Positions 1 through 64,000 of a DNA stretch of 64,000 nt are shown here, in pieces. Where the stretch lies: positions 71,601,267 through 71,665,266 of the forward strand of contig OY720346.1 in NCBI GenBank assembly GCA_963082975.1, given 5' to 3'. A model generated the notes under the pieces. That model was not told where the DNA came from and did no database searches. It was given only the letters and a program-made list of their open reading frames with translations. Numbering within the stretch: position 1 is the stretch's first letter; every line of letters starts with the position of its first letter. A program made the position numbers and the translations under genes. The stretch comes from Labia minor (taxonomy: Eukaryota > Arthropoda > Insecta > Dermaptera > Spongiphoridae).

Positions 1-91
1 AAGAAAATAATTTAATAGAAATATTAATTTTTCAATTAAATAAGAGAAATATTAATTTTTCAATTAAATAAGAGAAATATTAATTTTTCAA
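1..91. repeat. 28-bp tandem repeat, about 3 copies
   Basis: An AT-rich 28-bp unit beginning AAGAGAAATATTAATT repeats about three times directly at the left edge of the window, the first copy slightly diverged. It stops where the hAT MITE at 99 begins. No coding potential is seen. Confidence 0.85.
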
Positions 92-98
92 TTGTGAG

Positions 99-335
99 CA
101 GTGGTGTATTGGGAGGGAAAACCGGGGGAACGACGTTCCCTTACCTTTTTTCAGAACGGGAACGCGTTCCAGTACTTTTTCAACTCCCACTTAAATCTAC
201 TGTTAGAATTTCTTTTTTTTTGTGTTCGATAATATAGTAAGAAAAATAAAAAATAAAAACTTATATTGAAAAAAATAGGACTTTTTTGCTCCCACTATGC
301 GTTCCCTTACTTCTTATTTTACCAATACATCACTG
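99..335 (+). mobile_element. hAT-type MITE, family H copy 1
   Basis: The termini are CAGTGGTGTATTGGGAGG and CCAATACATCACTG, an inverted pair typical of hAT elements. The flanking octamers (91-98 ATTGTGAG; 336-343 GGTGTGAG) agree at 6 of 8 positions. The interior has the motif CGTTCCCTTAC near both ends. Three relatives lie at 12888, 15502 and 59989. There is no ORF, so it is non-autonomous. Confidence 0.75.
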
Positions 336-336
336 G

Positions 337-912
337 GTGTGAGTGTTAAATTATAAAAAAATAAAATAACATCAAGCAATCTTATAGATTAGAATAAATT
401 AAATATGATAAAATAAACGATTTAAAAATTTCAGTAAAAACTAAGAAATGTTTACTATAATAGACCATATAAAATTAAATTATAATGTTAACAAAATTTA
501 TTTATTTTTCTTCCATTATTTAATAATAAAAAAAATATTTTGGTTAGTATAAATAAGTAAACATTCAAAAATGATATTTTGTAGTTTAGTTAAACTTAGT
601 TTAAACTTATAACTTTGATATAACAGGATAAAATTAGTAATTTATTCAAAATTATTAATTTATTTTGGGAAAATAAAATATGAATTCTTTAAAAAAAAAT
701 ATATAAGTAATAAATTTATATATTTTTTTTCTTATTAATTAAAAAGCTAATGAATTTTAAGATTTTGTTAATCAATTCAGAACTTTTATATAAAAAGCTT
801 AAGAAAGATTTATTTTTTCAAATATAAAAAAATAACATCATTTTTGAATGAATGATTTTAATTTTGTATTTTTTTTAAAGAATTTATAATAAATATAAAT
901 ATGATACAATAC
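337..912. other. AT-rich stretch, nothing recognised
   Basis: Simple AT-rich sequence with homopolymer runs. If the FAMeT-like gene continues to the left, this is intron. No exon-like segment with splice sites could be supported on the minus strand. Confidence 0.5.
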
Positions 913-1121
913 CAATATAGTTGTATCTTTTAATATTGATACTCTAGTATTTCCATGTGTCCCAATAGCGATTACAATCATTGTTTGTGAATCCTGGTGA
1001 ACCATATAAGCAAGTCCCACATAAGCATTATTTAAAGCAAGCACTGAGAGTTCGATACTAGCATTATAAATTGGATTGAACGCATATGGACAATTATTAG
1101 TGGTGACCATTCTGCATATGT
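913..1121 (-). CDS. FAMeT: FAMeT-like gene, exon 4 (second Methyltransf_FA-like domain)
   Basis: This minus-strand exon encodes a second, diverged copy of the domain in exons 2-3. Shared spacing is visible: SIELSVLALNNAYVGLA against SLTFKVRAANDAHVALT, then IVIAIGTHGN against IEIFIGGWGN. The acceptor chosen is the AAG at 1124-1122 behind a CCCTTCCCT tract. It supplies the two bases needed to complete the split codon from exon 3 and leaves the domain frame open; the closer AG at 1113-1112 would put the domain out of frame. The donor is GTATTG at 912-907, phase 0. Unlike the first domain, no intron interrupts this copy before its IGG-like motif. The protein continues beyond the left edge or in exons not recognised. 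The domain match is seen in the sequence; the exact ends are inferred. Confidence 0.6.
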
Positions 1122-1315
1122 CTTAGGGAAGGGACATGCAAATAAAAAAAAGGCACTTGCTTAAAAATAGTAAAATTGAATAGTTAATCTTTTATATATT
1201 TATATATAAAAAAAAAAAAATCAGAAAAAAAACAGAAATATAGGTAAATTCTATTGATCCTTTTGCTTCAAAATTTTATAAAAAAATTTGTTATTATAAT
1301 TAAAATTAACATATA

Positions 1316-2318
1316 TCTTATCTTATTTAATTATATTAGCAAAAATTGTATATATATATATTACTATCAGATTTATCACGGATATAATCAAGTATTTTTG
1401 TGAGATTGTTTTCTCGGCGTTTCGGCACCCAGTCAGCCTTGGGCTGTTGTCCAGTGCGGACGGGTGCCAGTCTCAGGATTCTTCAGCTCCACAGCAACGC
1501 AGAGAGTACAAAACCATTCAACCTATCAACTCAAAATCCCGATATTAACTGTTGGTCACACAGACTAAGACCCAGAATCCCAAAAATATTCCCACCTAAA
1601 TAATCTCTTGAAAATGGCTCAAAAATGGGTGCCGAAACGTCGAGAAAACAATCTCACAAAAATACATGATTATATCCCTGATAAATGTGATAGTAATAAT
1701 AACAATAACATTCACGGAAATCTAAACCAACATTTATATATATATATATATATTTATTTTTGAAATATTAAACCGCTCGATCTTTTTGAAATTCACACCA
1801 TAGATAATTTTTGTAAAGAAAAATCGATCTGTATTGGGTTCAGCCTTGGGAAAAATCATCTTTGTTAGTTTTTTCTTAATTTAAAATAGGAATTTTAATA
1901 TTAAAAAAAAATGGCGCCGGGCAAAGTCGGACAGCGATTCCTTAAATACAAAATATTATAAATAAAATAAAATTTAAAATATTTATTTTAATAATATTTT
2001 GTAATCAAATTACGAAATATACATTATGTTATTATGGTATTGTCTTTCAGTGCATTAATACGTAAGTTTAAGGGCTGTATGTTTTATGACTATTTTTTTT
2101 TAAATTTTTTTTGTTCTTTTAAATTATTTGAAATTGTTTATTATATTTTGTCGTTTATTTATTTTAAGTAATAATCTTAATATAAAATATTCATAGTTCA
2201 TAAGGAATAATTTTTTTAATGACCGAACGGCCGCTCGCTCGGTGAACCAGGTATTTATTATAAAATGAGGCATTATATTGAAAGATATTTCAAAAATTAT
2301 ATACAAAAAAAAAGTCTA
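1316..2318 (+). repeat. Family E repeat, copy 1 (interrupted)
   Basis: It starts at TATCTTATCTTATTTA... TTAGCAAAAATT and ends in the block CGGCCGCTCGCTCGGTGAAC. Other copies are near 17 kb (two in tandem, minus), 38.9 kb, 40.5 kb and 43.9 kb. A TIR-bearing element (1362-1697) sits inside it. Its centre (GTATTGG..TTCAGC..GGGAAAAATCATCTT..TTAGTTTTTTCTTAATTTAAAAT) also occurs in family B. No ORF. Confidence 0.65.
1362..1697. mobile_element. Short element with ~70-bp terminal inverted repeats
   Basis: The left arm (1362-1432) and right arm (1627-1697) are near-perfect reverse complements. They include ATTTTTGTGAGATTGTTTTC and the segment CGTTTCGGCACCC / GGGTGCCGAAACG. The roughly 195-bp centre is GC-richer and has no convincing protein. 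The GCCGAAACGTCGAG motif resembles sequence seen near ends of some Penelope-like elements, but the family is not certain. Confidence 0.7.
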
Positions 2319-3252
2319 AAATTTGAAATTCCCTTAAAGTTGTACACCCTTTATTATAAGTCAAAATGGAGGATTTTGGAAGTAATTCTAAGATTTATTA
2401 TATACATTTTATAGAAAAAATACATCTTTTTTTTTTGCATTGTAGATTATATTCATAAAAATATTTATTTTCATAAATAATATAACTAAAACTTTATAAA
2501 AACTTGGATTAAATAATTATTAAAATAATAATTAATATCTATTAGTATAAAAAATTATTTGAATTGATTTATTTTCAAAAATTTTTACATCTATAATAAT
2601 AAATAATAAATAAAATAAAATATCAGAAAATTTTTTAACATCCAAGCAATATATAAAATTATATTTAGCTTTAATATTATGATATTATTTTTTGAAAAAG
2701 AAAAATTTAACATTGATGGTGATTAAAATGAATCATCCCAATATATTGTGAATGTAATCTTACTTTCTTATATACTATTAGAAAATTTGATTACAGATGT
2801 GTTATTTTCTTTAAAGATATTCATTAAAGCACTTATTTTGTAATTTTTTTTTAGGTTTTATTAAAAAAAGCATTTTAATATATTATAATAATTACAAGAA
2901 AATCTTAATGTGAACTATTATTAAACAAAATAATATTGGCAGAGTAGTATCATGTGTATAAACTATCATACGCTATTAAATTAGGATTCATAATTTAATA
3001 AATTAAACGATTTATAACTATTAATTAGATAATATTATTTATTAATTTTTTTTGTGTAAAACTTTTATTTTAGATACGAAATTATAACTAAATATGTAAA
3101 TTATATTTAAATTAAAATAGAAAGGATAGAAAGAATGTTTAATTTTATGGCAAATAAAATTTTACGAAATCATTCAGGTAAAATAATTACTAAAAGTTAA
3201 CTTCAGGTCATATCATACGATATTGTGCAAAGAAAACTTTAATACTATAAAT
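2319..3252. other. Intron 3 of FAMeT-like gene, AT-rich
   Basis: AT-rich sequence with no exon, TIR or SINE that I can support. Confidence 0.5.
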
Positions 3253-3601
3253 CATAGGTCTATTTGAACCTCAAAGGGGTCTTCGGCAGCGAATAACAAA
3301 TTTGGGGGTCCATGAAATGAAAATGGGGGTCTACGTGTCCCGACTCTAAAAAAAAAGGTAAATCGTTTTTCCGGCATGGCTTTTGAAACATTTTTTGATT
3401 TTTTTTCAATATGTCTCTTAAAAAAAAGGTAAATTGTTTTTCCGACATTGCTCTTAAAACATTTTTGATTTTTTTTCAATAAGGCTCTTAAAAAAAGGGT
3501 AAAATTTTTTTATAAAAAATCAAAATCAATTTATGAGGTCTACCCAAAACCGAAAAACATGGCAAGGGGTCTACGACACAAAAAAAGTTTGTGAACCTAT
3601 G
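3253..3601. mobile_element. hAT-type MITE, family P copy 1
   Basis: The left end is CATAGGTCTATTTGAACC and the right end GTTTGTGAACCTATG. The flanking octamers CTATAAAT (3245-3252) and CTTTAAAT (3602-3609) differ at one base, fitting a hAT 8-bp duplication. It shares AACAAATTTGGGGGTCCATG-like interior sequence with the element at 49910. Internal near-repeats contain AAAAAAAGGTAAATCGTTTTT. No ORF of its own; the open frames here are repeat read-through. Confidence 0.75.
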
Positions 3602-3942
3602 CTTTAAATTATAACACCGACTGAAATTTGCTTAAAAATAATTATTAATTATCAAATTAAATATATAAAACGACTGACGAAATCAATATAATATTCTTAT
3701 TGAAATTAATATAATTTACAATTTTTTCAGTTGAATTCAGCAAATAAATTATATTTGTGAATAAAATAATGTTAGATTAACGAAAAAATTTAATTAAATT
3801 TTAATAATAATTAAAAAAAAATCTCCGATTCTGCACTGAAATATTTATATTATTTTTATTTCATTTAAAAAGAGAACCATCCTCTGAAATAGAATATAAA
3901 TATAGATATTATCAGATCTAAATTTTTTATTTTTTTACATAC

Positions 3943-4207
3943 CTTGCATGACCCAAGAGCCAGTGGCTCCCCAGCCAGTGGACACACCATAATAGTTAAT
4001 TCCAAAAATGTCAGGATCTTCCCATTCAATAAATGGTGTTGTTTCACCTTCCTTTCCACAGGCAATGTGACCACCTTGCCAACGAAGCCAAAATCCTCGA
4101 AATTCAGAATCGCTCAAAATTCCAGGTGTTTCTAATTCTGCTTTTTCAGGTTTCGTTTTATTTCGGCGAATTACAGTTTTGGAATTTCCCCAACCACCAA
4201 TAAAAAT
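3943..4207 (-). CDS. FAMeT: FAMeT-like gene, exon 3 (core of Methyltransf_FA domain)
   Basis: This exon carries the best-conserved part of the farnesoic acid O-methyltransferase domain (PF12248 type): IFIGGWGNSKTVIRR, FRGFWLRWQGGHIACGKEGE and GVSTGWGATGSWVMQG can be read on the minus strand. The acceptor is TTTTTCTAG ending at 4208, and the donor is GTATGT at 3942. It starts in phase 0 after GAG of exon 2 and ends in phase 1. It covers roughly residues 49-136 of the predicted protein. Proteins with this domain were named for conversion of farnesoic acid to methyl farnesoate (juvenile-hormone branch), but that activity is disputed and no SAM-binding motif is visible, so a binding or scaffold role is equally possible. 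The domain identity is secure; the function is not. Confidence 0.9.
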
Positions 4208-4628
4208 CTAGAAAAAAAAATTCAATATTATAAATTTTAAATTCAAAAGTTAAAATTAAATTAACCCTACACTAATTGTTCAATTAATTTATTTTTTAAT
4301 ATTTATAAATTTACTTGAGATCATTTCAAAATTGTTTAGAATTAATTAATTAATTTGATAGAAAATCATTTGATTAAAAATTGAATGGATCGAATTTCAA
4401 GAAACTAGGTTTTTGAAAAATTTTGAAATATAATTTAAATAAAAATTAATAAAAATAATTTAATCATTTAATGAAATTCGATTAATTTAATTAATTAATT
4501 TTATTCATAATAGATACCAATCTATTATATTCTATTATATGTTTAAAATTTCATCATTAAAACTAATCTAGAATTTTTATTTTTTTATTCATTTTAAGAT
4601 CGAGTGTTAATTTATATGAATAAATACA

Positions 4629-5653
4629 CAGGGTCGGTTCTAGGGTTTTGAGTGCGTTGGACAAAACAAAATTTGCCACCGTTTCAAACAAATTATCTTT
4701 TAAATTTGGCCAACGCCCCTTTTCCAGAAAAAAATTTTCTCAGCGCTGCCTTGGAAATTAACTTTTTTTACCGACCGACGATAGTAAGGGAGGATTTCAC
4801 ACCAAATTTCACATGTGGAGATTTTTACATATCTCCACGAAACAGAAAAAAGTATTTTTAGCATGATGTATGTCTGTCTGTCCGTCTGTATAGATGTGTA
4901 CAGCCTGAACAGCTCAACGGATTTTGATGAAATTTGGTATATTTACTTAATGCATCAGTGGGATGAATTGATCAACTTTTGGTGTAAATCCGGAAACCGG
5001 AAGTGGTAGTATTACCGATCGACGATAGGAAGGGAAGGGTTATTTTCACACTAAATTTCACATGAGGAGATTTTTTACATATCACCACGAATCATGCATT
5101 TTGTATTGGTTTTATCCTCGGGAAAATCATCTTCATTAGTTTTTTCTTAATTTAAAATTATATGACGTCACAGCCAGCTCCTACTTATATATTATATTTA
5201 AAATAAAATTAAAAATATTTATGTTATATCCATATCTGTTTTTTATTACATTAATAGATATATTAAAATTATTTGAAATTGTTTCTGTAGCTGGAAATTA
5301 ATTTATTTCAAACCGTCGGTCGGTTCGGACCTGGCCACAGGTCAACTTATTTAATTTTAATAACAATTAAACAGAAAGATAAATGTACCTATTTGCAAAA
5401 TATTATAAATAAAGCTGTAAATTATATACATTGAATTTATGTATCTATTTAATGATTTCAGAATAGAAAAGTAATATTCACGTAATTTTCCCCCTTGTGA
5501 CCATCACCGCCCCCCTAGATCGTTCCAGCGCCCACGAGGGGGCGGTAGCACCCACTTTAAGAAACACTATTTTAAATAATGAATATAGAAAAAAATATTT
5601 TATATTCTTAAATCGGCGCTCATCAAAATTTGGCGCCCCTTTATCCGGCTCTG
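4629..5653. mobile_element. hAT-type element, family N, abutting a FAMeT splice donor
   Basis: The left terminus is CAGGGTCGGTTCTAGGG and the right terminus TTATCCGGCTCTG. The flanking octamers TAAATACA (4621-4628) and TAAATACC (5654-5661) differ by one base. The right duplication, read on the minus strand, is G|GTATTTA: the last base of FAMeT exon 2 plus the start of its intron. The interior holds a family B insertion (4770-5349). The right arm contains a second GC-rich repeat fragment with CCCCCTAGATCGTTCCAGCG. No transposase ORF is present. Confidence 0.75.
4770..5349 (+). mobile_element. Family B Helentron-like element, copy 1
   Basis: The 5' end is ACCGACCGACGATAGTAAGG. The microsatellite core is TCTGTCTGTCCGTCTG, followed by GATTTTGATGAAATTTGGTA and CCGGAAACCGGAAGTGGTAG. 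The 3' end has the inverted motif CGTCGGTCGGT followed by the hairpin GACCTG-GCCA-CAGGTC and AACTTA. It lies inside the family N element. It includes a TGACGTCA palindrome. Non-autonomous; the small open frames in it are not genes. Confidence 0.8.
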
Positions 5654-5660
5654 TAAATAC

Positions 5661-5797
5661 CTCAATAATGGGATCCGAATCCGAGGGTTGAGAGGTGAGA
5701 GCGACATGTGCATCATTTGCAGCCCGAACTTTAAATGTCAGTGAGCCCGATGATACTGGCCTAAATTGATATACGAGTTCATCAGTGGTGTTGACTT
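5661..5797 (-). CDS. FAMeT: FAMeT-like gene, exon 2 (start of Methyltransf_FA domain)
   Basis: The minus-strand exon encodes ELVYQFRPVSSGSLTFKVRA, then NDAHVALTSQPSDSDPIIE, which is the N-terminal half of the FAMeT domain. The acceptor is TTTTATAG (ending at 5798). Its first two bases complete the codon begun by exon 1 (G|AA). The donor is GAG|GTATTTA at 5660, phase 0, which joins exon 3 to read IIEIFIGGWGN, a continuous family motif. The donor is overlapped by the target duplication of a hAT element (4629-5653), so the intron's first seven bases are target duplication and the rest of its start is transposon. Predicted residues are about 4-48. Confidence 0.9.
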
Positions 5798-6120
5798 CTA
5801 TAAAACAAAAAGACAATAATATTAAATTAATACACAATATTAATCTTGAAAAAATAATTATTAGTTTTAATAAAGAAAGAGAAGAGGAAAAAAAAAGAAA
5901 AAATTGAGAATTTTGAAATTAATCTATATATAAATATGAATTATTTATAAATTATAATTGGAATATATTAAAATAGATATTCAAAGAATAAATATATTTA
6001 CTTTTTTATAGAATAATCGATAAAATAAGTAATAATTAGATATTTATAATTATAGGTATTGATAACATAAAAATACATTTTTATTAAATATATCTTATAT
6101 ATTTTTATTATGTAGAATTC

Positions 6121-6690
6121 ATAATAGTTAAGGATACATGTTACCTCTCGGATTTTGATGAAACTTCGCCAGATGATTCATTGATTAATTCTAAGAAACT
6201 TTTTCCTTAGTCATTATAGCGGGGAAACTTCTAATTTTCGAGATAACAAGGATTAAAGTTGGGATATAAATCCAATTAATTAATTAATTTTCATATATCC
6301 AAACCGAACCGAAAAAAACAAAAATTCTATTTAGCTACCATGTTTTATCCATTTGACTAGCGGAGGGCTCCACTAATTTTCGGTAGGGGAGTGGCAGATC
6401 GGATTGGATATTAAAAAATTAATTAATTAAATATTTTTTTTATATATCCAAACCGAACCGAAAAAAAAAATAATGAATAAGTGAATAATTAGTAAATTAG
6501 TCAATAAAACATTACTTAATGGCTGCTCATTTCGACGTTCATAACCAACTAATTTATCAAACTTAAAAAATATTTATTTATCTCGAAAACTAGAAGTTTC
6601 TCCGCTATGCCTAAGGAAAACGTTGCTTAGAATTAATCAAGGAAACAAAATCAAAATCCGAGAGGTGACCTGTTGTATCCTTAACTATTA
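6121..6690. mobile_element. Family G long-inverted-repeat element, copy 1
   Basis: The left arm starts TAATAGTTAAGGATACATGT and the right arm ends TTGTATCCTTAACTATTA. The arms stay complementary for over 100 bp (CTCGGATTTTGATG..CTTCTAATTTTCGAG). The centre has the repeated motif CCAAACCGAACCGAAAAAAA. Related copies lie at 13.7, 54.5 and 56.1 kb. It is non-coding and lies within FAMeT intron 1. Confidence 0.75.
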
Positions 6691-6945
6691 CCTTAGAATT
6701 TAATAAATAAAGAAATATAAAAAAAATCAAGCAAAAAAACATTCATAAAAAATAATAGTGTCATGCAACGCTTGGTTTCTTCGTTCTAGAAATGACAGTT
6801 GGGCAAATTACAGGCAAAGGGAAATGGCAAACGAATTTCTGTTGAAGAAAAGGCCAAAAGAAAGAGAGATTATGGCCTTGTGAATGTAATATTTCTATGG
6901 TACTGATGAAACAACAGGCAGGTTTTCAATTCTTTCTACTTACTC

Positions 6946-7232
6946 CACTGGTTTGCAACCTTTTTGTACTGGCGCCCCCCTTTTTTTAAAAAAAATTCTT
7001 GCACCCCCCCTTAATTCTTGTAATAATCTAATTTCATAATTACTCACATAATATAGTTATTTAATAGACTACAAAATCACACATACACATTACACACCCA
7101 CACACACTCAATTAAGCAAAAACATATAGATTATTATAGATTTTAGAAAAAAAATGGTTTTAATACATTCGCGCCCCTTACAATAATCTCGCGCCCCCAA
7201 GGGGATCGCGCCCCACAGGTTGGAAAACACTG
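6946..7232. mobile_element. hAT-type MITE with exact 8-bp duplication
   Basis: The left end CACTGGTTTGCAACC pairs with the right end GGTTGGAAAACACTG. Both flanks are exactly ACTTACTC (6938-6945 and 7233-7240), an 8-bp target duplication typical of hAT. The interior has C-tracts of the GCGCCCCCC type near both ends and short CA-rich repeats. No ORF. Confidence 0.88.
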
Positions 7233-7496
7233 ACTTACTCTATTGGGATAAGGACTAAAAGAAAATATTTGATTAATTTTTGGTCAAATTCTTACCTACA
7301 TGGTTTTATATACTAGTTTATATGCAAATTTAAATTCCTTTTGTTTTAGACTGAAATTAAATTATCAAGAATGTAAAGAATACACTTGTTTTTCAATGAA
7401 AAGTAAGAAATAAAATAATTGTGAATGTCAGCATTCTCTGCAATGATTCGTGTGATTACATTCCAGAGTAAAAGGTTTAAATGTTGTTATTGAAAT

Positions 7497-7665
7497 TGGA
7501 TCGGGCATCGTTTGCCAATTCCAGCTCCCACGAAGATCTCCGCCTCTATGGTGTCTGTCTATCGGGTCGTGAGAATGGCGAGACGCCGGCATAGAATACC
7601 TTTTAAGGCAACGGAAACGCTAACCCACGGGAAGTTACCACCTTCGTTTTGTATTCATCCGTTCA
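7497..7665. other. GC-rich island of unknown role in FAMeT intron 1
   Basis: This stretch is visibly GC-richer than its surroundings, with CGGGCATCGTTTGCCAATTC, CGTGAGAATGGCGAGACGCC and GGCAACGGAAACGCTAACCC. It has no second copy in the window, no long ORF on either strand and no tRNA or SINE boxes. It could be an untranslated alternative first exon, a regulatory element or a foreign insert; I cannot choose. Confidence 0.4.
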
Positions 7666-7895
7666 AATCAATTGAATGGAAAGAAAATTAAACGAATACG
7701 TTGCAATAACTACAAAATCAATTGATTTTTTTTTTTTACACTTAAACACAATTATATTAGGAAATTTCATGATTTCCTTTTCATAAATCAACCTATTTAA
7801 CGTTGATTTATAAAAAACGATAATAATATTTATACAAACGTATTAAGAATTTGATAAACCCAAGAATGATTCTAACTACAATGTTCTATAATTAA

Positions 7896-8019
7896 CAGCG
7901 TCCGCTCTAGCATTTACGGCGCCCTCGGCAAATGAATAAATTGGCGCCCCTATATTCGTAAAATTTATTACATTCATAAACAAAATGCTGCCTCGGACAA
8001 ATGCCCGGTTTGCCGTCTT
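7896..8019. mobile_element. Probable short hAT-like MITE
   Basis: It starts CAGCGTCCGCTCTAGCATT and contains GGCGCCCTCGGCAAATG and GCCCGGTTTGCCGTCTT, as in hAT families of the GGCGCCC type. The flanks ATAATTAA and CTAATTAA agree at 6 of 8 positions. The right terminus is diverged, so the boundaries are approximate. Confidence 0.4.
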
Positions 8020-8331
8020 CTAATTAATCAGAAATATTGAAATTAAAAATAAAAACAATAATTTATATAATTTATAAAAAATGAATACTCTTGAGAGAGA
8101 GATTAAATTTTTGGTAAAAATGAAAAAAATATAAAACTACGTCTATATACTCGGATTTAATTATTCTTTTTCGGCAATAATTCAAATTATTTTATTTTAT
8201 TTTTTTAAGTAGAAAAATAGCTTTATATAATTTATTTATGTTTTATATAAATATATCTTTTATCAGATATTAAAATTAAAATTATTAGAATAATTTGAAA
8301 AAAAAACATATGAAACAATATGTATTTTTAC

Positions 8332-8700
8332 AACCTCGCCAGAGATAGTATTGCGATCACGAAAATTTTCGATATCGAGATTTTGATGTTATACGTTTTG
8401 AATGTCCCTGAGTCATTTTCACTAAGGTTGAGGTTTGATAGTTTTTCACATGATTAAAAATTGTATAAAACTGCTATATATAGATTTTCAGCTTGATTGA
8501 ATCGCTGAATGTACCGGAATGAACACTGACTGGCAATCACGCGCCAGCACGTGACATGGTGCCATCAACAAAGAGCCAAACACGAGCTAATTTAATAAAT
8601 ATTATTTATTAATTTTAATTTATAATTAATTTAAATATAATATAGGTTAATTAATTCAATTCAAATTTGCGTGATAGTCAAGTGGAGACACCCCAGATTT
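8332..8700 (+). mobile_element. Family A Helentron-like element, internally deleted
   Basis: It has the 5' part CTCGCCAGAGATAGTATTGC and the 3' part with TAATTTAAATATAATATAGG, then AGTGGAGACACCCCAG, but the microsatellite core is missing. It ends in a T-rich run. See the copy at 21118 for a fuller element. Confidence 0.8.
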
Positions 8701-9097
8701 TTTTAGTACAAAAAAAAAAAAAAAAAGTATTATTTGCCAAATAAAAGGGCGAAACCAACTACAAAGGTTAATACGAGGAATTGGTGAATTTCCACCCGAA
8801 AGCAGCCTCTTAAGTTGCTCCAATTTCGTATCGATCCAAGATGAAATAATAATAAAAAAAAAATAGTCTATTTCCGATTGATGAGAGAGAAGAGTATGAT
8901 AGACTATATAACGTCATCCACTTAACAAGTTAAAGTTAATCAAAACAATTATAATGACTCATAAAGAAGAGGATAGGAACTGGATAATATTTTCTGTTTG
9001 GATAGACCATGTTGACAATTGAACAATCTTATGCAATCCGTGTTAATATTTGGGAGTGATGATTTTATTTTTCAATATAAGAATATATTTGGATATT

Positions 9098-9741
9098 TGA
9101 CTTTTGACTAATTTTATAAAATTCATTAAATATTTTATTATTATTTAATAAATTGTTATAATAAATTTACTTAATGTCTTTTTTAATTAAAATAATAAAA
9201 ATGGATTATTTCAATCTACATATAATTTTTTGGAAAAAATGATGATATTCTTTATAAATTTTTATAAATTTACTTAATTCATATTTTAAAAATCTGGAGT
9301 GCCTCCACTCGACTATCTCGGAATTTTAAATTGGATTAATTAACATATATTATATTTAAATTAAATTTAATTAATTATAAATTATAATTAAAATTAATAA
9401 ATAATATTGATTAAACCAGCCCATTTTTCGCACCACATCACGTGTTGGTGCGTGATTTGCAGTGTTAAAAAATTAATTCCGGTACTTTAAGCAATTCAAT
9501 CAAGCTGAAATTCTATATATAGCAGTTTTATACAATTTTGAATCATGTGAAAAATTATCAAACATATATCTTTATTATTACGGTCACGTTAGAGGAAAAT
9601 AATGAAAACTTGGTAGGTAATGACCCACTTCCGGTTGAGCCATATTTCTCAAAAGTTGATAGAAAAATAGGAATTTTGAATAATGTCCGTATACCAAATT
9701 TCATTGTTATAGCTCAAACCGTTTTTGAAAAATCTTGGCTA

Positions 9742-9773
<32 letters not shown>

Positions 9774-9862
9774 AAGAGAGAGTGAGAGAATTTTTTTTCA
9801 ACCTTAGTGAAAATGACTCATGAACCTTCAAAACGTATAAAAACATCAAAATCTCGAATAAT
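9098..9862 (-). mobile_element. Family A element with a shared ~200-bp flank
   Basis: The element proper (about 9294-9862) starts CTGGAGTGCCTCCACTCGAC, continues through a CA/GA microsatellite (9742-9786) and ends near AACGTATAAAAACATCAAAA, lacking the final hairpin end. The 200 bp before it (9098-9293, containing AAAATGGATTATTTCAATCT) matches 42515-42715, which precedes another A copy. The two loci therefore share more than the element itself. Confidence 0.75.
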
Positions 9863-9956
9863 AAAAATGTCTATGATTGAAAAACAAATTAATGTGTACA
9901 CCAAATAGATAAATATAAACGAAAGTAAAATTTATTTTGTTATATATATAATATTG

Positions 9957-10234
9957 AAGGCGCCATTGGGTGTGTGGGTAGCGAACCTGCCTCACATTCA
10001 CATGGCCCCGAGTTCAAGTACCGGTCTTGGCAAGGGTATTTCCCTAGCAGGGGTCTATGGGACGGAGTCAACCCAGCTTCCGGGAACAACTTTGGGGAAA
10101 AGCTACTTGATAGCACCTCCAATCAAGAAAATCAAAGTAAAGGTTGAGAGGACAGATAATATGACACCTCATTGATATAACCGTCTTGATAGGCGTTGTC
10201 CTTGCGTAGGACGTACAAAGTCAGAGTTTTTTTT
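9957..10234 (+). repeat. tRNA-derived SINE, copy 1 (subfamily 2)
   Basis: The 5' head is GCGCCATTGGGTGTGTGGGTAGCG, followed by a B-box-like GAGTTCAAGTACC, a body with ATCAAGAAAATCAAAGTAAAGG and the 3' end GACGTACAAAGTCAGAG before a T-run. The head differs from most other copies but matches the copy at 56298. Pol III internal promoter boxes are inferred from this head. Confidence 0.85.
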
Positions 10235-10961
10235 ATATAATATTAAGTAAAAGAAAAAATATATTTTTTTAATTATTAATTAATTATATTAATAATTTAA
10301 TATTGCCGAAAATGCATAAGAAATGAAAAAACTTAAAAAATGTCATATTCTATTTTCACCAATTGGAATATAAATTTGTTATTAATTTATTAAAAGGTCA
10401 GAATTGCAGAAATAAATCAAACAAAAAAAAGTAAAAAAAAAACATTTGAATATTCAGCTCTAATTAATTCTAATAATAAATAATTTTAAAACTTTCTTGT
10501 AGACCATTCATAAATTAAATTATAAAAGAAAAAAAAATACATCAAGAGAGGAAATAATAATTAAAGAAAGTGAATGAAATCAATTAGATATAGTTGCAGC
10601 AATTAGCAAAGGTATATGAATTTGTAAGTGATAATTTTCTAAATTTCTTGTGGAACTGTAAAAGAGTGAAACGAGGGGAGTAGCGAAATAAAATGCGAAG
10701 GAGAAATCCCTGACCCTGTGCTATTCTATTTTTGAAATAGGGTAATGAACGAAATATTCAACATACTGAGTATTTTCTTTAGCTAGTATATTTATTTCTT
10801 TAATAAATATTTAAATATTGAAAATATATAAATTATTTAAAACAAACTAATTTTGTGTGTATGTGTGTGAGTGTCAGAGTGTGTGTTTGTAATCTTGAAA
10901 TTCATTTGGGAACTAATTACTAAAATTTAAGTATATATATATATATATATATTGTATATAT
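10235..10961. other. AT-rich intron sequence, nothing recognised
   Basis: AT-rich, with GT-rich simple repeats near 10855-10890 and a (TA)n run near 10935. No gene or element could be supported. Confidence 0.5.
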
Positions 10962-11090
10962 AAACCACTGACTATGTAAGTCCTAAGCAAGGACAAGTGT
11001 TTATAGCAATAAGGTGTCCTATGATCAGTACAACGGGTCCTATCACCCTTTACCTTGATTTTTTTGATCGGGGGCGCTATCAAGTCTTAT
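10962..11090 (-). repeat. SINE fragment (3' part only)
   Basis: Contains CCACTGACTATGTAAGTCCT, GGTGTCCTATGATCAGTACA and GATCGGGGGCGCTATCAAG, i.e. the body and 3' end of the SINE on the minus strand. The tRNA-like head is absent. Confidence 0.8.
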
Positions 11091-11733
11091 CTTATTTTAA
11101 TACCTGTCACTTTTAAGAATTGTCACTTATTATATTTATTATTTACAAATTCCAGATAAAAGACCAAAATTAAATCAAATTAATTATATTCAAATTATCT
11201 TTTTCTCTTTTGTAAGTATATTTAAAAGGAAGTAAGTACCTTAATGTAACTTGGTTTAAAATTGCTGTCTGACAAACATTTCAAAATACATATAATCGAT
11301 ATTTATCCTTTTTATATTTTAAATAATAAATAAAAAATGAAATTCTTTTTTTTTAATGGTAAATATGTCTCAAATATTATTCTCAATTGATTTTTGTGCT
11401 CTATTTAATAAAAATAGATGAAAGAGGACATTCTACTGCAAAAACATATTAAATAATAAATGAAGTTTTTTTTAACAGGAAAGAGGCTTTTTGTATTATT
11501 TATTTATTTATTATTAATATAAATATATAAAAGTAGTATTTATATATTTCCCAAACAATTGATTAAAATTTTCTCAACTTTACCTTATTCAACTATTGTT
11601 CGGATTAATGTTCATTTTTACACTAGATTCATACTTACATGAATTTAAGTAATACAATAAATACTGAAAATATCTAAATTCTAATATTCGTATATCTTTT
11701 ATTAATATAATATTTTATTAAGTAATATTTTAT

Positions 11734-12088
11734 AAAGTAATATACAAATATAAGTGATTTGTTACTGGTAAACTTATTTATTTAGTGAAAAATCAGAAAT
11801 AGTTTCAACAAATAGACAAGAAATTACTACTAAGTTATTATATAATTCTTAATTGATTAACTATAAAAATTAAATTATAATTTTCTAATAAAAAAAACCT
11901 CTGACTTTGTACGTCCTACATAAGGACAACGCCTATCGGTTATTGATTTTTTTGATCGGAGGCGCTATCAAGTAGCTTTCCCAATTTTGATCCCGGAGGT
12001 TGGGTTGACTCCACCAACCCATAGACTCAACAAGGGACCACGAGAATGTGACGCAGCTTCGCTAACCTCTCACCCTGTGGCGCCTTTA
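11734..12088 (-). repeat. SINE copy plus 3' flank shared with 17.7-kb copy
   Basis: The SINE (11897-12088) is on the minus strand: T-run end CCTCTGACTTTGTACG, then the body, then a tRNA-like head ending GGCGCC. The adjacent 160 bp (from about 11734; AAGTGATTTGTTACTGGTAA, AGACAAGAAATTACTACTAA) is nearly identical next to the SINE at 17820, although it lies outside the SINE as seen in other copies. Confidence 0.8.
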
Positions 12089-12887
12089 TATATATAAGAA
12101 TATTTCAAAATTATAATTTTATCTTGTTTTAAATTGACTGTGAATTTTATTAAAATTATTTATTAAATAATCAAAGTTATTATTTTTTTTTCTTCAAGGA
12201 TAAACTAAATACAATATATTTGAAAAAAAAACATTCTTAATATGAGTATTGTTTTTATTGGTAAGAGTAGAAATATTGTTTTTATTTTTAGATTTTTTTC
12301 TCCCAATTTTTAAATTTAAATTTTATAAAACTGATAAAAATAGATCGATCACATATAATTTTTTTTTTTTTCTAAAGTAATAATAAAAAATATATATATA
12401 TATTGAATGAATGAATGAATGAATGAATGAATTTATTTCTAGTAGTGTACGTATCACTTTGTTAGATGGGAGTGTGATCCGTATTGAGTTGAGTCTTGAG
12501 TTTTCGGTCGATGACCTGTCTGAAGAGTGAATGTGACCTCCACGGTCAATGACCGGGCCATTCGGCTCTTGCATTTATGAAAATCGAGAAAAGAATTTCA
12601 AACGTGAAATTGCAAAAGTTTCTATATTCCCAATACTAAAAAGGATACGAAATACTTACTTAAAGAGATAAATATTTTGAATTTATTTCAAATTAATTTT
12701 TAAAATCATCAAATTTAATCAATTTATACCTATTAATTAGAGTTTATGGAAATAATTTATAATATATTTCATAAATCTTTTTAAGAAAAATGTATAATTT
12801 TCCTAATTGTGAAATATTCAAAAAAAAAAACTTCATTTTTCAAAAAATAAATTTTTCTATTATTTTAAATAGATTGTCAGTTATTAT
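12089..12887. other. Intron sequence with (GAAT)n and an unassigned GC-richer patch
   Basis: A (GAAT)n microsatellite lies near 12405-12432. About 12440-12575 is GC-richer (GGTCGATGACCTGTCTGAAG, GGTCAATGACCGGGCCATTC) and has no second copy in the window. The minus-strand 83-codon frame over it runs into the microsatellite and is not convincing. Confidence 0.4.
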
Positions 12888-13139
12888 CACTGGTGTATTG
12901 GGATGGGAACGCGGGGGAATGACGTTTCCTTACCTTTTCAGATTCCAGTATTTTTTCATGTCCCGACAACTCGCACTTAAATCTACTGTTAGAATTTCTT
13001 TTTTTGTGTTCGTTAATATTTTGTATAGTAAGAATAAGAAAAAATAAAAACTTATATGGAAAAAAATAGTTTGCTGAAAATAGGACTTTTTTTTGCTCCC
13101 ACTATGCGTTCCCTTACTTATTTTACCAATACATCAATG
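12888..13139 (+). mobile_element. hAT-type MITE, family H copy 2
   Basis: The ends are CACTGGTGTATTGGGATGGG and ACCAATACATCAATG. The flanks GTTATTAT (12880-12887) and GCTATTAT (13140-13147) match at 7 of 8 bases. The interior matches copy 1 (TCGCACTTAAATCTACTGTT, TTTTTTGCTCCCACTATGCG). Confidence 0.8.
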
Positions 13140-13699
13140 GCTATTATTAGTGTTGATAAATATTTTAAATTTACATAATATTCTATTCTATTAATAGGAT
13201 AAATATTGCATATGAAGTTAAATTTTCCTAAAATAAAAATTTATGGGAAAATAAATTAGCAAAGATTGTAGTAATCAATTCATTATCAATATTTTTTATG
13301 CTGAATCCGAAAAATTTAATGAAAATACAAAGTATTTGAATGCTTATAAATAATCATATTTTTTTAATATCTTTTTTTTATATAATTTTTTTTTTATATT
13401 TTTATAGAATATAAATATAATACATTTTATACAAATTTATTTACATTATGTAAATACATATATTATACAAAATATAAAAATTGATTTAAGACTGAAAATT
13501 TTCTAGAGATATAAATAGTTTCAACACATTATAATATGAAATTGAATTTTAATTAAAGATTTTAGAATTATTATTATTATTATTATTATAAAATCGACAA
13601 TTTTAAAAAAAATGAATGTTTAAAATAATAGAGAAAAAAAGGGAGAGTAATTGTGTAAAACATTTTAAGAGAGAGAGAGAAGTTAATATATATAAAATT

Positions 13700-14405
13700 A
13701 TGGTAAAATTATATTGAATGGTCATCCTGTCATGGATTTAGATAAAACTTTGCCAGTGGGTTCCTTTTTTAATTCCAAAAAAACTTTTCTTATGCAACTT
13801 GTGCGGGTCGCTTCTAGCTTACGAGATAAAAAGGATTAAAGTTTGCATAGATATTCTATTTATTTACCATGTTTTATTAATTTGATCATCAGAGGGCTCC
13901 ATCATCAGGGCTCTGTTTTTTTCAGTTCGGTTGGATATAGAAAAATTAAAAAAATAATTAATTAAATAATTTCCCTATATCCAAACCGAACCGAAAAAAC
14001 CCGAAAATTAGTCAATAAGTGAATAATTAGTGAATTAGTCAATAAAACATTATACTAAATAGCTGCACATTTCACTGTTCATAACCAGCTAATCTCTCAA
14101 AGTTAAAATTCTTTATTTATCTCATAAACTAGAAGTGACCCGCAAAAATTTCATAAGAAAAGTTTATTTGATATTTAAAAAAAAAAAATAAATAATAAAT
14201 ACAAATTAAATTTTATTTCTAATTTTTATTTAATACTAAATATATCTAATTTTCGGATAAGATATAGAAAAATTACAAAATGAAATAATTAAATAATTTC
14301 TCTATATCCAAACCGAACAGAAAAAAACCGAAAATTAAGAATAAGTGAATAATTAGAAGGAACACCAAATCCAAATCCATGACAGGATGACCAGTTTGAA
14401 TAATT
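13700..14405. mobile_element. Family G long-inverted-repeat element, copy 2
   Basis: The arms GAATGGTCATCCTGTCATGG (left) and CATGACAGGATGACCAGTTT (right) face each other. The interior has CCAAACCGAACCGAAAAAAC and AGTCAATAAGTGAATAATTA. A second partial inner inverted copy lies near 14230-14350. Non-coding. Confidence 0.75.
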
Positions 14406-15501
14406 ACCATTTTTTCTAACTGGATTTCAAAAAAAAAAAAACATTAATATTGTATGGTATGTTTTAATTATTTGAGGTAAAAAAAAATTAAAAGTGAAAT
14501 TTGTGTATGGTACATTTTAAAAATAAAATAAAAAAAAATTTATATACATATTCGAAAAAATTATGATTCCAAGGATAAATATTAAAATCGATAAAAAAAA
14601 AAATAGTATTTTAAAAAAATATAATTTTTTTTTTTTCATTGATTAATAAGCTTTCTAATAGGAGAGGTGCATCATCAATATATGTCATGGATTCAAATAG
14701 AAATGATATAATCCTAACGGAATTTCACTTCCATTCTCTTCATTGTACTAAAAAAATTCTTTGGGAAGAAATTAATAATATTAAACTTGGTACCCTTGAC
14801 ATAAAATTAATTATATTTATATAAATGATCCTATATAATAAATAAACACCGATATGAATAAAAATATTATATGTACGTGGTATGTTTTTAATTATTCGAG
14901 GTAAAAATAGTTATGATATAATATAGAATAAAACATATACTGCGTATAACAAAAACATTGATTATAACTAATATTTTATTTTTATTTTAGATATATAATA
15001 TCATATTCTCTCTCTCTCTCTTATCATATTTTCAAACGTTTATTTATTCTATTAATATATAGTCAAATAATTTTATTTATCTTATATATTTATAAATAAT
15101 TATTATAATTATAAGTTTATATGTATATATTTAAATTGAAATTATATATAATTTTTAAAAGTTAAAATATAATTCTAAAACCAATGTTGATTATTATTAT
15201 TATTATTAATTTCTTAATTTTAAGAATATTTATTTTCAAATTATAATTCAAAGAAGGAAATTTTAATTAATAAAATTTCAAAAAAAAAAAAAAATAAAAG
15301 TACCTTTCATATATAAATTATTTTTATCATATTCTTTGAATTAATTATTAAGAATATTTTTTTTTTTTCCCCTCTCTATTTTTAGTTTTTCTAGAGACTG
15401 ATGAAAAATTCTGTGTTCGAGGGAATAATCCTATTTTTAGAATATTTTAAGTTAACCCAAGTCCCTAAAAGGGGAATGAATGATTTCTATTTAAATATCA
15501 C
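14406..15501. other. AT-rich intron sequence, nothing recognised
   Basis: Contains simple runs such as (CT)n near 15008-15020 and (ATT)n near 15190-15210. The short open frame at 14639-14824 lacks any recognisable protein feature. Confidence 0.45.
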
Positions 15502-15774
15502 CAGTGATGAATTGGTAAAATAAGAAGTAAGGAAACGCAAAGTGGGAGGCAAAAATAAAGTCCTATTTTCAGCAAACTATTTTTTTCCATATAAGTTTTT
15601 ATTTTTTTTTATTCTTACTATGCTAAATATTTACGAACACAACAAAAGAAAAAATTCTAACAGTAGATTTAAGTAGGAGTTGTCGGGACATGAAAAAGTA
15701 CTGGAACCTGTTCCGGTTTCGAAAAAAGGTAAGGGAACGTCGTTCCCCCGCGTCCCCCTCCCAATACACCACTG
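15502..15774 (-). mobile_element. hAT-type MITE, family H copy 3, exact 8-bp duplication
   Basis: The ends are CAGTGATGAATTGG and CCAATACACCACTG. Both flanks are exactly AATATCAC (15494-15501 and 15775-15782). Its interior is the reverse complement of copies 1 and 2. The exact duplication marks it as the youngest-looking family H insertion here. Confidence 0.9.
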
Positions 15775-16583
15775 AATATCACCACTAAATTGTATAAAAT
15801 CTATATTTACATTTTTAAAATATAGTATTTAATTTAAAAAAAAAAAAAAATTACAATCCAATTTAAAACTATAAATAAATATATATTTTAATCAAAATTG
15901 AATTAAAACTACAGATACAATTTAAAAAAATAAATAAATAAGTAATTTTTTTATGTAAAATTAATTAAAATGTAAAATGATTTTAATATAATTAAATTTT
16001 TTAGAAGTTGAGGATTAAAAAAATATAAATGTTATTTTTATTTTAATGTGAATGATTTGATTTATTAGGATTTTTATAATTATAATATATAAAATTATAA
16101 TAATAATAATAATTTTTTTTTTTATATATTATTATTATTATTATTATTATTCAAATATTTATATACATAATATATATTATAAAAGTGTGTTTCTGAATAG
16201 AATTAAATATTTTGTGAATATATTACAAAAAAGGGGTAGGAGGAGAGACTTTTAGAATTTTTTAAGTTTTTTTGATAGAATGGATGGTGGGAGGGGGGTG
16301 GGGATTTTAAAAAAATCACTCTTATTTTTAACTCAGGGACAAATTGTAAAATTTTGCGCATGTCTGTGATTGCTAAAGTTAAATTTCAATTGGTCATTAG
16401 TTGAAAAGTAAAAAAAAAAAAAAATTGGTTATATGTTTGCCTCGTGGATGGATGGGACCGAATGAATTGCACGTAAATTAACGTTGACATCATTGATTAA
16501 GTGAAAACCATCGAAAATTTCGAAGGTAAGAAATAAAAAAAAATATTAAATGATTAAATATATAAGGAGTGGGTATAACTTAC

Positions 16584-16800
16584 CTTCGCTCATGATGGTA
16601 GAAGATGGATTGGTATATTATCACGGACAATTACACACGAACGACGGCTGGAATCGGAATGCCGATGCCGGGTGCGACGGGATACTCGATATGACTTCTA
16701 TTTCTAGCGCATGCGCAAAATCCAATGTCCTCGGTGAGGGATCTGCAGGGGGGACGATGATCACTTGCACCTTTAACCGGGTTTAACAACAGGCATCTGA
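16584..16800 (-). CDS. FAMeT: FAMeT-like gene, exon 1 (5' UTR and first codons)
   Basis: On the minus strand this GC-richer segment ends ACCATC-ATG-AGC-GAA-G|GTAAGTTA, a strong donor at 16583. The split codon G|AA joins exactly to exon 2, giving MSEEVNTTDELVYQF, so the start codon at 16593-16591 is well supported by frame and position although the exon codes for only three and one-third residues. Most of the exon would be leader; its 5' limit (about 16800) is a guess from base composition. A two-codon upstream ORF (ATG-CGC-TAG, about 16712-16704) lies in the leader and could lower translation if transcribed. Intron 1 is about 10.8 kb and filled with repeats. Only the last ten bases are coding. 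Confidence 0.75.
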
Positions 16801-16984
16801 GTCACCTACTTATCATTGGATTATTAAAGTAATATTGAATCGCATTGGAATTCTTATTCTGACTAATTTTAACTTCATTGCATTGATTTTTGCAATTTTT
16901 TAAATTTAATAATTTATTTAGACAATATCATAAAAATATAAAGTAATTATTTTTTTTTTATAATTTGATAAATACTTAAAATGA

Positions 16985-17650
16985 ATATAAACCAAGTACC
17001 TGGTTCACCGAGCCATCGGTACTTTAAAAAAAATTATTCCTTATGAACTATGAATATTTAAGATTAAGATAATTTTCTAAAATAAATATACAACAAAATA
17101 TATGAAACAATTTCAAATCATTTAAAAGAACATAAATTAAAAAAAAAGGCATAAAACATACACCCCCTAAACGTACGAATTAATGCACCGAAAGAAAGAA
17201 AAGTATGGCCTGTGGATATAACATAATTTATATTTCGTAAATTGATTACAAAATATTATTAAAATAAATACTTTTTGTATATAATTTTTGAAATATCTTT
17301 CAATATAATGCCTCATTTTATAATAAATACCTGGTTCACCAAGCGAGCGGCCGTTCGGTCATTAAAAAAAATTATTCATTATGAACTGTAAATATTTAAG
17401 ATTAAGATTATTATTTAAAAAAAATAAACGACGAAATACATGACACAATTTCAAATAATTTAAAAGAACAAAAAAATTTACAAAAAATATTAATAAAACA
17501 TACAGACTTTCGTACGTATTAATGCACTGAAAGACAGAAAAGTATGGCCTGTGGATATAACATAATTTATATTTCGTAATTTGATTACAAAATATTATTA
17601 AAATAAATATTTTAAATTTTATTTTATTTATAATATTTTGTATTTAAGGA
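16985..17650 (-). repeat. Family E repeat, two tandem copies
   Basis: Two units about 340 bp apart each begin CCTGGTTCACC(G/A)AGC and contain GTATGGCCTGTGGATATAAC and TTTCGTAA(A)TTGATTACAAA on the minus strand. The first ends with AATGCCTCATTTTATAATAA leading straight into the second, a head-to-tail dimer. The same trailing segment follows copy 1 near 2262-2300. Confidence 0.75.
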
Positions 17651-17667
17651 AGCGCTCTAATAAGTAA

Positions 17668-18036
17668 TATACAAATATAAGTGATTTGTTACTGGTAAAC
17701 TTATTTATTTGGTGAAAAATCAGAAATAATTTCAACAAATAGACAAGAAATTACTACTAAGTTATTATATATTTCTTAATTGATTAACTATAGAAATTAA
17801 ATTATAATTTTCTGATAAAAAAAACCTCTGACTTTGTAGGTTCTTCACCAAGAACGAGTCCTATCAACCTTTACTTTGATTTTCTTGATCGGAGGCGCTA
17901 TCAAGTAGCTTTCCCAATTTTGATCCCAGAGGCCGAGTTGACTCCGTCCCATTTCTCTTGTCAGGCTCGGAACTTGAACCCGGGACCACGAGACTGTGAG
18001 GCAGCTTCGCTAACCTCTCACCTTGTGGTGCTTTTA
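17668..18036 (-). repeat. SINE copy with the same 3' flank as the 11.7-kb copy
   Basis: The SINE is at 17820-18036 (minus strand; GGACTTGAACC-type B box read as GGTTCAAGTTCC). The preceding 150 bp matches 11734-11896 almost base for base. The match ends at the SINE head on the other side. Confidence 0.8.
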
Positions 18037-18640
18037 TTTTCTCATATCTTTTTTAAAAAATCATTGAAAAATATGGGATTATTATTTTCCTATTTAAGAT
18101 AACTCAAAACTTTAAATAATAATAAAATATTTATTAACTAAATATTAATAATATAATAATTTTTGAAAAAAAAAGTTTTATAAATTTCTGAATACATATT
18201 TATTATTAATTTCTTAGTAGGATTAGTAATTATTAACATATACTTATATATAGGGATTTAGTGCTGAAGATATAATTCAGTTATACATAAATTATGTTAA
18301 TAAAAAAAAACATGTTTTGCACATAAAAAGTATATGCATATGTCATTGGAAATGGGTGTTGCGTTTCAATTGCTGTTATTGGATCTTAATGAGTTATCAT
18401 ACCTTCTGATGAATAATGATATTTTAGCATAATAGGAAACGATGATAGTGAGAGAAACTGCATCATTGCTTATCATACTAAATTAACTTTGTGACGTTCT
18501 AACAAAAAGATCATTCAAAAAAGATCTGGAAAACATTAGAGGATTTCGTAAAATCATTAATTATAATTATTATATTAATTAGTCATGCCAGACATAATTA
18601 CCATGTTTAATTATTCAGATTATATGATTTAGGTAACTTT

Positions 18641-18934
18641 TTACTATCTCGCCAGAGATAGAATTGCGATCACGAAAATTTGAGCTAGAATAATTAAATT
18701 TGGTACATGGACATTATTCAAAATTCGTAGTTTTCTATCAACTTTTGAGAAATGTAACTCAACCGGAAGAGGGTCATTACCTACAACGTTTTGATTTTTT
18801 TTCCTCTAAAGTGACCGTAAAAATAAAGATAAATGTTTGATAGTTTTTCACAAGATTAAAAATTGTATAAAACTGCTATATATAGAATTTCAGCTAGATT
18901 GAATCGCTGAAAGTTCCGGAATTCATTTTTAAAA
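18641..18934 (+). mobile_element. Family A element, upstream unit of a dimer
   Basis: It starts ACTATCTCGCCAGAGATAGA and has an internal deletion that removes the microsatellite. It carries CAACCGGAAGAGGGTCATTA and stops abruptly after TTCCGGAATTC. A linker (18935-19085) then leads to the next A copy. The same truncated-A, linker, A arrangement recurs inverted at 26764-28345. Confidence 0.8.
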
Positions 18935-19291
18935 CTGAATTTACTGAAGTAATTTATAAACTATCTATTTTATTATTTTAATAAATATATACCTTATAAA
19001 TTTTTTTCATTTTTCAAAAAAAAAAAATTAATTAATATCTGTATTTTGTATTTAAAATCATTTATTAAAATCAATTCATTCATAAATATTTTTACTATCT
19101 CGCCAGAGATAGTATTGCGATCACGAAAAATTTTCGATGTCGAGATTTTGAAGTTTTTATACGTTTTGTAAGCATTTCACTAAAGTGGAAAGAAAATGTA
19201 TGTGTGTTCAAAATTCGTAGTTTGCCATTAACTTTTGAGAAATGTAGCTCATTCGGAAGAGGATCATTACCTACCACGTTTTCATTTTTTA

Positions 19292-19441
19292 CTTTCCCGC
19301 ATACTTCGTATAAGGGAAGTATTGGAATCGTCAAAAATTTCGACTTCGAGATTTTGATAGATCTTGACGTTTTAGACCTCCCTGAGTCGGAAAATACCAT
19401 TTTTGGAATTATGTCTGTGTGTGTGTATGTATGTATGTATG

Positions 19442-19472
<31 letters not shown>

Positions 19473-20405
19473 TGTCTGTAAGCAAATTTACTCAAAAACT
19501 AATCAAGCTAGGACTTCGAAATTTGGTACACCGATATTATTCACAGTTTGTAGATTTCTATCAAAATTTCGTCAAAATCGGTTAACCGGAAGTGGTACTT
19601 TACCTACACTGGTTGCGTTTACCTTTCAAGTAAAGTACCAGTTTGCTTCGAGATATTTGCTTCATATTTTGTATATAGATTTAAAAATATGAAAAAAATT
19701 CAGATACCAAATTTCATCATGATCTGACTACCGGAAGTGACATTTTACCTATACAAGTAGCGTTTCCTTTTTACCGACCGACGATAGTAAGGGAGGTATT
19801 GTTTTCACACCAAATTTCACCTATGGATATTTTTAGGTACATATCTCCACGAATCATGCATTTTCTTAACAGAAAAAAGTATTTTTAGCATGATGTCTAA
19901 CCGTCCGTCCGCTGTGTCCGTAGAGATGTGTACAGCTTGAACGGCTCAACCGATTTTGATGAAATTTGGTATATTTACTTAATGCATCAGAATGATGAAT
20001 GGATCAACTTTTGGTGCAAATCCGGAAACCGGAAGTGCTAGTATTGCCGATCGAAGAGAGGAAGTGAAGGGTTATTTTCATATCAAATTTCACGTGAAGG
20101 CATATCTCCATGTGTTATGCACTTTGTATTGGTTTTATCCTCGAGAAAAATCATCTTCATTAGTTTTTTCTTAATTTAAAATTATATGACGTCACCCAGC
20201 ACTTCATGACGTCACAGCCAGCCCTTATATATTATAAATAAAATAAAATTAAAAATATTTATATTATATCCATATCTGTTTTTTTTTTTACATTTAAAAT
20301 ATCAGTTAACCGGAAGTAGCGCTTTATTACATTCTAAATATTCATTCACAACTCTTTATACCTATTTATATGCGGGAAAGTCTAGGGGAGGACACTCCCG
20401 CTTAT
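19292..20405 (+). mobile_element. Family L Helentron-like element
   Basis: The 5' end is ACTTTCCCGCATACTTCGTA. The 3' end has the inverted motif TATGCGGGAAAGT, then the hairpin GGGAG-GACA-CTCCC, then GCTTAT. The core is a (TATG)n microsatellite (about 19426-19470). After it come TCGAAATTTGGTACACCG and AATCGGTTAACCGGAAGTGG, the same layout as A and B. A family B element interrupts it at 19773-20303. Confidence 0.75.
19773..20303 (+). mobile_element. Family B element, copy 2 (3' truncated)
   Basis: It begins ACCGACCGACGATAGTAAGG, includes ACGGCTCAACCGATTTTGAT and two TGACGTCA palindromes near 20190-20215, and stops near ATCCATATCTGTTTTTT without the terminal hairpin. It is nested in family L. 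Confidence 0.75.
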
Positions 20406-20735
20406 TTTTCCTCTAAACTGAAAGTAAAAATAAAGATATAGTTACGTTTGATAGATCTTCACATCATTAAAAATTGTATAAAATTGCTATATATAGAATT
20501 TCAGCTTGATTGAATCGCTGAAAGTACCGGAATTAATTTTTTAACACTGCAAATCACACGTAATGTGGTGCCATCAACAAAGAGCCAAACACGCGCTGGT
20601 TTAATAAATATTATTTATTAATTTTAATTTATAATTTATAATTAATTAAATTTAATTTAAATATAATATATGCTATTTAATCCAATCCAAATTTGCAAGA
20701 TAGTCGATTGGAGACACTCCAGCTTTTCTAATAGT

Positions 20736-21117
20736 TAAATATAAGATTTCTTGATGGGAAAGTAGTGAACTGAATATATGAATAATATATATATATTAAT
20801 TAATATATATAATCTATTAATATTTTTATATTTATTTAATTTTTGACAAAACACAAATATAAAAATGCTTAAATATTTAAAATTGTATACCATAAAATAA
20901 CATTTGAATTCAAGAAATACTTTTGAAAGTCCTTTGCAAGATTAACTAAATAGTAGTAAGGCACCTAATCAAAATATTATAATCGAATATAGGTATAGTA
21001 TATGCATGATAATTGATTATATTATATTGTTAAAATTCAATCATTTAACTTAATGTATATATTCACATATCTATTGTATATTTGATTCATGAATGATATA
21101 GATATAGAAATATAAAA
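20736..21117. other. AT-rich, nothing recognised
   Basis: AT-rich intergenic sequence; no feature supported. Confidence 0.5.
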
Positions 21118-21967
21118 ATCTGGAGTGTCTCCACTAGACTATCTAGCAAATTTGAATTTGATTAATTAACATATATTTAAATTTAATTAATTATTAATTA
21201 TAAATTAAGTATAAATCAATTGGATCAATTAATTTAAAAATTTAAATTTATAGAATATTATTGTTATTCAATGAAATTAATTAAATAACATGTTTCAAAT
21301 TTAAAACATTTACCTTCATTTTTAAGTCAAAATTTAAAAATTTTAAAAATTAATACTTTGTTGATGACACCAGGTCACTTGTTGGCGCGTGATTGGCTGT
21401 CAACGTGTTAAAAAATTTAAAAAATTAATTCCGGTACTTTCAACAATTCAATCAAGCTGAAATTCTATATATACAATTTTTATACAATTTTTAATGATGT
21501 GAAGATCTATCAAACGTAACTATATCTTTATTTTTAATGTCAGTTTAGAGCAGGGGTAAAAAAATATGTTGGGCCGCACTTAAATATCATTTTACCTTTT
21601 TTTTTAAAAAAGTCTAATCCAAAAATAATTTTACCTTTTTTTAGAACCATATTGAATTAAATATTAATTAAATTTAAATATTTTCATAATTTACGTTTGG
21701 ACCGCATCTCAAAGGGTCTTGGGCCACAGTTTAGACACCCCTGGTTTAGAGGAAAAAAAATGAAAACGTGGTAGGTAATGATCCTCTTCCGAATGAGCTA
21801 CATTTCTCAAAAGTTAATGGAAAACTACGAATTTTGAACACACAAACATTTTTCTCAACCTTAGTGAAAATGACTCAGGGACCTTCAAAACGTATAAAAA
21901 CATCAAAATCTCGACATCGAAAATTTCCGTGATCACAATACTATCTCTGGCGAGATAGTAAAAATAT
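21118..21967 (-). mobile_element. Family A element with nested hAT MITE
   Basis: The order on the plus strand is CTGGAGTGTCTCCACTAGAC (3' hairpin end), GGTCACTTGTTGGCGCGTGA, CAATTCAATCAAGCTGAAAT, the hAT insertion at 21551-21743, GGTAATGATCCTCTTCCGAA, then the 5' end TATCTCTGGCGAGATAGT. Both ends carry ACTATCT-type subterminal motifs. The linker after it (21968-22105) is the one seen in the A dimers. Confidence 0.85.
21551..21743. mobile_element. hAT-type MITE inside family A, exact 8-bp duplication
   Basis: It begins CAGGGGTAAAAAAATATG and ends AGTTTAGACACCCCTG. Both flanks are exactly GTTTAGAG (21543-21550 and 21744-21751). The uninterrupted A copies show the single-copy site TTTAGAGGAAAAAAAATCAA. 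It shares GGGCCGCAC and GGGCCACA motifs with the larger element at 34998. Confidence 0.92.
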
Positions 21968-22110
21968 TTATCAATGAATGAATGATTTTAAATACAAAAA
22001 ACAGATATTAATTAATTTTTTTTTTGAAAAAGGAAAAAAATTTATAGGTATATAGAAAATAATAAAATAGATAGTTTATAAATTATTTAAGATAAAATTC
22101 CTCTTATTAA

Positions 22111-23139
22111 AATATCAAAATACCTAATATATATATCTAAATATCCATATTTAAAATATAGATTTAAATTTGGATATATCCATATACACAAATAAATATT
22201 TTGTTTATTTTGTTTATCACAAAACACTAAATCATTAGAGATTTTAATATCGCAGGTTATTTAATCTTAATAAGTGTGTTAAGTTGTACAGTATTGTTAT
22301 CTTGAATATGATAAGAGATACAAAATGTTGGTTAAATTAACAAACAATTTCTATTTTGGACGGAATTTTTTTTTTTTAATTCAATAAAATAATCTCTTGG
22401 CATAGAAATGATTTGTTAATTTAACTAACTTAGTATCTCTTATCGTTTTCAAGTAAGTAATATTATTCTAATAACTTAAAATGATCACCCAAAGAGATAA
22501 TATATAATTATTAGTTTGGGTTAACACCAACTAATGTTTATATAAATACATCTATATATATAAAGGAGAGTGTTTGTATGTATGTATGTATGTAATTTGT
22601 TTACTTTTTTGCTGTTATAGAAACAAACAAAAAAGAAATTCCCAATCAAAGAATTATTATAATATTTAACTTTTTATTTTAAATTCTAATATTCAAATAT
22701 CATTTCAATTAAATAATTTATTCTAAAAGTTCTCATTTTAATTAATATAATAAAATATTTAAATCATATTTAACTTAAATTATTTTGTATTTATTCTTTC
22801 TATTATATATTTGAATACTTCTTTTATTTTAAGGGAGGGAATTAACTATGATCTAAAAAAATTAATAAATGAACTTAATAATAAAAAATCAAATAAATCC
22901 ATTAATTTAAATTAATACTATTAATGAATTTATTTATTGTTAATTTATCTTTAGTTTTATCAATACTTTTATACCGTTAATTTTTATAAATTGTCTCAAG
23001 TCTCTAACTTTGCATTTTCTCAAATTTTATTATAATTAAAAATATTCAATAAAAATCAAGCAATGAAATTAAAATATCAAAATGAAATGATCAAGAAATA
23101 TTATACTCTATTATAACATATACAATACTTATAAACTAT
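22111..23139. other. AT-rich intergenic sequence
   Basis: Contains a (TATG)n run at about 22575-22600. Imperfect inverted AT-rich segments lie around 22305-22440 (AAGAGATAC...TATCTCTTATC). No gene could be supported. Confidence 0.45.
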
Positions 23140-24075
23140 AGGCGGAGGAAATATTAGACGATATCATTGCGGGTTCAGGCCAAATCGATCAACATTAATT
23201 AAGATATTTTCATTATGACAGATATTAAAAAAACCGCGAATTCAATATCTCTGTTCACTAATTATTTGTAGACTTTAGTAAAACCTACGCATGAATCAAT
23301 AGATCTGGATTAACTTTTTCAAATTTTGATCTTAAAATTTATCTTGAAGGTAGTAAAGAAAGAGTAAGATGCGGAAATCAATTGTAAAATATTAGGTGAC
23401 CCAGACGACTTAAATATAATAGCAGATTAGGCAATTGCAATTACAGATAGCGAGGAAAAATTAATCGAGGTAGGAAAAGAGATGAGTTTTAAAATTAATA
23501 ATGATAAATAAAAATATTTAGAAACAAACAGGAGCAGTATTAACATACAAAATGTAGAATTTGAATATGTAGAAAAATTGAATGTAATCACAAAGGATAA
23601 TAATATTTGAGAAGAATTTAAATCGAAGTTGCAATCGGGAAACGCCTGTTATCATGCAGTAAAGAGGCTTATCTCATCAAAATTATTATAAAAGGGAATA
23701 AAAATTAAAATATATAAAACAATTATTTTGTCTGTTGTATTATATGAGTGTGAGACATGGTCTATGATCTTAGGAGATGAGAGTGGATTCAGAGTATTTG
23801 AGAATAGGATTCTCCCCAGCATTTATGGGCCAAAGAAAGATGAGGGAATGACGTACGAGAGATGGAACAGAGGTTCAGGATAAGGACACTTGGAGAAATG
23901 TGGTTGTAGCTGCCAAGAACTTTCGAGTACCGTTGAGCCACGCATGGTCTATGACCCTGGGAGATGAGAGTAGATTCAGATTATTCTTTCCAGCATTTAT
24001 TGGCCAAAGAAAGATGAGGTCACCGGGGACACTTGGAGAAATGTGGTTGTGGCTGCCAAGAACTTTCGAGTAGAT
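23140..24075 (+). pseudogene. Degenerate non-LTR retrotransposon (LINE) 3' part
   Basis: Broken frames encode recognisable reverse-transcriptase family pieces: GFRPNRST-like near 23170, DDLNIIADLAIAITD near 23405-23450, then SVVLYECETWSMILGDESGF and RVFENRILPSIYGPKKDE near 23730-23840, and DTWRNVVVAAKNFR near 24030-24070. Stops and frameshifts are frequent and a segment near 23880-24030 is partly duplicated. These motifs fit a clade of arthropod LINEs with a conserved C-terminal tail after the polymerase. Other fragments of the same kind are at 31490, 32640, 44675 and 63785. Confidence 0.8.
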
Positions 24076-24099
24076 AGATATAGCATATTCAATAATAAT

Positions 24100-24306
24100 A
24101 TATATAATTAATTTACTAAATAAATTAAAATATATTTTAAATAATCACACAATAAGAAATGAATGTTTTATGTTATACATTGTTTGAAACAAAATGGATG
24201 AAAACCTTTTACTACTTTCAACCAAATACTATGTACCACTCGGGAGTACAGGGGGCGGAGCCCCCGTCTAGATGTGAACAGCGACGAAGGAGGTCTGAGC
24301 AGCTAG
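24100..24306 (+). repeat. Repeat terminus with GC-rich tail and CTAG end
   Basis: After the LINE fragment come TTTGAAACAAAATGGATGAA, then CAGGGGGCGGAGCCCCCGTC, and GGAGGTCTGAGCAGCTAG|T. The same string in inverted orientation starts at 63555, where a better-kept hairpin precedes CTAG. The end resembles a Helitron 3' terminus (hairpin, short spacer, CTAG). At both sites LINE 3' sequence lies upstream of it. Confidence 0.6.
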
Positions 24307-24309
24307 TAT

Positions 24310-25216
24310 ATAATAAACAATATGTATATAAGGTAATGCCGAGGGATCTTGCGCACAATTCGGATTTTTGCTCAATCTTAAATGTTAATACCCATTATGT
24401 CATAATTATAGATGTTAATGGTACCTAGGACTATTAGGTATTCATAGCAAAAATTACAGTTTTATTTTTAAAATAAGATCTACACAAATTTACAAAAGTA
24501 AAAAAGTAACTTTTCGAAAATATCACTAACAAGGGTGAGGATATTACGAAGTCGTTGTGGGGAATATGACTTTTGGGAAATTATATGTTAAACAAAAATA
24601 AATAAACTCATAAAGTTAAAATGTTTAAATATTTAATTAGATAAGTTTTGAGAATTAAAACAAGTACATAACTTAAAATAATAAATATTTACACACGACT
24701 GGAACTATGAATATTTCTCTCGTATTAATAAATTGTTTAAGGGGTTCAATTTTTCAATTTTAGGCAAAGGTAAAACGCACGCCATATCCCTCGCACACGC
24801 AATGCGTTATATCACTACGTCGACAAAATATTAGGCAAAGACTTGCAAACATTGAGGGATCGGTAAATAAATAATTCTTAATATTAATTTTAAAGAATGT
24901 ACAAAAACGTAAACTGCGTAGTATACTTGCAAATATTGCAAAAGAAAAGAAATTACGAATCTTTGAAATAATTATGATGAAATTTCGCTTGTATTGATCT
25001 TCAAGATGGCGGACAATTCAAATCCCTCTTAGTCAAAGGTTTGCTTAAAAATAAGGTAGACACGCTTCATCTGGTCGTGTATGTGACTACTATCATCTCC
25101 AATACCTTTCCCACGCCAGGCCTAGTTTTTGAAATATAGCAAACACATTTACCTTGCTTGTTGTATTTATTATAAACGTATGTATCTGTAATGAATCCAA
25201 TGTGGGATTATTTGTA
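24310..25216. other. Intergenic, unassigned, partly less AT-rich
   Basis: About 24740-25130 is somewhat GC-richer (GCACGCCATATCCCTCGCAC, GATGGCGGACAATTCAAATC) with no ORF above about 60 codons and no copy elsewhere in the window. Nothing further can be said. Confidence 0.4.
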
Positions 25217-25698
25217 ATAAGTTGACCTGTGGCCAGGTACAGGACCGACCAACGATTTGAAATAAATTAATTCCCAAACAAGATTATTTATAAATATATA
25301 TAAAGAATTAAAAAATATTTTTAGAACTTGAATGACTAAATTATATTATCTTGATTTTTATTTTTAGTTTAATTAATCAATCATTTATCACTACTATATT
25401 TTAAGGGGAATATTTTCTGACAATGAATATAAAATTAATACTTTGTAAACTACCACTTCCGGTTTCCGAATATACACCAAAAGTTGATTAATTCATGCTA
25501 CTGATGCATTAAGTAAATATACCACATTTTATCAAAATCCGTTGAGCCGTTCAAGCTATACACATCTATACGGACACACAACGGACAGACATCATGCTAA
25601 AAATAATTTTTCTGTTAACAAATTGCATGATTCGTGGAGATGTGTAAAAATCTCCACATCTGAAATTTAATGTGAAAACAATACCTCCCTTACTATTG
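25217..25698 (-). mobile_element. Family B element, copy 3 (diverged)
   Basis: It begins TAAGTTGACCTGTGGCCAGG and contains TTTCCGAATATACACCAAAA and GGACACACAACGGACAGACA. It stops near CTCCCTTACTATTGG without the terminal ACCGACC motif. The middle (about 25290-25430) is diverged or deleted. Confidence 0.75.
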
Positions 25699-26037
25699 GC
25701 AAGAACTGGTGATGCACCACGCCATTGTCATCGAAGAAAACAGTGAGCAAAACCTTCACATTTGATCGAACTTTTTGTTCGTTCTTTTTGAAAGCACTTG
25801 TACCACTTATAAACATTTTTTGGAGACTAAGTAGATTCGCCGGAATGGCACAGTCTACATTTTGAGTCCATTGGAGTACTTTATTCCATTTTTAACGCAC
25901 AGATCTATTTTTTAAGTAATACAAAATTTTTTTCAGTCAACTACTAATCCAAAATGGCTGATAATATCAACATATAAGAAACATTGTGTACCAACATAAC
26001 AAAAAAATTCCATAATCGAATGTACACAGTTCGCGAA

Positions 26038-26160
26038 AATTCAGTTTAGAGGAAAAAAAAAATGAAAACATGGTAGGTAATGACCCACTTCCGGATGAGC
26101 TACATTTCTCAAAAGTTAGTAGACAACAACGAATTTTGAACACAAACTCACACAAATTTT
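26038..26160 (-). mobile_element. Family A core fragment
   Basis: Contains TTCAGTTTAGAGGAAAAAAA, GGTAATGACCCACTTCCGGA and TGAGCTACATTTCTCAAAAG; neither terminus is present. Confidence 0.7.
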
Positions 26161-26763
26161 TATTATAAATAAAAGATCAAAACACATTACTATACTTTTT
26201 CTAGAAAAATTATGCAAAATATATTTTCATTCATTTATTTACACAGCTTTATTCATTCACTCAAAGCGACACTGACATATAATTTTTCTCTCCCACCTTA
26301 CAAATATAATATATATTATATCCCCTCTCAGGAAAATTAAATAATTTAGAGCAAAAAATTGTCTTGTTTCTTTAGCTCTATTCTATTAATTTCTTCTAAT
26401 ATATATGTATATGCAGTTTGCTTTTATAAATACATATATTGATCATTATAAAAAAGTAGGTTAATTAAAAATGGTAACGATTATTTAATTATCCTCATTT
26501 AATATGAAACTAAATGTTAAAATATTCGATATAATTTAATAGGAGGGTTGAAATTATTTTCATCGATGTTTTAGCAACATATAATTAGAATTAAATCAAA
26601 GTTTAATATAGAAATGAATCATAATATTAGAGTCGCATGATTATGAGAGATAGGGACATTTACATCATGCATTCAGTGACCTTTAACGGGTCCCATTCAT
26701 CGAAATTAATAACGAAAAAATTATTAAACAAGGATATATAAATATAGATTAGCCTAGATAGTA

Positions 26764-27180
26764 AGCTGGAGTGTCTCCACTCGATTATCTCGCAAATTTG
26801 AATTGGATTAATTAACATATATTATATTTAAATTACATTTAATTAATTATAAATTAAAATTAGTAAATAATATTTATTAAACCAGGGCATGTTTGGCTCT
26901 GTTGATGGCACCACGTCACGTGTTGGCGCGTGATTTGCAGTGTTAAAAAATTAATTCCGGTACTTTCAGCGATTCAATCAAGCTGAAATTCTATATATAG
27001 CAATTTTATACAATTTTTAATGATGTGAAGATCTATCAAACGTAACTATATCTTTATTTTTACTTTCAGTTTAGAGGAAAAAAAATGAAAACGTGGTAGG
27101 TAATGATCCTCTTCCGAATGAGCTACAGGAACCTTCAAAACGTATAAAAACATCAAAATCTCGACATCGAAAATTTGAAA
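26764..27180 (-). mobile_element. Family A element, 5' truncated, part of a dimer
   Basis: Starts CTGGAGTGTCTCCACTCGAT and has ACGTCACGTGTTGGCGCGTG. The microsatellite part is deleted and it stops at CGACATCGAAAATTTG. A linker (27181-27262) leads to the next A unit, the inverted equivalent of 18641-19200. Confidence 0.8.
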
Positions 27181-27262
27181 AAAAAATGAAAAAAATATAT
27201 AAGGTAGATTTATTAAAATAATAAAATAGATAGTTTATAAATTACTTCAGTAAATTCAGATT

Positions 27263-28345
27263 TAAAAAATGAATTCCGGTACATTCAATCAAGCTGAAAT
27301 TCTATATATAGCAGTTTTATACAATTTGTAATCTTGTGAAAAACTATCAAACATATATATTATGTCGACAAAGACCGAAAAAACCCATTTATAGTAACAA
27401 AAATGAGTCAAAAAGACTTATTCTTATGAGCCTCTGTTGGCGAATATAAACAAAAAAAGCACGCTTTTCTGATAGGACAAACTTGGAATTTTCAGGAACG
27501 TATAGCTTTTGCTTTAAATCAGAGAATATTGGATCATTTTTTGTTAAAAACACAGTTAATGGAGAATACAGGAAAATTAATGTCTTAAAACAAGGTAGAC
27601 CTGTAATGATAACCTTGTCAGATATTCAAGTTAAATACAACGAGCCATTAAAAATAGCAGAAAAGAAAATTAAAAATGTACAAACATTATTGCCTTATAT
27701 ACCTCCAGCTTATCAATCATTTTACACTCAATTAAATGTAACTGTTGATACTGTAGATGAGAGATGAGGTTGAAATTTTAGATGATTAATAAGTATTGCA
27801 TTCTTTTCTTTATTTTGTTTTAATTTAGATAAAGCAAAAACACGTGAAGCTACATTTTATGTAAATTCTATTTTTTTTTTGTGAAAAAAAATATAGTAGA
27901 TAAAGATGTTGAAATTTTAGATGTGTTATAGATGTATTATATTATCTTAGTTATTTTTATCATCCGTTTAGTTTAGTTTTAGCAAAAACATGTTAAGCCA
28001 CATTTTTTCAAAATAAATTCTAATTTTTGTAGAAAAAATGTTTTATTTAAAGAAATAATAGTTGCTGACTTTTTCCCTTTACTGATATTACATATTGAGC
28101 AAATTTGAAATATATGCAGTAAACCCAATGTTTTCTATCTTTTCTCTAAACTTTAAACTGCAATATCTCAACATTTTGATTTTGTGGCTTACCACTGTTT
28201 CGCTCTAAGGTCTTCATATATACAGAGACATTTTTCTCAACTTTAGTGAAAATGACTCAGCGACCTTCAAAACGTATAAAAACATTAAAATCTCGAGATC
28301 GAAAATTTTCATGATCGCAATACTATTTCTGGCGACATAGTAAAA
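27263..28345 (-). mobile_element. Family A element with an ~850-bp ORF-containing insert
   Basis: The 3' part (27263-27358; CAATCAAGCTGAAATTCTAT) and 5' part (28215-28345; TTTTCTCAACTTTAGTGAAA to ATTTCTGGCGACATAGTA) are A-family. Where the microsatellite core should be there are about 850 bp of different sequence (27359-28214) holding a 94-codon plus-strand ORF. No second copy of the insert is present in the window. Confidence 0.7.
27483..27767 (+). CDS. Unidentified 94-codon ORF inside a family A element
   Basis: An open frame reads MEFSGTYSFCFKSENIGSFF near its start and KIAEKKIKNVQTLLPYIPPA near its end, finishing at a TGA after VDTVDER. It is lysine-rich with mixed hydrophobic positions and looks more protein-like than the other short frames here, which are repeat shadows. 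The upstream region reads in another frame (VDKDRKNPFIVTKMSQKDLF, ending in a stop), hinting that this is the tail of a longer, broken ORF. I do not recognise the family. It may be a transposon or retroelement protein fragment or a captured host fragment; nothing in it matches Rep/helicase motifs expected of an autonomous Helentron. Confidence 0.4.
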   Translation: MEFSGTYSFCFKSENIGSFFVKNTVNGEYRKINVLKQGRPVMITLSDIQVKYNEPLKIAEKKIKNVQTLLPYIPPAYQSFYTQLNVTVDTVDER

Positions 28346-28536
28346 ATAGATATTTTTTATAAGGTGTAGTCGTGACAAGTATATAATAATAATAATAATA
28401 ATATACATATAGAATATAGAGAGGGTATGCTATGTGGGTAGCAGCTATTAACTTATTTGAAAAACCTTTCACTTGGATCATTGTTTAATTTATCTTCTGA
28501 ACAAGACTAAAGATGACTAAGTGTTAATGGATTTAA

Positions 28537-28581
<45 letters not shown>

Positions 28582-28984
28582 TTATTTATATAATGAATGA
28601 GATATAAATAGAAATTTCAATTTGAATCTTTCTTGGGAAAATAGAAATAGAATAAATACAATAAATACAAATGAATTTAATTAAAATGAAATTGGTTTCT
28701 TTTAGATCTAGTTATTTATATCACGTCACTTTACTGTTATAAACTAATTAATAGAATCTCTCTAATTCTGTGGCGTTATTTAACTTATTAGCTCTCACAA
28801 TGTGTATTAACCACATTCCTCCAAACGTCAGTCCGTGTTCTAATCTTTTTTAAATTAATAGAAAAATACATAATATTATTAAATTTTAAAAATTTCATTA
28901 CATTCTTTGATAAACTTTTTTAAATGTTAAATCTTATATGATTCTTTTTTTATAGTTATATTTATATGAGGTCTGTTCAAAAGA

Positions 28985-29373
28985 AAATTGTATAAAACTG
29001 CTATATATAGAATTTCAGCTTGATTGAATCTCTGTAGCTCAACCGGAAGAGGGTTATTACCTACAACGTTTTGATTTTTTTTCCTCTAAAGTGGCCGTAA
29101 AAATGAAAATATATGTTTGATAATTTTACACATGATTAAAAATTGTATAAAACTGCTATATATAGAATTTCAACTTGATTGAATTGCTGAAAGTACCAGA
29201 ATTAATTTTTTAACACTGCAAATCTCACGCGCCAACACGTGACGTGGTGCCATCAACAAAGAGCCAAACATGCGCTGGTTTAATAAATATTATTTATTAA
29301 TTTTAATTTATAATTTATAGTTAATTAAATTTAATTTAAATATAATATATGTTATTAAATCCAATTCAAATTC
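28985..29373 (+). mobile_element. Family A element, rearranged
   Basis: A short first piece (AAACTGCTATATATAGAATT, TTCAGCTTGATTGAATCTCT) is followed directly by an earlier part of the element (GTAGCTCAACCGGAAGAGGG) and then the full 3' half again (CACGCGCCAACACGTGACGT). A local template switch or nested partial copies would explain this. The terminal hairpin is missing; it ends at a T-run. Confidence 0.75.
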
Positions 29374-29583
29374 CTTTTTTTTATTTATTTAGTTATATTT
29401 TAGTAAACTTAAACTAATCACCTTCCAGGACGAAAGAATGTAGAAAATTTTATTATATAAATATATCTTGTCACAATGAATTAATATTGTTATTAAAATT
29501 TCACTTAAATATAACAGGCTAATTATTATTATTATTATTATAATTATATTATTTTTAGAATTTATTGTCAAGAGTACTATTAA

Positions 29584-29858
29584 GGGGCCACAGGGTGTGA
29601 TGGCTAGCGTCGTTAACTCACATTCTCGTGGTCCTGGGTTCAAGTCCCGGGCCTGACAAGGGAATTTCTCTATCTGGGGTCTATGGGACGTAGTCAACCC
29701 AGCCTCCGGGATCAACATTGGGAAACTACTTGATAAAAAGTAGCGCCTACGATCAAGAAAATCAAGGTAAAGGTTGATAGGACCCGTTCTACTGATCATA
29801 GGACACCACATCATTAATATAACCGACTTGATAGGCGTTGTTGTTGCGTGGGACGTAT
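29584..29858 (+). repeat. tRNA-derived SINE
   Basis: The head is GGGGCCACAGGGTGTGATGG. The perfect B box GGTTCAAGTCC is at about 29637. The body is ATCAAGAAAATCAAGGTAAA and the tail TTGTTGTTGCGTGGGACGTA. One of the more complete copies, on the plus strand. The minus-strand open frame across it (29389-29919) is an artefact. Confidence 0.88.
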
Positions 29859-30681
29859 TTTCTATTATATACATACTCCTTTTATTTAAAATTTTTTTAA
29901 ATTTTAAAATAAATTCCAATTAAAGTTATACTTAAATAGAATCGAATAATCATTCTTAAGAAATTAATTCTACACCATTATATTATACATAATTGAGAGA
30001 GAGGGAGATGAGAATTGAAATCATTGTTTCTAATGGATAATCCTGAAAAAAGTCTTTGTTCTTTTAAATCTTATTTTGATTTCTACGTACTCTATTTATT
30101 TCAACTAACTAGACAATTAATAATTTACCATAAATTCACATCCGCTTTTATATTAATTGAAATAAGACTCGCTTAGTAAGCACAATCAAAGAATTTATAT
30201 TCATATTAATCTATGACTAATGCATATTTGTTAAAGTATTATCATATTTTGAATATATATATATACTCAGAAAGTTTATAATAACAAGTATAAATCTATT
30301 TATTCATTTGGACAAAGTTTAAATGAAATAATATTCACGATGAAAAATATATTATTTTATAAATTATATTTATATAATAGAGATTATTATGTTTCTTTTT
30401 AAAAATATTTTAAAATATTCATAATAGTTAAATAAATATTATCATTAGACAGTCAGAAATTTAGTCTTACTACGATATATATTTATTTGTATATTATCAA
30501 TTCATACATGATATTTACAATGTTTTAATTTTATAATATTTCATTTACACCCTAAGGCAGTCATTTTTTCAAATATCATCTTCTAAAAGAAAAAAATCAC
30601 ATATATGATTCTAGGACTTGGAAGTCACTACCTTGAAAAGTATATAATTATTATTAAACACTAAATAAGGTTAGAAAAAAA
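29859..30681. other. AT-rich intergenic sequence
   Basis: AT-rich; contains a short (TA)n run near 30257. No feature supported. Confidence 0.45.
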
Positions 30682-31285
30682 TCTGGAGTGTCTCCACCCG
30701 ACTATCTCTCAAATATGAATTGGATTAAATAACATATATTATATTTAAATTAAATTTAATTAATTAAATTATAAATTAAAATTAATAAATAATATTTATT
30801 AAACCAGTGCAGGTTTTGCTCTTTGTTGATGGCACCACGTCACGTGTTGGCGCGTGAGATTTTCAGTGTTAAAAAATTAATTCTGTTACTTTCAGCGATT
30901 CAATCAAGCTGAAATTATATATATAGCAGTTTTATACAATTATTAATCATGTGAAAAATTATCAAACATATATCTTTATTTTTACGGTCACTTTAGAAGA
31001 AAAAAAATCAAAACGTTGTAGGTAATGATCCTATTCCGGTTGAGCTACATTTCTCAAAAGTTGATAGAAAACTATGAATTTTGAATAATGCCCATGTACC
31101 AAATTTCATGATTCTAGCTCAAACCGTTTTTGCGTAATCTTGGTTACATACATACACACACACACACACAGACATTTTTCTCAACCTTAGTAAAAATGAT
31201 TCAGGAACCTTCAAAACCTATAAAAACATCAAAATCTCAACATCGAACATTTTCGTGATCGCAATACTCGGCAAAATATCTATTA
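30682..31285 (-). mobile_element. Family A element, nearly full
   Basis: From CTGGAGTGTCTCCACCCGAC through GTCACGTGTTGGCGCGTGAG, CCTATTCCGGTTGAGCTACA and a CA microsatellite (31153-31170) to TTTTCGTGATCGCAATACTC. The last bases (the 5' hairpin) are degraded. Confidence 0.85.
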
Positions 31286-31419
31286 ATCATTTTCAATTTT
31301 TGTCATATTGAGGTACAAATTAAAAAAATCCCTCTTTGAGAGAATATTTATTAATCTGTTTGTTTTGAATACAATATTTGATATTTGTTATTGTAAATTT
31401 ATTCAAAAAAATATACAAA

Positions 31420-31990
31420 AAATACACAACGTTTCGATTGCTACTTCTGCAATGGTTATCAAGCGACTGCACTGTCCGACCATCCAGTGACGATTTATCT
31501 TTTGGCTCTACAAAATTCGAAAGTTCATGACGGCAGCAACCAAATTTCTCCAAGTGTCCCTACCCTGAACTCTCCATCCATCCAACTCCTACCCTCACCC
31601 AACTCTCTCACGTCCCTTCCTTCCCTTCCCTTCCTATCCTTGGTCTTCCAAACGGGCGTTTCCCAATCGGTTTCCCCACCAATATATTTTTCGCCATTCT
31701 TTCCTTTCCCATTCTAACCACGTGCCCTGTTCATCGCAGTCTTCTCGATTTTATAATTCTAACTAAATCTGGAGATGCATAGAGGTCATGCAATTCCTCG
31801 TTATGCAATCTCCGCCATTCTCCGATGACCTCATCTTCCTTTGGCCCATAAATAAGAATACTATTCTCAAATACTTACTCTAAATCTACTCTCGTCTCAT
31901 AACGTCATAGACCATGTCTCCCACCCATATAATACAACCGGTAAAATAAATGTTTTATACATTTTAATTTTTATTCCCTTGGTTAATAAT
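31420..31990 (-). pseudogene. LINE 3' fragment, with a PLE-like tail sequence
   Basis: The minus strand of 31490-31990 encodes LINE C-terminal pieces as at 23730-24070 (TGTTGGGTAGGAGACATGGT-type region near 31910, TTTGGCCCATAAATAAGAAT near 31840). The adjacent 31420-31460 has ACAACGTTTCGATTGCTACT, a phrase often found at Penelope-like termini; this part is only suggestive. Confidence 0.65.
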
Positions 31991-32169
31991 TTTGAATTAA
32001 AGAAAAAAAAATATTTTATTTATTACATATAAAATGAAATTTGAACATATTTCTAAAAAAAATTATCTATATCTACATATATATTAGAATTATTTATAAT
32101 TATCTATATATATGAACATGGACTATTTTATTATGTAGGTCTATGATTTTTATCAGAATATATTTTTTT

Positions 32170-32463
32170 AAAAAAAACTCTGATTTTTGTACATCCTACG
32201 CAAGGACAACGCCTATCAAGTCGGTTATATAAATGATGAGGTGTCCTATTATCAGTAGAACGAGTCCTATCAACCTTTATCTTGATTTTCTTGATCGGAG
32301 GCGCTACTTTTTATCAAGTAGCTTCCCAATATTGATCCCTGGGCTGGGTTGACTCCCTCCCATAGAACCTAACTATAAAAATTTCCTTGCCAGGCCCGGG
32401 ACTCGAACCCGGAAACATGAGAATGTGTACCATCGATGTTTCCTCCCAACCTGTGGTGCCTTT
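32170..32463 (-). repeat. tRNA-derived SINE
   Basis: T-run end CTCTGATTTTTGTACATCC, then GGTGTCCTATTATCAGTAGA, then CCAGGCCCGGGACTCGAACC (B box region) and the head CTGTGGTGCC. Near full length on the minus strand. Confidence 0.88.
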
Positions 32464-32639
32464 ATATTTTTTTAAATCTACTCAAAATAAAATACTATAT
32501 AAATATAAGCTCAAATTATTAAATTTATATATATTAATATTATATAATTTTTTTCACTCATCCTCTTTTAAAAAAAACAAACTTGTATAGGTATTATATT
32601 TATGAATAAAGTAGTTGTCTAATTTATTATTAGGTTTTG

Positions 32640-32860
32640 TTTCATATTTAATAGCTCGAAGGATTAAAGACAATACTCTTAGGATTATTAGAAAATCGCA
32701 TGAACATATTTTGTTAGAATTATAAAATTGAGGACGTTGCGATGGATAGGACAGGTGACTGACTACACCGGGTGGGAACATTTGGCAAGCGACCGCTTGG
32801 TAAACCAAGGTCAGGAGGGTCAGAGAATATAAAAAAGGGGTGTAGGTTTAAATGATATGT
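32640..32860 (+). pseudogene. LINE C-terminal fragment
   Basis: Reads LRWIGQVT near 32740 and, after a frameshift, RPLGKPRSGGSENIKKGCRF near 32790-32850. This is the conserved tail after the polymerase domain in the same LINE clade as at 23140. It is not a gene. Confidence 0.7.
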
Positions 32861-33189
32861 AAGGAAATCTAATGAAAGATTATATATTTAATGTGTTGAT
32901 GTTTGTTCTATATTTACTAATATTTATTCTCCTCCGCCATTACCTATCAGTGTAAAGTGCGAAACCGAACCTCCATCCAATTCCTATTCTCTCCCAATTC
33001 CTTCTTATTTCTTGTTACAATATCTGCCTACCGCGTCCTTGGTAGTATTAGTAAGAATACTGTGAAGTAATTTTATTGAAGTCGGCCTAGTTAATTTTGA
33101 TATTATAGCCTTCAATTTCATACAGACATGAAAATTTCTAAAGTTATATTTGAATTCTCCAGGCCATGAAACATAAAAGTAGCCATTCC

Positions 33190-33400
33190 CGGCATTACAT
33201 GCTTCCGAAGGCATAAAACTCTTCTTAAAATATAAATTTATTCAAATCGTCGTTATAATTTTATTTATTTTATTTTTTTCCATATTTAATAATAACAAAA
33301 CAAAATTTTAAAATAATGAAGTTAGTTACAAATTAATAATTTTGACAATTTGTAACTGACTTCATATTGTTACAGACATCACATACATACGGAAATTATA
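33190..33400 (-). repeat. Family M repeat, copy 1
   Basis: Contains GGCATAAAACTCTTCTTAAA, TTTATTCAAATCGTCG, ATGAAGTTAGTTACAAATTA and, inverted a few bases on, TAACTGACTTCATATTGTTACAGACATCACATACATACGG in shorter form. Copy 2 is at 59765-59985. Part of it matches the tandem units at 45370-46240 on the other strand. Confidence 0.65.
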
Positions 33401-33814
33401 TATATATCAGAATCTAATCAGTGCGTATACAAAATATTGTCTAGATTAAATACTAAAATCAATTTTATAATTTGGAAAAGAAATAAAATATTATTAATTA
33501 ATATTTGGGTAATGTTGTTCTTTGATACTGAGGAATGTATCCGATTAACAACGCTGAACTTTGCGGATAACTTAAACATACGAGTATATATGAGCCACTC
33601 AGAAGCCAAAGCGATTAACTGCACATATAAACAAACTGAGAAAATGAAGCCCAAAGTTCATAGCATGTAGAAAATTCAGGTTTATTGATTACAGAAAAAT
33701 GTATATTGCATTGCAAAATATTAAGATTATCAAGTTCAATATTCAATTCATATGTTGCAGATTACATTACATTACATTAAATTACTAGCAAAATTTTAAA
33801 AATTGGACTTAATC

Positions 33815-33851
<37 letters not shown>

Positions 33852-34086
33852 CAGTGATTCTCAACCACTGTACCGCGGCACTTTAGTGTGCCGCGAGATT
33901 ATAAGGCTCTTAAACATTTCCGACTTTCTAAATATTTTCGATATGGTTCTAAAAAAAGGTAAACCGTTTTTGGGACCACTTTTTTTCAATATGGTAATTT
34001 TACACTTATCTTTTTCTTTGTGTGCCGCCAAATTTTTAAACCGCTAAAAGTGTGCCGCTGTAAAAAAAAAAGGTTGAGAATCACTG
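33852..34086. mobile_element. hAT-type MITE, family C copy 1
   Basis: Ends CAGTGATTCTCAACCACTG and GGTTGAGAATCACTG. The interior has ACCGCGGCACTTTAGTGTGC and GTGTGCCGCCAAATTTTTAA. The flanks are AT microsatellite (ATTTATAT / ATATATAT), so the 8-bp duplication cannot be judged. Three relatives lie in FLVCR introns. Confidence 0.85.
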
Positions 34087-34623
34087 ATATATATATATAT
34101 ATAATATATATATATATATACCATATACATAAAACATACCTTTGAGTTTCTGAGGGTAATGCTTAGTAGAATTTGAAAATGAGCGGATAAAATAAAATCT
34201 TCTGCTTATATTAAGGGGAAAGTATACGCGAGTAAGTTACCCGCTTTTCAAAGCTGATAGTTAAATTGCATAACCAAAAGGGGCAAGTTGTCATCCAGTG
34301 TTTCTCCAATATTTTTTTTTTTTTAATTTAACTTTTTATACAGTTAAGGTATTATTATTTAATTTATTATTATAATTTATTCTAAAAAGTTTTATTTTTA
34401 TTATTAAAATACAAATTTATTTTTATTATTAAAAAATTCGTTTATAATATTTTCTGATTACTAATCCAATTACTAATCCAATTGAATAAAAAGCAAAACA
34501 ATTTTCATTGTTTCAATTTAAAGAATAAGTTAAAGTGTGTTGTGACCCCAAAATGGGGAGGGATCGAGTGCCCGTATCGATTTTTACCGTACATGTTACT
34601 GGCCTAATTTTCGGGTTGCTCTC

Positions 34624-34794
34624 AGGAGATGAGTCATGTTTCGGAGAGCCCGGGTGTGCGCGAGATTCCGGGGTCAGGGGGTGAGCGTCATGCCGGTCGG
34701 TTGGGGTGGTGGCGCCGCGACGCCGTCAAAGCCCCGATTGGCCTGGCAGACGGAGACGGGAGCCGGGAGAGCGAGCGGCCGGCAGCTGCAGCCG
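34624..34794 (+). CDS. FLVCR: Candidate first exon of FLVCR-family gene (GC-rich)
   Basis: A sharply GC-rich segment in AT-rich surroundings. It is preceded by TTTTCGGGTTGCTCTCAG and ends CAGCTGCAGCCG|GTGAGT, a near-consensus donor at 34795. From the ATG at 34636 the frame is open for exactly 53 codons to the donor (MFRRARVCARFRGQG...GRQLQP), phase 0. The exon at 55473 also starts in phase 0 and its upstream PAA codons are in frame with its own ATG. FLVCR proteins usually have a polar N-terminal tail before VYRRRW, which this would supply. It could instead be untranslated leader with translation starting at 55482, or part of another gene. Whether the upstream AG is a true acceptor or the segment is a CpG-rich first exon with a nearby start site is unresolved. 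The 20.7-kb intron would be large. Confidence 0.5.
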
Positions 34795-35104
34795 GTGAGT
34801 CCCCTCTGCGACATTCAATGCACCATCATCAGCACTTACTCTTTAGCAACCACTTGAAAATCATCACCACCACCATCATTGAAAAAGCTAATAGACCAAT
34901 ACAAATGGAATGCATTCCGATTATCAAATCCAATTGAATATAATAAAATAAATAATATTATTAATATATATAAAATAGAATTTCATACTATCTAAAGCAT
35001 GGGTGTCTAAACTATGACCATTCGAGGGCCACATTGCAAAAAAAATAAAAATAATCTGGGCCGCACATAAATATTTTTTCAACAAATGGAAATAAAATTA
35101 ACTA

Positions 35105-35200
35105 CAGTAAAACCTCTCTATAGGAGCACGTCTAGTAGTTACTTCATTCATTTTAATTCACAATAAACATTGTTTTTAACAGTGTAGAGAGGTTTTACTG
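35105..35200. mobile_element. 96-bp Tigger/pogo-like MITE
   Basis: Perfect 16-bp inverted ends CAGTAAAACCTCTCTA and TAGAGAGGTTTTACTG, flanked on both sides by TA, as expected for Tc1/mariner-superfamily pogo/Tigger elements. Nested in the hAT element at 34998. Confidence 0.88.
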
Positions 35201-35263
35201 TATATATAGTTTTATTAAAATAAAATAACTTCTTTTTATTATAATTTTTTTATTTGAATTATA

Positions 35264-35627
35264 TAGGGTAAAGAATATAGTCGTTGGCCCCTATCACTAA
35301 AACACAAATAATAAGAGATTATGATTTTAAAAATTGCGCTATTAACTATGGTTATGTAATCGTTGGTTGTATGGTTGTTTAATCACTATAGAATACCTAG
35401 GCCAATAACTATAACATGGGGCCAATAACTGTATTTTTTTAGGATTTTTGCGTGCCTATTGAAAATGTCATGGGAAAATGATTTTTTCTTTTCTTCATCA
35501 AAAACCTCATAGTATCTATGTTCTGCAAACGTAATTTATAACAGATTGTTCCGCAATTTGCCCAGATATGGATTAAAGACTACTAGGAATTGCTTAGGGG
35601 GCCAACGACTATGCTTTACCCTATATG
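35264..35627. mobile_element. TIR element (GGGTAAAG ... CTTTACCC)
   Basis: Left TATAGGGTAAAGAATATAGT then CGTTGGCCCC; right GGGGGCCAACGACTATGCTT then TACCCTATA. The inverted repeats extend about 27 bp. The flanks are TA-rich, so the duplication (TA or longer) is ambiguous and the superfamily is open. Confidence 0.8.
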
Positions 35628-35793
35628 GATAAAATTATGAATGTACATGAAAAATATTGCAAACATTAATTTTTTTTTTTTCTTTTTTTGTAGAAATGAG
35701 CAAATTTAAATATATTTATAATTTGCGTTTGGGCCGCCACTAAAAGTGTTTTGGGCCGTATGCGGCCCGTGGGCCACACTTTAGACACGCATG

Positions 35794-36682
35794 CTCTAAA
35801 ATGTCAATCTAAAATAATTGCATGTATCAACATCTGAAAGTTTATGGATTTTCGATATATAAACATCTTGAGGATGCAGAATAAATATTTTGAATACAAA
35901 TTTTTAAGAATGAAATGTTAAAACTTGAGTCGCTTTTTTTAATTTATTTGGTATAAAATTTGAAAGCTGATATTTATTATTTTATATTTTCTTAACAAAA
36001 AAAAGTGTATTGAATTCTTTATAACCAAGAAAACAAATCGAGATTCACTCAAAATATCTCAATTTAATTTTTTTTTTTTTTTAGTCGGATGATAATAGTA
36101 ATAATATAATATTAATATAATTATTATAATTCAAGAGTTTGGACCAAAAAATACCTCAAAATAAATGTGCTTTCCCCTCACTTAAACTTCCTTGAATTAT
36201 TATTCAAAAATTGAAATTTCAATATTCTTCTAAAGTATATGAAACTATTTTCCTTGAATAGAATTTAATAATTCTCTTCCTACTAACTCCATGAATTGTA
36301 TAATGAGTTATATTCCGTGTTCTTGATAAGTTCCAATCAATACGAATAAAAAAAAACACATGGAGTTTGTGTCAAACATGTAATTTGCATGGAATTCACA
36401 ACACGAGAAAAAATCATTTTGTGTTAAATTTCTTAACACTTCACAATAACTACACTTTTAATGAAAATTTACAAAAAAAAAAAAAAAATAGAATGTAATA
36501 TTTTGAAGAAATTGGATTAAATAAAACTACAATATATATACATCAAAAGTTTAATTAATTGATTTATTAGAGTAAAATATTATTCAACGGGGTGTGTAAA
36601 ATTTTCTAAATGAAGCAATTCAACCATCTCGCATCATCCCGTCTACTATTTTATATTATTAAGACTAAAATTTAATAATTTT
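35794..36682. other. AT-rich intron sequence, nothing recognised
   Basis: No repeat shared with the rest of the window and no exon supported. Confidence 0.45.
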
Positions 36683-37190
36683 TACAATCTCGCCAGAGAT
36701 AGTATTGCGATCACCAAAATTTTCGATGTTGAGATTTTGATGTTTTTATACGTTTTGAAGGTTCCTGAATCATTTTCACTAAGGTTGAGAAAAATGTCTG
36801 TGTGTGTGTGTGTGTATGTGTGTGTGTATGTATGTAGACAAGATTACGCAAAAACGGTTTGAGCTAGAATGATGCAATTTGGTACATGAGCATTATTCAA
36901 AATTCATAGTTTTCTATCAACTTTTGAGAAATGTAGCTCAACCGGAAGAGGGTCAATACCTACAACGTTTTAATTTTTTTTCTTCTAAAGTGCCCGTAAA
37001 AATAAAGATATATGTTTGATAGTTTTACTCATGATTAAAAATTGTATAAAACTGCTACATATACAATTTCAGCTTGATTGAATCCATGAAATTACCGGAA
37101 TTAATTTTTTAGCACTGCAAATCACGCGTCAGTATGTGACTTGGTGCCAAACAAGCGCTGGATTAATAAATATTACTTATTTAACTTAAT
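36683..37190 (+). mobile_element. Family A element
   Basis: The 5' part is CTCGCCAGAGATAGTATTGC. A GT/GTAT microsatellite lies at 36798-36835. It continues AAACGGTTTGAGCTAGAATG, CAACCGGAAGAGGGTCAATA, GCACTGCAAATCACGCG. The 3' part stops near TTAATAAATATTACTTATTT without the hairpin. Confidence 0.85.
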
Positions 37191-38082
37191 TACCAATACT
37201 TTAATTGTAAATTAGCTAAGTATATTATTTGTTTTGTTTTTTTTGAAGTATATATGTATAGTCAATAGATCAGTCAAATGATTAGAAAATTCTTTAAAAA
37301 TAAGAATTATCCAAAAAAAGGTTTACTACTGGATTGACTATTCAATGCCGGGGGCTGTCAAACCGGGCGACCATCTGGGGCGCCAACATTTGAGGAGCGC
37401 CGATATAAAAATAAAATACTTTTATATCATTATTTTTGGTATAATTTTGAATTTTTACTATTTGTTTTTTAATTTGAAGTAAATTTATATATTCTTTGAT
37501 GAAAGGATGCCAAATTTAATTTTGTCCGAAGGCGGTCAAAACGGCTCTTGAACTGTTAAATACAGGAAACTACTGAAAAGGCCTACCAGCACCATAAAAT
37601 CAATACAATTGAAATGATAGTTGGAATGAATTTAGATTCCAAAAGCACAGAAAAATAAAATGGAATTAATTAAATATTTCAAAGTCAATTAAAACAAAAT
37701 AAAAAATTAATTTATTAAAAATATCTAGATAACTCATTAATTGATTAAAATTTCACTTTTATAATATAAATTACTATTGAATTGTAAAACCATCAATCAA
37801 TTTCAGGTATACAATAACGTATTATACTTGATAAATAATGAATATTTTATTTGTCATTTATCCAAGAGTTGATGAATAGTATAAATTGATTTGTGGAATA
37901 ATAAATAAAACTATTATCATATTTCTTTAATATATTAGATGATATTAATTAAATGTTTTTATATTATTATTCCTGGTATCCATTACTTAAAAAAATAATT
38001 AAATTTATTGGAAATATTTTTAATAAATTACTATATTTTTAGAATAATAAAATAAAACAAAATAAAAATTAATATATATATT
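37191..38082. other. Intron sequence; possible hAT remnant near 37344-37555
   Basis: About 37344-37555 has GCCGGGGGCTGTCAAACCGG and GGCGGTCAAAACGGCTCTTG at its edges, weakly inverted and possibly an old hAT MITE of the GGGGCGCC type. No target duplication found. The rest is AT-rich and unassigned. Confidence 0.35.
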
Positions 38083-38619
38083 CGAGGTGTGTCTAAAAAG
38101 TTCGGTGAATGGTATGATAAAAACATAAAAAGAGAATGTTAATTGTAAATACCTTTATTAACCTTCAAAATACTCTCCACTAGCCACAACCCACTTCTGA
38201 CAACGTTCGTATAACGCTTGAAAACTGTTGGAGAAGTCTTGATGTGGAATCGTTCTCAGAGTAGCCGTCACAACGTTAAGGCCGGCAATCCTCAAGCAGG
38301 ACACCAGAAAACACTACTTACTGTGTCTTTGCTAATACCCGATTCTTCGACTATTAGTCGCAGAGTCAATCGTCGACCTTTTGTTAGCATCTCTCGAACA
38401 CGTTCAGTGTAGATTGCCGGCCTGAACGTTGTGACGGCTATTCTGAGAACGATTCCACATCAAGACTTCTCCAACAGTTTTCAAGCGTTATACTAACATT
38501 GTTAAAAATGTATAGTGGCTAGTGAAGAGTTTTTTGAAGGTTAATAAAGGTATTTACAATTAGCATTCTCTTTTTATGTTTTTATTATACCATTCACCGA
38601 ACGTTTTAGACACACCTCG
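38083..38619. mobile_element. Palindromic mariner-derived element
   Basis: Ends CGAGGTGTGTCTAAAAAGTT and ACGTTTTAGACACACCTCG. The inverted arms run about 215 bp each, down to AAGGCCGGCAATC / GATTGCCGGCC, around a loop of about 115 bp. On the minus strand the left arm reads QALYERCQKWV, then ASGEYFEG and a stop, which is the C-terminal end of mariner transposases; the right arm holds the same region inverted with more changes. The left flank ends TT and the right starts TA, so the TA duplication is incomplete. Non-autonomous. Confidence 0.85.
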
Positions 38620-38699
38620 TATATATATAAATAAATATAAATATAATATTTTTTTAATATTTATATTTAAGCTATACATTTAAGATTTTTATTTTATTT

Positions 38700-38765
38700 T
38701 GGTGGGGTTTGAACTTTGATTCTCAAATTTGGTGACTCACTACTTTACTACATTATTGATAATCT
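38700..38765 (-). other. tRNA-like / SINE-remnant candidate
   Basis: On the minus strand AAAGTTCAAACCCCACC resembles a B box and AGTAAAGTAGTGAGTC an A-box region. No cloverleaf could be folded by eye, so this is probably a decayed SINE head. Confidence 0.25.
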
Positions 38766-38884
38766 TTGATTAAATTTTTAATTAAGTAAATTAATTAATA
38801 GTAAAAATTTATTTATTTTCTAATAATGACTGAACATTAATATTTATTTAAAATTTAACAAAAAAAAAAATTTGTTTCCTTCGA

Positions 38885-39240
38885 ATATCTTATCTTATTA
38901 TGCTAGCTAAAATTGTATATATCTATTTATCTATATATATTGGTTCTCAAAAACCGCTCTAACGATTTTTTTCAAATTCACACTAGATATAGTATTTATA
39001 AAGAAAAATTAAGTTTTATTGATGATATCTCTTGAAACATACAGCTTCATTATTAATTTCTTAATTGAAAATTATATATGGAAAACGTCAAAATTGGCAT
39101 CCATTTTTATTTGTATTAATATTTTTTTTTATTTAAAATATTTTAAAATTTATTATTTAATTTCGAAATAAAATTAAAAATATTTATTTTTAATAAAATA
39201 TATATAGATATTTATTAATCTCTCTCAAAAAAAAAAAATA
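38885..39240 (+). repeat. Family E repeat, copy 4 (5' part)
   Basis: Starts TCTTATCTTATTATGCTAGC and has CCGCTCTAACGATTTTTTTC and ATAAAGAAAAATTAAGTTTT. It is diverged and lacks the 3' block. Confidence 0.55.
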
Positions 39241-39307
39241 AATAAAAAACATCAAATACTGCTAAGACAGTAAAAAAATGACAATTTTTTATCTAAATAC
39301 ATATAGT

Positions 39308-39375
39308 CCAGAGGTTGGACTGATGTTTTAACGAGTGGATTTCGTCGGTTCGAAACTCGCCGGGTGAATCGTTAT
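39308..39375 (+). other. tRNA-like segment with B box
   Basis: GTCCAGAGGTTGGACTGATG followed by GTCGGTTCGAAACTCGCCGG gives a recognisable B box at tRNA-like spacing. The acceptor stem does not pair convincingly, so a SINE relic is more likely than a functional tRNA. Confidence 0.25.
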
Positions 39376-39766
39376 TTAAAAATGAAAATAATGATTTTGT
39401 TATTTTTTTTTCTTTTTATCTATTGTTTACTTTTTAATAAATTACTATTCTATATTTATTTATTCATTGTTCTTTTATTAATTAAGTTTTAGATAGTTTT
39501 ATAATTTTTAATATTTTTTCAATAAAATATTATTTAATATATTTATTAATATTATTTTATTTATTATTATTGAGTACCCGAAGTTCCATTCATTTTAATC
39601 AGATTGATGCAATGATGCAACAGTTAATAATTGTAATATTGTAATAAATTTCTATCTTGAAAATTGTTACATATTATTCAGGATATTTTAAAAACAATTT
39701 CTTTCTTTAATTAATTTTCATTTTTTCTATAAGTCAGATATATTTCCAAATATTAAATAATTTTTG

Positions 39767-40256
39767 AAGTGAAAACTTCTTTAGCGGCGTTGAGCACTTT
39801 TGCGGGATGGGGAAAAAGTATAGAACTCGCGTGATCGTGACCAACACCATGAAGCTAGCACATTACGTCTGCTTTCAAATTTCTTATAAAAGAGCGCGAA
39901 ATTTGAATTGTCATTAGAACTGTTTTATAATTCTTATCTCTAACATATAAATATATATTTATTATGTAAAGTTCATTTCATATATACATATATAATCAAA
40001 ATTATACGAAATGAACTTCACATAATAAATATATATTTTATGTTAGAGATAAGAATTATAAAACAGTTCGTATTGCAATATTTTAAACAAAGTTGTGTAT
40101 TTATATATATATAAATATAAGTTACAAATTTGTTTAAAATATATGTTTAAAATAATATATAAGTTATATATATATACATGCATATGAAATTCATCTTTCT
40201 CGTGAAATAGCGAATTTCGTCTGTTTTAAAATTTCTTACGCAGAAGTTTTCACTTC
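39767..40256. mobile_element. Element with palindromic ends and long internal hairpin
   Basis: The left end GAAGTGAAAACTTC and right end CAGAAGTTTTCACTTCTG are each palindromic and complement one another. Inside, 39917-39979 and 40008-40069 form a near-perfect 62-bp inverted repeat (GAACTGTTTTATAATTCTTA ... TAAGAATTATAAAACAGTTC) with a 28-bp loop. No ORF. Superfamily unknown. Confidence 0.6.
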
Positions 40257-40534
40257 TGTCGGCCAGTCCCACGACTGCCAATTTTGCTTTTTTAATTCCG
40301 AAAAGCTGCAAAGCACGTTTTTTTGTCTTTAGTTTGTTTTATAACCACTTGGGGCGCTAAACAGTTTTTCAAAAAAACACTATAGAAAAAAAATATATGT
40401 ACCTATATATTATATATTTATGTATTATTGAGGAGCACAAGTTCATTAATTTTAATCAGATTGATGCAAATGTGTAACATTTAATAATTGTAATAAATAA
40501 TTAAAGAATTGTGTATCAATATTTTTTAAAGGGT

Positions 40535-40640
40535 AGAGCGAGAGCTCGGTGTCCCAGGTATTAATATTACCAGCCAAATCCAATAATAATGAATCATTTT
40601 TTTTAACTTAAGTACCGAGCCGAGGCTCGGGGTCCCGGTA
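40535..40640 (+). repeat. Family E 3'-end fragment
   Basis: AGCGAGAGCTCGGTGTCCCA and TACCGAGCCGAGGCTCGGGG resemble the E 3' block twice over, with CCAGCCAAATCCAATAATAA between, as at 44500. Confidence 0.5.
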
Positions 40641-40699
40641 CTTAACTTTAAACTACTTACTATTTTAAAAAAATCCTTATAATTTACTAAAATAAATTT

Positions 40700-41040
40700 T
40701 ATTAATATTTTTAAATTTATTTATATTAAACAACAGAAAATGATAAATTAAATCGTGAATGATTGTAGCATGACACCTTTAAATGATTAACTAAATTATT
40801 GGAGAGTGCAATTAAACGCATAGTTCAAGTGCAAGGTTCTTTTGAAATCCAAGGGTACAAAATTCATTGCCCCGGATCAATACATTCAAGGTCAACTTTT
40901 CATTTCCACCCCCCCCCCCCCCACGACCCTTTCACCACACTCAATTTTCATTTTAACATGGATTTAAATATAGGGATGGATACCTTCTATTATAATCAAT
41001 AGATATTAATAAATATTTTATATTCGATTTTTATTAATAA
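40700..41040. other. Unassigned; contains a 14-base C tract
   Basis: The open frame near 40799-41002 spans a homopolymer of C at about 40909-40922 and shows no protein family features. Not called as a gene. Confidence 0.35.
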
Positions 41041-41111
41041 AATTCTCATGGCGGATTAAATAATTAATTTTATTCAAAGAACCCTCTGTTCTTTTAATTT
41101 CACTTTTAAGA

Positions 41112-42160
41112 GTGACCAAACGTCCCGTTTTTCAGGGATTGTCCCGTTTTTAGGTGCTAGCGTGTCCCAGCGTCCCGAAAAAAGTCTTCGGGACAGCCCA
41201 TTGTCCCGTTTTTTTTAAATATTTAGAACATTTCGTACTTTTTTCCAAAATTTGTTCAATTTGCTTCTAAAAAAATATGCTCAAACGTTGACTGGACTAA
41301 GTATTTGAAAATTTCGTAGTTTTTTTCAAAATTTTTTCAATATGATTCTAAAAAAAAAAAAGAAAAAAAAGGTCAAACGTTTTTTGGACTAAGCTCTTGA
41401 ACGTTTCGCACTTTTTTTCAATTTTTACCGACCGACGATAGTAAGGGAGGTATTGTTTTCACACCAAATTTCACATGTGGAGATTTTTACATATCTCCAC
41501 GAATCATGCATTTTCTAAACAGAAAAAAGTATTTTTAGCATGATGTCTGTCCGTCCGTCTGTCCGTCTGTCCGTCCGTCTGTCCGTCCGTCTGTCCGTCC
41601 GTATAGATGTGTACAGCCTGAACGGCTCAACCGATTTTGATGAAATTTGGTATATTTACTTAATGCATCAGTGGGATGAATTGATCAACTTTTGGTTCAA
41701 ATCCGGAAACCGGAAGTGGTAGTATTAGCGATCGACGGTAAGAAGGGAAGGGTTATTTTCACACCAAAGAAGATTTTTTTATATATCACCACGAATCATG
41801 CACTTTGTATTGGTTTTATCCTCGAGAAAAATCATTTTTATTAGTTTTTTCTTGATTTAAAATTATATGACGTCATCCAGCCATTCATGACGTCACAGCC
41901 TGGTCTTGCATATATATTATAAATAAAATAAAATTAAAAATGTTTATATTTATTATTTATGTTTCCATATCTGTTTTTTATTACATTAATAGATATATTA
42001 AAATTATTTGAAATTGTTTCTGTAGCTGGAAATTAATTTACTCCAAACCGTCGGTCGGTTCGGACCTGGCCACAGGTCAACTTATTTTCAATATGATTCT
42101 AAAAAAAAGGTAAACCTTTTGTCCCGGTTTGGTGTTTTCGAAATATGGTCACCCTATGTA
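41112..42160. mobile_element. hAT-like element (family K) split by family B
   Basis: The left end AGTGACCAAACGTCCCGTTT and right end GAAATATGGTCACCCTA are inverted (AGGGTGACCA type). The interior has repeated CTTGAACGTTTCG..TTTTTTTCAATATGATTCTAAAAAA units and GTGTCCCAGCGTCCCG. The flanks do not give a clear 8-bp duplication. A family B element is inserted at 41427. Confidence 0.6.
41427..42084 (+). mobile_element. Family B element, copy 4 (best full-length copy)
   Basis: From ACCGACCGACGATAGTAAGG to the end TCGGACCTGGCCACAGGTCA then ACTTA. It includes the TCCGTCCGTCTG microsatellite, paired TGACGTCA sites near 41870 and 41889, and the intact uninterrupted site ACCGTCGGTCGGTTCGGACC at 42046, which is the empty-site equivalent of the Transib-like insertion at 47748. 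The host K-element unit TTTTCAAT appears on both sides, suggesting an 8-bp or longer junction repeat. Confidence 0.88.
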
Positions 42161-42386
42161 TTACGAACTGTAATAACTTGGAAATCATTTATTAGTGATC
42201 ACTATACCGATAACAAATTATCAATTTTAACTTTTAATTGTTCTAGAAACGACTAAAATATAGTTTTAAGACACGGAAAATTGAAATTACTACATAATAG
42301 TGCCTCAAATCATACGGCAAAGAAAGATGTGTAGAGTCGAATGGAAAATCCTTTGAATAAGAAAATTTTTGTTTTCGTAAAAAATA

Positions 42387-42505
42387 AGCTGGAATGTCTC
42401 CACTCGACTATCTCGCAAATTTGAATTGAATTAATTAACACATATATTATATTTAAATTAAATTAATTAAATTCAAAATTAATATTAATAAATAATATTT
42501 ATTAT
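42387..42505 (-). mobile_element. Family A 3'-end fragment
   Basis: CTGGAATGTCTCCACTCGAC to TTAATAAATAATATTTATTA, only the 3' terminal part. It is followed by the shared flank and another A copy. Confidence 0.75.
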
Positions 42506-42514
42506 AGTTACTTG

Positions 42515-43295
42515 TTATTACTTTTGACTATTTTATAAAATTCATTAAATATTTTATTATTATTTAATAAATTGTTATAATGAATTTATACTTAATGTGT
42601 TTTTTAATTAAAATAATAAAAATGGATTATTTCAATCTACATATAATATTTTTTAAAAAAATGAATATATTCCTTATAAATTTTTATAAATTTACTTAAT
42701 TCATATTTTAAAAATCTGGAGTGTCTCCACTCGACTATCTTCCAAATTTGAATTGGATTAATTAACATATATTATATTTAAATTAAATTTAATTAATTAT
42801 AAATTATAAATTAAAAATTAAAATTAATAAATAATAATCCAGTGCGTGTTTGGGTCTTTGTTGATGGCACCACGTCCCATGCTGGCGCGTGATTTGCAGT
42901 GTTAAAAAATTAATTCTGGTACTTTCAGCGATTCAATCAAGCTAAAATTCTATATATAGCAGTTTTATACAATTTTTAATCAAGTGAAAAACTATCAAAC
43001 ATATATCTTTATTTTTACGGTCACTTTAGAGGAAAAAAAATCAAAACGTGTTAGGTAATGACCCATTTCCGGTTGAGCTACTTTTCTTAAAAGTTGATAG
43101 AAAACTACGAATACCCCTATACCAAATTTTATTATTCTAGCTCAAACTGATTTTTCGTAATCTTGTCTACTTACACACACACTCACATATATACACACTC
43201 AATGACTCATGGACCTTCGAAACGTATAAAAACATCAAAATCTCGACATCGAAAATTTTCGTGATCGCAATACTATCCTCTGGCGAGATAGTTAA
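42515..43295 (-). mobile_element. Family A element with shared flank
   Basis: The flank 42515-42715 matches 9098-9293. The element runs from CTGGAGTGTCTCCACTCGAC through GCTTGATTGAATCGCTG-type core (inverted), CCCATTTCCGGTTGAGCTAC and a CA microsatellite, to TCGCAATACTATCCTCTGGC and GAGATAGT. A near-complete copy. Confidence 0.85.
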
Positions 43296-43894
43296 AATTG
43301 TTGTATCATTTGTTAAAAGTTTAAATATATATAAGTAAATATTAAATTCTCTTAAATATTTTATATGTTTAAAAACAATGATTAATTTTATTATAATAAT
43401 ATATATATAAATTTCAAATTTTAATTTAAATTATTATAATAACGTTTATTTAAGACATTAACGGACGATGAACTAATGACGTCAGCGGTCTAAATTTATT
43501 TGTGTTTTGATGATATTATTAAGATTTTTCAGAAATTTATTTACTTAAATTTATTTTAGATATTTATAAACATATTAAAAAAAATCATTATCTTTTTGAT
43601 TTCTTAAATTTATAAAATAATATTTAATTATCCATTGATACTCGTATAATTAACATCAAAATATTTGAATTTTAATGATTTTTTTTTTTACTTAGAGTAT
43701 GAAATATTTTAATAAAATAGTTTCCTCGCGATCATAGAATCATCCAGTTAAAATTTGTAAAAAATAATGTGTACAGAGGTTAGTGTATTTTATTATTTTT
43801 ATAATGCTTGCTTTAGTCAAGAATTTCAATATTTTATCTACACAAAGTTCTTGATTGCAACAACTACATTCCCTCAACCGCCCCTATCCTATCT
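43296..43894. other. AT-rich intron sequence
   Basis: AT-rich with the isolated CRE-like GATGAACTAATGACGTCAGC at about 43465-43485. No exon or repeat supported. Confidence 0.4.
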
Positions 43895-44590
43895 CATCTT
43901 ATCTTATTATACTAGCAAAAATTCTATATATATACATATATATATAAATGTATATATATTTTTATTTTTAAAAAATTAAACCTCTGGACGATTTTTTTTT
44001 GAAATTCAAATCATAGGTAATTTTTATAAAGAAAAATCGATCTGTATTGGTTTCAGCTTCGGGAAAAATAATCTTTATTAGTTTTTTCTAAATTTAAAAT
44101 AGGAAATTTAAATGACGTCAGAAACTACGTCAGACAGCACTTCCTTAAATACAAAATATTATAATTAAAAAAAAATTAAAAATATTTATGTTATATCTAT
44201 ATGTCTTTCTGTGCATTAATACGTACTTTTAAATTATTTTAAATTGTTTCAGAAAGTTTATTAGTTTTTTCTTAATTTAAAATAGGAAAATTCAATGTCG
44301 TCAGCAATTACGTCAGATAGCGCTTTCTTAAATACAAAATATTATAAATATAAATAAAATCAAATAACGAAATATATATTATGTTATATCCCAGGCCATA
44401 CTTTTCTGTATTTTAGTGCATAAATGGGCTGTATGTTTTATGACTATTTTTTTTAATTTATGTTCTTTTAAATTATATGAACGGAGGCTTGGTAAACCAG
44501 GTATTAATATTAACAGCCAAACCCGATAATAAGGAATATTTTTTTTTAATGACCGAGCGGTGACTCGGTGAACCAGGTACTTCTTATTCA
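43895..44590 (+). repeat. Family E repeat, copy 5
   Basis: Starts TCTTATTATACTAGCAAAAA and contains CTGTATTGGTTTCAGCTTCG and AATGACGTCAGAAACTACGT. A second partial unit starts near 44249 (TTTATTAGTTTTTTCTTAAT, AATTACGTCAGATAGCGCTT). It ends ACCGAGCGGTGACTCGGTGA then ACCAGGTAC, where ACCGAG and CTCGGT can pair. Confidence 0.65.
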
Positions 44591-44674
44591 TCCCCACTTT
44601 CCTGTTAAAAACTTTTTTTTCGGTTTCCTAGTAAACCAACTTTACCCTCATTTTTTCATCATCCATTTGAGCCA

Positions 44675-44840
44675 GGTGGGTGTTGTAACTCTTATTTTAT
44701 ATTTATATTTAGGAATACATAAAGGTCATATCATTCCTTGTTATGCAATCTTGCCTATGCTCATCTAATCTTATCATTTTTGGCTCATAAATTTTATGAA
44801 CAATGTTATTTTCCGATACTAAACATTATCTATAGATTTA
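44675..44840 (-). pseudogene. LINE 3' fragment
   Basis: Matches the LINE region of 31780-31920: ATACATAAAGGTCATATCAT, CTTGTTATGCAATCTTGCC, TTTTGGCTCATAAATTTTAT. Short and degenerate. Confidence 0.6.
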
Positions 44841-45369
44841 TCTATAGCTGTTCTTCCTGAATTAAATTATTCTTGTAGTATAAATTAAAAAAGAGTAAAA
44901 TAAATATCATAAATTAGATTTCAATCGAATTGACAAAATAATTAATTAATATAATTATTCGCAATTTCTTTCATTCTATCTACCGATAGAATAAATGTTT
45001 AAATAATTTTCAATAGTAAAAAAAAGATAGTCCAACAAATTCCCCTTCAAATTGACCAACGTAACTGAAAGAGGAGAGAATTAGTGGTGGAGGGGGGGAA
45101 CGAGTGGAGGGAGCAATTCGTAACCAGGTAGATAGATAAATATCCTTCTTCAGTTGTTCACTACATTCCAATCGGATTAAACGTCATTTTAATTATCCGT
45201 GCAGATGTTGAATTCTAGGTTATCCGCCTGATTATGTAAGTAAAAAACACATGTGGAGCGTATACCGTTGTCATATAATCAAAATCAGCATATCTAATTA
45301 AATTAAACCAATAATATTTATATAATAATAAGAAGAAGAAAATGAATGAATTGAATTTATAAAAAAAAG

Positions 45370-46240
45370 TTTGGATCTCAGTTAACAAAATATTGCCCTG
45401 CCCAATATAATAAATAAATTGTTGTTTAACTAATAATTAAATAAATATCGTTTTTTTAAATTCTCTAAGAAAAAAACTCTCTTTATATTTAAGTTCCTGA
45501 AAATTGGGTTACACAAATTATATAATTATATAATTTCCGTCGTATGTATGTGATGTCTGTAACATTATGAAGTTAGTTACAAATTCAGTTTAAATTTAAA
45601 TTGCAAACACCGTTTGCAACGGGTACGTCTAGTCGTAAAAATATATTATATATGAATTGATTTATAAATAATTTTGGATCTCAGTTAACAAAATCTTGCC
45701 CTGCCTAATATAATAAATAAATAGTTGTTTAACTAATAATTAAATAAATATCGTTTTATTAAATTGTTTAAGAAAAAAACCTCTTTCTTTATATTTAAGT
45801 TACTACAACATCAAATTATATAATTTCCGTCGTATGTATGTGATGTCTGTAACATTATGAAGCTAGTAACAAATTCAGTTTAAATTGAAATTTGCTAGCA
45901 CCGTTTGAATCGGGTTTGTCTAGTCTTAAAAATATTTTATATTTATTGAATTTATAAAAAAATTTTGGATCTCAGTTAACAAAATCTTGCACTGCCTAAT
46001 ATAATAAATAAATAGTTGTTTAACTAATAATTAAATAAATATCGTTTTATTAAATTGTTTAAGAAAAAAACTTTTTCTTTATATTTAAGTTACTGAAAAT
46101 TGGGTTGTTTACAACATCAAACTATATAATTTCCGTCGTATGTATGTGATGTCTGTAACATTATGAAGTTAGTTACAAATTCAGTTAAAATAAAAAATTT
46201 GCTAACACCGTTTGCAACGGGTTCGTCTAGTCTTAAAAAT
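45370..46240 (+). repeat. Three tandem ~300-bp units with Helitron-like 3' ends
   Basis: Units start TTTGGATCTCAGTTAACAAA at 45370, 45673 and 45964. Each ends in CACCGTTTGCAACGGGT..GTCTAG|T or a close variant (the second unit's hairpin is mutated), i.e. a CCGTT-TGC-AACGG hairpin, a 6-7-base spacer and CTAG before T. Each carries GTCGTATGTATGTGATGTCT and ATTATGAAGTTAGTTACAAA, shared with family M. Tandem 3'-end arrays are known for Helitrons. Confidence 0.7.
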
Positions 46241-47148
46241 AGTTTCCTAATCCTTTCATTAGTTACACTTTTCCTTAACAATTATTTATTAAATATTTAC
46301 TTTAATTTAACTTATATATATTTATTATTATTATTATTATTATTTTATTATTTAATTAAGCTATTCTGAATAATTTAATATTATAATTATTATACCATAT
46401 TTGCTCAATTTATCACTTTAAATGTTTGTTTTTTTAAAAAAAAAATTTAGAGCAGAAGTAAAAATACATAAAGTTTTTATTAATAGTTATAATAATTATA
46501 AAAATTTATAAAATAACGTTAAGAAAATATTAAAATAAATTATAATTTATTTTATATCTTTTTTATATTAAATTTTTAGAACACGATTAAAGTCAATGAA
46601 TAAACCAGTGATGCTAGTTGTATTTATTTTTATTCAATTTAAATGATTATTTTCTTTTGAATTGATTATATTTGATGATTAATCATAATAATAATGAAGT
46701 TTCATTTTCTTTTGTTACTGTATTAGCTTATTATATCACAATATTTGAAATAATGATTTATCTTATTCATGACTACGAAAAATTTTATAATTTTCAAGAC
46801 CGAAACCAAAGTGAATTTGAAATTTGAAAATTGTAATTATTATAGATTTCTAATTTATAAAGGAATTCCCCATTGTATTTAATTTAATTTTATTTTAACA
46901 TTAAATTTTTTTTTACTTTATCTTATATTATATTTAATTTATTGAAATTGAAAAAAATTTTAATTCATTGAAATTTATTATCATTATATTCATCTTTCAA
47001 AAAAAAAATAATAAATAATTATTTTTACAGAAAATTAATATTTTAATTTTTATTTTTAGTTAAAGCGATCAATTAAATCTGATTCTTATTTAATTAGGGT
47101 AAAGGAATTGAAAATGTATCTTATTATTATTATTATTATTATATTATT
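46241..47148. other. AT-rich intron sequence
   Basis: Contains (TTA)n runs near 46320 and 47122. No gene or element supported. Confidence 0.45.
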
Positions 47149-48997
47149 ACCGACCGACGATAGGAAGGGAAGGTATTGTTTTCACACCAAATTTCACATG
47201 TGAAGATTTTTACATATCTCCACGAATCATGCATTTAGTTAACAGAAAAAAGTATTTTTAGCATGATGTCTGTCCGTCCGTCTGTCCGTCCGTCCGTATA
47301 GATGTGTACAGCCTGAATGGCTCAACGGATTTTGATGAAATTTGGTATATTTACTTAATGCATCAGTGGGATGAATTGATCAACTTTTGGTATAAATCCG
47401 GAAACCGGAAGTGGTAGTATTAGCGATCGACGATAGGAAGGGAAGGGTTATTTTCGCACTAAATTTCACATAGGAGATTTTTTACATATCACCACGAATC
47501 ATGCACTTTGTATTGGTTTTATTCTCGAGAAAAATCATTTTTATTAGTTTTTTTCTTAATTTAAAATTATATGACGTCATCCAGCCATTCATGACGTCAC
47601 AGCCTGGTCTTGCATATATATTATAAATAAAATAAAATTAAAAATATTTATGTTATATGCCTATCTGTTTTTAATTACATTAATAGATATATTAAAATTA
47701 TTTGAAATTGTTTCTGTAGCTGGAAATTAATTTATTTCAAACCGTCGCACAGTGGTATGAAACGCCAAAAAAGCTGGCCAAAAATCGAAAATTGAAAAAA
47801 TTTTTTTTTGCATGTCGTTTATGGTATTTTGTTGAAGACATATTTATGTACGAAAAGCTGAAAATGTAGAGCACTACCATGACTCTACGAGTTTTCCGAA
47901 CATCTCAAAGTCAGCTGTTTTTACTTTCTCACGAGATTTCCCAAAATGTCTGAAATTCGAGCTCAGTCAAAATTGGTGTTTCGTTTCATAGAAAAGTTTC
48001 ATTTGCAACTTGCGACATGGAAACTGTTGCTGGAGGTACGTACATGGACTTTTTTATTTTGTTTGCTAGAAATGCATGTATTATATTGATATTGGCTGAT
48101 TTAAACCGCTTGTGTCAGAAAATGTAACCTGACGAAAAACTTTTCAAAAAACATTCCGCATTTATTACATTGGTGACCATTGGTGACAATCTCATTTGAA
48201 TTATAAAGATAAAGGTCTATAGATAAAGAATCATGAAGAAAAAATTGCTCCTTTTTGCCCCATTTGTTCCTATGAATTTTTTTCCGAGCGCGCGAACGTC
48301 AACAGACTAGGGCCTATGGGACCCACAGGTACCTGCAGGTTAGCGCGATTAATATCTCGTTAAGGTGCACCTGTCACTTTTCAAAAGAAGGAAAGATATT
48401 TGAAGTAAAATCAATGTAACAAAAAAGAAGAATATATTTGTGCAACACGATCGAAATGATAAAAATGAAATAAAACACGGTAATTACCAAAATGTAACTG
48501 TTAGTTATTTGTCTTACTGATAATAAAATATTTTTCAGAAATGCACTTTCTCTTGAAGTGAGTCCATCACTCACAATTGGCATATTTTTACTATCGAGAA
48601 AATCATCTAATTTCAATATCTTAACATGAAAACCCCTAAGTTTCGATGGTTGTGAGCTTTACGGATTTTCTCTGCATGACGTCATTTTTTGAAAAATCAA
48701 CACATCATTTGAAATTTATCATTTTTTTTCGTACAATCTAACTTCAATTTCGAAATTTTCGGCTCAAAAAATCCCAGAGAACATACAATTGCGAATCTGA
48801 CGTCACTTTTCTAAAAATCTGTCCGCCATTTTGAATTCGCCATTTTTTTTTTTGTCAAATTTAAATTTCCTGACTCTCAAAACTATTGCCTACAAAATTT
48901 CAAGCTGTTTCACCAACATCTTCATTTTTGGCCAGCTATTTGGGCGTTTCAGACCACTGTGCGTCGGTCGGTTCGGACCTGGCCACAGGTCAACTTA
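47149..48997 (+). mobile_element. Family B element, copy 5, interrupted by a Transib-like element
   Basis: The B 5' part (47149-47747) runs to AATTTATTTCAAACCGTCG, and the 3' part resumes at 48962 with CGTCGGTCGGTTCGGACCTG through the terminal hairpin to AACTTA. The interruption splits the 3' subterminal motif. Both flanking pieces are otherwise colinear with copy 4. Confidence 0.88.
47748..48961. mobile_element. Non-autonomous Transib-like transposon
   Basis: Starts CACAGTGGTATGAAACGCC then AAAAAAGCTGGCCAAAAAT. The right end is its near-exact complement (TTTTTGGCCAGCTATTTGGG then CGTTTCAGACCACTGTG), about 39 bp with few mismatches. The flanks are a 5-bp duplication CGTCG (47743-47747; 48962-48966). 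The terminal heptamer CACAGTG equals the RAG recombination-signal heptamer. Transib elements are known for a CACWRTG-type start and 5-bp GC-rich duplications. At 1,214 bp with no ORF over 80 codons it cannot encode a full Transib transposase, so it is non-autonomous. The superfamily call is inferred from ends and duplication length. Confidence 0.75.
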
Positions 48998-49000
48998 TTC

Positions 49001-49098
49001 TGTTAAGAAAATGCATGATTCGTGGAGATATGTAAAAATCTCCACATGTGAAATTTAGTGTGAAAACAATACCTCCCTTACTATCGTCGGTCGGTAAA
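49001..49098 (-). mobile_element. Family B 5'-end fragment, inverted next to copy 5
   Basis: CTGTTAAGAAAATGCATGAT to TTACTATCGTCGGTCGGTA directly follows the 3' end of copy 5, making an inverted junction. Confidence 0.8.
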
Positions 49099-49184
49099 AA
49101 CACAAAAATGATGATTAATATACATTATTTAACGGATAATAACTGTTCCATAGTACCTTTTGAAGTTTTCTTTGGACACACGGA

Positions 49185-49310
49185 CGGTCGGGCAGAAATG
49201 ATGCTAAAAATACTTTTTTTCGGTTAAGAAAATGCATGATTCATGGAGATATGTAAAAATGTGAACTTTGGTGTGAAAACAATACCTTCCCTTCCTATCG
49301 TGGGTCGGTA
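49185..49310 (-). mobile_element. Family B fragment
   Basis: CACGGACGGTCGGGCAGAAA, ATGCATGATTCATGGAGATA, CCTTCCTATCGTGGGTCGGT. An older, diverged 5' part of B. Confidence 0.75.
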
Positions 49311-49909
49311 AAAAACAAACAAATAATACGTATATTGGAACTATTATATTCAATATAATTATATTTATTTCTAATCCATTTGTTAGTTTTTATCAATGTC
49401 AAGTTGAATTCATTAGTTTCTGCTTTTATTTATTTTTACATATAATATATTCAGATAAATAGTTATAATAAGAAAGTTTATAATAAAAAAACGACAAGAA
49501 TTTAATTAAAAATAAACATATTATAAGTTGAAGATAAATATTCTTTTGTGATCTTGCATTGTGATTTGGTATTGATCATATTCATTCTTATCTATTATCG
49601 ATTTCTAAACAAATCACTTATTTTCATATTATCTAAATTCTTAATAATTTAAATGTATATTTAAAAAAAAAAATTTTTGTTATATTTAACAAAAATAAAT
49701 AATAATTTTTTAAATGTCAATATTTATATACATATTCTCAAAATTAAATATAGAATAGATATATTTATATAATTTATATAATAATAATAGATATAGACAA
49801 GCGAAGAAGCGATATTAACAATTTTTATATTATTATACTGAAAAATTACACAGTAGTTAAGTTTCAAAATAAAATCAAATTTAAATTAATTTTTAAATTT
49901 TATCTAGAG
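49311..49909. other. AT-rich intron sequence
   Basis: No feature supported. Confidence 0.45.
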
Positions 49910-50186
49910 CATAGGTTCCCAATCTTTTTTGTGTCGTAGACTTCTTGGGTTTTAGGTAGACTCTCAAAATTGATTTTTGTTTTTTTTTTTATTTTTTTTT
50001 TTTAAGAGAGAAATATTCAAAAAATCCATGTTGGAAAACAATTTACCTTTCTTTTAGAGCCGTGAAAACACGTGGACCCCCATTTTCATTTCATGGGCCC
50101 CCAAATTTGTTATTCGCTGCCGTGAACCCCCTGGAGGTTGAAATAGACCCCCCAGGGGTCTATATAGACCACATTGGGAACCTATG
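49910..50186. mobile_element. hAT-type MITE, family P copy 2
   Basis: Ends CATAGGTTCCCAATC and ATTGGGAACCTATG. Flanks ATCTAGAG (49902-49909) and ATCTTGAG (50187-50194). The interior has GTGGACCCCCATTTTCATTT and GGGCCCCCAAATTTGTTATT. The right duplication is shared with the next element. Confidence 0.88.
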
Positions 50187-50194
50187 ATCTTGAG

Positions 50195-50467
50195 GAGTGG
50201 TCTTCAAACTGGGTTCCGTGAACCAAACTCAAGGGTTCCGCGAATATCGTTATTTTTTACGTTTTCTTTATATACATAACTACACAAATGTAATTTTTTT
50301 TAACATTATCGTTCTTTGGTATAATAATAAACGTAAAATATTGTATAGCTCGAATATAACGAATTTTTTAAAATTATTAAATTAATATTAATATTAATTC
50401 TATAGGGTTCCGATGAAAATATATACCTTAAAGGGTTCCGCGACTCCAAAAAGTTTGAAGACCACTG
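50195..50467. mobile_element. hAT-type MITE in the same target site
   Basis: Left GAGTGGTCTTCAAACT and right AGTTTGAAGACCACTG. Flanks ATCTTGAG (50187-50194) and ATCTAGAG (50468-50475). The interior has GGGTTCCGTGAACC and AAGGGTTCCGCGACTCC, resembling the termini of the autonomous-type hAT at 60370. The 62-codon ORF over it is not a gene. Confidence 0.88.
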
Positions 50468-50574
50468 ATCTAGAGTATACACATATACATACTACATCGA
50501 GAGAAAAAATTTTAATGTGAGTGAGAATAAAAAATATTTCCTAACTCTTTAGTCAGTCATAACAGTAGTCAAAA

Positions 50575-50940
50575 AATCTCGACTATCTCGCAATTTGAAT
50601 TGGATTAATAAACATAAATTATATTTAAATTAAATTTAATAAATTATAAATGATAAGTATAATTAAATTGGATTAATTAATTAATTAATTTTAAAAAATT
50701 AAATTTACAGTATAGCATTGTTATTCAATTCAATTAGTTAATTAACATATATTAACTTTAAATTTAAAAACTTTTCCTTCATTTTTAAGTCAAATTTTAA
50801 AAATTTAAAAAATTAATTCCGGTACTCTCAGCGATTCAATCAAGCTGAAATTCTATATATAGCAGTTTTATACAATTTAATCATGTGAAAAACTACCAAA
50901 CATATATTATCCATATTTTTACGGTTTCTTTAGATTTAGA
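50575..50940 (-). mobile_element. Family A element (3' half)
   Basis: CGACTATCTCGCAATTTGAA, GCGATTCAATCAAGCTGAAA, TTAATCATGTGAAAAACTAC. It is cut off at TTTAGAGGAATAAA, where a family B copy begins. Confidence 0.75.
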
Positions 50941-50948
50941 GGAATAAA

Positions 50949-52128
50949 TAAGTTGACCTGTGGCCAGGTCCGAACCGACCGACGGTTTGAAGTAAATTAA
51001 TTTCCAGCTACAGAAACAATTTCAAATAATTTTAATATATCTATTAATGTAATAAAAAACAGACATGGATACATAAATAATAAATATAAACATTTTTAAT
51101 TTTATTTTATTTATAATATATATGTAAGACCAGGCTGTGACGTCATGAATGGCTGGATGACGTCATATAATTTTAAATTAAGAAAAAACTAATAAATATA
51201 ATTTTCTCGAGGATAAATCCAATACAAAGTGCATGATTCGCGCTGATATGTAAAAAATCTCCTCATGTGAAATTTGTTGTGAAAATAACCCTTTCCTTCC
51301 TATCGCCGATCGCTAATACTACCACTTCCGGTTTCCGGATTTGCACCAAAAGTTGATCAATTCATCATACTGATGCATTAAGTAAATATACCAAATTTCA
51401 TCAAAATCGATTGAGCCGTTCAGACTGTACACATCTATACGGACGGACAGACGGACGGACGGACAGACATCATGCTAAAAATATTATTTTCTGTTAAAAT
51501 AAGTTGACCTGTGGTCAGGTCCGAACCGACCGACGGTTTGAAGTAAATTAATTTCTAGCTACAGAAACAATTTCAAATAATTTTAATGTAATAAAAAACA
51601 GATATGAATACATAAATAATAAATATAAACATTTTTAATTTTACTTTATTTATAATATATATGTAAGACCAGGCTGTGAGGTCATGAATGGCTGGATGAC
51701 GTCATATAATTTTAAATCATGAAAAAACTAATAAATATGATTTTCCCGAGGATAAAACCAATACAAAGTGTATGATTCGTGGTAATATATAAAAAAAATC
51801 TCCTCATGTGAAATTTGGTGTGAAAATAACCCTTCCCTTCCTATCGTCGATCGCTAATACTACCACTTCCGGTTTCCGGATTTGCACCAAAAGTTGATCA
51901 ATTCATCCTACTGATGCATTAAGTAAATATACCAAATTTCATCAAAATCGATTGAGCCGTTCAGGCTGTAAACATCTATACGGACGGACAGACGGACGGA
52001 CGGACAGACATCATGCTAAAAATATTATTTTCTGTTAAGAAAATGTATGATTCGTGGAGATATGTAAAAATCTCCACATGTGAAATTTGGTGTGAAAACA
52101 ATACCTCCCTTACTATCGTCGGTCGGTA
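50949..52128 (-). mobile_element. Family B head-to-tail dimer
   Basis: The first unit (50949-51499) runs from TAAGTTGACCTGTGGCCAGG to TTTTCTGTTAA and lacks the 5' 95 bp. The second (51500-52128) is complete to TATCGTCGGTCGGTA. The two are very similar, including GACGGACAGACGGACGGACG and paired TGACGTCA-type sites (one mutated to GAGGTCA in the second unit). Confidence 0.88.
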
Positions 52129-54517
52129 AAAATGAGTATATATATATATATATATATATATAAATACTTATTATATTATTTATATTTTTTCATTTTATTC
52201 GCTTATATTATATTATCAGAAACTTGATTAAGTTTCAATTAATTAAGATATAATTTAAATATATACTATATAATAAATAACAAATAATTAACGAATAAAA
52301 AATTATAAAAATAATTAATTAATGATCAATACAAATAATAACAAATATATAAATTTGTTTTATAAAAATTGCTAAGCATTAAAAACAATTATTTATATAT
52401 TATTATAAAAGAAAAACAAAATTTTAATTAAGTAATTAATTATTCGAACGAATGAATCAATTAATGAATAAATATGAAATTTTGGTAATTATTAATCAAT
52501 TAATCAACTTGATTGAACGGATGGCTTTTAATTAAATGAGTTCAATGTTCCTTTATCATATCTGGGAAATTGATAAAAAAAGATCCTCATACTTCATAGA
52601 TCATTCCAAATGACAATTATACTATTCCTATATTATATTTAATGCCTCTCTCTCTCTCCTCTCTTGTTTGTTTATGAATTGAAAACTGAAAACGACCTGT
52701 TTTTCTATTCTCATTAGTTTAAAAAGGGCAGATGGTTATCAGTTTGGACTCCTCCCCTTGAGATCTTCATCGTCCTTATCAACGAATGGTTCACTGAAAC
52801 GATCAGTTGATCTCTACTCTGTGTTCTGTGAAGAGATATGATAATGAAGAATGAACGCACCCCACTTCTGGTTTATATAGTGTTTTCATTTAATACATTT
52901 GGGATAGGAAAGGCGTTTTTTTTCAATTTTCATTAAAAAAAATGCATTAAATGCTTCCTTTTTTAAAGTCTATATTTATAATATATAATATTAATATTAC
53001 ATTCCTAAACATATATATTACTTAAGTAATAAATTCGGTGATTATACATAAACACTTCTGAATTTGGTGAATATGATAAATTATTTCATATTTATCAAAT
53101 TTATACCGGTTAGTTAATAAAGTCCTGAACTTGTAATGGGGAATGTGATAAAAGCTTCTTATTTTATGAAAATTCATTCAGTTTGGGCCACTTCTAAAAA
53201 TATATACGTATATATACTTTTAGCCAACACCCCACTCTTTGGATTTTTTCGGTTCGGTTTGGATATATTAAAATTATATAATTAATTAATTTTTTAATCC
53301 AAACCAAAAAAAAACGAAGAGTGAGGTTAAAACATTATTATTTATTTAATTAATTAACTTTTAAATTCAAACCTAACCAAAAAAGAAACGAAGAGTGGGG
53401 TTAAAAAATTAATTAATTAAAGAATTTTCCTATATCCAAACCGAACCGAAAAAAACCGATGAAAAGGGGTGTTGTAATATATATAATGCCACCAATATGG
53501 TTCCTTTAATACGTAAGTACCCTTTTTAGTTGTGAAATATAAAATATTGTAATTCGTGACATCTTACGCCATATTGTCTAACGAAAAATTATTTTTCTGA
53601 GTATAGTAACTACTCAAAACAAACCTGTATTATATTCTACTGGCCTTATAAGTTATGATGATTATCACATTTAACATTACGATTTGGATATTCCCCAAAT
53701 TTAATGGTGATTATGATTATAAGTGCAAATTTCTTAAAATAAGAAACTTCTATCACTTTCCCCATTACGAGTTGGGGACTTTATAAACTAGCCGGTAAAT
53801 TGATTATGTATAATCACCAAATTTATCATTTTTATTGTAAGATATATACTATGAATATAATAACAGTAGTGTATATCTATATATAATATATATATTAAAT
53901 AATTATTATAATTACATATATTTATAATATAAGTTATATTATATATTATAAATAAATTATATTAGTTACTGGAAATGAAAGATATAGAAATTTTCATAAA
54001 ATTTATTTTCATCAAAGATCATTTGATTACGTTTTTATTTTTAATATAAATTTAATCGAATGATTTCAATACATTCAATGAAAATAAATCAATTACTAAA
54101 TTAATTTTCTTGTTATTTTTGTTTTTGAATTTTTTCTACTTTTTGTTTTTGTATATAAATTTTATGAATGATGTTTATTAAATGTATTTTATATTTAAAA
54201 AAAAATATTTAAGTAACTATTATATTTTAATCCACGGTCATTTAAAAGATATATATAGAAATTATATAAATTGTTTTATTTTAATCATAAAAGATTATTG
54301 AACGAATATTTTAAAATTTTTTTGTAAAATTTTAATTAAAAGTTTTAGTTCGTTTCATATAAAAAAACATTTGGAAACTCATTTAATAATGTATTCCATT
54401 TAAATCCAAAACTCAAAACATTTCCAAACTTTTATAAATAAACATAAAGTTAATCCCACCACCACCTCTTAAAAAAAATTAAATGATATGCCTCAAATTT
54501 CATAATTTATTTTTTTA
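52129..54517. other. Intron 1 of FLVCR gene; mostly AT-rich, with a GC-richer patch
   Basis: A (TA)n run lies at 52138-52160. About 52720-52880 is GC-richer and single-copy here (GATCTTCATCGTCCTTATCA, CACTTCTGGTTTATATAGTG) and could be regulatory. 53220-53470 has family G core motifs (CCAAACCGAACCGAAAAAAA) with repeated CGAAGAGTG. No exon supported. Confidence 0.45.
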
Positions 54518-55345
54518 GTGGTAATTATATTGAATGGTCATCCAGTCATGGATTTTGATAAAACTTTACCAGTGAATTCCTTGTTTAATTGCAAAGAAAC
54601 TTTTCATATGCAATATTTCTCGGTCTCTTCTAGTTTACGAGATAAAAAATTTTAAGTTTGACATATTAGCTGGTAATGAACGTTGAAATGTGCAGCCATT
54701 AAGTAATGTTTTATTGACTAAATCACTAATTATTCACTTAATCTTAATTTTCGATTTTTTTCGTTTCGGTTTGGATATAGGGAAATTATTTTATCAATGA
54801 ACTTTTTAATTTATGTAAATCTCTACCGAACTGAAAAAAAATCCCAGAAAATTAGAGGAGTCCTCTGATGTTCAAATTAATAAAACATGGTATCTAAATA
54901 GAACTGTGATTCTCAACCACTGTGCCGCGAGATTATTACAAATGTAAAGATGCTCTTAAACATTTGCGACTTTCTTTTGGTTTTTGATTCTAAAAAAGAA
55001 AGGTAAAACGTTTTGGGACTAGGCTCGTAAACATTTCCGACTTTAATTTTCTAAATTTTTTTCAATTTGGTTCTTTAAAAAAAAAAAATGGTAAACCGTT
55101 TTAGGGACCACTTTTTTTCAATATGGTAAACTTTTACTCTTATGTTTTTCTTTTTGTGCCGCCAAATTTTTAAATTGTTAAAAGTGTGCCGCGCTAAAAA
55201 AAAAGTTTGAGAATCACTGAAATAGAATATCAATGGATTTATATGCAAATTTCAATAATTTTTACGTTGTAAACTATAGGTGACCCTCAAAAAGTGCATA
55301 AGAAAAGTTTAATTGGAATTAAAAAGGAAGTCACTGGTAAAGTTT
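54518..55345 (+). mobile_element. Family G element, copy 3, with nested hAT MITE
   Basis: Left GAATGGTCATCCAGTCATGG; the right side is degraded (GTCACTGGTAAAGTTTTCAA). The interior has CGTTTCGGTTTGGATATAGG. The hAT MITE at 54904-55219 interrupts it. Confidence 0.7.
54904..55219. mobile_element. hAT-type MITE, family C copy 2, exact 8-bp duplication
   Basis: Ends CTGTGATTCTCAACCACTG and GTTTGAGAATCACTG. Both flanks are exactly AAATAGAA (54896-54903; 55220-55227). Interior GTGCCGCCAAATTTTTAAAT and GTGTGCCGCGC. Confidence 0.9.
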
Positions 55346-55472
55346 TCAATATAATTACAGTATTATTTATTTATAATTGATTCAGTTATTCTTATTTTTG
55401 AAAACATTACTTTGTCATTGCTTTCTTTATTATTTTCAGTCCTTTCATGTTTTGTTTTTTTATTTTTTTCAG

Positions 55473-55712
55473 CCGGCCGCGATGGCGGAGGCCGCCCTTT
55501 GTCGAGTTTATCGGCGACGATGGCTTATGCTCTTCATATTTTTAATGACAAGTGCTGTGAATGCACTTCATTGGATGCAATACGCTATTATCTCAAATAT
55601 TTTTCAAAAATTTTATTCTGTAACACCGCTGGCTATTGAATGGACGAGTATGATTTATATGGTCTCTTATATTCCTTTGGTCTTCCCTGCCAGTTGGATT
55701 CTTCAGATTAAA
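55473..55712 (+). CDS. FLVCR: FLVCR-family transporter, exon 2
   Basis: The acceptor is TATTTTTTTCAG and the donor AAA|GTAAAT. The frame reads PAA then MAEAALCRVYRRRWLMLFIF, LMTSAVNALHWMQYAIISNI, EWTSMIYMVSYIPLVFPASW. This is the start of the major-facilitator domain of FLVCR proteins: a basic VYRRRW cytosolic lead, TM1, the conserved aromatic NALHWMQYA stretch and TM2. Vertebrate FLVCR1/2 move choline and ethanolamine across membranes and were earlier described as heme exporters/importers; which substrate applies here is unknown. The ATG at 55482 (CCGCG-ATG-GCG) is a good start context, but an in-frame upstream exon at 34624 may extend the protein. Exactly 80 codons, phase 0 to 0. Confidence 0.95.
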
Positions 55713-55788
55713 GTAAATTATTTCTAATCACTAGAATTTTCTTCTATAAAAAAAAAATAATAACGAATAATTTGGATTTATGTTACAG

Positions 55789-55953
55789 GGACTCAGAGTA
55801 TGTCTGCTTCTTGGAGGAAGCATCATGGCAGTGGGATCATGGATTAAACTTGCATCTGGATATCCTGATCGCTTTTGGGTGGCTTTCCTTGGCCAGTCTT
55901 TCGTTGCCGTTGCACAAATTTTCACACTTGCCTTACCTCCGAGATTAGCCGAG
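55789..55953 (+). CDS. FLVCR: FLVCR-family transporter, exon 3
   Basis: The acceptor is TTTATGTTACAG and the donor GAG|GTATGT; 55 codons, phase 0. It encodes GLRVCLLLGGSIMAVGSWIK, then YPDRFWVAFLGQSFVAVAQI and FTLALPPRLAE: TM3 and TM4 of the transporter, with the family's AVAQ(I/V)F..LPPRLA pattern. The 76-bp intron 2 before it is the only short intron in the gene. Length and frame leave no doubt it follows exon 2. Confidence 0.95.
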
Positions 55954-56110
55954 GTATGTCAAAAAATCCCTTTCTTTGAACTGTCAACAAAACCTAATTA
56001 TTCCAAAAGATTCTGTAATTAATTATTTTATGTATATTTGAACATACTTGAACATTAAATTACAATTAACTTAACATATTAAACTTAAGCACCAATCATA
56101 AAGAGAATAA

Positions 56111-56722
56111 TTTTGGGTAATTATTCAACACAGTCTTTCTATCATGGAATTGGATAAAACTTTATCAATGGGTTCCATTTTTAATTCCTAAGAAACTTTC
56201 CTCATGCAATTTTCCGGGTCACTTCTAGTTTATGAGAAAAAAATTATTAAAATTTGCATATAAATTCAAAATAGCTATTATATTTATAATAAAAAAAATC
56301 CTCTGATTTTGTAGGTCTTACGCAAGGACAACGTCTATCAAGCTGGTTATATCAATGAGGTGTCCTATGATCAGTAGAACGGGTCCTCTCAACCTTTACC
56401 TTGACTTTCTTTATCGATTTTTTTTATCATGTAACTTTTATACAATATTGTTCCCGGAGGCTTGGTTGACTCCGTCCCATAGACCCCAGCTAGGGAAATT
56501 CCCTTGCTAGGCCCGGGACTTGAACCCGGGACCATGTGAATGTGAGGCAGGTTGGCTACCCACCCAATGGCGCCTTATTTATATATATAATAGTTTATTG
56601 ATTTCGCCACAAGAGGGCTTCACTAATTTCCGATAAATTTTTAGTTCGGTTTGGAGATTAAATAAATAATTAATTAAATAATTTCCCTATATCTAAACCT
56701 GTGACTGTTTTGAATAATTATC
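56111..56722. mobile_element. Family G element, copy 4, split by a SINE
   Basis: Left GTAATTATTCAACACAGTCT; right GTGACTGTTTTGAATAATTA. Interior TTCGGTTTGGAGATTAAATA. The SINE at 56298-56577 is inserted in it. Lies in FLVCR intron 3. Confidence 0.7.
56298..56577 (-). repeat. tRNA-derived SINE (subfamily 2 head)
   Basis: Near full length, minus strand. The tail is CCTCTGATTTTGTAGGTCTT. The B-box region is CCGGGACTTGAACCCGGGAC (perfect GGTTCAAGTCC on minus). The head GGCGCCATTGGGTGGGTAGC is shared with the copy at 9957 rather than the others. Confidence 0.88.
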
Positions 56723-57462
56723 TTATTTTGAAATTAAATACTTTCAATCAAGTTGGCTACAAATTAATTTATTCGTTTGCTTTATGAGCATTTTAGTAGT
56801 TACAGAAACATCATAACCTGGTTTAAATTCAAAATTATTTTTTTAAATTATTTATTAAGTTCCATGTTTAAGTTAAAAATGAACTATGATTTATATGAAT
56901 ATCTTCATATTTATTTATTAATATTAACTTGTAAATAAAAAAATATTAATTATTATTAATCCTAAGACATTTTAGATATAGGCATATTACATGATTATAT
57001 TTTATTACCCATAAGGATATATGAAAGTTGCATATGACCAATATTTTTCTGACATTATATAAATTATCTAAGGATGAACCCATCCTCAGCCTCATTTTAT
57101 TGTTCACTTGATGCTTAATTTGTCACGAATCTGATAACAAACTCGGTTATTCGATTTTCTGATCAGCCATGATTTCTAACCAAATAAAGAACGATTAGGC
57201 TATTAAAACAAGGTTTACCTTAAAATTGTGTTTCCTACAATTTGCTCTTAAACTGTTGATAACAGAGGAGTATTCAAAGAAGCTTCCAAATCATTGTTCA
57301 AATTGTGTAAATTCTCAAAGAAAATATGTCGAAAGGAATCTTCACTAGTTTATATGATTAACTAATAAAGGTCTAAAAATTAACATTTATTATTATATTT
57401 GTTCCATTCTTATCTTCCCACTTTTATAAATAGATAAGTAATTTTGTTATTTTAATTTTCAG

Positions 57463-57664
57463 GTGTGGTTTGGTCCAGAAGAAGTAAGCACTGCCTGTTC
57501 TCTGGGTGTTTTTGGTAATCAATTGGGAATTGCTTTAGGATTTTTACTTCCACCGATGATTGTAGAAAATACTCCTGATCTAGAAGAAATGAGCCAACAA
57601 ATACAAATTCTCAACTATATAATGGCCGCCGGACCTTCAGCACTATTACTCATTATTATATTCT
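57463..57664 (+). CDS. FLVCR: FLVCR-family transporter, exon 4
   Basis: The acceptor is TTTTAATTTTCAG. The encoded VWFGPEEVSTACSLGVFGNQ is a hallmark stretch of FLVCR proteins, followed by LGIALGFLLPPMIV (a TM helix with the PP pair), an acidic loop TPDLEEMSQQ, and the start of another helix, YIMAAGPSALLLIIIF. I place the donor at TTCT|GTAATA (57665), phase 1, because this alone joins in frame to exon 5 (FFQASPPKPP). The donor is weaker than the others. Reading through it would run into a hAT MITE at 57770, so an unspliced product would be short. Confidence 0.93.
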
Positions 57665-57769
57665 GTAATAATATTTGTCTAAATATTATTAAATTTAGTA
57701 TATATATAATTATCAATACAAACCCAATTCTCCACCACTCCCCCCCTTCTAAACATGCATACTTTAAAG

Positions 57770-57992
57770 CAGTGATTCTCAACCTTTTTTTAACGCGGCA
57801 CACTTTTAACGGTATAAAAATTTGGCGGCACACAATGAAAATGATAAGTGTAAAAGTCTGATCCAATTATGAAAAAATTGAAAAAAAGTCGGAAATGATT
57901 GAGAGTCTCTTTATATTTTGAAAATTTGACGACACATTTTAATAATCTTGCGGCACACAAAAGTGTCGCGGCACAGTGGTTTAGAATCACTT
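57770..57992. mobile_element. hAT-type MITE, family C copy 3, exact 8-bp duplication
   Basis: Left CAGTGATTCTCAACC; right GGTTTAGAATCACTT (last base mutated). Both flanks are exactly CTTTAAAG (57762-57769; 57993-58000). Contains ACGCGGCACACTTTTAACGG and CTTGCGGCACACAAAAGTGT. In FLVCR intron 4. Confidence 0.92.
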
Positions 57993-58082
57993 CTTTAAAG
58001 AAATGAACAAATTTATTAAATTCGCCATCAAAAATTCTATTTAAAAAAAATTAAAAAACATTTTAATAATATATGAAATAAA

Positions 58083-58324
58083 CTTCAGACTTTGTACGTC
58101 CTACTCAAGGACAACTCGTATCTTAGGTGGCCTAGGTTCATTAGGTGCTATCAACCTTTACCTTGATTTTCTTGATCGGAGTCGCTATCAAGTAGCTTTT
58201 TGAGCTGGGTTGACTCCATTCGATAGACTCCAATTAGAGAAATTTCCTTGCCAGGCCCGGGACTTGAACCCGGGACCACGAGAATGTGACCCAGCTACGC
58301 TAACATCTCACCCTGTGGTGCCTT
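58083..58324 (-). repeat. tRNA-derived SINE
   Basis: Tail CTTCAGACTTTGTACGTCCT; B-box region CCGGGACTTGAACCCGGGAC; head CACCCTGTGGTGCC. Minus strand, in FLVCR intron 4. Confidence 0.88.
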
Positions 58325-58642
58325 GATAATATATGAATATTTTGATAATAAAAATTTAAAAACATCTTCCAATTTTACCAAAAATTTTAAAAATAGAAAT
58401 TTATTTTTCAAAACATTCTCTAATTTTAATGAATTATCGTTATATTTTAGAAATATATCTTCATCTTATATCTCTCGTATAATTAAATTAAAATAATATT
58501 GAAAATAAGTAAAATAAAAAGAGTTGTAAAAATTGATAAACTCATAATTTTTATAATTAAATAAGTTTTAAAGAGGTCCATACATCCTATACCTATTATA
58601 TAGTTATAATATATAAAATATTAATGTTTTTGTTTGATTTAG

Positions 58643-58854
58643 TCTTTCAAGCGTCTCCACCGAAACCTCCAAGTATGGCTCAGGCCAATCTTCTCCAAGA
58701 AGTAGATACCGTTCGTTTGGGTTATATTGAATCGCTCAAAAGAATGTTCACTGATAAAAATTATTTATTATTGCTAGTGGCGAATGGAATTAATGTAGGA
58801 GCATTCTATGCAGTGAGCACTTTGCTGAATCCAATTATACTGGGCCATTTTCAA
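58643..58854 (+). CDS. FLVCR: FLVCR-family transporter, exon 5
   Basis: The acceptor used is TTTGATTTAG (58641-58642), not the AAG a few bases on, because it completes the split codon of exon 4. The exon reads FQASPPKPPSMAQANLLQEV, the proline-rich cytosolic loop between the two six-helix halves, then GYIESLKRMFTDKNYLLLLV and ANGINVGAFYAVSTLLNPII, the first helices of the C-terminal half with the family's GINVGAFYA(V/I)STLLN signature. The donor is CAA|GTAAAT, phase 0. Confidence 0.95.
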
Positions 58855-59248
58855 GTAAATTTTATTTATTTATTAATTTTCCCACATTACTAATTAATAT
58901 ACAAATTAATGTTTTATTCTATGCGGGTGCACCTATTGCATCCGCCAAGATAAAGATACTAAAATTTATTATGATTAAATTTTCTATACTATTGATGAAT
59001 TGTTTTAAAATGAAATAAAAATAGAATGAAATTTGATTATTATACTAATTTTCAAATTAATATATAAATTATTAATTCTGATATATATATAAACTAATTT
59101 ATAAACTATAATTCTCTAGAAAAATTTATTTTTTTATTCAAAATAATTAACATTTTAAGATTATTTTTAATTAATCTTTAATATATCTAATAATAAACCA
59201 AAATTATATTATTTTTATTGAATTTTATTTTTTATTTTTTTTCCTTAG

Positions 59249-59352
59249 GAAGCAGAAGAAGATGCAGGAAGAATAGGTCTAGTAATGGTACTTGCTGGTG
59301 TTGTAGCCTCAGTACTTGGTGGAATCGTCCTCGACAAAACACATATGTTTAA
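59249..59352 (+). CDS. FLVCR: FLVCR-family transporter, exon 6
   Basis: The acceptor is TTTTTTCCTTAG. It reads EAEEDAGRIGLVMVLAGVVA then SVLGGIVLDKTHMFK: the acidic loop with EDAGRIGL, then a glycine-rich helix and the GxxLDKTxxFK loop typical of the family. The donor is TTTAA|GTAAAT, phase 2, and joins to AAG|ACT of exon 7. The following intron is about 4 kb and contains three hAT elements. Confidence 0.95.
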
Positions 59353-59448
59353 GTAAATTACAATGATATTCTACGTTTCTATTTTACTTTTAATCTAAAA
59401 ATTAAATAAATTCATAGTTATTATCAAATATAGTTGATATCATTAACC

Positions 59449-59648
59449 CAGTGATTCTCAACCTTTTTTTTACCGCGCCACACTTTTAACGGTTTAAAAA
59501 TATAACTGTAAAAGTGTACCATATTGAAAAAAAGTGGTCCCAAAAACGGTTTATCTTTTTTTTAGAACCAAATTAAAAAAAATTAAAAAAAAAAGTCCGA
59601 AATGTTTAAGAGTTCATAATCTCGCGGCACAGTGGTTGAGAATTACTG
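59449..59648. mobile_element. hAT-type MITE, family C copy 4
   Basis: Ends CAGTGATTCTCAACC and GGTTGAGAATTACTG. Flanks CATTAACC (59441-59448) and GATTAACC (59649-59656), 7 of 8 bases. In FLVCR intron 6. Confidence 0.88.
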
Positions 59649-59764
59649 GATTAACCTATCTTATCTTTCTTTTTTATATTGATCATATCATTTAAGAAAC
59701 TTTGAGTTTTTAAAAAAATATATTTTTCAATTTTAATAATAATAATCAATAGTTCATATATTAA

Positions 59765-59985
59765 AACACCCGGCATCCTATGCTGCCAACTGCATAAAGC
59801 TCTTCTTAATATAAAATTATTAACTTTATTCAAATCGTCGTAATAATTTTTCTTTTTCTTTTTTTCAATATTTAATAATAATAAAACAAAATTTATAAAA
59901 ATGAAGTTAGTTACACATCAATAATTTTGATTTTAATAATTGTAACTAACTTCATAATGTTACAGACATCACATACATACGACAG
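59765..59985 (-). repeat. Family M repeat, copy 2
   Basis: AAGCTCTTCTTAATATAAAA, TTATTCAAATCGTCGTAATA, ATGAAGTTAGTTACACATCA and the inverted TGTAACTAACTTCATAATGT, then ACAGACATCACATACATACG. Colinear with 33190-33400. Confidence 0.65.
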
Positions 59986-59988
59986 AAA

Positions 59989-60252
59989 CACTGATGTAAT
60001 GGTAAAATAAAAAGTAAGGACTCATAGTGGGAGCAAAGAAGTTCTATTTTCAGCAAACTATTTTTTTCCATATAATTTTTTATTTTTTCATATTCTTACT
60101 ATACAAAATATTAACGAACACAAAAAAAAAAATACTAACTGTAGATTTAAGTGGGAGTTATCGGGATATTAAAAAGTAGTGGAACTCGTTCCGGCTTTGA
60201 AAAAAGGTAAAGGAACGTCGTTCCCCTGCGTTCCCCTTCCAGTACACCACTT
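59989..60252 (-). mobile_element. hAT-type MITE, family H copy 4
   Basis: Ends CACTGATGTAATGG and CCAGTACACCACTT. The interior matches the other H copies (AACGTCGTTCCCCTGCGTTC). The flanks match poorly (5 of 8), so this is an old copy. Confidence 0.75.
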
Positions 60253-60369
60253 GTTGGAAATTATATATATATTGTATTACAATTTAAATTATTGTAAAAA
60301 TTTGAAAACTATTTAAATATTTTAAATAAACATTTATATAAATATCATAAATATTAAAATATATTATAA

Positions 60370-63235
<2,866 letters not shown>

Positions 63236-63409
63236 TAATATAAAATTTTCAAAATATTAAAAGAAAAATAGCTCCATTAGTATAAAATTTAGGGCTCAAA
63301 TCAACTCAAGTTTTGAAAAAAAAAAATTTTAATTAAAAATTATATGTTTAATTTTAATATAAATATAATTTTTTTTTCTAATCACTTTATATTATTTATT
63401 TGGTTTTAG

Positions 63410-63520
63410 GACTGTTTCATTGGTTGTCTACATCTTAGGAGGAATTTCTATTTTCGTCTTAGCCAACATCCTTTTTCTAAAAAATATTATTCTAGTCTAT
63501 TTCTCTTGTGCGGCAATTGG
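63410..63520 (+). CDS. FLVCR: FLVCR-family transporter, exon 7 (gene continues off window)
   Basis: The acceptor is ATTTGGTTTTAG. The frame reads KTVSLVVYILGGISIFVLAN then ILFLKNIILVYFSCAAIG, two hydrophobic helices of the C-terminal half, at the point where FLVCR proteins have TxxVY(I/L). The donor is ATTGG|GTAAGT, phase 2. Exons 2-7 give about 410 residues of a protein usually about 450-560 long, so one or more C-terminal exons lie beyond the right edge. Confidence 0.94.
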
Positions 63521-63554
63521 GTAAGTAAAAACTATATAATTCATTAAATTAAAC

Positions 63555-63700
63555 TAGCTGCTCCGAGCGCCTTCGGCGCTCTTCACACCTAGACAGGGGC
63601 TCCGCCCCCTGTACCCCCGAGTGATACATAGTATTTGGTTGAATGTCTGTATGTAAAAGGTTTTCATCCATTTTGTTTCAATCAGTATAAGTAGATAAGG
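63555..63700 (-). repeat. Repeat terminus with hairpin and CTAG end
   Basis: On the minus strand it ends GAGCGCCGAAGGCGCTC (a perfect 7-bp-stem hairpin), GGAGCAG, CTAG|T. Just inside lies a GGGGGCGGAGCCCC-type palindrome and TTGAAACAAAATGGATGAAA. Matches 24180-24306 in opposite orientation, and here too LINE sequence lies upstream (63785 on). Confidence 0.65.
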
Positions 63701-63784
63701 CATGTATTTGTTTTCTTGTAAAATATATTTTAATTTAATCAGTAAATTAATTATATATTATTATTGTATTTATCTAACTCTGTG

Positions 63785-64000
63785 TCTATACACTTTTCGA
63801 AAGTTCTTAGCCGCAGCATCCACATTTCTCTAAGCGTCCCTATTCTGAGCTACAACCAAATCCTACCCTGTCCCATCTCTCCCATGTCCCTTCCTTCATT
63901 GTCCACCTACCTTGGTCCTTGGTCTTCCACCGGATGTTTCCCAATCGGTTTCTCCCAATTTCTAGTTTCTCCAATTCCAACCACGTCCCCTTCCCATCCC
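63785..64000 (-). pseudogene. LINE 3' fragment at the window edge
   Basis: The minus strand has GGACGCTTAGAGAAATGTGG and GCGGCTAAGAACTTTCGAAA, matching the C-terminal coding end at 24030-24070, and CT-rich sequence like 31550-31700 on the plus strand. Runs off the window. Confidence 0.65.

Follow-up and report, generated by a model that had tools for sequence, protein, structure and literature searches.

The 64-kb stretch of DNA analysed here (the window) carries a non-autonomous Transib with an internal deletion; of the copies of this element that we examined, nearly all use one and the same site of a single host repeat, family B, a larger point that a preliminary description of the insertion had missed. 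The target spot is the 3' subterminal repeat of B, an abundant HINE/DINE-1-like repeat. The explanation that we favour, and consider very probable, is that this non-autonomous element is moved by a RAG1-related transposase of 3.65-kb copies with an extended palindrome as target, which would make the family in effect site-specific.

The window element and its host repeat

The element proper (1,214 bp) occupies 47748-48961 on the + strand; its ends and its duplication can be read directly, and its pieces match the ends of the full-length copy L010 (see below). It lies between two 5-bp copies of CGTCG, at 47743-47747 and 48962-48966, both recognised by direct reading and comparison of the flanks, so that the span 47743-48966 previously assigned to the element is right for the element together with both CGTCG copies, the element itself being shorter. 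The other terminal features that had been reported (a CACAGTG start, inverted ends, CGTCG on both flanks) are directly legible: the heptamer-like CACAGTG is present at both ends, and the terminal inverted repeats, which begin with CACAGTGGTATGAAACGCC at 47748-47785 and with CACAGTGGTCTGAAACGCC on the - strand at 48924-48961, are 38 bp long and, when the two ends are compared, identical at 35 of 38 positions. A 19-base end pattern (up to 3 mismatches) is found twice in the 64-kb window against 0.03 expected. The bases adjoining CGTCG differ on either side, which fixes the duplication at exactly 5 bp, as had been claimed.

Joined with a single CGTCG, the flanks match, across the insertion point, four empty sites in other B copies of the window: 5314-5318 and 42049-42053 on the + strand (CGTCG starting at 5314 and 42049), and 50980-50984 and 51531-51535 on the - strand (CGTCG starting at 50984 and 51535). 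Only one of these four had been cited before; its match to the rejoined flanks holds, although the 19-nt stretch is 42045-42063, one base inside the 42044-42064 originally given. We ruled out that CGTCG belongs to the element and not to the target, since each empty site has a single CGTCG and the sequence beside other copies can instead be CGGCG, CGCCG, CGATG, TACCG or CGACC. Animal CACTA/EnSpm elements make 3-bp duplications and Chapaev elements 4-bp duplications; the 5-bp duplication and the Transib transposase of the present family led us to reject both identities.

The interrupted B copy lies on the + strand. Its part left of the insertion (47149-47747), delimited by its recurrence in the window and by flank comparison, starts with the ACCGACCGACG subterminal repeat, and its right part (48967-48997) holds the rest of the 3' subterminal repeat, a stem-loop ACCTGGCCACAGGT at 48977-48990, and the end CAACTTA. 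In the 23 stretches compared, B is laid out as a T run, ACCGACCGACG near the 5' end, a (GTCY)n core, inverted CGTCGGTCGGT near the 3' end and the stem-loop, and its surroundings are T-rich, without clear duplication. HINE/DINE-1-like elements are described as non-autonomous Helentrons with inverted subterminal repeats, a 3' stem-loop, T-rich surroundings and a tandem core (PMC4067079). The 3' repeat of B, ~25 bp from the end, sits nearer to it than that described for mite HINEs (38-60 bp; PMC4067079); apart from this distance, family B, judged by its sequence layout, fits the HINE/DINE-1-like kind.

Elsewhere in the window, three frames compared with Pfam gave no match, and neither did the window compared with Rfam at gathering scores. 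An open frame of 302 codons at 61263-62171 (- strand) has no Pfam match and insignificant PDB matches only; it may resemble ZBED/hAT-derived transposase proteins. A 207-bp unit is repeated head to tail at 61011-61424 with 99% identity, and a 218-bp inverted repeat at 38073-38629 (arms 93% complementary and 121 bp apart) is perhaps another inverted-repeat element. Tandem units of ~300 bp fill 45363-46196 and contain three CCGTCG sites, with CGTCG at 45538, 45828 and 46134.

Full-length copies and their predicted transposase

We searched the window's own genome (604 Mb, 71 contigs) with the 19-base end pattern, allowing 1 mismatch, and obtained 124 + 120 = 244 matches, the reversed control giving 0. 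Among 58 copies at the B site, 35 measure 1,000-1,040 bp, two reach 3.65 kb and the rest range from 0.8 to 2.1 kb. Both 3.65-kb copies, L010 (C2:88561419-88565064; 3,646 bp) and L054 (C1:78888544-78892190), have the same ends as the window element, occupy the same B site and contain an uninterrupted frame of 612 codons, counted from stop to stop. Aligned with L010, the window copy corresponds piecewise to the end regions on either side (98-100% identity), and the middle is absent from it. A G+C-rich stretch of 64 bp (48283-48346) is without counterpart in either full-length copy and without another match in the window; it splits the Transib copies into two groups, being present in 46 of the 58. 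The family looks young because the median pairwise identity of its ends is 0.983. The only exact end match in IMG/VR (L001) was taken as chance, as it shows no similarity to L010 and resembles the window in just two stretches, both short and weakly matching.

The 612-residue frame of L010 matches chain 6pqn over query residues 102-575 (E 8.9e-107). This chain is labelled 'putative DNA-mediated transposase', and we take it to be the Hztransib transposase, which fits the residue numbering. The predicted catalytic residues D207, D315 and E529 align with chain residues 109, 208 and 419, which, when shifted by 17, become D126, D225 and E436, the residues described as catalytic in Hztransib (PMC6941560); the acidic DDE residues are by this alignment kept in the putative transposase. 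The frame also matches RAG1 weakly (3jbw, E 2.1e-4), and the L010 protein passes the Pfam RAG1 model (25.9 bits, cut-off 25), yet genome-wide that model gave no match, as in 14 control genomes; NCBIfam gave no match for the transposase. The preliminary description had called the element a Transib, had predicted a mobilising one elsewhere in the genome and had proposed a search for the ends and for a Transib transposase gene carrying them; L010 and L054, whose shared CACAGTG ends, 5-bp duplications and transposase frame go together, bear out the identification as well as the prediction.

The only other L010 frame of more than 100 codons, 161 codons upstream on the same strand, had no Pfam match over the cut-off; it lies just upstream and may be a first exon. 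No RAG2-like gene, and hence no RAG1L-RAG2L pair of the kind that marks RAG-like transposons, was recognised among the L010 frames of more than 100 codons, a set that a gene of multiple small exons could escape. Nine changes, 6 of them non-synonymous and 3 synonymous, separate the L010 frame from that of L054, which we count against the main explanation. The other transposase matches in the genome are a two-piece copy on C10, an incomplete copy on C4, short pieces and eight stretches of 74-79% identity, in a search that distant Transib lineages could escape. Those diverged pieces, found at L015, L019 and six other places, are 74-79% identical and the other genome pieces 94-100%; a second Transib lineage may once have existed in this genome.

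Target sites and their independence

Our census comprised all 57 copies named by the 100 end matches listed out of 244, all exact (C1, C2, and C4 to 71.65 Mb). Fifty-three of them sit at AAAC/CGTCG/GTCGGTT of family B, 48 as judged by both ends and 5 (L051, L052, L055, L057 and L060) by the surviving end. The four census copies off this spot are L017 (CGGCG), L059 (TACCG), L050 (no clean duplication) and L020 (CGACC), the last close to the 5' terminus of a B copy. A similarity list obtained with a query that included CGTCG supplied ten more copies, which were left out of the census and are all at the B site (10/10); L069 duplicates L005 and was removed. Genome-wide, end patterns at the B site number 118 on the AAAC side and 113 on the GTCGG side, compared with 244 end matches overall, a ratio that is approximate since up to 2 mismatches in 28-31 bases were tolerated for the former and 1 in 19 for the latter. 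Exact ends without the C that precedes the duplication number only eight: three belong to L017, L020 and L050, and the five newly fetched ones carry CGCCG (L110), CGCCG again (L112 and L114, a single site present in two small contigs) and CGATG (L113), or have a damaged right end (L111). With the exception of L020, non-B flanks had no match to B over more than 32 bases.

Duplications were also tabulated over the copies, as had been suggested earlier. They measure 5 bp in 58 two-ended B-site copies (with one base changed in L003) and at six other sites, while in L050 and L111, both non-B copies, no clean one is seen. Three of the six off-B duplications are CGNCG (CGGCG, CGCCG, CGCCG) and three are not (CGATG, CGACC, TACCG). 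We count against the main explanation both these three and the 4/57 census copies off the B spot.

CGNCG is the described Transib target (PMC4735498, PMC5704228), and it is found here at the B site, CGTCG, and at three of the six other sites; a plain CGNCG preference, with B merely a common carrier of it, would account for such duplications. We find this reading barely credible, because only 5 of the 56 pre-insertion CGNCG sites of the window are the B site, and 53/57 copies at that rate has p 7e-51, the window rate being taken as that of the genome. Extending the rule to CCGNCGG does not suffice either. That 7-bp motif has 32,862 sites in the genome (reversed control 19,239) and the 9-bp palindrome ACCGNCGGT 21,151 (reversed control 2,073), so that under a 7-bp rule ~36% of insertions, about one third, would be expected at CCGNCGG outside ACCGNCGGT; among census copies with a readable site, none is at a CCGNCGG that lacks ACCGNCGGT. 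The target motif thus reaches at least the 9-bp palindrome, a requirement stricter than the published 7-bp Drosophila Transib motif, which also counts against the main explanation.

Most of the sampled palindromes belong to B. Of the 87 ACCGNCGGT sites listed for the first 3 Mb of C1, exact B sites make up 65; among the remaining 22, 20 were fetched (two were not) and 17 proved B-like, which places 82 of the 85 examined sites (~96%) in B. With 82/85 of the 9-mers in B, nothing more than the 9-bp palindrome is needed to account for the confinement to B. CGTCGGTCGGT is also part of the 5' subterminal repeat of B, but T replaces C before it, and no census copy was found there, L020 (near that end) excepted. 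On these sequence comparisons the family appears to be a Transib whose targeting is unusually strict and, in effect, site-specific.

It is also conceivable, although we think it unlikely, that the transposase or a partner recognises B itself, through sequence past the palindrome, the stem-loop or a bound protein, the palindrome being only part of the address. Of the 16 positions AAACCGTCGGTCGGTT, 14 are invariant in 58/58 B-site copies and the other two are kept in 57/58, and no census copy lies at ACCGNCGGT outside B. This invariance is, however, simply the B consensus, and both main B variants are used (the ninth base after the duplication is G in 46 copies and T in 11); moreover, with 82/85 of the 9-mers in B, only ~2 of 53 insertions should by this measure fall outside B, so that finding none is unsurprising. 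The stronger form of this idea, a RAG-family transposon that is a true site-specific parasite of a rolling-circle HINE and reads its 3' subterminal repeat past the 9-bp palindrome, is to us an equally doubtful proposition. If the B repeat were read as such, the element would have ~20,000 harmless and renewable landing sites, and might now and then be carried along by a moving B.

B is indeed very abundant: the genome holds 22,524 matches to its 22-base target region (up to 2 mismatches; reversed control 0). Few real insertions could then have been multiplied as a Transib-in-B composite by the rolling-circle movement of B, and one pair, L006 and L058, does have outer DNA beyond B in common; that pair may be a duplication. 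As a general explanation we consider this very improbable. In the 58 distinct B-site copies, the Transib lies 29 times in one orientation in B, 28 times in the other and once undecided, and variation among the B flanks of filled sites (median identity 0.905) exceeds that among the Transib ends (0.983). Identity is 0.923 among 24 empty sites, 20 of which are exact matches to the 22-base pattern and perhaps younger than average, and 0.916 between the groups. How similar two flanks are does not correlate with how similar their Transibs are (Mantel r 0.047, p 0.23), nor do pairs in the same orientation have flanks closer to each other than pairs in opposite orientation (p 0.66). Even L010, L024 and L040, with flanks that are identical wherever they align within 300 bp, are unlike in orientation or length. 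There is no hitch-hiking signal; altogether, the orientation balance, the variety of the flanks and the lack of correlation indicate that many Transibs entered pre-existing B copies.

We return to the favoured explanation, a Transib with an extended-palindrome target. The DDE transposase from the 3.65-kb copies, which by homology probably performs the moving, would bind the shared CACAGTG ends, excise the element and join it to the target with a 5-bp stagger; this cut-and-paste chemistry is proposed by analogy with Hztransib and RAG. The transposase would presumably read the palindrome directly, as a target motif that has grown from CGNCG to at least ACCGNCGGT. In an A+T-rich genome where ~96% of sampled palindromes lie in the B 3' subterminal repeat, such a preference would yield a family that is site-specific in effect.

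Comparison with known systems

Transib elements, the kind that gave rise to the vertebrate antibody-gene recombinase, have the end consensus CACWRTG. A close RAG1 relative that apparently needs at least 9 target positions would make the target choice of the RAG/Transib transpososome open to study by sequence and structure, and offers a natural comparison for targeting by RAG; the family also illustrates clearly how a mobile element can serve as the landing place of another. Transib termini are described as similar to RSS (PMC4411706). The present family shares with RAG and ProtoRAG a related recombinase core, heptamer-like ends and 5-bp duplications (PMC7204232), whereas the complete ones are described as a RAG1L-RAG2L pair.

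Hztransib of Helicoverpa zea (3,518 bp) is similar in length, with a homologous transposase (query 102-575), the same DDE positions and a 5-bp duplication; its reported insertion has a GCTCG duplication, unlike those found here, and the portion of its description consulted mentions no concentration in one repeat (PMC1852546). Drosophila hopper and transib2 likewise make 5-bp duplications, and their target motifs are described as palindromes extending past the duplication, G+C-rich for hopper (PMC3276498). Their motif is, however, the 7-bp CCANTGG, compared with at least 9 bp here, where nearly all examined copies lie in one repeat.

Fixed-target DNA transposons are few. Those named as target-specific in eukaryotes, in the passages concerned, are the Dada, Pokey and CryptonV families, Transib not being among them (PMC3706591, PMC8869645), and among the matches listed in the open-access literature, outside which many journals lie, we found no site-specific Transib. 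Dada elements resemble the present family in inserting strictly at a single site of a multicopy sequence (PMC3706591), but they form another superfamily, with 6-7 bp duplications, and target snRNA and tRNA genes rather than a mobile element; membership in Dada is ruled out by the Transib transposase and the 5-bp duplications. Pokey (a piggyBac in 28S rRNA genes) and some CryptonV (in microsatellites) share the fixed kind of target (PMC8869645), although they belong to other superfamilies with other targets, and CryptonV uses a tyrosine recombinase. Set beside these systems, the element is a Transib of the ordinary kind, and it is the strictness of its targeting and its landing place that are unusual.
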